Shown: positions 1-32,779 of the stretch, piece by piece
Layout of the letters: every line of letters begins with the position of its first letter
How positions within the stretch are numbered: the first letter of the stretch is position 1
Source of the DNA: Tissierellia bacterium
GTDB taxonomy: Bacteria > Bacillota > Clostridia > Tissierellales > Tissierellaceae
Length of the DNA: 32,779 bases
Assembly: GCA_028708575.1 (NCBI GenBank)
Contig: JAQVYQ010000018.1
Location: forward strand, 1-32,779
Reading direction: 5' to 3'
Notes under the pieces: generated by a model
Database searches by the model: none
Told to the model about the DNA's origin: nothing
The model's input: only the letters and a program-made list of their open reading frames with translations
Made by a program: the position numbers and the translations under genes

Positions 1-94
1 TGCTATTAGGCTCATTTGTACAAGCAGCCAAACTAAAAACTATACTTAAAGCTAATACCACTAATATAATTGATTTTATTCTTTTTAACTTCAT
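1..94 (-). CDS. Partial lipoprotein (5' end only), possibly a solute-binding protein
   Basis: Minus strand reads MKLKRIKSIILVVLALSIVFSLAACTNEPNS, a lipoprotein signal peptide with LAAC lipobox; GAGGAG-like RBS at about 101-109; runs off the window edge. Confidence 0.75.
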   Translation of the reverse strand, partial: MKLKRIKSIILVVLALSIVFSLAACTNEPNS

Positions 95-132
95 TATTCT
101 CACTCCTCATGTATTTTGTATTGATTTTTAAA

Positions 133-181
133 AATAATAGATTTGTAAACTTAGGCTATCTAGATTTACAAATCTATTATT
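133..181. promoter_or_regulatory. 17-bp perfect inverted repeat upstream of the partial lipoprotein gene (operator or terminator-like)
   Basis: aataatagatttgtaaa (133-149) and tttacaaatctattatt (165-181) are exact reverse complements. Confidence 0.5.
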
Positions 182-272
182 TAATTTTCCTATAGGATTT
201 TAAAAAATCATCCAACAATTAGTATAGCACTTAATATGAATTTTAAGAAATTATTTGTCAATAATAATAAAA

Positions 273-310
273 AATCCTGAAATCCATATAAAGATCAGGA
301 TTTCAGGATT
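273..310 (-). terminator. Intrinsic terminator (second of two in tandem) after the aroD-ended cluster
   Basis: 13-bp perfect stem aatcctgaaatcc/ggatttcaggatt followed on the minus strand by a T-rich tract (ttttattattatt). Confidence 0.7.
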
Positions 311-329
311 CTGAATTAAAACAAAAAGA

Positions 330-348
330 GTTGCTTCTTTCAAGCAAC
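330..348 (-). terminator. Intrinsic terminator downstream of aroD
   Basis: GTTGCTT/AAGCAAC stem followed on the minus strand by ctctttttgtttt. Confidence 0.75.
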
Positions 349-381
349 CTTTTCCTACTAATTAATAATAAATATTCATAA

Positions 382-1146
382 TTATAGCGATTTATGCAAT
401 ATTCCCAAGGTCGTAGCTAATTCATCTACAGGAATTTGTCCAGGTGCAGAAATAGCCCCTACAGCTCCAAACGTCATTGATGAACCAAACACTTCTACCG
501 ATAGTCTACTTATTACTCCTAATGGTCCCATTGACATTGTTATTATAGGCCTATCTGCATATTTAGTATGCATCTCATTTGTTGCTGCTAATAATGTCAA
601 AACGTCCTCTGTTGATTGAGGCATTACAGCTATCTTTGGTATATCAGCTCCCATGTCTTGCATCTTCTTTAATCTTGATACTATATCATCTTTATCTGGT
701 GTCTTGAAGAAATCGTGGTTTGAACCTACTACTAATGCTCCAGCTTTATGTATATTTCTTATATTTTCCTCAACAAACTCATCACCTGAGTATATCTCAA
801 CATCAACTAAATCTACATTGCCTGATTGAGCTACTACTTTATTTAATTCAGTATATGCTTCCATTGATATTTCTTTTTCTCCACCTTCTTTTTTGGTTCT
901 GAAGGTAAATAAAATTGGAATATTTGGAATCGTTGCTCTTAAGTCCTTTAATGTATCTAATAGTTTTTCTTTATTAAAAACGTCTTCGTAGAAATCCACC
1001 CTCCACTCTACAACGTCAATATTCATCATAATTTTGATTTCTTGTGCTTTACATATAATTTCATCTTTTGTTTTGCCAACTATTGGTACTATTATCTTTG
1101 GATTACCTTCTCCTATGGTAACATTTTTTACTTTTATCGCTTTCAA
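382..1146 (-). CDS. aroD: Type I 3-dehydroquinate dehydratase
   Basis: 254 aa; type I DHQase-like motifs EWRVDF, GSNHDF (His), KIAVMP (Schiff-base Lys), SMGPLGVISR, GQIPV. Confidence 0.9.
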   Translation of the reverse strand: MKAIKVKNVTIGEGNPKIIVPIVGKTKDEIICKAQEIKIMMNIDVVEWRVDFYEDVFNKEKLLDTLKDLRATIPNIPILFTFRTKKEGGEKEISMEAYTELNKVVAQSGNVDLVDVEIYSGDEFVEENIRNIHKAGALVVGSNHDFFKTPDKDDIVSRLKKMQDMGADIPKIAVMPQSTEDVLTLLAATNEMHTKYADRPIITMSMGPLGVISRLSVEVFGSSMTFGAVGAISAPGQIPVDELATTLGILHKSL

Positions 1147-1190
1147 ATTTAACCTCCTTTTAAATGCTTATATACAAAAGTAAATTCTAT

Positions 1191-2366
1191 TTATAAATAT
1201 ACTCTCCTACCCTCGCTTGCTGAAACATATGCTGCATATAATATTTTTGTTGTTTCTGCGGCTATTTCAAAACTTGATATAGGTTGCTTATCATATGCAA
1301 CACATTCTAAAAAATCTTGCATTTGATTAACGTATCCCCTTTTTATACTTTCAGATACGAAAACTTTATTCCAACCAGTTTTATTTTCCAACTTTTCTGA
1401 AATATATACATCTTCTAAATCCTCTTGATCAATAAAGTAGGTTTTAAGTTCATCTGTAGGAGTGATATTACATATCAATGAACTATCATTAGTGTATATC
1501 TCTATATAATTCTTCACCCCACCTAAAACATTATCGTTAGCAAATATTGTTGCCTTAGTATTATCTGTAAAAGTTATAGTCATAGTTCCAAAATCTTCTA
1601 CATCCAATGGGTTTGCCCTTAGATATTTTCTTTTTTCCGAAGTTAAAGTAGTAGCAATAGAACCTATATCTGCTACAACACTTTTTACTTTAATATCAAT
1701 CCCCTTTGTTTTAGCTTCTATATTTTTTAAATATAGAATGCCCCCCAATGGATGACAACCTATTCTCAATAGAGTACCACCACCTGTATCTTCCCATGAA
1801 CTAGCAAAGCTAGATGGGGAACCTTGAACACTTTCTTCACCTTTCATAAACAAAATAGTGCTCTTCTTTTTATTAATAATCTCAGCTGCTTTTTGTATAT
1901 TAGGAGAATAAATATAATTTTCTGCATACATAAACTTTTGATTACTATTTTTAATTGTATTTCTAAGTTTTTTTATGTCAGCCAAGACTTTATTATACAT
2001 TTTCTCCTTTGAAACCTTTATGCCAATTGGTTTTTTATCATTAGGCATTCCGAAATATCCAGTAAGAGGTTTTTCACAAATTACGTGTTTTCCCGCTTCC
2101 ATAGCTTCTGTAGTCATTATAAGATGAGTAGATGGCGGTGTTGCTAAAATTACAACATCAATATCTGTATCTTGCAAAACTTCCTTATAGTTATCAGTAT
2201 ACTTATAATAACCATAAATATTAGCAATTTGTTTAGCTGATTCAAGTTTTGTATCAGCAACTGAAACCAAATCTATATCCATCCCAGCAATCCGTTTAAT
2301 AGAATCGCTATGCAACCTTGCTGCAAATCCAGCTCCTATCATACCAACATTTAGCTTTTTCAACAA
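1191..2366 (-). CDS. Gfo/Idh/MocA family NAD(P)-dependent oxidoreductase
   Basis: N-terminal Rossmann GMIGAGFAARLH, VVILATPPSTH and ICEKPLTG (EKP motif). Confidence 0.85.
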   Translation of the reverse strand: MLKKLNVGMIGAGFAARLHSDSIKRIAGMDIDLVSVADTKLESAKQIANIYGYYKYTDNYKEVLQDTDIDVVILATPPSTHLIMTTEAMEAGKHVICEKPLTGYFGMPNDKKPIGIKVSKEKMYNKVLADIKKLRNTIKNSNQKFMYAENYIYSPNIQKAAEIINKKKSTILFMKGEESVQGSPSSFASSWEDTGGGTLLRIGCHPLGGILYLKNIEAKTKGIDIKVKSVVADIGSIATTLTSEKRKYLRANPLDVEDFGTMTITFTDNTKATIFANDNVLGGVKNYIEIYTNDSSLICNITPTDELKTYFIDQEDLEDVYISEKLENKTGWNKVFVSESIKRGYVNQMQDFLECVAYDKQPISSFEIAAETTKILYAAYVSASEGRRVYL

Positions 2367-2378
2367 TCCACTCCCCTT

Positions 2379-3881
2379 TTATCTATTTAGCAACTTTTTC
2401 TCTCTTGTTTTTTTCCAAAAGTTACTTTGTGAAAAAGACATGAATATTATAGCTACAAGTAGAATCAGAGAAATTGGATTTGTTACTATATCAATAATAA
2501 AACCTATTAGGCTATTCCCTGCCATAGAAACTGCTCTTCTAAAACTTTGCTCAATTATAGTACTTAATATAACTCCTAATATTAAGGGGGCTGTTGGAAA
2601 ATGATAAAGTTTTAATAAATATCCAATTATTCCGAATCCTAACATCCAATAAATATCTGCAATGCTATTATTAATTGCATATGAACCCACAACTGATAAT
2701 ATTATTATAGTAGGCATAAGAATATATTTCGGAATTTCAACAATTTTAGTAAATAACTTAATACCCATAAATCCAAATATTAGTAAGAATATATTGCCAA
2801 TAAAATTGCCTGCGACAATGAAACCAAATGCGTCTGGAGATTCAGTCATAAATAATGGTCCCGGCCTTAAACCGTGAATTAACAAAGCTCCAAGAATTAT
2901 TGCCGTAACAGCGTCACCTGGTATACCTAAAGTTAACATTGGTATATATGCTCCTCCAATTGCGGCATTATTAGCGGTTTCAGGTGCAACTAATCCTTCA
3001 ATAGCTCCTTCCCCAAAAGGCACTTCTGGATTTTTTGTGGTTCGTTTAGCTTGATCATAAGCAATTAATGCTGCTATATCACCACCAGTACCTGGCAATG
3101 CACCAACAAAAACACCTATTAGAGAAGATTTAATAGTCAAAACAAAGTACTTTACGTGACCTTTAAAATCTGGTTTCAAATTATCTACCTTTTGTTTTAC
3201 TGGATAGACACTTAAATCTCTTAATTGTATTAGGGCTTCTGACATCCCAAATAATCCTAGCATAACTACAACATAATTTACTCCCCCCATTAAATATGTG
3301 TTTCCAAAAGCAAATCGTTGTTGACCAGTTACTAGATCCAAGCCTATAGTCCCAATAAATAAACCTATTAATGCGGTGAAAATACCTCTGGAGTTAGATT
3401 CACTACCTAAACTACCTACCAATAGTAGCCCCATCATACCTAATAGAAAATAGTCCCTAGGTGCAAATTTTAATGCAATATTAGAAATTAATGGTGCTCC
3501 TATGGCTAAAATTACTGCCCCTATTAGCCCCCCCATAACCGATGACAAAGTTGCTACAGCTATTGCTTCTCCAGCTAATCCCTTTTTTGCTAATGGATAT
3601 CCATCTAGTGAAGTAGCTACTGCTGCCGTAGTTCCAGGTATATTTAGTAATATAGCTGCCCTAGAACCACCATACACACCACCAATTTGTGCCCCAAGCA
3701 TAGCTGCTAATGCAGGTAGAGGTTCCCATGAAAAGGTAAAGGAAATAAGTAAGGAGCAGGCCATCGAAACTGATAATCCAGGCATAGCACCAACGTATAT
3801 TCCTAAGAAAACAAAAAGTGCTAGGATTCCAATTAATGAAGGATTTAAAATTATTGATAACATACCATTTATGATTTCCAC
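2379..3881 (-). CDS. Tripartite tricarboxylate transporter large permease, TctA family
   Basis: 500 aa polytopic; GAMPGLSVSMACSLL, GGVYGGSRAAILLNIPGTTAAVATSLDGYPLAKKG, GALPGTGGDIAALIAYDQAKR. Confidence 0.95.
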   Translation of the reverse strand: MEIINGMLSIILNPSLIGILALFVFLGIYVGAMPGLSVSMACSLLISFTFSWEPLPALAAMLGAQIGGVYGGSRAAILLNIPGTTAAVATSLDGYPLAKKGLAGEAIAVATLSSVMGGLIGAVILAIGAPLISNIALKFAPRDYFLLGMMGLLLVGSLGSESNSRGIFTALIGLFIGTIGLDLVTGQQRFAFGNTYLMGGVNYVVVMLGLFGMSEALIQLRDLSVYPVKQKVDNLKPDFKGHVKYFVLTIKSSLIGVFVGALPGTGGDIAALIAYDQAKRTTKNPEVPFGEGAIEGLVAPETANNAAIGGAYIPMLTLGIPGDAVTAIILGALLIHGLRPGPLFMTESPDAFGFIVAGNFIGNIFLLIFGFMGIKLFTKIVEIPKYILMPTIIILSVVGSYAINNSIADIYWMLGFGIIGYLLKLYHFPTAPLILGVILSTIIEQSFRRAVSMAGNSLIGFIIDIVTNPISLILLVAIIFMSFSQSNFWKKTREKKLLNR

Positions 3882-3893
3882 TCTATTGCCTCC

Positions 3894-4370
3894 TTACGGT
3901 AACATTACTTTAAAAATATATTGAAATATAACTAAAATAACCCCAACAACCCCTGCTGAGATTAACAAAGACTTTACAATATCCCTAGGATGGAAGGTTA
4001 TCAATGATAAAGATAAGAAGAAAAATGTAGATATAGTAAATCCTACTCTAGGTAAAACAACTGCATAAATTACGATTAAAGTCATAATAGGAAATATCTT
4101 TCCTGGAAAAATATAAGCTATTATTTCTCTAATTTTCACTAATGCTTTTTTCTCACTTATGTCTACTTTATCATATTTCTTAAGTTCAACAATCATTAAC
4201 GCCGACATTACCATCATTAATATACTTAATATGAAAGGAAATGCACCCTGTGATGACAAAGTTGTATCCTTTTTATAAATCTGTATTGACAAAATAAACA
4301 GAATAATCCCAAGTAACACGTTTACTAATAAAAATGTTACCTCACCTTTCTCTAATCCTCGCTTTTTCAT
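3894..4370 (-). CDS. Tripartite tricarboxylate transporter small permease, TctB family
   Basis: Four hydrophobic segments, next to TctA. ORF track start (4430) trimmed to MKKRGLEKGEV because an AAGGAGG RBS directly precedes the ATG at 4370. Confidence 0.8.
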   Translation of the reverse strand: MKKRGLEKGEVTFLLVNVLLGIILFILSIQIYKKDTTLSSQGAFPFILSILMMVMSALMIVELKKYDKVDISEKKALVKIREIIAYIFPGKIFPIMTLIVIYAVVLPRVGFTISTFFFLSLSLITFHPRDIVKSLLISAGVVGVILVIFQYIFKVMLP

Positions 4371-4396
4371 AAAAACCTCCTTCATAATACTTAAAG

Positions 4397-4449
4397 ATAA
4401 GATGTCTTTAATAATTTTAGGTATATTCAAATTACTTAAGACATCTTAT
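4397..4449 (-). other. Intercistronic inverted repeat between tctC and tctB
   Basis: ATAAGATGTCTT (4397-4408) and AAGACATCTTAT (4438-4449), 12-bp perfect arms. Confidence 0.6.
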
Positions 4450-4464
4450 AGTTATACTTTAGGA

Positions 4465-5547
4465 TTAATTAACACGTTGAATTCCAAATTCTTCAGGCGA
4501 GCTTTCAGTTACACCAGCATCATACAATAACCAAGATGTAACGCTTCTATAATTATCTATAAAATCTCTTGCTTCTTGTCCACCGATTCCTAGTGGTACA
4601 TTTCCTAGATTTTTAGTCATTTCACTATAATCAGGATTACTTACCGCCCTTTCAAATGCTTCTGTTAGAATGTCTACAATCTCTTGTGGTGTTCCATTTT
4701 TTACAAATGCCCCATAAAATGGACCCCATGGTAAGTAATCATTAAATTTTGGATATGAATCTATTATAACCGGAACATCTTCAATTCCTTCAACTGGCTC
4801 GGTATGATATACTGCTAAACCAACAAGGTCTCCAGATCTAAGCATTTCATATGAAGACCCTAGAGTAGTAATTGTAAAATCAACGTGTTCACCTAATACT
4901 GCAGTTAAGGCACCTGCCTCTCCGTCAAAGGTTACATACTGGGCTTCAGTACCAACAATACTTTTTAACATTGAATCTGCTACTTGAGGATAACCTCCAG
5001 GACCAGTAACTGCCATTGTAACTTCACCTGGTCTTGCTAACATATCATTAACTAAATCTTCCATTGTTTTATATTTTGAATCTGATCTTACCGAAACAAC
5101 CCCAACAGTAGTAGAAAAGATATTAATTGGGATAAAATCTGAATAGTCTAGATTTGATGTCCCCATGATTTTTGCAATTTGTGGATTTTCTGCACCAAAC
5201 AGGATATTATATCCATCTGCTGATTGCTCATTTACATATTGTGTAGCAATCCCACCAGCTGCACCTGGTCTGTTTGTGAATATTACGGTTTTTCCCAATT
5301 CCTCTTGTATATAAGGTCCTAATGCTCTAGAAACACTATCGTTTATTCCACCTGCTGCCCACATTATTGTTCCTTGCAAATCTTTTGTTGGAAATTCCAC
5401 ACTTCCATTGTTTTCTGTGTTTTCAGTAGTAGTGGTTTCTAGATCTTGGTTATTACTTGTATCTGTAGTATCAGAACTACAGCCAGCCAATACTCCTGCT
5501 ATTAAGGCCAATACCAATAATAAACTAATCATTTTTTTTGTTTTCAT
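4465..5547 (-). CDS. Tripartite tricarboxylate transporter substrate-binding lipoprotein, TctC/Bug family
   Basis: Signal peptide with LAGC lipobox; AAGGIATQYV, ADGYNILFG; directly upstream of TctB/TctA. Confidence 0.93.
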   Translation of the reverse strand: MKTKKMISLLLVLALIAGVLAGCSSDTTDTSNNQDLETTTTENTENNGSVEFPTKDLQGTIMWAAGGINDSVSRALGPYIQEELGKTVIFTNRPGAAGGIATQYVNEQSADGYNILFGAENPQIAKIMGTSNLDYSDFIPINIFSTTVGVVSVRSDSKYKTMEDLVNDMLARPGEVTMAVTGPGGYPQVADSMLKSIVGTEAQYVTFDGEAGALTAVLGEHVDFTITTLGSSYEMLRSGDLVGLAVYHTEPVEGIEDVPVIIDSYPKFNDYLPWGPFYGAFVKNGTPQEIVDILTEAFERAVSNPDYSEMTKNLGNVPLGIGGQEARDFIDNYRSVTSWLLYDAGVTESSPEEFGIQRVN

Positions 5548-5629
5548 AATACATTCCTCCTAATTATTAGATTGTAGTCTGGTTAATTTTCTTGAATCTT
5601 TGACTATTAGCTGAAATATCTCCTTTCTT

Positions 5630-6448
5630 TTACAAATCATGCTTTGCTAAATAATCCATTGCAGTTTCTAAACATCTACGTGCATGTTCTGCATTACCAA
5701 GAACTCCTACCCTTTTTAAATGTGGAAGTTCAATTGAAAACGTTATATCATCTGGTAGATGCTTTATGATATCAGCTATAGGTATGCCACCTTCACCTAC
5801 ATAAAGTCTTTCATCTCTTCCTGTATGAATTAATCCTTCTTTTGTATCTGGTATTTCTGCTGGCCCATCACATAGATGTGCAAAATGAAAATAATTTCTT
5901 GGAACTGCATCTAGTTCTTCATAGGATACCCTTGAACGATTAAAGTGTAATGTATCTATCATAATGCCTGCGTTATCTTTATTTACAGCATTCAATACAT
6001 CCATGGCACCTTTTAGGTCCTTAACACTTGCCCATGTAACGAATTCAAGATCTACATTAAGTCTATATTTATTTGCTATATCGCAAAGCTGTGCAAATTG
6101 CTCTATGTAGAAATACCTATCATCAATCCATATACTGCTAAGAACGCTCTTTGCACCTAATTCAGCTGCTACTTCTATTGCTGGTTTATATTGCTTAACA
6201 TCTCGCCCTTCCTCAATTTTTGCTAATTCAATATCGTGGACCTTTAAACCAGTTTCTTTAAGTGCAGTTTTTGTATCTTCAAGCATTTTTTTATTGTTTG
6301 CTAAGTCATAGTTGGGCTCACCAGGTAATCCCATATATATTGGTCTGATGCTAATAAAATCATATCCAGCCTGAGCTGCTATATATGTCATTTCTGGTGG
6401 TGCACAACCTAAGACCGTAAGATGTGCTAATGAAAACTTATGTGCCAT
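5630..6448 (-). CDS. Sugar phosphate isomerase/epimerase-like (AP endonuclease 2-type TIM barrel)
   Basis: MIDTLHFNRS, FAHLCDGPAE, VGEGGIPIADIIKHL, SIELPH. Start trimmed from 6463 to MAHKFSLAH after the GAGGAGGG RBS. Confidence 0.8.
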   Translation of the reverse strand: MAHKFSLAHLTVLGCAPPEMTYIAAQAGYDFISIRPIYMGLPGEPNYDLANNKKMLEDTKTALKETGLKVHDIELAKIEEGRDVKQYKPAIEVAAELGAKSVLSSIWIDDRYFYIEQFAQLCDIANKYRLNVDLEFVTWASVKDLKGAMDVLNAVNKDNAGIMIDTLHFNRSRVSYEELDAVPRNYFHFAHLCDGPAEIPDTKEGLIHTGRDERLYVGEGGIPIADIIKHLPDDITFSIELPHLKRVGVLGNAEHARRCLETAMDYLAKHDL

Positions 6449-6566
6449 TATAACCCTCCTCATATATGTCCCTGAATTATCAAAAACTATTACTTGAAAT
6501 TCTTTTACATTTTATAATTGACATCGTTTGCACAAAGTCAATTAATCTATTATTTTAAATAGGGGG

Positions 6567-6592
6567 ATATAAGGGAGTATTCTCCCTTATAT
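6567..6592 (-). other. Intercistronic hairpin between the TPP-enzyme gene and the isomerase-like gene
   Basis: ATATAAGGGAG-tatt-CTCCCTTATAT perfect 11-bp stem. Confidence 0.65.
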
Positions 6593-6613
6593 GATATTGA
6601 TTAACACCACAAA

Positions 6614-8419
6614 CTACTTACTTGTATTTAGATGTTTAGATTTTTTAGCCTCTCCACTAATTAATTTACCATTTACTACATTTTCCTTTGGATTATAAAT
6701 ATCGTTTATATTCCAAATTCCATCTGTAGGCACTGGTATGTTTTCCATTGGAGCATCAATTATATATGGGATATCTGCATTGATTGCTTCTTCAAACACA
6801 TCTTTGAATTCATCTGCAGAATTTATTCTAACACCTTTTACCCCATATGCTTGTGCAATCATAGCCCAATCTGGATTATATGGTTTCCCATTGGGGGTAT
6901 GGAATTCTGTTCCAAATGTGTGTTGATAGGCACCTTTTGTTAATCCAGCTATTGTACCAAATGCACTGTTATTCATAATAACCCATACTACAGGAATGTT
7001 TTGCTCTACTGCTGTTGCTAATACTGATGGATTAGTACCAAATCCACCATCTCCAATAAGTGTTATAACCTTCTTCTCTGGAGCTGCTAGTTTAGCACCT
7101 AAAATTGCTGCTGAACCAAATCCCATTGTTGCAAGTCCTCCTGGATGGAAAATTGTACTTGGTTGAGTTATGTCAAATTGCTGACCTACACCATTTTTAT
7201 TCCAACCAACGTCTGTGAAGATTAGCCCATCTTGTGGAAACACTTCCCTTACATCTTTAAGTATTCTTTGTGGTGTCATTGGAAATCTTGAATCTTCAGA
7301 TATTTCTCTATTTGATTCTTTAAACTCTGCTTTGTAATCAGCTATTTTCTTTCTAAGTTCTGGTCTGTCAATTCCCTCTGGCTTTAACTCTTTAGCTGCT
7401 TCAAATATTTGAGCTAAAGCTTGTTTAGGATCTGCAACTGCACCAATTTCAACTGGATAGTTCCTTCCAATTTCAGCTGGATCTATATCAATTTGAATAA
7501 ATTTCGACTTTTGGCTAAATGTTACTCCCTCATACCATGAGCTAGAATCAGCCTCTGCAAATCTAGTTCCTACTCCTAGGATCAAGTCCGCATTCTTAGT
7601 TATTTCATGTACGAAATCTGTTCCCCAGAATCCTGTCATACCTACTAATAATGGATGTGTATCAGATACTCCACCTTGACCCATTAAAGATCTTGATAGT
7701 GGTATATCTAAGAAGTCTGCAAGAGCCTGTAATTCTTCACTTGCTTGGTGCCAAATTACTTGCCCGCCAAAGTGTATTAAAGGTCTTTCTGCTTCTATTA
7801 ATCTCTTTGCAATTTCCTTTGCTGTTTCCTTTGCTAGTGCTGGTTTAACTGTAAAGTGTGAATCATGATAAGTTCTTTCGAAATTACTGTCATCTATTTC
7901 TCTTGACCACATATCCATAGGTATGGAAATCAATACAGGTCCTGGTCTACCTGATTCGGCCAATCTAAATGCTTTATCAAGTATTTCAGGCATTAATTCT
8001 GGAGTATCTAATCTCCAAGCTCTCTTTACAAATGGTTTATAAATCTCATATTGTGAACCATCTGAATGTAAATTTATTTCTTGATGAGGATGTTTCCCAT
8101 AATAATAGCTTGGAACATCTCCTGCTAATACTACTAAAGGTATTGCATCTAATGCTGCATTTGCAACACCAGTGGTAGCATTAGTAATTCCGGGTCCTAG
8201 GTGGGTCATAACTACAGCTGCTTTCTTAGCTACTCTTGCATATCCATCTGCTGCTGTTGCAGCTATTTGTTCATGTCTATTTGAAATATATTTTATTTTT
8301 TCACTTTTTTCTAAAGCATCTAGAAATCCTATGACTGTGTGTCCAGTTAGTCCAAAAACGTACTCTACACCTCTTCTTTCTAAATAATCTACGATTTGAT
8401 ACGAAAGTAATTTTTTCAA
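6614..8419 (-). CDS. Thiamine-pyrophosphate-dependent enzyme, acetolactate-synthase-like superfamily, substrate unknown
   Basis: 601 aa; N-terminal GLTGHTVIGFLDAL...RHEQIAATAADGYAR, TPP-binding GDGGFGTNPS...NN motif. Confidence 0.88.
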   Translation of the reverse strand: MKKLLSYQIVDYLERRGVEYVFGLTGHTVIGFLDALEKSEKIKYISNRHEQIAATAADGYARVAKKAAVVMTHLGPGITNATTGVANAALDAIPLVVLAGDVPSYYYGKHPHQEINLHSDGSQYEIYKPFVKRAWRLDTPELMPEILDKAFRLAESGRPGPVLISIPMDMWSREIDDSNFERTYHDSHFTVKPALAKETAKEIAKRLIEAERPLIHFGGQVIWHQASEELQALADFLDIPLSRSLMGQGGVSDTHPLLVGMTGFWGTDFVHEITKNADLILGVGTRFAEADSSSWYEGVTFSQKSKFIQIDIDPAEIGRNYPVEIGAVADPKQALAQIFEAAKELKPEGIDRPELRKKIADYKAEFKESNREISEDSRFPMTPQRILKDVREVFPQDGLIFTDVGWNKNGVGQQFDITQPSTIFHPGGLATMGFGSAAILGAKLAAPEKKVITLIGDGGFGTNPSVLATAVEQNIPVVWVIMNNSAFGTIAGLTKGAYQHTFGTEFHTPNGKPYNPDWAMIAQAYGVKGVRINSADEFKDVFEEAINADIPYIIDAPMENIPVPTDGIWNINDIYNPKENVVNGKLISGEAKKSKHLNTSK

Positions 8420-8433
8420 CTAGCTCCCCCCAA

Positions 8434-9876
8434 TTATTTTTCTAATTCTGAGTCGTAGAATTCTCCAAATAGTTCTTCATCTGAAGGCCTATCTTCAGGT
8501 ATTGGTTTTGATACCCATGTGAAGTTCATATAGTGCTTTAGGCTTACATTTTCAGATATTACATTTCCACCCCAAGTACCACAGCCTAAACTTGATGTCA
8601 TTGGCATACCATTTGTAAATGAACCAGCGTTTGCTTTTGAGTTAGGCTGCCTAACCATGATTCTTGAAACTGGTGCATTAAGTGCATGTCTGTGGATATG
8701 GTCTTCATTAAATGAATAAATACCGCATGAGTGTCCTTTTCCTCCAACTTCAAATATTCCTCTTACCATTTCTAAGGCTTCTTCAAAATCATCAAATTTG
8801 AATAATGCCAATAGTGTTGTAAGTTTTTCATGTGAGAACATATACTCATGACCTATACCGTCTCCCATTACCATTATAAACTTTCTATCCTTAGGTATTT
8901 CAAATCCTGCTATTTTTGCAAGTTGTTGAGGTGCAATAGCTACTGTGTCTGCAAGTCTTTTTCCTTTTTCATCCCACATTACTTTTTCTAATGAAGCTTT
9001 TTCTTTTTCATTTGCTAGATATCCACCAACATTTTGAAGTTCTTTTACCATTTCATCGAATATACTTGCCTGTATTATTAAATTCCCGTCTGCAGAACAT
9101 CCAGAACCATTATCAGATGTTTTGCTTTCCATTGTATTCATAGCTGCCTTTTTTATATCTGCAGTTTCATCTATGAGCATTGATGCGTTTCCTGCACCTA
9201 CTCCATATGCTGGTGTTCCTGCTGTATATGCTCTCCTTACCATATTTTGTCCGCCTGTTGCCAAAACAAGATCTGCTTCACCCATTACTGCCATGGACAT
9301 TGCTTTATTTGGATTACCTTTTAAACATTGTAATATATCTGGATTAACTCCTTCTTTTTCTAAAGCCGCTCTCATTAAGTCTACAGTCTTATTTGTAGTT
9401 TGTTGTGAACGTGGATGTGGTGAAAACACTACAACATCTCTTGCTTTAATTGCATATATTGCTGTTCCTGCTGGAGTTAAATCAGGGTTTGTTGTTGGAA
9501 CTAATGAAGCTATTATTCCTGCCGGTTTACCGTACTTAACAATCTGTTTTTCAGGAATTTCTTCTACAATACCAACACTTTTTTGACGAAGTGCATCTCT
9601 TAAAACTCCTCTAATCTTAAATCTTTTATTCATTCTAGAAACTGGATCTCCTAATCCTGTTTCTTCAATACCAAAATCTACAAGCTTTTTAAATGTTTGC
9701 TTATTTGCTACTGACCAAGCTACCGTTCTAATTAGTCTATCTACCTTTTCTTGGTCAAATTGCTCGATTTCTTTTTGAGCTATTCTTGCTCTACTAAACA
9801 CTTCTTCTAACTCATTTACTTGATCATCTGTTAAACCTGAGTATTTTTCTTTTAAACCTTTTGTTTTTTGTACCAC
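8434..9876 (-). CDS. Aldehyde dehydrogenase family, acylating (CoA-dependent) type
   Basis: 480 aa; SLVPTTNPDLTPAGTAIYAIKARDVVVFSPHPRS, NGSGCSADGN (active-site Cys), RIMVRQPNSKANAGSFTNGMPMTSSLGCGTWGGN, similar to acylating acetaldehyde/sulfoacetaldehyde dehydrogenases. Confidence 0.85.
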   Translation of the reverse strand: MVQKTKGLKEKYSGLTDDQVNELEEVFSRARIAQKEIEQFDQEKVDRLIRTVAWSVANKQTFKKLVDFGIEETGLGDPVSRMNKRFKIRGVLRDALRQKSVGIVEEIPEKQIVKYGKPAGIIASLVPTTNPDLTPAGTAIYAIKARDVVVFSPHPRSQQTTNKTVDLMRAALEKEGVNPDILQCLKGNPNKAMSMAVMGEADLVLATGGQNMVRRAYTAGTPAYGVGAGNASMLIDETADIKKAAMNTMESKTSDNGSGCSADGNLIIQASIFDEMVKELQNVGGYLANEKEKASLEKVMWDEKGKRLADTVAIAPQQLAKIAGFEIPKDRKFIMVMGDGIGHEYMFSHEKLTTLLALFKFDDFEEALEMVRGIFEVGGKGHSCGIYSFNEDHIHRHALNAPVSRIMVRQPNSKANAGSFTNGMPMTSSLGCGTWGGNVISENVSLKHYMNFTWVSKPIPEDRPSDEELFGEFYDSELEK

Positions 9877-9940
9877 TATCGAATGCCCCCTACATATTTA
9901 TTTTGTTTTATTAACATATATGCAAAACATCTAATAAATT

Positions 9941-10852
9941 TTATCTAATAAGATTGCTACTTTTTCCAGCTTTAAGGATATAGCTAGGTAGGCTATGGCC
10001 TACTATTAAGCTTACTCTTTCTGCAATACTTATTACTTTATCTAAATCAATGGCAGTTTCAACTCCCATTTCATGAAGCATATGAATTACATCTTCACTA
10101 ACTACATTTCCTTCTGCTCCAGGTACAAATGGACAACCACCAAGGCCTCCAAATGATGTGTCAAACCAAGTAACACCTGCTTGCATACCAGCTAGAATAT
10201 TTGCATTTCCAACTCCTCTAGTATTATGGAAATGTAATATCCATTTTACTTGAGGAAATTCTTTTATAAACTCTGTGCACATATAATAAACTTGTAATGG
10301 AACTGCCATTCCAGAAGCATCGGAAAGGGAAACTTCTTTTATTCCTACATTTAGATATGCTTTAACGATATCTTTAACATCATTTATTGGAATCTTATGC
10401 TCCCATGGCGATCCAAAAGGCATTGATATAGAGCCTGAAATTTCAAGTCCATTAGATAAAGCTAAATCAACGCAATCTTTAAATTTGGAGACGCTCTCAG
10501 AGGGTGTCATATTAAGATTGGCAAGATTGTGTTTCTTACTTGCAGAAACATTTAGTTTCACTTTTTTGCAACCACATTCAATTGCTCTTTCTACACCTTT
10601 TAAATTAGCAACAAAAGCCCTATATTCGACTCCTTGCTTTATTTGTATCTTACTAAAAACTTCATCTGTTGAAGCCATCTGAGGAACAGCTTTAGGACTA
10701 ACAAAAGATCCAACTTCAATAACCTGATAGCCTGAATCAGAGAGTTTATTAATTAGCTGTACCTTTTCATCTACCGGAATCACTTTGTCCTCATTTTGAA
10801 GCCCATCTCTAGGGCCGACTTCACAAATTACTACTTCCTTTGGCAAATTCAT
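9941..10852 (-). CDS. Hydroxymethylglutaryl-CoA lyase-like (DRE-TIM metallolyase)
   Basis: ICEVGPRDGLQNE, VGSFVSPKAVPQMA, LHFHNTRGVGNANILAGMQAGVTWFDTSFGGLGGCPFVPGAEGNV. Start trimmed to MNLPKEV after a GGAGGG RBS. Confidence 0.9.
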   Translation of the reverse strand: MNLPKEVVICEVGPRDGLQNEDKVIPVDEKVQLINKLSDSGYQVIEVGSFVSPKAVPQMASTDEVFSKIQIKQGVEYRAFVANLKGVERAIECGCKKVKLNVSASKKHNLANLNMTPSESVSKFKDCVDLALSNGLEISGSISMPFGSPWEHKIPINDVKDIVKAYLNVGIKEVSLSDASGMAVPLQVYYMCTEFIKEFPQVKWILHFHNTRGVGNANILAGMQAGVTWFDTSFGGLGGCPFVPGAEGNVVSEDVIHMLHEMGVETAIDLDKVISIAERVSLIVGHSLPSYILKAGKSSNLIR

Positions 10853-11002
10853 AGTCTCACCCTCCATTTTTAGTAATATAATTAAATGATTGCTTTAATC
10901 TATAATTATCTGATTTGCAATATAGCTGATATTCATCTACTTTCCTTAAATGGTAAAATATACAATCTCTTATTTACTTTAATCTTATTCTGATAATACA
11001 GA

Positions 11003-11038
11003 ATTGTCTAATACTTATATTTTATTGTATTGATAGAA
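11003..11038. promoter_or_regulatory. Candidate LysR-type operator copy 1
   Basis: TTGTCTAATACTTATATTTTAT-N7-ATAGAAA; same layout as the copy at 11144-11180. Confidence 0.45.
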
Positions 11039-11143
11039 AACTTCTATGATTAGCAAAACCAGTGTAATTTTAGACATTTAATGTTCGAATTCTCAAGATT
11101 TTAGATTATATTTAAATTTTAATGGTCTTATGATATTATTAAG

Positions 11144-11180
11144 TTGTCTAATTATTTATATTTTATGGATTAGATAAAAT
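11144..11180. promoter_or_regulatory. Candidate LysR-type operator copy 2 (T-N11-A palindrome)
   Basis: TTGTCTAATTATTTATATTTTAT then ATTTTAT-ggattag-ATAAAAT perfect 7-7-7 palindrome, 29 bp upstream of the LysR ATG. Confidence 0.55.
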
Positions 11181-11209
11181 GTTTCTATACAAGGAAAGGA
11201 AGATCAATT

Positions 11210-12100
11210 ATGACACTCCAGCAATTAGAATATTTTAGGGTTTTAGCAAAAACAGAACACTTTACTAAAACAGCAGAAATTCTATCTGTATCTCAACCTA
11301 GCCTTAGTTATGCTATTGGCCAATTGGAGACAGAACTAAATATAAATCTTTTTGATAGAATTGGTAGAAATATTAAACTAAACTCCTTTGGAAAAATCTT
11401 TTTAACATATGTAGAATCTGCTCTAGATATATTAGACCAGGGAACTCAGAATATAGAACTTCTTACAAAAAAAATCAATCACAATATAAAGATGGGTTAT
11501 ATTTACAGTCTTACAGACAAACTTCTAGCAAGTATTATAAAAACATATTACTTGGATAGTTCTAATGAAACTATTACTTTTGACTTTAAAACAGATTCCA
11601 GCCTTATGCTAAACAAAAATTTAGAAATGGAAATTTTAGATATTATTCTTACTGCTATTCCACCTGAAAAGAATGACTATGTAAAGATTTTTAATCAACA
11701 TTTATATCTTATGGTTCCTAGAAACCATAAACTATCAGATAAAAAAGAAATAGATATAAAAGAGATTGATGGTATGGATTTTATTAACTATAGAAGCAAT
11801 ACAGGATTAAGAGTAATTATTGACAAGCTATTAAAATTTAATAAAACATCTCCTATTATAAAAATGGAAATAGATGAGTGTAATGCTGCTTTATCTCTCT
11901 TATCCCTTAATGTTGGTATAACAATAATGCCTATCGTTCCAGGAATAGATTATAGTAAGGTAGTCCCTATAAAAATTAAAGATGACCAAGCCTATAGGCA
12001 CATCTACCTTGCTTGGAATAATTCAACAAATACTAATTCAATAGTAAAAGACTTTCGTGATTTTGTAATTGAGCTATACAATAATGACAATTTTATTTAA
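11210..12100 (+). CDS. LysR family transcriptional regulator
   Basis: N-terminal wHTH MTLQQLEYFRVLAKTEHFTKTAEILSVSQPSLSYAIGQLETELNINLFDR; divergent from the catabolic cluster. Confidence 0.95.
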   Translation: MTLQQLEYFRVLAKTEHFTKTAEILSVSQPSLSYAIGQLETELNINLFDRIGRNIKLNSFGKIFLTYVESALDILDQGTQNIELLTKKINHNIKMGYIYSLTDKLLASIIKTYYLDSSNETITFDFKTDSSLMLNKNLEMEILDIILTAIPPEKNDYVKIFNQHLYLMVPRNHKLSDKKEIDIKEIDGMDFINYRSNTGLRVIIDKLLKFNKTSPIIKMEIDECNAALSLLSLNVGITIMPIVPGIDYSKVVPIKIKDDQAYRHIYLAWNNSTNTNSIVKDFRDFVIELYNNDNFI

Positions 12101-12114
12101 AAATGAGCAAATAA

Positions 12115-12150
12115 AAACTCCTTTGGTTTAATATCAAACCTTAGGAGTTT
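12115..12150. terminator. Stem-loop terminator after the lysR gene
   Basis: AAACTCCTTTGGTTT / AAACCTTAGGAGTTT inverted repeat with T-rich downstream sequence. Confidence 0.65.
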
Positions 12151-12235
12151 CTTATTTCATATTTTAAAATATTTCAAATAGTTTTTCAGCGCATCAGAAA
12201 CCTACAGAAGCATTTCAATGAGGAGGGCAACCTTC

Positions 12236-12469
12236 TTACATATTATCTTTAAACCATTTAATAATATCACTAGATTCATATAATGGCTTCCCATCAGCTA
12301 ATAGCATTGGAACTTGATCTATACCACCTATTTCAATTAGTTCCTTATAGTTGTCAGTATTTGCACGTATATCGACTAACTCAACATCAATATGGTTTTT
12401 CTCCATGTATCTTATTACCTTTTTACAAAATGGACATGCCTCCATATAGTATAGTTTTAATTCTTGCAT
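12236..12469 (-). CDS. Glutaredoxin/thioredoxin-fold small redox protein
   Basis: 77 aa; YYMEACPFCKKVIRYMEKN, CPFC active site, QVPMLLADGKPLYESSDIIKW. Confidence 0.88.
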   Translation of the reverse strand: MQELKLYYMEACPFCKKVIRYMEKNHIDVELVDIRANTDNYKELIEIGGIDQVPMLLADGKPLYESSDIIKWFKDNM

Positions 12470-12535
12470 TAAACAGCCACCTCTTATAATTTATTTTATG
12501 ATTATATATACCCCAAATAATACATAAACTAAACC

Positions 12536-13807
12536 TTAATACCAACCTCTTATTTTCATTGTATCTGCAATCTTTTTAACAGAATGCATATATGTTGCCT
12601 TTCTCATGCTAGTATTATATTTTTCTTTAATTTCCCATATGTTATTGAAAGCATTAATCATAATTAATTCCTGTTCCTTGATTACTTCTTCTTCTGACCA
12701 ATAGTGACCTGACAGGTTTTGTACCCATTCAAAGTATGATACTGTTACCCCACCTGAGTTTGTTAGTATATCTGGTGATAATGGAATACCTCTTGTCTCC
12801 AATACCTTATCTCCATCAGCTGTTACTGGTCCATTTGCTGCTTCGCAAACTATTTTAGCATTTACCTTTCCTGCTACTTCTTCTGTTATTGCATTTTCCA
12901 TTGCTGCTGGTATTAGTATGTCTACATTTAATTCCCAAAATTCATCTAATGTAATCATTTTAGCTTTTGGATAATTAACTAGGTTATGATTTTCTTTCAT
13001 GTATCTTAACATATCGTCATGATCCAACCCATTTTCATTGTATATTGCATAAGTGCCTACATCCCTTGACCATTCACCTAATGCTACAATTTTTGCTCCT
13101 TGATCTTCTAGAGCTTTTAATGTAAATTCCCCAACATTTCCAAAGCCTTGTATAGCTACTTTTGCACCATTTATATCTATTCCATATTTTTTTGCAAACT
13201 CTCTTACTATTACTGATACTCCAAAGCCAGTTGCTTTGTTTCTCCCTTTTGAGCCACCCCATTCTAAAGGCTTCCCAGTTATTACTCCTATAGATTGGTG
13301 TCCTGTCAACTTAATGTATTCATCAGTCATCCATGCCATGATTTGACCATTTGTATTTACATCTGGTGCAGGTACGTCTACTTTTTCCCCTAAATACTTA
13401 TAAAGGCCTTGGATATAACCTCTGGATAGTCTTTCTAACTCTCCCTGTGAAAGGGATTGAGGATCTACTATTACTCCGCCTTTTGCTCCACCAAATGGAA
13501 TCCCTATTACACTACATTTAAATGTCATCCAAATAGAGAGCGCTTTTACTTCATCTGCATTTACGCTTGGGTGAAATCTAATTCCACCTTTCCCAGGCCC
13601 TACTGCATCGTTATGTAAAGCTCTATATCCTTTAAATACTTTTATATTACCATTATCCATTTTTACTGGAATGGATATTTCTATTATTCTTCGAGGTTCT
13701 TTTAGTATTTCATACACTGATGAATCTAATTTAAGTGCTTGGCAGGCTGTCTTTACTTGTAATTGAGCATTTTCTAATTGGTTTAATTCGTCTATCAATT
13801 TTGTCAT
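12536..13807 (-). CDS. Glu/Leu/Phe/Val dehydrogenase family, most likely glutamate dehydrogenase
   Basis: 423 aa; GGIRFHPSVNADEVKALSIWMTFKCSVIGIPFGGAKGG, VPAPDVNTNGQIMAWMTDEY, AIQGFGNVG. Confidence 0.93.
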   Translation of the reverse strand: MTKLIDELNQLENAQLQVKTACQALKLDSSVYEILKEPRRIIEISIPVKMDNGNIKVFKGYRALHNDAVGPGKGGIRFHPSVNADEVKALSIWMTFKCSVIGIPFGGAKGGVIVDPQSLSQGELERLSRGYIQGLYKYLGEKVDVPAPDVNTNGQIMAWMTDEYIKLTGHQSIGVITGKPLEWGGSKGRNKATGFGVSVIVREFAKKYGIDINGAKVAIQGFGNVGEFTLKALEDQGAKIVALGEWSRDVGTYAIYNENGLDHDDMLRYMKENHNLVNYPKAKMITLDEFWELNVDILIPAAMENAITEEVAGKVNAKIVCEAANGPVTADGDKVLETRGIPLSPDILTNSGGVTVSYFEWVQNLSGHYWSEEEVIKEQELIMINAFNNIWEIKEKYNTSMRKATYMHSVKKIADTMKIRGWY

Positions 13808-14023
13808 CCTCCTTATTCATTATTTAAACCATTGGTTTTATAGTTAATTTTACAATTATAACACAAGTAAGTTAAAAGTGCTAAAAAATTTTCTAAACAT
13901 AAAACAAAATACTCTTATTTGCTAATATTTAGACATTTATCTCATCCAATTATTAACAAAGTAGAGTATTCATATATGATATATATAATTCATTTGCTAC
14001 TGTAGTTCAAAAAAACCTATCCA

Positions 14024-14332
14024 TTACCCATTAATCAAAAATGGAACAAATAATTTAATAAAACTGACAATTATCAAACTAATTAAATAGTTTCTAGTTG
14101 ACATGTTTTCAACAATATTTATATTGCTTTCTTTTGCCTCTTTATTATTAGTAAAATATCCTTTTAATGTTTTAAAGTTATCAATAATATATAAGCCTAT
14201 CCAAAGAATTAATAATAGAGTTCTGGCATTTGATCTATTAGTGTTACTAATCAATAAATAAATAGAAATAAGCAAAGTAATAACGCTCATTGTTTGTGAA
14301 AAACCAATATAAAACTTCTCTCTTTCTATCAT
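14024..14332 (-). CDS. Small multi-pass membrane protein of unknown function
   Basis: 102 aa with about three hydrophobic segments; sits downstream of recR. Confidence 0.55.
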   Translation of the reverse strand: MIEREKFYIGFSQTMSVITLLISIYLLISNTNRSNARTLLLILWIGLYIIDNFKTLKGYFTNNKEAKESNINIVENMSTRNYLISLIIVSFIKLFVPFLING

Positions 14333-14343
14333 GCTCTCACCCC

Positions 14344-14943
14344 CTACATTTCCCTACGGTTGTCCATAGCTTTTGCTAAAGTAACTTCATCAAAAAATTC
14401 TAAGTCTCCGCCTACAGGAATACCATGGGCAATTCTTGTAACTTTTACTCCTAATGGCTTTATAAGTTTTGATAGATAAAGAGCTGTTGCTTCTCCCTCT
14501 ACTGTAGGATTTGTTGCCAATATTACCTCTTTTACTGTATCATCATCTAATCTATTTAATAGTTCCTTAACCTTTATTTCCCCTGGACCAATATTATCCA
14601 TTGGGGAAATAACTCCATGGAGGATATGATACTGACCTTTATATTCTCTTGATCTTTCCATAGCTATTTTATCCTTTGCGTTTTCTACTACGCAAATCAT
14701 AGACTTATCTCTGTGTTCATCCCTACATAAATAACATGGGTCATCATCAGTTAAATCACAACAAATGCTACATAATTTTATCTTTTCCTTAGCAATTATT
14801 ATGGCATTTGCAAGCCTGTCTGAGTCAGATTTATCCATTTCTAATATGTAAAAAGCAAGTCTTTGAGCTGTCTTTCTACCAATCCCAGGCAATTTAGAAA
14901 ACTGCTCTATTAAATCAGCTATGGGTAATGCGTAATAATTCAT
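14344..14943 (-). CDS. recR: Recombination protein RecR
   Basis: [24 protein letters not shown], Cys4 zinc motif [16 protein letters not shown], Toprim [18 protein letters not shown]. Confidence 0.97.
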
Positions 14944-14963
14944 TGTATATATCCCCCTCGTTA

Positions 14964-15299
14964 TTACATTCCTGGTATATTTAATCCTCCAGTTATTTTA
15001 CCCATTTCTCTGTTTACCATATCCTCTGCTGCCCTTATTGCTTCATTTGCTGCTGCCATAACTAAGTCTTGAAGCATTTCAACATCTTCTGGATCTACAA
15101 CAGATTCATCTATATGAATATTTATAATTTCTTTTTTCCCATTACATACTACCTTAACTGCTCCTCCACCTGCACTAGCCTCAACTTCTCTAGTATCAAG
15201 TTCTGCTTGTAACTCCTCAACCTTTTTTTGCATCTTTTGCATTTGCTTCATCATATTGTTCATATTTCCACCCATTCCTGGATATCCGCCTCTTGCCAT
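14964..15299 (-). CDS. YbaB/EbfC family nucleoid-associated protein
   Basis: 111 aa; [22 protein letters not shown], located between dnaX and recR. Confidence 0.95.
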
Positions 15300-15302
15300 T
15301 TT

Positions 15303-16976
15303 TTATTCCCCTTCCCTTTGAATTTTTACTAAATCTTGGCCAAAGAAGTCTATAACTTCTTGAACAACTTCAGATTCTTCTTCATTACTATTTTTTATTA
15401 CTTCCTTATTATTTCCTAATGAGCTTGGAATCTCAGACTTCATTTTGAAATCTAAAATTACTTTTTTATTAAAGTGTTTAGAAATAATTTCTTCAACAAG
15501 TTCTTTGTTCTGAGGTTGACTAACTGCTTGCTTATGGAAGCCAAATTCATCATCATATACTATGGTCAAAACATTGTTTCCATATGAAATTAGTTGACCT
15601 TCAATAATTAATGCATAAATATTAATCTTTCTACTCTTTATACTCTGTAATATCTTCTTCCAATCATTTTGTATCATATCAAGTGTAAGGACACTTTCAT
15701 CATCAGTAACATTGGCCTTTTCCACAGGTTTTTCTGAAGATATTTCTTCACTTATTTGTACTTTTGGTTTTTGTGCAGCCATTTTCTTTTCAACAATCTT
15801 AGTCTTTGGTGCTTTACTTGTTTCCTTATTCTCTACTGTATCAACTGACCTTATTCCCTTTTCTAGTCTTTCTACTCTTTCTTCCAAGGTGAGTTTCTTT
15901 TCTAATGAAACTAATTTAACAACAGCCATCTCAAGTATTATCCTTGGCTGAGTTGCCCATTTGGCTTTGGTTTCTGCATCACTTAATACTTCTAATGCAT
16001 CAAGTATGTATTCTAAACTCATATCCTTGTTTTGTAGTGCATATTCTTCTATATCTTCTGATTCTATAATTTCAGCTGAATTTTTCGAAGTCTTTGTAAC
16101 CATAAGATCTCTAAAATGTCTAATTAAATCCTTTATAAATTGATTTATATCCTTACCGTCTTGTATTATCTCATCTATTTTTAGTAATGACTTATCTAAG
16201 TTTCTATTTTTTATATTATCCACTAATTCAAATAATAAGTATTTATTGGCAATTCCTAATATGTTAGTGGAATCTTCATAAGTAATATTTTCATCATTAA
16301 AGGAAATACACTGATCCAGTAAGCTTAGGGCATCTCTCATAGCACCATCTGAATTTCTCGCTATTAATTCTAGAGCTTCTTTATCTATGTTTACTTCAAG
16401 GTCGCTTGCTATTTTCCTCATATTCTCTACAATGTCTTTATTGGTTATTCTCTTAAAATCAAATCTTTGACATCTTGACAGAATTGTTTGAGGTAATTTT
16501 TCTGGTTCTGTAGTAGCTAATATAAATATAAGATGTTTTGGTGGTTCTTCTAATGTCTTTAAAAGAGCATTAAAGGCACCTTTTGATAGCATATGAACTT
16601 CATCAATTATATATACTTTGAACATAGCTGTTGATGGAGGATATATTACCTTTTCTTTTAATTCTCTAACATCATCAACACTGTTATTACTAGCTGCATC
16701 CATTTCTATTACATCCATTATGGATTCATCTAATATCCCCTTACAAACCTCACATTCATTACAAGGATTTCCATCTTGAGGATTTAAACAGTTAACAGCT
16801 CTAGAAAGAATCTTTGCTGCAGATGTTTTTCCCGTACCCCTTGTACCTGAGAAAAGATAAGCATGACCAATGTTCCCTTTCAAGACCTGTTGTCTAAGGG
16901 TTCTGGTAATATGTTCTTGTCCTAATACATCATCAAAAGTCTTAGGTCTATATTTTCTATATAATGCTTGATACAT
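15303..16976 (-). CDS. dnaX: DNA polymerase III subunit gamma/tau
   Basis: YQALYRKYRPKTFDDVLGQEHI, FSGTRGTGKTSAAKIL (Walker A), zinc-module cysteines, sensor ATTEPEKLPQTILSRCQRF. Confidence 0.97.
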   Translation of the reverse strand: MYQALYRKYRPKTFDDVLGQEHITRTLRQQVLKGNIGHAYLFSGTRGTGKTSAAKILSRAVNCLNPQDGNPCNECEVCKGILDESIMDVIEMDAASNNSVDDVRELKEKVIYPPSTAMFKVYIIDEVHMLSKGAFNALLKTLEEPPKHLIFILATTEPEKLPQTILSRCQRFDFKRITNKDIVENMRKIASDLEVNIDKEALELIARNSDGAMRDALSLLDQCISFNDENITYEDSTNILGIANKYLLFELVDNIKNRNLDKSLLKIDEIIQDGKDINQFIKDLIRHFRDLMVTKTSKNSAEIIESEDIEEYALQNKDMSLEYILDALEVLSDAETKAKWATQPRIILEMAVVKLVSLEKKLTLEERVERLEKGIRSVDTVENKETSKAPKTKIVEKKMAAQKPKVQISEEISSEKPVEKANVTDDESVLTLDMIQNDWKKILQSIKSRKINIYALIIEGQLISYGNNVLTIVYDDEFGFHKQAVSQPQNKELVEEIISKHFNKKVILDFKMKSEIPSSLGNNKEVIKNSNEEESEVVQEVIDFFGQDLVKIQREGE

Positions 16977-17107
16977 TTAACCACCTACTATTTATTAGAA
17001 TCCCCAAAGAGAATATCTTTAGACTATTATAACAGAAATCTTGTCTTTACACTAGGACAAATAAGGGCTTGCTTACACAAGGCTTATATTTTACAGTATT
17101 TAGGAGG

Positions 17108-17136
17108 TTGACAACAATTGATTTTTAACCTATAAT
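17108..17136 (+). promoter_or_regulatory. Consensus sigma70-type promoter for the tRNA-Ser/SRP RNA unit
   Basis: TTGACA - 17 bp - TATAAT, exact consensus, about 26 bp before the tRNA. Confidence 0.85.
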
Positions 17137-17161
17137 ATTAGTTCGTAAGGCAATTAATCAT

Positions 17162-17249
17162 GGAGAGATGGTTGAGTTGGCTGAAGGCGCTCGCCTGGAA
17201 AGCGGGTAGGCGGGAAACCGTCTCGAGGGTTCGAATCCCTCTCTCTCCG
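17162..17249 (+). tRNA. tRNA-Ser(GGA)
   Basis: GGAGAGA acceptor pairs with TCTCTCC, long variable arm, anticodon loop CTGGAAA, GGTTCGAATCC T arm; encoded CCA at 17250-17252. Confidence 0.95.
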
Positions 17250-17264
17250 CCATTAGAAATTTTT

Positions 17265-17532
17265 GCCGTGCTAGATGGGGAGTTAGCGGCACCCTATAAC
17301 CTGCAATCCGCTATAGCAGGGTTGAAGTCCTAGTCTAGTCTCATCTATTGTGAGGCCTGCCCCAGATAAGTGGTGTTGAAGGTTGGGTCCTGCGCAACGG
17401 AAGCTCATGAACCTCGTCAGGTCCGGAAGGAAGCAGCGATAAGTGAGAAATTCCGTGTGCCGCAGATTCACCTGACCTGAGCTAACTGTTTGGGTAACGC
17501 TTGGAATAGACTGGCAAACCTAGGTGCACGGC
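17265..17532 (+). ncRNA. ffs: Signal recognition particle RNA (large Gram-positive type)
   Basis: Apical-domain signature GTCAGGTCCGGAAGGAAGCAGCGATAAGTGAG; complementary ends GCCGTGC...GCACGGC; about 268 nt. Confidence 0.95.
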
Positions 17533-17540
17533 TACATAGT

Positions 17541-17573
17541 AAAAAGGATTATTTCTTAGAAATAATCCTTTTT
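17541..17573 (+). terminator. Intrinsic terminator of the SRP RNA
   Basis: AAAAAGGATTATTTC-tta-GAAATAATCCTTTTT followed by T-rich tract. Confidence 0.85.
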
Positions 17574-17731
17574 TATTTTTTGATTTTTTTGCAAGTTATT
17601 TAACATCTCATATAATATAAAGTATTTAAAATTTTTTAGTTATTTAAAGCTATTTTGTAGGTTTCTGAAGTTTATGCATAAAATTAATGAGGGTGGTGAA
17701 AATAATACTACTTAAGGAGGAGATTTCATCA

Positions 17732-18931
17732 ATGACAATACAAATGAATATGATCCAATCACTTGGATTAGCTGTAATTATGTTACTAATTGGTAAACAA
17801 CTTAGAAAGAAAGTTAATTTCTTTGAGAAATATTGTATACCATCACCTGTTATAGGTGGTTTTATTTTTGCAATTGTTGCACTTATATTAAGGCAAGCTG
17901 ATATACTTATGTTCGAATTCGATGATACATTGCAAACATTCTTTATGACAATGTTCTTTACTACAATCGGTTTCAACGCAAGCCTGAAAACCCTAAAAAA
18001 AGGTGGACTTCAAGTACTTATATTTTTGGTAGTTGCTACAGTTTTAGCTATGCTTCAAAATGTTGTAGCAGTTGGCTTATCTGGAGTAGTAGGATTAGAA
18101 CCTCTACTTGCACTTATGACAGGTTCAACACCTATGACAGGTGGACACGGAACAGCAGCAGCTATTGCTCCAACCCTTGAAGAAGCAGGAGTAATAGGTG
18201 CAAACACTGTTGCTTTAGCATCAGCTACATTTGGTCTAGTAGCCGGATCTATGATGGGTGGTCCTCTTGCCAATAGACTTATCATTAAACATAATTTATT
18301 GGATAAGAAAAAGGCTGAGATAGACAATGACATAGATGATTCAATACTAGAAGAAGAAACTAGAGAACTTGATAGTGATAGAATTGGTATGGCCTTTTTC
18401 CAAATTCTAATTGCTATGGGAATTGGTACCTATGTTTCAAATTGGATTCTTGAGATAACTGAACTTAATTTCCCTGGATATATTGGAGCTATGCTTGTTG
18501 CAGCAGTTATGATAAACGTATCAGAAGCTGGAGCATACGAAACACCTGAAAAGGAAATTGGAGTTCTTGGGGATGCTGCTCTAAATCTATTCTTGGCTAT
18601 GGCTCTGATGACATTAAAGCTTTGGGAACTTGCAAAGTTAGCAGGTCCATTGTTAATTCTATTAGTTGCTCAAGTTATAATAATTTTCTTATATGTTACA
18701 TTTGTTACATTCCCAATTATGGGTAAGGACTACGATGCAGCTGTTATCTCAGCAGGTCACTGTGGATTCAGCTTAGGTGCTACGGCTAACGGAATTGCAA
18801 ACATGGACTCAGTTTGTGAGAAGTATGTTTACTCTAAGATGGCATTCTTCGTATTGCCAATCGTAGGTGCTTTATTCATAGATTTTACAAATATACTAAA
18901 CATTACAATGTTTATTAACTTCTTTAGTTAA
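17732..18931 (+). CDS. gltS: Sodium/glutamate symporter, GltS family
   Basis: GSTPMTGGHGTAAAIAPTLEEAG and AGHCGFSLGATANGIANM; start trimmed to MTIQMNM after AAGGAGG. Confidence 0.93.
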   Translation: MTIQMNMIQSLGLAVIMLLIGKQLRKKVNFFEKYCIPSPVIGGFIFAIVALILRQADILMFEFDDTLQTFFMTMFFTTIGFNASLKTLKKGGLQVLIFLVVATVLAMLQNVVAVGLSGVVGLEPLLALMTGSTPMTGGHGTAAAIAPTLEEAGVIGANTVALASATFGLVAGSMMGGPLANRLIIKHNLLDKKKAEIDNDIDDSILEEETRELDSDRIGMAFFQILIAMGIGTYVSNWILEITELNFPGYIGAMLVAAVMINVSEAGAYETPEKEIGVLGDAALNLFLAMALMTLKLWELAKLAGPLLILLVAQVIIIFLYVTFVTFPIMGKDYDAAVISAGHCGFSLGATANGIANMDSVCEKYVYSKMAFFVLPIVGALFIDFTNILNITMFINFFS

Positions 18932-18942
18932 TAATTAGAATT

Positions 18943-18972
18943 AAAATCCGGATATGGCCATATCCGGATTTT
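18943..18972. terminator. Bidirectional terminator shared by gltS (+) and clpB (-)
   Basis: AAAATCCGGATATGG|CCATATCCGGATTTT, a perfect 30-bp palindrome next to both stop codons. Confidence 0.8.
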
Positions 18973-18973
18973 T

Positions 18974-21556
18974 TTAAATACTAAATTTTAATTCTCTATT
19001 TTCTGTACTTATCGTCAGTAGATCTTTATCTTTAAGCTCTCCTTTAATCAAGAGTCGACCAATCTTTGTTTCAATTTCCTTTTGGATAAATCTCTTAACA
19101 GGTCTTGCTCCATATTGACTTGAATAAGCTCTGTCTAATATAAGTTCCTTTGCTCCAGCAGAAACTTTGATGTCAATCTGCTTATCATCAAGCTTAGCTT
19201 TTAATTCTTCTATCTGAAGATCAATAATCTCAAATATTTCATCTCTTTGAAGAGGTTTAAACATTACTATTTCATCTATACGATTCAAGAATTCTGGTCT
19301 GAATGTCCTTTTCATTTCATTCATTACCTTTTCTCTTGCATCTTCATCAATAGTTCCATCTGCATTTACACCTTCTAGTAAATAGCTTGATCCTATATTA
19401 GATGTCATAATTATTATTGTATTTTTAAAATCAACAACTCTTCCTTGATTATCCGTTAATCTTCCATCATCTAAGACTTGAAGCAATATATTAAATACAT
19501 CTGAATGAGCTTTTTCAATTTCATCAAATAATATAACTGAATATGGTTTCCTTCTAACCGCTTCAGTTAATTGTCCTCCCTCATCGAAACCTACATATCC
19601 TGGAGGTGCACCTATTAATCTGGATACTGAAAATTTCTCCATATATTCACTCATATCAATTCTAATAAGGTTTCTCTCGTCATCAAATAAGCTTTGGGTT
19701 AATGCTTTTGATAATTCAGTCTTCCCTACTCCAGTTGGTCCAAGGAAAATAAAGCTTCCTACAGGTTTGTTAATTTGTTTCATTCCTGATTTTGCTCTAA
19801 TTACAGCATCAACTACAACCTCTACAGCTTCATCTTGGCCTATTACTCTTTTGTGTAAAATATCGTCTAAATTAAGAAGCTTTTCTCTTTCTGAAGCAGC
19901 CAGTCTTGTTACTGGAATGCCGGTCCATTTAGCTACTACTTGAGCTATTTCTTCCTCAGTGACCTCTTCTTTTAACATTCTGTTGTCATCTTTATTTCTT
20001 TCATTTGCTTCTTCTAATCTTCCCTGAAGATTAACTAATGTTCCATACTTAAGTTGAGATAATTTCTCTAAGTCATAATTTCTTTCTGCCTCTTCGATTT
20101 GTCTCTTTGTGTTATCTATTTCTTCCTTTATATCCTTAACATTTGTAATACTCTTCTTTTCATCTTCCCATTTTGCCTTTAATATATCAAATTGCTCCTT
20201 GTTGTCAGATAATTCCTTTTCAAGTATTCCCAATCTTATTTGAGATGCTTCATCTGTTTCCTTTTTTAATGCTTCCCTTTCAATTTCAAGCTGTAATATA
20301 CGCCTTCTTATTTCGTCTATTTCTACAGGCATACTGTCTATTTCTGTTCTTATCATAGCTGAAGCTTCATCCATTAAGTCTATAGCTTTATCTGGAAGAA
20401 ATCTATCGCTTATATATCGATGGGAAAGTGTTGCAGCAGCTATTACAGCACTATCTGAAATTCTAATTCCATGATGAATTTCATATTTTTCCTTCAATCC
20501 CCTCAAGATTGATATTGTGTCTTCTACTGTAGGCTCACTAACCATAACCTTTTGAAATCTTCTCTCTAGTGCTTTGTCCTTTTCAATATATTGTCTATAT
20601 TCATCAAGAGTAGTAGCGCCTATGGCATGAAGCTCTCCTCTTGCAAGCATTGGTTTTAACATATTGGAAGCATCCATTGAGCCTTCAGCTTTTCCTGCTC
20701 CTACAATATTGTGTATTTCATCTATAAAAAGAATTATTTGTCCTTCAGATTTTTGAACTTCTGCAAGAACAGCCTTTAATCTTTCTTCAAATTCACCTCT
20801 ATATTTAGCGCCAGCTATTAATGCACCCATATCTAATGAAAATATTGTTTTATCCTTTAAGCCTTCAGGTACATCACCATTTACAATTCTTTGAGCTAAT
20901 CCTTCTACTATGGCTGTTTTACCTACACCAGGCTCGCCTATTAGTACAGGGTTGTTCTTTGTCCTTCTAGATAGTATTCTAATGACATTTCTTATTTCAT
21001 CGTCTCTACCTATAACTGGGTCCAACTTCCCTTCCCTTGCATCATTAACTAAATCTTTGCCATATTTAGTCAATGCTTCATAGGTATCTTCTGGATTATC
21101 AGTTGTAATAGTTTGATTACTCCTTATTTTCTTTAATGCTTCTAAGAATATTTGTTGGTTTATATTATATTTCTTAAAAATTTTCTCTGATTTAGTGTTC
21201 CTTTCTTTTAGTAAAGAAATATAAATATGCTCTACTCCTACATATTCATCTCCAAATTTCTTGGCCTCATCTTCTGAATTTAGTAAGATTTTTGAGTAAA
21301 CTCTACTTGGATAGATAGAGCCTCCACCACCTGATTGTTTTGGAAGTTTATCTACTTCACTTTGCACATCAGCTTTTAACATATCTATATTTTTGCCCAT
21401 ATAGGACATAAGTCTAGGAATCAATCCTTCATTTTGAAAAAGTAGACTATAATGAATATGAATTTCTTCTAGTTGAGGATTTCCATATTTTATAGCAATA
21501 TTTTGAGATTCCTGTACTGCCTCAATACTCTTTTTAGTAAATTTATTCAAATCCAT
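18974..21556 (-). CDS. clpB: ATP-dependent chaperone ClpB
   Basis: 860 aa; two AAA+ modules ([33 protein letters not shown]), middle domain, [15 protein letters not shown]-terminus. Confidence 0.96.
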
Positions 21557-21620
21557 AAAACAACACCTCTCTTACCTATTACTTACCCTACACAACTTCC
21601 TAATATCTCAGCCAGGATCC

Positions 21621-21821
21621 GGCTTATGATAATAGAATTCCGTTCACTATTGATAGACTTGAAGAATTCTACAGCTCATTCCAATGAAAAACCCTACAGC
21701 TTTCAATGTCTTTGGTGTCTATCTTTAGGGCGTGAAAGCTGCTTAACGGATTTTCCATCTCCATGAGCTAAGAATTCTACTCAAGTCTCCAAATGTTCAC
21801 TTCATTCTATTATCATAAGCC
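21621..21821. mobile_element. Palindromic MITE-like element (201 bp) between the dnaJ-like gene and clpB
   Basis: Termini GGCTTATGATAATAGAAT...ATTCTATTATCATAAGCC are exact inverted repeats; similarity continues inwards (GACTTGA..AGAATTCT..AGCTCAT..CAGCTTTCA on both arms). Confidence 0.6.
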
Positions 21822-21851
21822 TAACTCTCACATATTACCTATTCCTTCTTG

Positions 21852-21884
21852 AATGATAAAAGGGGTCGGTTCCTTTTTATCATT
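21852..21884. repeat. Hairpin/REP-like sequence
   Basis: AATGATAAAAGGGG-tcggt-TCCTTTTTATCATT imperfect inverted repeat. Confidence 0.45.
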
Positions 21885-21890
21885 TACACT

Positions 21891-21914
21891 CTTAGTTCTT
21901 AGTTCTTAGTTCTT
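21891..21914. repeat. Heptamer tandem repeat (CTTAGTT)~3.4
   Basis: cttagttcttagttcttagttctta read directly. Confidence 0.8.
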
Positions 21915-21923
21915 ACCTATTCC

Positions 21924-22850
21924 TTATCCCCTTGGGTTGTAGGTTGATATTTCGCTTAGTTGTTGGTAAAGTTCTTCTTCTTCATCTGAGAGATTTGGTG
22001 GGTTTATTATATTTATCTCTATATACAAATCTCCAGTATTACCTTTTGTATCTACATAGCCTTTATTAGCTAGCCTAATTTTCTTTCCACCTGTAATCCC
22101 CTTTGGAATACTTACCTTTATTTTTCCTATCATAGTGTTTACGACTACTTTTGTTCCTAAGGCTGCTTCCCAAGGCAGAACGTCCACCTTAGTTATAATA
22201 TTTAGTCCATCTAATTTGTTCTTACCATCTTCAATCAAATTTATTTTAAATATAATATCTCCATTTAGGCCCCATTTTTTACCTTTAACCTTTAACTTCT
22301 TTCCTGGAAGCATACCCTTTGGAATCTTTACAGAGAGTCTTTTTATTTCCCCACCATAATTTAAACTTACTTTCTTTGTTGCTCCATTAAATCCTTCTTC
22401 TAAGCTTATGTTTAATTCGGATTCATAGCTTTGCCTTTGAGCTGCGCTTCTTGGTCTGCTGTTTCCACCACCAAAAAAATCCTCAAAGCTAAAGCTACGA
22501 CTAGTTCTACTGTTATTTCCCATGCCACCAAAGATGGTCTCAAAGAAGTCACTAAAATCCCCTGCATTCCCTGTTGAATTATAAGAATAGCCATATTGTG
22601 AAGGATCAAAGTTTTGACCACCTGAAAAATTGTATCCGCTGCCAAATGTATCATATTTTTTCTTTTTTTCTGGATCCCCTAATACTTCATAAGCTTCATT
22701 AATTTCTTTAAATTTTTCTTGCGCTTCATTATCATCTTGATTTAAATCAGGGTGATATTTCTTTGCTAATTTCCTAAATGCTTTCTTTATATCATCTTCT
22801 GATGCATTTTTGTCTACATCAAGAGTTTTATAATAGTCTTTATACTCCAT
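21924..22850 (-). CDS. DnaJ-like (CbpA-type, no zinc-finger domain) co-chaperone
   Basis: J domain [38 protein letters not shown] with HPD, G/F region, DnaJ C-terminal domain; no CxxCxGxG repeats. Confidence 0.93.
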
Positions 22851-22882
22851 TTAAACCATCTCCATTCCAAAGGTAAAATTAA

Positions 22883-22899
22883 TTTGACCTTCTTTGACC
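22883..22899 (-). promoter_or_regulatory. CtsR-type heat-shock operator
   Basis: Minus strand GGTCAAA-GAA-GGTCAAA, matching the known CtsR heptad direct repeat, upstream of the dnaJ-like/clpB genes. Confidence 0.75.
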
Positions 22900-23034
22900 T
22901 TTACTTCATTATATAATTATTTGGAAATAAAATCAACAATAATTTATAAAGAAAACCGGTCTTACATTTTATTTTATCTTATCCAAATAAAACTATTGCA
23001 ATTAGTTGCAAAAAGTTATATTATATAAATACAT

Positions 23035-23055
23035 AAATGATAATGCTTATCATTT
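23035..23055 (+). promoter_or_regulatory. Fur-type operator upstream of feoA
   Basis: AAATGATAA-TGC-TTATCATTT perfect palindrome. Confidence 0.8.
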
Positions 23056-23081
23056 AGCTAATGCGGAAAGGAATGATCCAT

Positions 23082-23303
23082 ATGACAGAAAGAACATTAG
23101 TGGATTTACAACCTTGTCAAGAAGGTAAAGTAAACTCGATTTCAGGTGGAAGAAATGTTAATAAAAGACTATATGAACTTGGTTTAAATAAAGGGGCAAA
23201 ATTTAAAATTTTAAAGAACGATGTTGGTCCTATTATATTATCTTTATCAGGTAATAAATTAGCCTTAGGAAGAGGATTAGCAAATAAAATATCTGTGGTA
23301 TAA
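23082..23303 (+). CDS. feoA: Ferrous iron transport protein A
   Basis: SH3-like FeoA: ERTLVDLQPCQEGKVNSISGGRNVNKRLYELGLNKGAKFKIL; next to feoB; start trimmed to the RBS-preceded ATG. Confidence 0.9.
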   Translation: MTERTLVDLQPCQEGKVNSISGGRNVNKRLYELGLNKGAKFKILKNDVGPIILSLSGNKLALGRGLANKISVV

Positions 23304-23352
23304 TTTTTTATTGCATATTCATAACGATTATCAATTTAAAAGGAGTGAATAG

Positions 23353-25338
23353 ATGCGCACAATTGCATTAGTAGGTAACCCAAATAGTGGCAAAACAACT
23401 TTGTTTAATGCTTTGACAGGTTCAAACCAACACGTAGGAAATTGGCCTGGGGTTACTGTAGAAAAAAAAGAAGGAAAACTTAGATTTAATGACCAATTAT
23501 ACAATGTTGTAGATTTACCTGGGACTTATAGTCTAGGTGCTTATTCTGAAGATGAAATAGTCGCTAGGGACTTTATTATTCAAGGTAATCCGGATGTTGT
23601 TATTAATGTTGTAGATGCTACTAATATAGAAAGAAATCTCTATTTAACTACTCAATTGTTAGAAATGGGAACAAAGATAGTAATTGCTCTTAATATGATG
23701 GATGAAGCAAAACTAAAGAAAATAGATATAAATCTTAATGATTTATCAAAACAATTAGGTATACCTATAATCTCAACAGTTGCATCTAAGAGAAAAGGCA
23801 TTAACGAATTAATTGAAAAAGCTGTGGATACTATTAATGAGGATGCCCCAGTTAACAAAATCAGTTATGGTGAAGAAATCCATAAGGAAATTGAAGAACT
23901 AAAAAAATTATTAGAAGGAAGAACAGAAGGCTATTCAAGTGACTGGATTGCAATTAAAATATTAGAAGGCGACGAAGAGGTAATAAATCATGTAAAAGGT
24001 AGAAACCATGTAAATGAAAGACTTATTGCAATAAAAGATAAATCTGTGGATTGGGAACTTGAAATTGTAAACAAAAGATATGATTTTATAAATAATATAA
24101 TAGAAAAATCAGTAAAAAAACCTGATGAAACTGTGGTTACTCTTACTGATAAAATAGATAAAGCTGTTACAAATAAATACTTAGGAATTCCAATATTTGC
24201 ACTAATTATGTATATGATTTTTCAGCTTACATTTGTAATAGGTCAAGATTTACTTGGTGGAATTGTGGAAAGCTGGATTGAATCATTAGCTGTTATAGTA
24301 TCCAGTTTTTTATATGCAGTGAACTCACCAGATTGGTTGATTTCATTTTTAATAGAAGGAATTATTGGTGGAGTTGGTGCTGTTCTTGTGTTTGTACCTC
24401 TTATTATGACTTTGTATTTCTTCTTAGGTATACTGGAAGATACTGGCTATATGGCAAGAGCTGCTTATGTTATGGACGGGGTTATGAGAGCCTTGGGTCT
24501 TCATGGTAAAACTTTTATATCTATGATTGTAGGATTTGGTTGTAATGTACCGGGGATAATGGCAACACGTACCCTAGAAAATAAAAAAGACAGAATGATT
24601 GCACTTCTTATTAATCCATTTATGTCTTGTGGTGCAAGAATACCTATATATTTAGTCTTTATTGCTGCTTTTTTTGAAAGTAATGGTGGACTAGTTCTAT
24701 TTTCTCTATACCTTTTAGGAATTCTTATTGCTTTAATAATGGGTAAGCTTTTTAGTAAAACTCTATTTAAAGGTGAATCATCTCACTTTATTATGGAACT
24801 TCCTCCATATAGACTACCTTCTATGAGAAGTGTTCTAAGAGATATGTGGGATAAGGTATGGGATTTCTTGAAGAGAGCTGGAACAGTTATTTTTGCTGTA
24901 GTAACTTTATTATGGATATTATCAAGATTCCCATTAGGCGTTGTACCATACAGCCAAGAAAGTATTCTAGGAAAAATAGGATCGATTATAGCACCTATTT
25001 TTGCACCTGCTGGTTTTGGTACTTGGCAAGCATCAGTTAGTTTGTTTGCTGGTATAGCTGCAAAGGAAGCAGTTGTAGCTGTATTAGGAATGGTATATGC
25101 TGGAAGTAGTGAAGGTGCTGCCCTAATATCTGCTGTTCAAGGTGCTTTTACACCACTAACTGCTATTTCTTTTATGGTAATGACATTGTTATATACTCCT
25201 TGTGCTGCTACAATAGCCACAGTTAAACAGGAAACAAAATCCAATAAATGGGCAGTCTTTATAGCGATTTATCCTTTTATTATAGGTTGGATTTTATCTG
25301 TAATTATATATCAGATTGGAAGTTTGTTAGGATTTTAA
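23353..25338 (+). CDS. feoB: Ferrous iron transporter FeoB
   Basis: 661 aa; G domain GNPNSGKTTLFNALTGSNQHVGNWPGVTVEKKEG, DLPGTYSL, NMMDEA; C-terminal Gate domains. Confidence 0.97.
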   Translation: MRTIALVGNPNSGKTTLFNALTGSNQHVGNWPGVTVEKKEGKLRFNDQLYNVVDLPGTYSLGAYSEDEIVARDFIIQGNPDVVINVVDATNIERNLYLTTQLLEMGTKIVIALNMMDEAKLKKIDINLNDLSKQLGIPIISTVASKRKGINELIEKAVDTINEDAPVNKISYGEEIHKEIEELKKLLEGRTEGYSSDWIAIKILEGDEEVINHVKGRNHVNERLIAIKDKSVDWELEIVNKRYDFINNIIEKSVKKPDETVVTLTDKIDKAVTNKYLGIPIFALIMYMIFQLTFVIGQDLLGGIVESWIESLAVIVSSFLYAVNSPDWLISFLIEGIIGGVGAVLVFVPLIMTLYFFLGILEDTGYMARAAYVMDGVMRALGLHGKTFISMIVGFGCNVPGIMATRTLENKKDRMIALLINPFMSCGARIPIYLVFIAAFFESNGGLVLFSLYLLGILIALIMGKLFSKTLFKGESSHFIMELPPYRLPSMRSVLRDMWDKVWDFLKRAGTVIFAVVTLLWILSRFPLGVVPYSQESILGKIGSIIAPIFAPAGFGTWQASVSLFAGIAAKEAVVAVLGMVYAGSSEGAALISAVQGAFTPLTAISFMVMTLLYTPCAATIATVKQETKSNKWAVFIAIYPFIIGWILSVIIYQIGSLLGF

Positions 25339-25349
25339 GGAGTGGTTAA

Positions 25350-25607
25350 ATGCTAAAAGAAATATTAAAAGAATTATATACGTCAAAAACTTATTCAAAA
25401 TCTTCAATAGGAAAGAGTTTAAACATATCTGAAAATATGGTTGAAGATATGGTTTTTCAATTGATTAGAATGGGATATGTAGAGGAAGATATGGGATCCC
25501 CTACTTGCGAAAGTAAATGTCGTGGTTGTACTGTTTCAAACTGCAATGTGACTCCTATAAGAATGTTAAGTGTAACTGAAAAAGGTAAAAAAGTATTGAA
25601 TAAATAA
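25350..25607 (+). CDS. FeoC-like winged-helix protein with Cys cluster
   Basis: 85 aa; wHTH N-terminus, CESKCRGCTVSNCN, directly downstream of feoB. Confidence 0.75.
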   Translation: MLKEILKELYTSKTYSKSSIGKSLNISENMVEDMVFQLIRMGYVEEDMGSPTCESKCRGCTVSNCNVTPIRMLSVTEKGKKVLNK

Positions 25608-25610
25608 TTC

Positions 25611-25644
25611 GTAAAAAAAGCTAAAATATTTTAGCTTTTTTTAC
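25611..25644. terminator. Terminator of the feo operon
   Basis: GTAAAAAAAGCTAAAAT|ATTTTAGCTTTTTTTAC, a perfect 34-bp palindrome with T tract. Confidence 0.8.
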
Positions 25645-25673
25645 TTTTTAATGTTTAAATTATATTTTCTGGG

Positions 25674-25679
25674 TATAAT
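25674..25679 (+). promoter_or_regulatory. Candidate -10 box of the large ncRNA
   Basis: TATAAT exact -10; -35 is weak. Confidence 0.5.
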
Positions 25680-25685
25680 ATAGAT

Positions 25686-26357
25686 ACAATAGTAAGTTAA
25701 TAGTTTAGCTAATTAATTTGCTATTGCAAACAATAGAATTGTTGCAGCTACTACCAGCCGCAAAATGTTAATACCAGTTAGTTTTTGAGATTAACACAGG
25801 GAGATTGCATAGAAAGCTAAAAAGTCTTGAGTATGTTAATCAAGCAAATGTATTTATTCTATGCATTGAAACTTTAGGTGAATTGGTTGTAAGTTTGTTT
25901 TAGAAGTATTTTAGTAAAGTCAGCAAAGCATCAAATTATTATAAGGTATTAAATGATGTGTAAGTGTCTTAAGAGACAAAGCTTTAAAGGTAATTAAGTA
26001 TCTTAAGAAAATAAATTCTAAAGGGTGGTTAAGTATACCAAGAAGCATAGTTTTAGAAGGATGTTTAAGTATCTCAAGAAGTTAGATTTAAGTATGTTCT
26101 AGGATCACTTTAGTAAGTGAAGTATAATTAAGGCAATGGATATAAGAGCTAGTTTCACATCTTAAATCTGAAATCTAAAATTTAATAGTTAAATTACAGC
26201 ATTAGAATAAAAAAACTAATCGATGTAATTTAAAAGGAGTGTAGAGTATTTGATGGTGATAGAACCAGATAACTGTAGTTGGAGTAGCTGTAAACAATTC
26301 TATTTTAAATGAAGGGTAATTTTCTAAGAAGTATTGAGAAATTACCCTTCAATTTTT
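25686..26357 (+). ncRNA. Large structured non-coding RNA, family unassigned
   Basis: No ORF in the track. Closing helix AATAGAATTGTTGCAGCTACT (25732-25752) / AGTAGCTGTAAACAATTCTATT (26283-26304). Nested helices TGCATAGAA/TTCTATGCA, CTTGA/TCAAG, GTTAAT/ATTAAC, AAATTAC+ATTAG/CTAAT+GTAATTT, TGAAACT(tt)AG/CTAGTTTCA, CACTT/AAGTG; ends at an intrinsic terminator. Confidence 0.75.
25961..26103 (+). repeat. Degenerate ~35-nt tandem repeats inside the ncRNA
   Basis: TAAGT(A/G)T-starting units at 25961, 25995, 26030, 26066 and a shorter one at 26089; consensus TAAGTATCTTAAGAA...TTTTAAAGG. Confidence 0.65.
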
Positions 26358-26358
26358 T
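26311..26358 (+). terminator. Intrinsic terminator of the large ncRNA
   Basis: GAAGGGTAATTT ... AAATTACCCTTC perfect 12-bp stem followed by AATTTTTTT. Confidence 0.9.
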
Positions 26359-26447
26359 TGTAATTATTGTATTATCTAATCTTCAGTTATATAATGAATA
26401 TAAGCAAATTAGTATGACTTAACTTATTTAGACAAAGGAGCATTGTA

Positions 26448-27902
26448 ATGAACGAATTAGTTTGGATGGACAAAAGTAACCTTAGCATGTTAGCAGACTA
26501 CTATGAGTTTACTATGGCAAATGGTTACTTGGAAAATGGAACGGCTGACAAAACTGCATATTTTGATATGTATTTTAGAAGCATTCCTGATGACGGCGGC
26601 TATGCAATTATGGCTGGTGTAGAACAAGTAATAAAATATATGGAGAATTTAAAATTTAGTGAAAAGGATATTAAATATTTTAGAAGTAAAAAAATCTTCG
26701 GTGAAAAGTTTTTGCACTATCTAAAGAATTTTGAATTTTCCTGTGATGTTTGGGCAATTCCAGAAGGGACACCAATTTTTCCACAAGAACCACTAATAAT
26801 AGTAAGAGGGCCAGTGGTTCAAGCTCAACTTGTAGAAACTATGATATTATTAACAATTAATCACCAATCTCTAATTGCAACTAAGGCAAATAGAATTGTG
26901 AGAGCAGCAAAAGGTAGAAAAGTTATGGAATTTGGTTCTCGTAGAGCCCAAGGCTCTGAAGCTGCAATATTAGGAGCTAGAGCAGCGTATATTGGTGGAT
27001 GTATAGGAACTGCAAATACAATTGTAGATAGAGAATACGGTGTACCAGCTCTAGGAACTATGGCTCATAGTTGGATACAGTTGTTTGATACTGAATTAGA
27101 AGCTTTTAATGCATATGCTAAAGTTTATCCGGATGATTGTACATTATTAGTTGATACCTATGATGTTCTTAAACAAGGTATTCCTAATGCTATAAAATGC
27201 TTTAATGAAACTGTTATCCCATTAGGATTTAGACCTAAGGGCATTAGAATAGATAGTGGGGACCTTGCATATCTTTCAAAAGAAACTAGAAAAATGTTAG
27301 ATGAGGCAGGTTTTTCAGATTGTAAGATCACATTATCAAGTGGTTTAGATGAAAATATTATAGAAACCTTATTAAATCAAGGTGCACAAGTTGACTCATT
27401 TGGTGTTGGTGAAAGACTTATAACAGCTATGTCCAACCCAGTCTTTGGTGGAGTTTATAAATTAGCAGCAATTGATGACGGAGAAAAAATTATTCCAAAG
27501 ATTAAAATAAGTGAAAATGTAGGAAAGATTACAACACCTGGATTTAAACAAGTATATAGATTGTTTGATAGAAGCACCAATAAAGCAATTGCAGATGTAG
27601 TCACATTACATGATGAAGTAATCGATACTAGTAAAACTTACGAAATCTTCCACCCTCTTTATACTTGGAAGCGAAAAAAGGTTAATAATTTCTATGCTAA
27701 AAGTTTACTAGTAAAAATATTTGATAAAGGTCAAAAAGTTTATACTAGTCCTAATGTTCATGAAATTCAGCAATATTGTAGTGAGCAAATAGATTCCCTA
27801 TGGGATGAAGTAAAAAGATTTGATAAACCTCACGAATACTTTGTTGACTTATCCTATGACTTATGGAGCATAAAGGATAGATTATTGAAGGAACATAAGT
27901 AA
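26448..27902 (+). CDS. pncB: Nicotinate phosphoribosyltransferase
   Basis: 484 aa; LADYYEFTMANGYLENG, EFGSRRAQGSEAAILGARAAYIGG, GTMAHSWIQ, IRIDSGDLAYLSKETR. Confidence 0.95.
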   Translation: MNELVWMDKSNLSMLADYYEFTMANGYLENGTADKTAYFDMYFRSIPDDGGYAIMAGVEQVIKYMENLKFSEKDIKYFRSKKIFGEKFLHYLKNFEFSCDVWAIPEGTPIFPQEPLIIVRGPVVQAQLVETMILLTINHQSLIATKANRIVRAAKGRKVMEFGSRRAQGSEAAILGARAAYIGGCIGTANTIVDREYGVPALGTMAHSWIQLFDTELEAFNAYAKVYPDDCTLLVDTYDVLKQGIPNAIKCFNETVIPLGFRPKGIRIDSGDLAYLSKETRKMLDEAGFSDCKITLSSGLDENIIETLLNQGAQVDSFGVGERLITAMSNPVFGGVYKLAAIDDGEKIIPKIKISENVGKITTPGFKQVYRLFDRSTNKAIADVVTLHDEVIDTSKTYEIFHPLYTWKRKKVNNFYAKSLLVKIFDKGQKVYTSPNVHEIQQYCSEQIDSLWDEVKRFDKPHEYFVDLSYDLWSIKDRLLKEHK

Positions 27903-27957
27903 TTAGTTAAGAACTAAGATAAATATTATTTAATGATTATAGAAATTTAAAAGTTTA

Positions 27958-28010
27958 TTGTAAAAATACGTGACTTTCCTACAATTTAGGAAAGTCACGT
28001 ATTTTTACAA
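27958..28010. terminator. Very strong hairpin, probable bidirectional terminator
   Basis: TTGTAAAAATACGTGACTTTCCT-acaattt-AGGAAAGTCACGTATTTTTACAA, perfect 23-bp arms. Confidence 0.8.
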
Positions 28011-28106
28011 GCCCTGCTGTATTAAGATTTCACCCGATTTTTAAGTTGGGATTTGAACTATTATGTGACCAAGATTATGCTCAAACTCTACGCAACAAAC
28101 TGGAAT

Positions 28107-28499
28107 TCATCGAACTCGATACCATGTGCCTGTTGTCTTATCTTTTTTCAAAGACAACTTATACCCACTGTCCCCGTGATAGACATATATTTCTGTGTCT
28201 TCTGGACTAAGCCTTAGGGTGTACTCACTTTTGGCGCCTAATGAGCTGTTGAGGCCTCCCCATGCAGAATAGAATTTCAAATAGTGCGGGTATATCCCGC
28301 CGCCTTCATCCTTGTATCCTCTTATGAATCCCATTGATGAACCGACACCTGTATGAAAAGTGATTTCACTGCCATCTTCAGCCACAGTAAAGTCGTCTGT
28401 AATATAGGCGCTTGTTTGTACTGAAAAACCCGTTGCAATCATCCACGATGTAATGACAAACAGTAAGCACACTACCCCAAATAATATCTTCTTTTTCAC
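28107..28499 (-). CDS. Orphan secreted/membrane-anchored protein of unknown function
   Basis: N-terminal hydrophobic segment KKKILFGVVCLLFVITSWMIATGF; GTG start proposed after AGAGGTG RBS (ORF track start 28517). Confidence 0.6.
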   Translation of the reverse strand: MKKKILFGVVCLLFVITSWMIATGFSVQTSAYITDDFTVAEDGSEITFHTGVGSSMGFIRGYKDEGGGIYPHYLKFYSAWGGLNSSLGAKSEYTLRLSPEDTEIYVYHGDSGYKLSLKKDKTTGTWYRVR

Positions 28500-28585
28500 A
28501 TCGACACCTCTAAGCAAATTCTAATTTGTATGTTTCCTATTATCTAAATTATCTTCATCTAGTTACTTTATCATACGAAATGGAA

Positions 28586-28619
28586 AAAGTCATGTATGAG
28601 TTAAATCATACATGACTTT
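28586..28619 (-). terminator. Terminator of the tadA/tRNA-Ser transcript
   Basis: AAAGTCATGTATGA-gttaaa-TCATACATGACTTT perfect stem; T tract on the minus strand. Confidence 0.8.
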
Positions 28620-28626
28620 AATGTGG

Positions 28627-28716
28627 CGGAGAGAGAGGGATTTGAACCCCCGGCACAGCATGAACTGTGCAACGGTTTTCGAGACCGCCACCATCAGCCA
28701 GCTCGGACATCTCTCC
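28627..28716 (-). tRNA. tRNA-Ser(CGA)
   Basis: GGAGAGA/TCTCTCC acceptor, anticodon loop CTCGAAA, long variable arm, GGGTTCAAATCCC; CCA encoded at 28624-28626. Confidence 0.93.
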
Positions 28717-28727
28717 ATATTATTATC

Positions 28728-29186
28728 TTATTTAGAACCTTCTTTATCTTCCCTTAATTGTTTAAAAAAATCTTTTAACAGTTTACTAGATTCTTCTTCT
28801 AAAACACCAATAGTTAAATCAAGTCTGTGATTAAATCTAGGGTGACGTACTAGGTCTTCTACTGAACCGCAACATCCCCTTTTTTCATCTAGAGCTCCAA
28901 TTACAAGTCTTTTAATTCTAGAATTAATTATGGCTCCTGCACACATAGGGCATGGCTCAAGAGTTACATATATTGTACAATCTATCAGTCTCCAGCTATT
29001 TAAATAGCTACTTGCTTGTCTAATAGCGATTATTTCTGCATGACTTGTAGGATCATTTGTTGTTTCAATAAGGTTATGGCCTCTTCCAATTATATTTCCT
29101 TCATGAACTATAATAGCACCTACAGGAACTTCATAGGTGCATACACTTGCTTCTTTTATTGCTTCATTCATATAATATTCATCCAT
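28728..29186 (-). CDS. tadA: tRNA-specific adenosine deaminase
   Basis: HAEIIAIRQA and PCPMCAGAI zinc-deaminase motifs; start trimmed to MDEYYMNEAI because the upstream ORF extension translates the tRNA-Arg gene. Confidence 0.93.
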   Translation of the reverse strand: MDEYYMNEAIKEASVCTYEVPVGAIIVHEGNIIGRGHNLIETTNDPTSHAEIIAIRQASSYLNSWRLIDCTIYVTLEPCPMCAGAIINSRIKRLVIGALDEKRGCCGSVEDLVRHPRFNHRLDLTIGVLEEESSKLLKDFFKQLREDKEGSK

Positions 29187-29206
29187 TATATCACCAAAAT
29201 TTATGG

Positions 29207-29278
29207 CGCACCCGAGAGGAGTCGAACCTCCGCACATGCCTTAGGAGGGCAATGCTCTATCCACTGAGCTACGGGCGC
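29207..29278 (-). tRNA. tRNA-Arg(CCT)
   Basis: GCGCCCG/CGGGTGC acceptor, anticodon loop CTCCTAA, GAGGTTCGACTCCTC T arm; CCA encoded at 29204-29206. Confidence 0.94.
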
Positions 29279-29431
29279 ATTTATAAGAATATTTCAATCA
29301 GATTTTTTGCACAATGCAAAAAACCAGATGAGCGTTTCAACGAGGCGACCTTTTCGCCTCGTTTACACTCTATTATTCTACATGAATTTTTTATAATTGT
29401 CAATTCAATAGGAAATTGTTTTCTATTGAAA

Positions 29432-29487
29432 ACACCCTCAATGTAAACAATCTATCTCAATTAATAGACTGCCCACTTTGAGGGTGT
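29432..29487 (-). terminator. Nested stem-loop after the NSS transporter gene
   Basis: ACACCCTCAA/TTGAGGGTGT with inner TCTAT/ATAGA; followed on the minus strand by tttc. Confidence 0.65.
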
Positions 29488-29513
29488 CATATCAAGAATT
29501 ATACTATTTATTT

Positions 29514-30866
29514 TTAACCAATTCCTCCTAGAAGAACACCTGAAATATAAACTAAAATTGTTACAAATACGAAAACATATTTAGTCATAGGTTCAAACCA
29601 TCCGCCAATTTGTATAGATCGGCCTTTTTGAAGTTCATTTTTAGTATAATTAGTCCCAAATACCCAATAGAACATAATTGCTGCTATTACTGCTCCTATA
29701 GGATTTATATAAATAGAAACAACATCCATCCATTCTCCTACTATACCCTGAATTAGCAAACTAGAAATTAATCCTAAAGCACCTATGGTAAGAGTTGATT
29801 TAGTCCTGGAAAATTTGAATTCATCCTGTAAGGCTGCTATTGAAGTTTCATATAAATTTACAATTGATGTCATTGAAGCAAATGTAACTGCTACAAAGAA
29901 TATTATTGCAACAATTCTACCTCCTGGCATGTTCTTAAACAAATTAGGAAGATGAATAAATAATAAGCCTGGTCCACCTTCAGACAATTGACTACCTGTT
30001 GTTGCCATAGCAGGTATTATTACCAATGCTGCTAATAAAGCAGCTGCTGAATCAAATATGGCAACTATCTTAGCACTATATAATATATCTTCGTCGTCTT
30101 TAAGATATGAACCATAAGTTACTGTACCACTACCTCCAAGGGATAAGGAGAAGAACGCTTGCCCTAATGCATAAATCCACACTATTGGATCTAATAAGCC
30201 TTTAGGGTCAAAAGTAAATATATATCTGTAACCATCTGCAGCACCTGGTAAAGTAGAGATATATATAGCTAAAACTATGAATAATACGAAAAATAGAGGC
30301 ATCATAAATTTATTTAATTTTTCGATACCTTTTGCAACCCCAGCATTCATTATAAAAAAAGATAGCAAAATGGTTATTATAACCCATGTAGTATTACCAA
30401 ATGAGGATGCCATACCCCCAAAGGCTGCTCCGAACTCCTCCATAGAAGTTGGTGTGAATATTGAACCTGTGAAGACTCCTACAGTATATTTTAAAATCCA
30501 ACTTATAACAACAGTATAGCCTATAGCTAATAACAAACTTCCAATTGTAGGGATAAATCCAAATAAACGCCCCATATTTTCACTTTTCCCTTTAGAGCCC
30601 ATGGCTTTTGCAAAGGCTCCAATAGGACCATTTCTAGTGGAACGACCTAGACCCATTTCTCCAATTAATCCAGAATATCCAATCACTACTACGAAGAAAA
30701 TATAAGGTAATATAAATGTTCCACCACCGTAAAGGGATACTCTAGTAGGAAATAGCCAAATATTGCCCATGCCCACAGCTGAACCAACGCAAGCTAAAAT
30801 GAATCCTAATTTATTGTTGAATGTCTCTCTGCCTACAGCATTGATTTGATTATTTTTATTACTCAT
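29514..30866 (-). CDS. Neurotransmitter:sodium symporter family (NSS/SNF) amino acid transporter
   Basis: 450 aa; NNKLGFILACVGSAVGMGNIWLFPTRVSLYGGGTFILPYI signature. Confidence 0.93.
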   Translation of the reverse strand: MSNKNNQINAVGRETFNNKLGFILACVGSAVGMGNIWLFPTRVSLYGGGTFILPYIFFVVVIGYSGLIGEMGLGRSTRNGPIGAFAKAMGSKGKSENMGRLFGFIPTIGSLLLAIGYTVVISWILKYTVGVFTGSIFTPTSMEEFGAAFGGMASSFGNTTWVIITILLSFFIMNAGVAKGIEKLNKFMMPLFFVLFIVLAIYISTLPGAADGYRYIFTFDPKGLLDPIVWIYALGQAFFSLSLGGSGTVTYGSYLKDDEDILYSAKIVAIFDSAAALLAALVIIPAMATTGSQLSEGGPGLLFIHLPNLFKNMPGGRIVAIIFFVAVTFASMTSIVNLYETSIAALQDEFKFSRTKSTLTIGALGLISSLLIQGIVGEWMDVVSIYINPIGAVIAAIMFYWVFGTNYTKNELQKGRSIQIGGWFEPMTKYVFVFVTILVYISGVLLGGIG

Positions 30867-31008
30867 GATTTCACCTCATTTTCATTTTTTAGAGTTACTA
30901 ATTAACACGAATTAGTATTAAAAACTAAAACAACTAAGATGAATTACAACCCTTAAGTAAATAAAATTGAGTCAAAGAATTGAGTTGGAAACATCAAGAT
31001 AATCCACA

Positions 31009-31042
31009 ATTAGCTCTTGTAAAAATTGATACAAGAGCTAAT
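31009..31042 (-). other. Intercistronic hairpin between tryptophanase and transporter genes
   Basis: ATTAGCTCTTGT / ACAAGAGCTAAT perfect 12-bp arms; no U tract on the minus strand. Confidence 0.65.
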
Positions 31043-31058
31043 CATTTAATAGTATACC

Positions 31059-32444
31059 TTATACAATAGGTTCTAGATGTGCTTGGAAATGACGTAAAAT
31101 CATTGGTTGCCAAGCTATTCTGTAGCCTTTAATGCTGTCTGCTCTATCTTTAATTGCTATAAGAGCATCTGCCATAATATCAAAATGTGCTTGTGTATAA
31201 ACTCTCCTTGGAACTGCAAGCCTTGTAAACTCAAATTGAGCCTCCAATTGTTCACCTGTATCAGGATCATTACCCATCATATAAGAACCTATTTCACTAG
31301 TTCGTATTCCAGCTTCTTTGTATAGTTCAATAGCCAGTGCTTGAGCTGGATACTCATAATATGGAATCTGTGGGAACATTGCTTTTGCATCAATAAATAA
31401 TCCATGTCCTCCTACTGGTGCTTGGTATGCTATACCAGCATTGTCTAGTTTTGCTGCTAGATATTCTAGTTGGCCTATTCTATAAGTTAAGAAGTCTTCA
31501 TCTTGACCTTCATATAGTCCAATGGCTAATGCTTCTAAATCTCTACCAGATAAGCCTCCATATGTGGTAAAACCTTCATTTGATATGCAATTTGCTTTTA
31601 CTTTTTGATACAATTCTTGATCATCTTCTTTAATACCTATTAATCCACCCATATTTACAATAGCATCTTTCTTAGCGCTCATTGAAAATGTATCTGCATA
31701 GCTAAACATTTCTCTTGTAATTTCTTTAATACTTGAGTTTTTAAACTCTTCTTCTCTTTGCTTTACAAAATAAGCATTTTCCGAGAACCTAGCAGCATCT
31801 ATATCCAATGGAATACCATATTTCTTACAAACGGCTGAAACATCTCTCATATTTTGAACTGATACAGGTTGACCACCTGCAGAATTGTTAGTTATAGTCA
31901 TTACAACTAATCCTACATTTTCTTTTCCAAGTTCATTAATAGTTGCCTCTAGTTTTTCAACATCCATATTTCCTTTAAAAGGAGCTCTTATAGTAGGGTC
32001 TTTTGCTTCTTCTACTACACAATCTATTGCCCTACCACCAGCTAATTCAACATGAGCTCTTGTTGTATCAAAAAACATATTAGCTATGGCATACTTCCCT
32101 TTAGATATTAATACTGGGAATAATACTTTTTCTGCAGCACGCCCTTGATGTACTGGTTGAATAATTTCATAGCCAAATATATCTTTACCAGCTTCCATAA
32201 GTTTAAAGTAACTCTTTGAACCAGCATAGGATTCATCTCCAACCATTATGCCAGCCCATTGTTCTGAACTCATTGCATTTGTACCACTATCAGTACATAA
32301 ATCAATATACACATCTTCTGATTTTAGGTTGAAAAGATTATATTTAGCATCCTTAATCTTTTCTTCTCTTTCTTCTCTGCTAAGCACCTTAAGTGTTTCT
32401 ACCATTTTAATCCTAAATGGTTCTGCAACATACTTTATTGTCAT
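31059..32444 (-). CDS. tnaA: Tryptophanase (PLP-dependent beta-eliminating lyase)
   Basis: [55 protein letters not shown] carries Ile where tyrosine phenol-lyase has Arg (SMERG). Confidence 0.88.
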
Positions 32445-32779
32445 TTCTAATTCCCCCTTTATTTACTATGTAATTCCTATCAATAATTAGTATGCAAGGA
32501 TTTTATCAATAATTCATAAATTTTATTATTTTTCAGAATTTTATTGCTATATTATGGAATATAATTTTAATTAGCTAATAATTCTTTATTACATTTCTAT
32601 ATTATTTGAATATATTCTCAATTTACTTTATAGAATATATTAATATTTATGGTTTAGAAAGACTAACTATTAAAAGTCAAGAGGTGAAATAAGAAATATT
32701 TAGGAATAATTTAAATTAAAATACGCATGAAAATATGATCTGTAAGAACAGATCTAAATAATAAATATTTTTTTGTTTT

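Follow-up and report, generated by a model that had tools for sequence, protein, structure and literature searches.

A candidate operon for anaerobic breakdown of quinate and shikimate by a non-aromatising route in a Tissierellia bacterium

Which substrate is consumed by a gene cluster that joins a carboxylate importer and a dehydroquinase to a ThDP-dependent enzyme, an acylating aldehyde dehydrogenase (ALDH) and a homologue of HMG-CoA lyase (HMGL)? We met this cluster in the window, i.e., the whole stretch of 32,779 nucleotides analysed here, which belongs to a 97.7% complete draft genome (G000) of a Tissierellia bacterium. Plants contain quinate and shikimate in abundance, chlorogenic acid being a source of free quinate, and both acids enter anaerobic habitats, e.g., guts, rumen, silage and digesters. 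Isolates that ferment them exist, but our search of the open literature found no gene-level route for this use. We consider it probable that the cluster is an operon through which quinate and shikimate are degraded anaerobically without formation of an aromatic ring.

The cluster comprises nine genes, all on the minus strand (382-10867), and every named gene is a complete open reading frame. Read from the HMGL gene to the dehydroquinase gene, the intergenic gaps measure 64, 14, 150, 82, 34, 12, 12 and 44 bp. With one strand, gaps of at most 150 bp and an intrinsic terminator-like stem-loop plus T-run found by a scan directly beyond the last gene (329-349, minus strand), which closes the operon, the layout is operon-like. 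A perfect 11-bp inverted repeat (6567-6592; scan), possibly a transcript-processing or attenuation hairpin, lies in the 150-bp spacer that separates the ThDP gene from the TIM-barrel gene. Sigma-70 promoter-like sites showed no excess in the scan (62 vs 65 in shuffles). A LysR-type regulator (11210-12100, plus strand; HTH_1 5e-17, LysR_substrate 2e-21) is encoded divergently, and LysR genes also flank eight related clusters. The preliminary description of a minus-strand cluster divergent from a LysR gene is thus borne out by complete reading frames and by Pfam and NCBIfam families; of its span, 382-10852, only the start shifts, as the HMGL frame has its first ATG at 10867 and 10852 corresponds to the second.

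In the route that we propose, TctABC would import quinate or shikimate, and a dehydrogenase (Gfo/Idh in the window, AroE family in most relatives) would oxidise the C3 hydroxyl, giving 3-dehydroquinate from quinate and 3-dehydroshikimate from shikimate. Dehydroquinase would hydrate 3-dehydroshikimate to 3-dehydroquinate. The TIM barrel would then remove water across C4-H/C5-OH of 3-dehydroquinate, the bond change made by dehydroshikimate dehydratase, to yield 1-hydroxy-3,4-dioxocyclohexane-1-carboxylate, a dione that would not aromatise because the tertiary 1-OH is retained. The ThDP enzyme is predicted to attack C3 and to split C3-C4 with water, forming homocitrate semialdehyde, OHC-CH2-C(OH)(COOH)-CH2-CH2-COOH; attack is set at C3 and not C4 since only C3 gives a 3-hydroxyacyl-CoA. 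The acylating ALDH would convert the semialdehyde to homocitryl-CoA, which the HMGL homologue would cleave into acetyl-CoA and 2-oxoglutarate. The sum, quinate + CoA + 2 NAD+ -> acetyl-CoA + 2-oxoglutarate + 2 NADH + 2 H+, balances in C, H and O. Gene content, families, conserved linkage, presence/absence patterns and conserved residues are established directly; the substrate, the order of steps and each catalytic activity we infer.

This reading is supported by the conservation of the core. In Tissierellia and other Firmicutes, the HMGL-like protein, acylating ALDH, ThDP enzyme and TIM barrel remain linked; we found this core in about 20 further genomes that span several families and orders, with several gene orders, and its clustering is not due to chance. 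We compared 22 related loci, leaving out Aneurinibacillus; several of the absences among them are due to contig ends. The neighbourhood of the ThDP enzyme includes the TIM barrel in 20 of these loci, ALDH in 18, HMGL in 17 and AroE in 16. The transporter varies between relatives (TctABC, TRAP, Dpp-type ABC, MFS), and Gfo/Idh and zinc-ADH variants occur among the related clusters. AroE-family proteins of related clusters score above TIGR00507, a type I dehydroquinase adjoins the core in 5 of the 22 loci and occurs also in G571, and shikimate kinase is found in the cluster of G066, AroA in that of G077 and AroA with AroC in that of G571. These genes point directly at hydroaromatic acids. Thus, the conserved co-occurrence on which the preliminary description had staked its quinate/shikimate-like hydroxy acid is present across genera and, together with the AroE, dehydroquinase, AroK, AroA and AroC context, supports such a substrate.

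The entry genes of the window would import and oxidise such an acid. TctC (4465-5547, minus strand; TctC 2.3e-33), TctB (3894-4430, minus strand; TctB 1.7e-16) and TctA (2379-3881, minus strand; TctA 3e-142), i.e., the solute-binding protein and the small and large membrane subunits, adjoin as in tripartite tricarboxylate transporters, and we propose that TctC binds quinate or shikimate. The Gfo/Idh/MocA dehydrogenase (1191-2366, minus strand; GFO_IDH_MocA 7e-21) scores 88.5 bits against the 355 of the IolG equivalog TIGR04380 and was rejected as inositol 2-dehydrogenase. A family search of the 97.7% complete draft found no Shikimate_dh_N and hence no AroE, and on this ground we guess that the Gfo/Idh protein stands in for AroE as quinate and/or shikimate 3-dehydrogenase; in the G061 and G087 clusters, homologues 45-50% identical adjoin AroE. 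The type I 3-dehydroquinate dehydratase (382-1146, minus strand; DHquinase_I 1.7e-76) reaches 248 bits in the AroD equivalog-domain model TIGR01093 (cut-off 139.3), has 3js3 as its closest PDB entry (6e-90) and conserves the SNHDF and PKIAVMP stretches; no second dehydroquinase, type I or type II, was found in G000. Since G104, a genome in a single contig, carries the complete module but neither type of dehydroquinase, the enzyme is dispensable and probably serves shikimate entry in the hydration direction (dehydroshikimate to dehydroquinate). The reaction order suggested earlier fits; we refine it by treating dehydroquinase as a probable entry, not an obligatory step, and by predicting acetyl-CoA and 2-oxoglutarate as products. 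The same logic could act on another alicyclic hydroxy acid, e.g., a quinate epimer or a cyclitol carboxylate, with AroE and dehydroquinase working on an analogue. The dehydrogenase variants of relatives speak for this, as does an Aneurinibacillus TIM barrel, 61% identical, among genes resembling cyclohexanecarboxylate metabolism; however, a dehydroquinase above the AroD cut-off and AroA, AroC and AroK within relatives' clusters indicate true shikimate intermediates, and we judge it unlikely.

The xylose-isomerase-like TIM barrel (5630-6463, minus strand; AP_endonuc_2 6e-21) is the putative dehydratase. Its AF2 model (pLDDT 95.6) has IolI, Lmo2234 and the QuiC1 dehydroshikimate dehydratase 5hmq as nearest folds, with IolE (3cny) lower down; in sequence, 5hmq and 3dx5 match weakly (6.5e-7 and 1e-4). 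A metal set of Glu134, Asp164, His190 and Glu239 is invariant in 24 relatives, as are His167 and Arg210. By motif and spacing, Glu134, Asp164 and Glu239 equate with the Glu/Asp/Glu ligands common to AsbF, QsuB and Qa-4 (PMC9324987, PMC7442255), a set that other superfamily barrels have as well. Fold and ligands would also suit a dehydroshikimate dehydratase of QuiC/AsbF type in a cluster that degrades quinate and shikimate via dehydroshikimate and protocatechuate, whose ThDP enzyme, ALDH and HMGL would then handle some later intermediate or a separate one. However, we recognised no ring-cleaving dioxygenase, decarboxylase or aromatic-CoA gene in the module loci examined, protocatechuate lacks the tertiary hydroxyl for an HMGL-type lyase, and the three co-conserved enzymes are left without explanation, which makes this course quite unlikely. 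For the non-aromatising route, we propose that the TIM barrel is a 3-dehydroquinate C4/C5 dehydratase with chemistry like that of IolE and dehydroshikimate dehydratase.

Chorismate biosynthesis in the cluster carriers bears on the purpose of import. Family searches in G104 (99% complete) and G125 (93% complete) found no AroC, AroA, AroB, DAHP synthase (DAHPS) or dehydroquinase of either type, SKI matches were sub-threshold or fragmentary, and the single AroE lies inside the cluster. As no chorismate-pathway enzyme was found among those tested, this AroE, judged by gene content, must be catabolic, and a biosynthetic role was rejected for these two genomes. DAHP and DHQ synthases are missing from 10 of 15 cluster genomes, and four of these ten keep AroK, AroA and AroC, so imported quinate or shikimate may in several relatives also feed chorismate. 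These patterns, and the genome's own AroC behind a second TctABC, might suggest that import serves chorismate salvage only, with ThDP enzyme, ALDH and HMGL belonging to unrelated metabolism. The full module in G104 and G125, where no chorismate pathway was found, and the catabolic core as the most constant part render this improbable.

Ring opening and acylation are assigned to adjacent genes. The ThDP-dependent enzyme (6614-8419, minus strand; TPP_enzyme N/M/C domains) is acetolactate-synthase-like and falls under the cut-off of every model among its listed NCBIfam matches; acetolactate synthase itself was rejected (equivalog TIGR00118, 400 vs 538 bits). It shares a superfamily with cyclohexane-1,2-dione hydrolase (CDH) of Azoarcus, which physiologically cleaves a ring 1,2-dione (PMC12247030) and is matched at 8e-49 (2pgn), but acetolactate synthase and BbmA are nearer in sequence and CDH lies outside the top five. 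Glu50, His27 and His73 are invariant in 18 relatives; as a lead, His27 may correspond to CDH His28, a residue altered in engineered CDH (PMC12247030). We propose a ring-cleaving 1-hydroxy-3,4-dioxocyclohexanecarboxylate hydrolase. The ALDH (8434-9876, minus strand; Aldedh 1e-18), with Cys260 invariant in 16 relatives, finds the CoA-acylating succinate-semialdehyde dehydrogenase 8cei as best PDB match, followed by acetylating ALDH and AdhE, and was thus rightly called acylating by homology. That the nearest structure is an acylating enzyme whose aldehyde substrate bears a carboxylate counts for the proposed pathway and for a putative acylating homocitrate-semialdehyde dehydrogenase. Sulfonate catabolism via sulfoacetaldehyde, weighed because SauS (NF047625) is the top NCBIfam match of the ALDH at 480 bits, is hardly credible and was rejected given the SauS cut-off of 600, a ThDP enzyme at 282 against 620 for sulfoacetaldehyde acetyltransferase, no sulfonate-specific partner and the AroE/AroD context.

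The HMGL homologue (9941-10867, minus strand; HMGL-like 1.2e-47) belongs to the HMG-CoA lyase family by score (NF004283, 331 bits, cut-off 246) and by its catalytic Glu10, Arg14, Asp15, His206, His208 and Cys239, all invariant in 17 relatives. Arg165 and Tyr167 (human numbering), common to the human, P. aeruginosa and B. subtilis proteins compared, are replaced by Ser138 (17/17) and Ser/Ala140; the protein was therefore rejected as a true HMG-CoA lyase and filed as HMGL-family. Together with an invariant Arg77 that is absent from four solved homologues, this loss fits a substrate in which a carboxylate replaces the methyl group, and we propose a homocitryl-CoA (3-carboxy-3-hydroxyadipyl-CoA) lyase yielding acetyl-CoA and 2-oxoglutarate. 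Two product-side genes count for 2-oxoglutarate. A 2-oxoglutarate-type ferredoxin oxidoreductase adjoins HMGL in Lucifera butyrica, whose published description does not mention quinate or shikimate. In the window, glutamate dehydrogenase (12536-13807, minus strand; NF040817 GdhA 495 bits, below the cut-off of 750), a neighbour outside the operon, is a possible outlet; G085, of the same genus, likewise has a homologue (64%) close to its cluster, an adjacency seen in one genus only.

The cluster thus offers a concrete, testable pathway with predicted products and markers for metagenomes, and it suggests that some bacteria may make chorismate from scavenged hydroaromatic acids, not de novo. The preliminary description knew of no such route, and in the open-access literature we likewise found none for anaerobic quinate/shikimate use, homocitryl-CoA or hydroaromatic degradation. 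We give slightly less than an even chance to the fuller reading of an undescribed ring cleavage via homocitryl-CoA with three new activities (3-dehydroquinate C4/C5 dehydratase, 1-hydroxy-3,4-dioxocyclohexanecarboxylate hydrolase and homocitryl-CoA lyase), combined with imported acids replacing the upper shikimate pathway in Tissierellia without DAHP and DHQ synthases.

Compared with known systems, the proposed route shares with the aerobic qui/qsu/qa pathway its substrates, the dehydrogenase and dehydroquinase functions and a TIM-barrel C4/C5 dehydratase of related fold. In contrast, it would dehydrate dehydroquinate, before loss of the 1-OH, and end in acetyl-CoA and 2-oxoglutarate with neither aromatic product nor dioxygenase. 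Within the DRE-TIM family, the HMGL homologue keeps the catalytic set of HMG-CoA lyases but differs at Arg165/Tyr167 and Arg77, and its proposed reaction is the condensation of homocitrate synthase run backwards. In myo-inositol catabolism (IolG-IolE-IolD, IolA), Gfo/Idh oxidation and TIM-barrel dehydration of an alpha,beta-dihydroxyketone give a 1,2-dione, followed by ThDP-dependent ring hydrolysis and a CoA-acylating ALDH (IolA). The window pathway would follow this logic of oxidation, dehydration, ThDP hydrolysis and acylation, although no IolE or IolD model is among the NCBIfam matches listed for its proteins. It would differ in a substrate ring bearing a carboxylate and a tertiary OH, in entry through AroE or dehydroquinase, in acylation straight after ring opening with neither isomerase nor kinase, and in an HMGL-type lyase in place of the aldolase.

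The window is one entire contig (G000:C47) of a draft genome of 2.0 Mb and 97.7% completeness. Nine genes are arranged on its minus strand from 10867 to 382, in the order HMG-CoA lyase (HMGL)-like protein, aldehyde dehydrogenase (ALDH), ThDP enzyme, AP_endonuc_2 TIM barrel, TctC, TctB, TctA, Gfo/Idh dehydrogenase and type I dehydroquinase. Neighbouring genes are separated by 12-150 bp, a terminator-like hairpin (349-329) lies 3' of the operon and a LysR gene starts divergently at 11210. The preliminary description of gene families, strand and divergent regulator was accurate. The longest intergenic gap of the operon contains a perfect 11-bp inverted repeat (6567-6592). Elsewhere on the contig, a tRNA-Ser followed by a large bacterial SRP RNA (17162-17531) is found beside dnaX-recR, which is ordinary housekeeping synteny. 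A tryptophanase/tyrosine phenol-lyase homologue (31059-32444) close to a sodium-dependent transporter (29514-30866) places the breakdown of aromatic amino acids on the same contig as the operon.

The TIM barrel is present in 23 of 199 genomes of the order (9 of 78 genera) and, within a phylum sample of 399 genomes, in three further genomes outside the order; a collection scan added those of Lucifera butyrica and Aneurinibacillus. The core families, which the preliminary description had read as one possible pathway, indeed co-occur around it. Of 22 related loci (Aneurinibacillus excluded, several absences being contig ends), 20 encode the ThDP enzyme, 18 ALDH and 17 HMGL. An AroE-family dehydrogenase is present in 16 of them, and 13-15 have TRAP transporter subunits. 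The catalytic core is constant while gene order differs, and the regulators are of the LysR or IclR type. The transporter is TctABC in the window and in the related genomes G055, G111 and G216, TRAP in most loci, a Dpp-type ABC system in G077, G045, G126 and G571, and an MFS protein in Lucifera. A constant core with a swapped transporter is the pattern of a single pathway in which the chemistry is fixed and the uptake system interchangeable.

The AroE-family (shikimate/quinate dehydrogenase) proteins of the clusters score above the TIGR00507 cut-off. The window dehydroquinase is a clear AroD (TIGR01093: 248 bits, cut-off 139), and dehydroquinase I is also encoded in the loci of G082, G055, G066, G119, Lucifera and G571. 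Genes of the lower shikimate pathway occur as well, i.e., shikimate kinase within the G066 cluster, AroA in G077 and AroA plus AroC in G571. The G571 locus (L053, 1-8578) is one run of ThDP enzyme, AroE, TIM barrel, dehydroquinase, AroA, AroC and Dpp-type transporter, with catabolic and chorismate genes intermixed. Whether the dehydrogenase serves chorismate synthesis was judged from G104 (one contig, 99% complete) and G125 (93% complete). In both genomes AroC, DHQ synthase, DAHP synthase and dehydroquinase of either type were not found, no AroA scored above cut-off and shikimate kinase matches were sub-threshold or fragmentary only; the sole AroE of each is located inside the cluster. Since the chorismate pathway was not found in these two genomes, their cluster AroE cannot serve it and must be catabolic, oxidising quinate or shikimate. 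Dehydroquinase is thus dispensable in G104, which favours entry of quinate as 3-dehydroquinate, and the latter as substrate of the step after the dehydrogenase. Quinate/shikimate as the substrate class is therefore well supported, and we regard it as highly probable.

In 10 of 15 cluster-bearing genomes, neither type I DAHP synthase (PF00793) nor DHQ synthase (PF01761) was found, and an archaeal-type DHQ synthase was found in none of the 15. Four of the ten (G085, G081, G054 and G061) retain AroK, AroA and AroC. Keeping the lower shikimate pathway without the upper one suggests that imported quinate or shikimate feeds chorismate, with the caveat that genes may be overlooked in draft assemblies. 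In the genome of the window, AroC follows immediately after the genes of a second TctABC importer (L059, contig C35, 5299-9618), a run that possibly represents a shikimate salvage operon; no AroA or AroK scored above cut-off in this genome, and AroE, DAHP synthase and DHQ synthase were not found.

No NCBIfam equivalog fits the TIM barrel. Its profile (24 relatives) matches IolI, Lmo2234, several epimerases, QuiC1 (5hmq) and AsbF (3dx5), and the best fold matches of its AlphaFold model (pLDDT 95.6) are IolI, Lmo2234 and QuiC1. Glu134, Asp164, His190, Glu239, His167 and Arg210 are kept in 24/24 TIM barrels, with a spacing similar to the QuiC1/QsuB set of Glu134, Asp165, His168, Gln191, Arg210 and Glu239 (PMC7442255). 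The ThDP enzyme is acetolactate-synthase-like, yet under every cut-off among the models listed. The cluster ALDH belongs to the acylating AdhE/SauS type and scores below the SauS cut-off; its closest PDB entry is an acylating succinate-semialdehyde dehydrogenase. The HMGL homologue falls in the HMG-CoA lyase subfamily, and the catalytic set is invariant across 17 aligned homologues. In these, the positions aligned to human Arg165 and Tyr167 (numbering anchored on the mutant chain 3mp4, whose Arg41 to Met exchange is visible in the alignment) are Ser and Ser/Ala; Arg and Tyr are retained in the proteins from human, P. aeruginosa and B. subtilis. Every member of the cluster family has Arg77, where the four solved homologues compared carry Pro, Ala, Ala and Val. 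Judged from the alignment, these changes are evidence for an altered substrate, but fall short of proving homocitryl-CoA because the Arg/Tyr pair is likewise absent from the Coxiella protein 6nds.

Dehydroshikimate dehydratase yields protocatechuate by an equivalent C4-H/C5-OH removal. In inositol catabolism the analogous dione is formed by IolE, and rings of this kind are opened with ThDP by IolD and by cyclohexane-1,2-dione hydrolase (for the latter, PMC12247030). We infer every catalytic step from 3-dehydroquinate to acetyl-CoA and 2-oxoglutarate as follows. The TIM-barrel enzyme would take C4-H and C5-OH off 3-dehydroquinate, whose tertiary 1-OH would block aromatisation, to give a 3,4-dione. 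ThDP attack on C3 would open the ring and leave an aldehyde group two carbons away from the tertiary alcohol carbon. The acylating ALDH would convert this aldehyde to homocitryl-CoA, a 3-hydroxy-3-carboxyacyl-CoA and thus of the type cleavable by an HMGL-type retro-Claisen enzyme, and the HMGL homologue would release acetyl-CoA and 2-oxoglutarate. Carbon, hydrogen and oxygen all balance in the overall equation, as does redox (2 NADH).

In Lucifera, genes for the alpha, beta and gamma subunits of a 2-oxoglutarate-type ferredoxin oxidoreductase lie directly 3' of HMGL (L027, 611-4262), as assigned from best NCBIfam matches, the alpha subunit scoring above the general 2-oxoacid cut-off and not the 2-oxoglutarate-specific one. 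The Lucifera butyrica genome paper states that 2-oxoglutarate dehydrogenase is absent (PMC6315149). A glutamate dehydrogenase gene adjoins the window operon. The predicted products fit both neighbours, which were independent of building the hypothesis.

Aneurinibacillus terranovensis encodes a 61% identical TIM barrel amid CoA-transferase, acyl-CoA dehydrogenase, SDR, hydratase and ligase genes (L028, 5199-15337) that resemble cyclohexanecarboxylate metabolism, possibly a variant for another alicyclic acid.

Taken together, the conserved operon probably encodes a coherent anaerobic quinate/shikimate ring-cleavage route, whose exact chemistry is plausible and somewhat favoured in our judgement. 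No description of such a route was found in the open-access literature searched, and to our knowledge it is undescribed. Its component families are known ones, and they are combined in a manner similar to the inositol pathway.

Follow-up and report, generated by a model that had tools for sequence, protein, structure and literature searches.

In the 32,779-nt stretch of Tissierellia DNA that we analysed (the window), feoB and a small winged-helix gene, whose position and length are FeoC-like, are followed by an interval (25686–26357) and then by pncB. It had been suggested from the sequence that this interval is free of ORFs and specifies a large, ornate, structured noncoding RNA, a member or new relative of the class to which the OLE, ROOL and GOLLD RNAs belong. 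Does the interval encode an RNA of that kind, a leader of pncB, or a message? Its features are collected in Table 1.

Distribution and genomic context

A DNA search placed the element between feoB–feoC and pncB in relatives as well. Covariance models R1 and then R2 (the 3′ domain of the element) matched 38 and 42, respectively, of 250 genomes of the window's order. In the window's family, covariance-model searches detected the element in 21 of the 28 genomes, and in a second order of Clostridia in 29 of 200; not every one of the weakest matches was read, and some of them will have arisen by chance. Seven genomes of the window's family yielded no convincing copy, and four of these seven were less than 90% complete. 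Exact DNA patterns of the element had no match in genome and viral contig collections, from which records near the window were possibly left out.

The element adjoined pncB in families f1, f16 and f17 and in one f12 member, and lay away from it in f4, f13, f18 and f87 and as a second copy in genome G025. Among the more distant genomes, many had the element away from pncB. One locus (L065) was among flagellar genes, another (L074) was near ahpC, and five more (L109, L111, L112, L118 and L119) occupied other settings not beside pncB. Because its contexts vary and are often away from pncB, the element is a free-standing gene. The second RNA gene copy in G025 sits beside parA and parB (L115, G025:C20:8300–11800). 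Elsewhere in the window, a large bacterial SRP RNA was found at 17266–17531, closely preceded by a tRNA gene (17162–17249), and a 136-aa ORF on the minus strand (28107–28517), with a hydrophobic, signal-like N-terminus, lies between pncB and a tRNA gene.

Table 1. Features of the element in the window, with positions counted from the first nucleotide of the window.
Feature	Position	Strand	Details
Promoter	25653–25679	+	GTTTAA 25653–25658, 12 nt, GGGTATAAT 25671–25679
5′ hairpin	25686–25726	+	ACAATAGTAAGTTAAT / ATTAATTTGCTATTG; inverted repeat I9; at inferred transcript start
P1, 5′ strand	25732–25758	+	AATAGAATTGTTGCAGCTACTACCAGC; partner 26278–26304; covariation, 36 homologues
Variable interior	25759–26189	+	approximately 9% C in the window's genome
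Hairpin just 5′ of ribosome-binding site	26190–26233	+	AAATTACA...TGTAATTT; predicted
AAGGAG, Shine-Dalgarno-like	26234–26239	+	outside P1
Short ORF	26250–26312	+	TTG 26250 or ATG 26253; TGA 26310–26312; (M)MVIEPDNCSWSSCKQFYFK
P1, 3′ strand	26278–26304	+	within short ORF; covariation
Intrinsic terminator	26307–26359	+	inverted repeat I2; stop codon at stem base

The end-to-end helix P1 and the interior

The original prediction described a long-range helix between the two ends of the interval (25732–25752 with 26283–26304) enclosing 573 nt. This helix, P1, is present and runs five pairs further inward (25754–25758 CCAGC with 26278–26282 GTTGG); the 573 nt is its outer span, and approximately 530 nt are enclosed. 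In an alignment of 36 homologues covering 21 pairs, 91.9% of cells were paired, v no more than 49.2% with the partner strand slid by 1–3 columns. Seventeen of the 21 pairs were altered on both sides, and two-sided cells numbered 96 v a mean of 29 in shuffles and at most 37 in the slid versions; the alignment was built from predicted duplexes and so leans to the helix, but the two-sided changes were still far above the slid controls. Duplex prediction recovered P1 in nearly all loci (the exception was L113), and P1 was seen in 15 of 15 further loci checked in another order of Clostridia. Covariation on the end-to-end helix is very strong, and P1, strongly supported on this comparative evidence, is the best-supported feature of the element. 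The strong intrinsic terminator that had been proposed was also found (stem 26307–26322/26339–26354, then a T run), and its stem pairing was preserved among homologues through two-sided changes.

Folded whole, the transcript (25686–26357) had a z of −11.3 against 20 shuffles, because P1, the 5′ hairpin (region 25682–25760, folding z −3.1) and the terminator supply stability; 25757–26240 folded alone was hardly above shuffled sequence (z −1.6). Interior length ranged from 124 to 558 nt among the homologues measured, z was approximately 0 in several homologues and clearly negative in L056, L062 and L118, and the homologue family showed no sequence or fold conserved in the interior. In most homologues tested, as in the window, interior stability did not exceed chance. 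The window's interior carries a 30–35-nt direct repeat at approximately 25961–26081 (repeat families D1 and D2), and in some members the interior consists of tandem repeats. The interior is C-poor.

The small nested helices that had been listed exist as sequence in the window, but most are local to its genome. Much of 25832–25866 is deleted in the closest relative, G002, where the 25867–25877/26149–26157 pairing is broken and a CACTT/AAGTG hairpin and the hairpin at 26190–26233 are kept. The latter is kept in G002 and G003 with its upper stem altered, at genus level only; the four-sequence genus alignment A4 was used with all rows except G001. An interior that varies in length and is neither conserved nor unusually stable beyond P1, the local hairpin and the terminator does not merit the description ornate. 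The L118 interior (genome G555), approximately 435 nt long, holds about 20 head-to-tail 17-nt units (GTAAGTTAGTAGTAAAA) with less than 1% C. Two weak relatives, L137 and L142 (family f94), have interiors of the simple repeats GTAAAGAA and GAGTAGTACC and differ in their peptide, which has FYFV at its end; P1 was detected in L137.

The short ORF and the promoter

The interval is not ORF-free: after AAGGAG comes a short ORF that includes the 3′ strand of P1 and has its stop codon at the terminator base. The AAGGAG columns were invariant or nearly so in the alignments, and the reading frame relative to AAGGAG varied between members. Between AAGGAG and the Trp codon, 29 homologues had 7 stops in the ORF frame v 63 and 55 in the others, a contrast that conserved nucleotides explain in part. 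The ORF stop position was constant across homologues, with TGA, TAA and TAG all occurring there. The second order of Clostridia has a clear peptide of approximately 22 aa, with the motif M-x(3-7)-[N/D/S]-P-P-K-x(3-6)-[D/G]-W-[Y/H]-[S/N]-Y-F-R-F-Y-Y, and gaps in the K-to-W spacing of PPK-type peptides were whole codons, in frame. Pairwise counts over the PPK codons gave 143 silent v 6 non-silent changes (expected silent, 33%), a test partly biased by the use of the PPK motif for aligning. Judged by these codon patterns, the ORF is real in the homologue family at large.

The peptide has drifted in the window's own family, to [V/I]-E-P-K...W (VIEPK..CWSSC..FYFK), and the silent/replacement ratio of the ORF there is near neutral. 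Several members (L054, L070, L071, L108, L115 and others) were without ATG, GTG or TTG at the usual spacing, and the AAGGAG-to-start spacing was often 12–14, long for good translation. Family f13 (L109, L111) keeps the PPK part and reads the P1 strand in another frame, and the C-terminal residues are therefore dispensable for the gene. Translation of the ORF in the window itself is probable, not proven. Conservation of a reading frame across homologues had been named beforehand as evidence against a noncoding RNA; such conservation was largely found, so the RNA is probably not noncoding. It probably encodes a protein of approximately 20 aa at its 3′ end. By inspection, the C-terminal half of the peptides is aromatic and basic, and the predicted peptide does not resemble a toxin that spans the membrane.

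No peptide family was matched in Pfam or NCBIfam even at E = 10, nor was there a match in PHROGs or PDB even at E = 1, and no mention of the peptide turned up in the openly available papers that were searched. Phages and plasmids searched for the peptide gave nothing relevant. A peptide profile run against 399 genomes of the phylum returned seven near-threshold matches; in the four that were read, neither a small ORF nor a terminator nor P1 was present, and these were taken as chance. At gathering thresholds, Rfam matched neither the interval nor any of six homologous loci, and permissive thresholds added chance matches only. By these searches, the RNA and its candidate peptide are undescribed, lying outside Rfam, Pfam and NCBIfam.

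The TATAAT reported upstream of the interval is present (25674–25679), in a promoter that fits the sigma-B pattern and also contains this sigma-A −10 box. The motif GTTTA-N-GGTATA was found within 700 nt upstream, in the sense direction, at 30 of 55 homologous loci and not once in 317 kb of surrounding background sequence; it occurs once in the window, both strands counted (25653–25676). The consensus of C. difficile sigma-B promoters is WGWTT-N13-17-(G/T)GGTWA (PMC7494833). Likeness to these lies in GTTT...GGTATA with similar spacing and in the rsbV-rsbW-sigB operon of the window's genome (contig C22), whereas here a sigma-A −10 box overlaps and sigma-B dependence is putative (PMC7494833). 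The sigma factor of that operon did not reach the curated SigB cut-off.

About half of the homologous loci were without the strict sigma-B motif, some having plain sigma-A promoters, and some members had a sigma-A promoter directly before P1, instead of or besides the GGTATA type. The 5′ hairpin accompanies the GGGTATAAT promoter in members and is missing where a second promoter abuts P1. Two genomes, G016 (no close sigma-B) and G235 (no sigma-B), had a promoter decayed to GGATAT and a plain sigma-A promoter, respectively; several genomes with sigma-B were also without the motif, and the incomplete genome G232 had the motif and no close sigma-B. From the motif and its distribution, sigma-B probably drives the RNA gene. 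Tandem promoters lie 5′ of P1 in L046 and L047, the GGGTATAAT type and then a sigma-A-type TTGACT-N17-TATAAT that abuts P1 inside the 5′ leader; the strict sigma-B motif is in L047 only.

Candidate function and known systems

We consider it reasonably probable that the element is a free-standing gene for a small protein, whose transcript is folded back and closed by a 5′–3′ lock; the RNA is probably driven by sigma-B and possibly dual-function. RNA polymerase with sigma-B, besides or instead of sigma-A, would start at approximately 25686 and stop near 26359. P1 would then join the 5′ end to the 3′ half of the short ORF, as the covariation supports, with a loose, expandable, C-poor loop left between the strands. 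Because the ribosome-binding site and the first codons lie outside P1 (AAGGAG precedes the P1 strand by 38 nt), a ribosome could start, and it would have to unwind P1 on its way to the stop codon at the terminator base. With both ends buried, the RNA should be stable and long-lived. P1 may slow or gate translation, keeping peptide output low or conditional, and the peptide, presumably made under stress, might act in the stress response. A further elaboration, which we regard as doubtful, is a dual-function stress RNA in which only translation would open the lock formed by the 5′ strand and the ORF body, and the expandable C-poor repeat loop would offer an RNA-binding protein a landing array, making the molecule both a regulated microprotein message and a sponge.

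The element might instead be a structured noncoding RNA, whose working parts are P1 and an unknown partner and whose ORF, in the window's family, is incidental or a relict. That P1 is the best-supported feature would fit, as would the near-neutral ORF of that family, the start codons missing in some members and the frame in which f13 reads the P1 strand; however, a peptide that is clearly conserved in the sister order, an ORF frame nearly stop-free throughout and the lack of conserved interior structure make this unlikely. A type I toxin-like mRNA, with a harmful peptide and an RNA kept inert by end pairing until processed, as in hok/aapA, seems to us distinctly improbable. Its plan does match in the small ORF, the stable long-distance 5′–3′ pairing and the element's own promoter and terminator (PMC6733600), but P1 covers the ORF body and not the Shine-Dalgarno sequence, the predicted peptide is aromatic and basic with no hydrophobic membrane-spanning helix, and a non-exhaustive search identified no antitoxin.

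Attenuation of pncB, in which a ribosome that stalls at the stop codon blocks the terminator and transcription enters pncB, would account for the position of the RNA just upstream of pncB both in the window and in most members of its family, and for the overlap of the stop codon with the terminator stem. Against it, pncB has its own sigma-A-like promoter 3′ of the terminator (26367–26395; TTGTAT 26367–26372, 17 nt, TATAAT 26390–26395), and the RNA is not beside pncB in the four families f4, f13, f18 and f87. We rejected this explanation, to which we give very little credence, because the RNA gene is free-standing elsewhere and its position upstream of pncB is not constant. If the reading as a small-protein gene with a folded-back transcript is true, at least two orders of Clostridia have an RNA and microprotein family that was previously undescribed, and in anaerobes, whose sigma-B regulon is poorly known, this stress response may include a conserved small member.

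Among known designs, type I toxin messages with long-distance pairing (PMC6733600) and dual-function RNAs come closest, but in the element the pairing falls on another part of the message. RNAIII of Staphylococcus is a dual-function RNA of approximately 500 nt that encodes a peptide of approximately 26 aa, has paired ends, is under a regulatory switch and targets mRNAs through conserved internal hairpins. The element resembles it as a putative peptide-encoding RNA of similar plan with paired ends, and differs in that no conserved interior with mRNA-targeting hairpins was seen and no relation in sequence was detected. OLE, ROOL and GOLLD RNAs are likewise several hundred nucleotides long with long-range pairing, but they have extensive covarying interiors (PMC12286853), and their Rfam models gave no match to the element. 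Covariance models of OLE, ROOL, GOLLD, HEARO and raiA gave no match up to E = 10, and the large conserved interior structure characteristic of these RNAs was absent, given the interior z and length range above. The original prediction of a structured RNA class thus survives in part, as a discrete, conserved, structured RNA gene that is none of these five, is not ornate and is probably not noncoding.

In hok and aapA mRNAs, it is the ribosome-binding site that the pairing hides, and the encoded toxin is hydrophobic (PMC6733600). The element shares with them a short ORF, a predicted stable RNA, its own promoter and terminator and, through P1, long-distance 5′–3′ pairing (PMC6733600). It differs in that no antisense RNA is known for it, its AAGGAG is unpaired in the predicted fold, and its pairing spans the 3′ half of the ORF and leaves the ribosome-binding site free, with a long and variable loop (PMC6733600). 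A 5′ end that locks the coding sequence, and not the ribosome-binding site, would be an unusual fold for a message.
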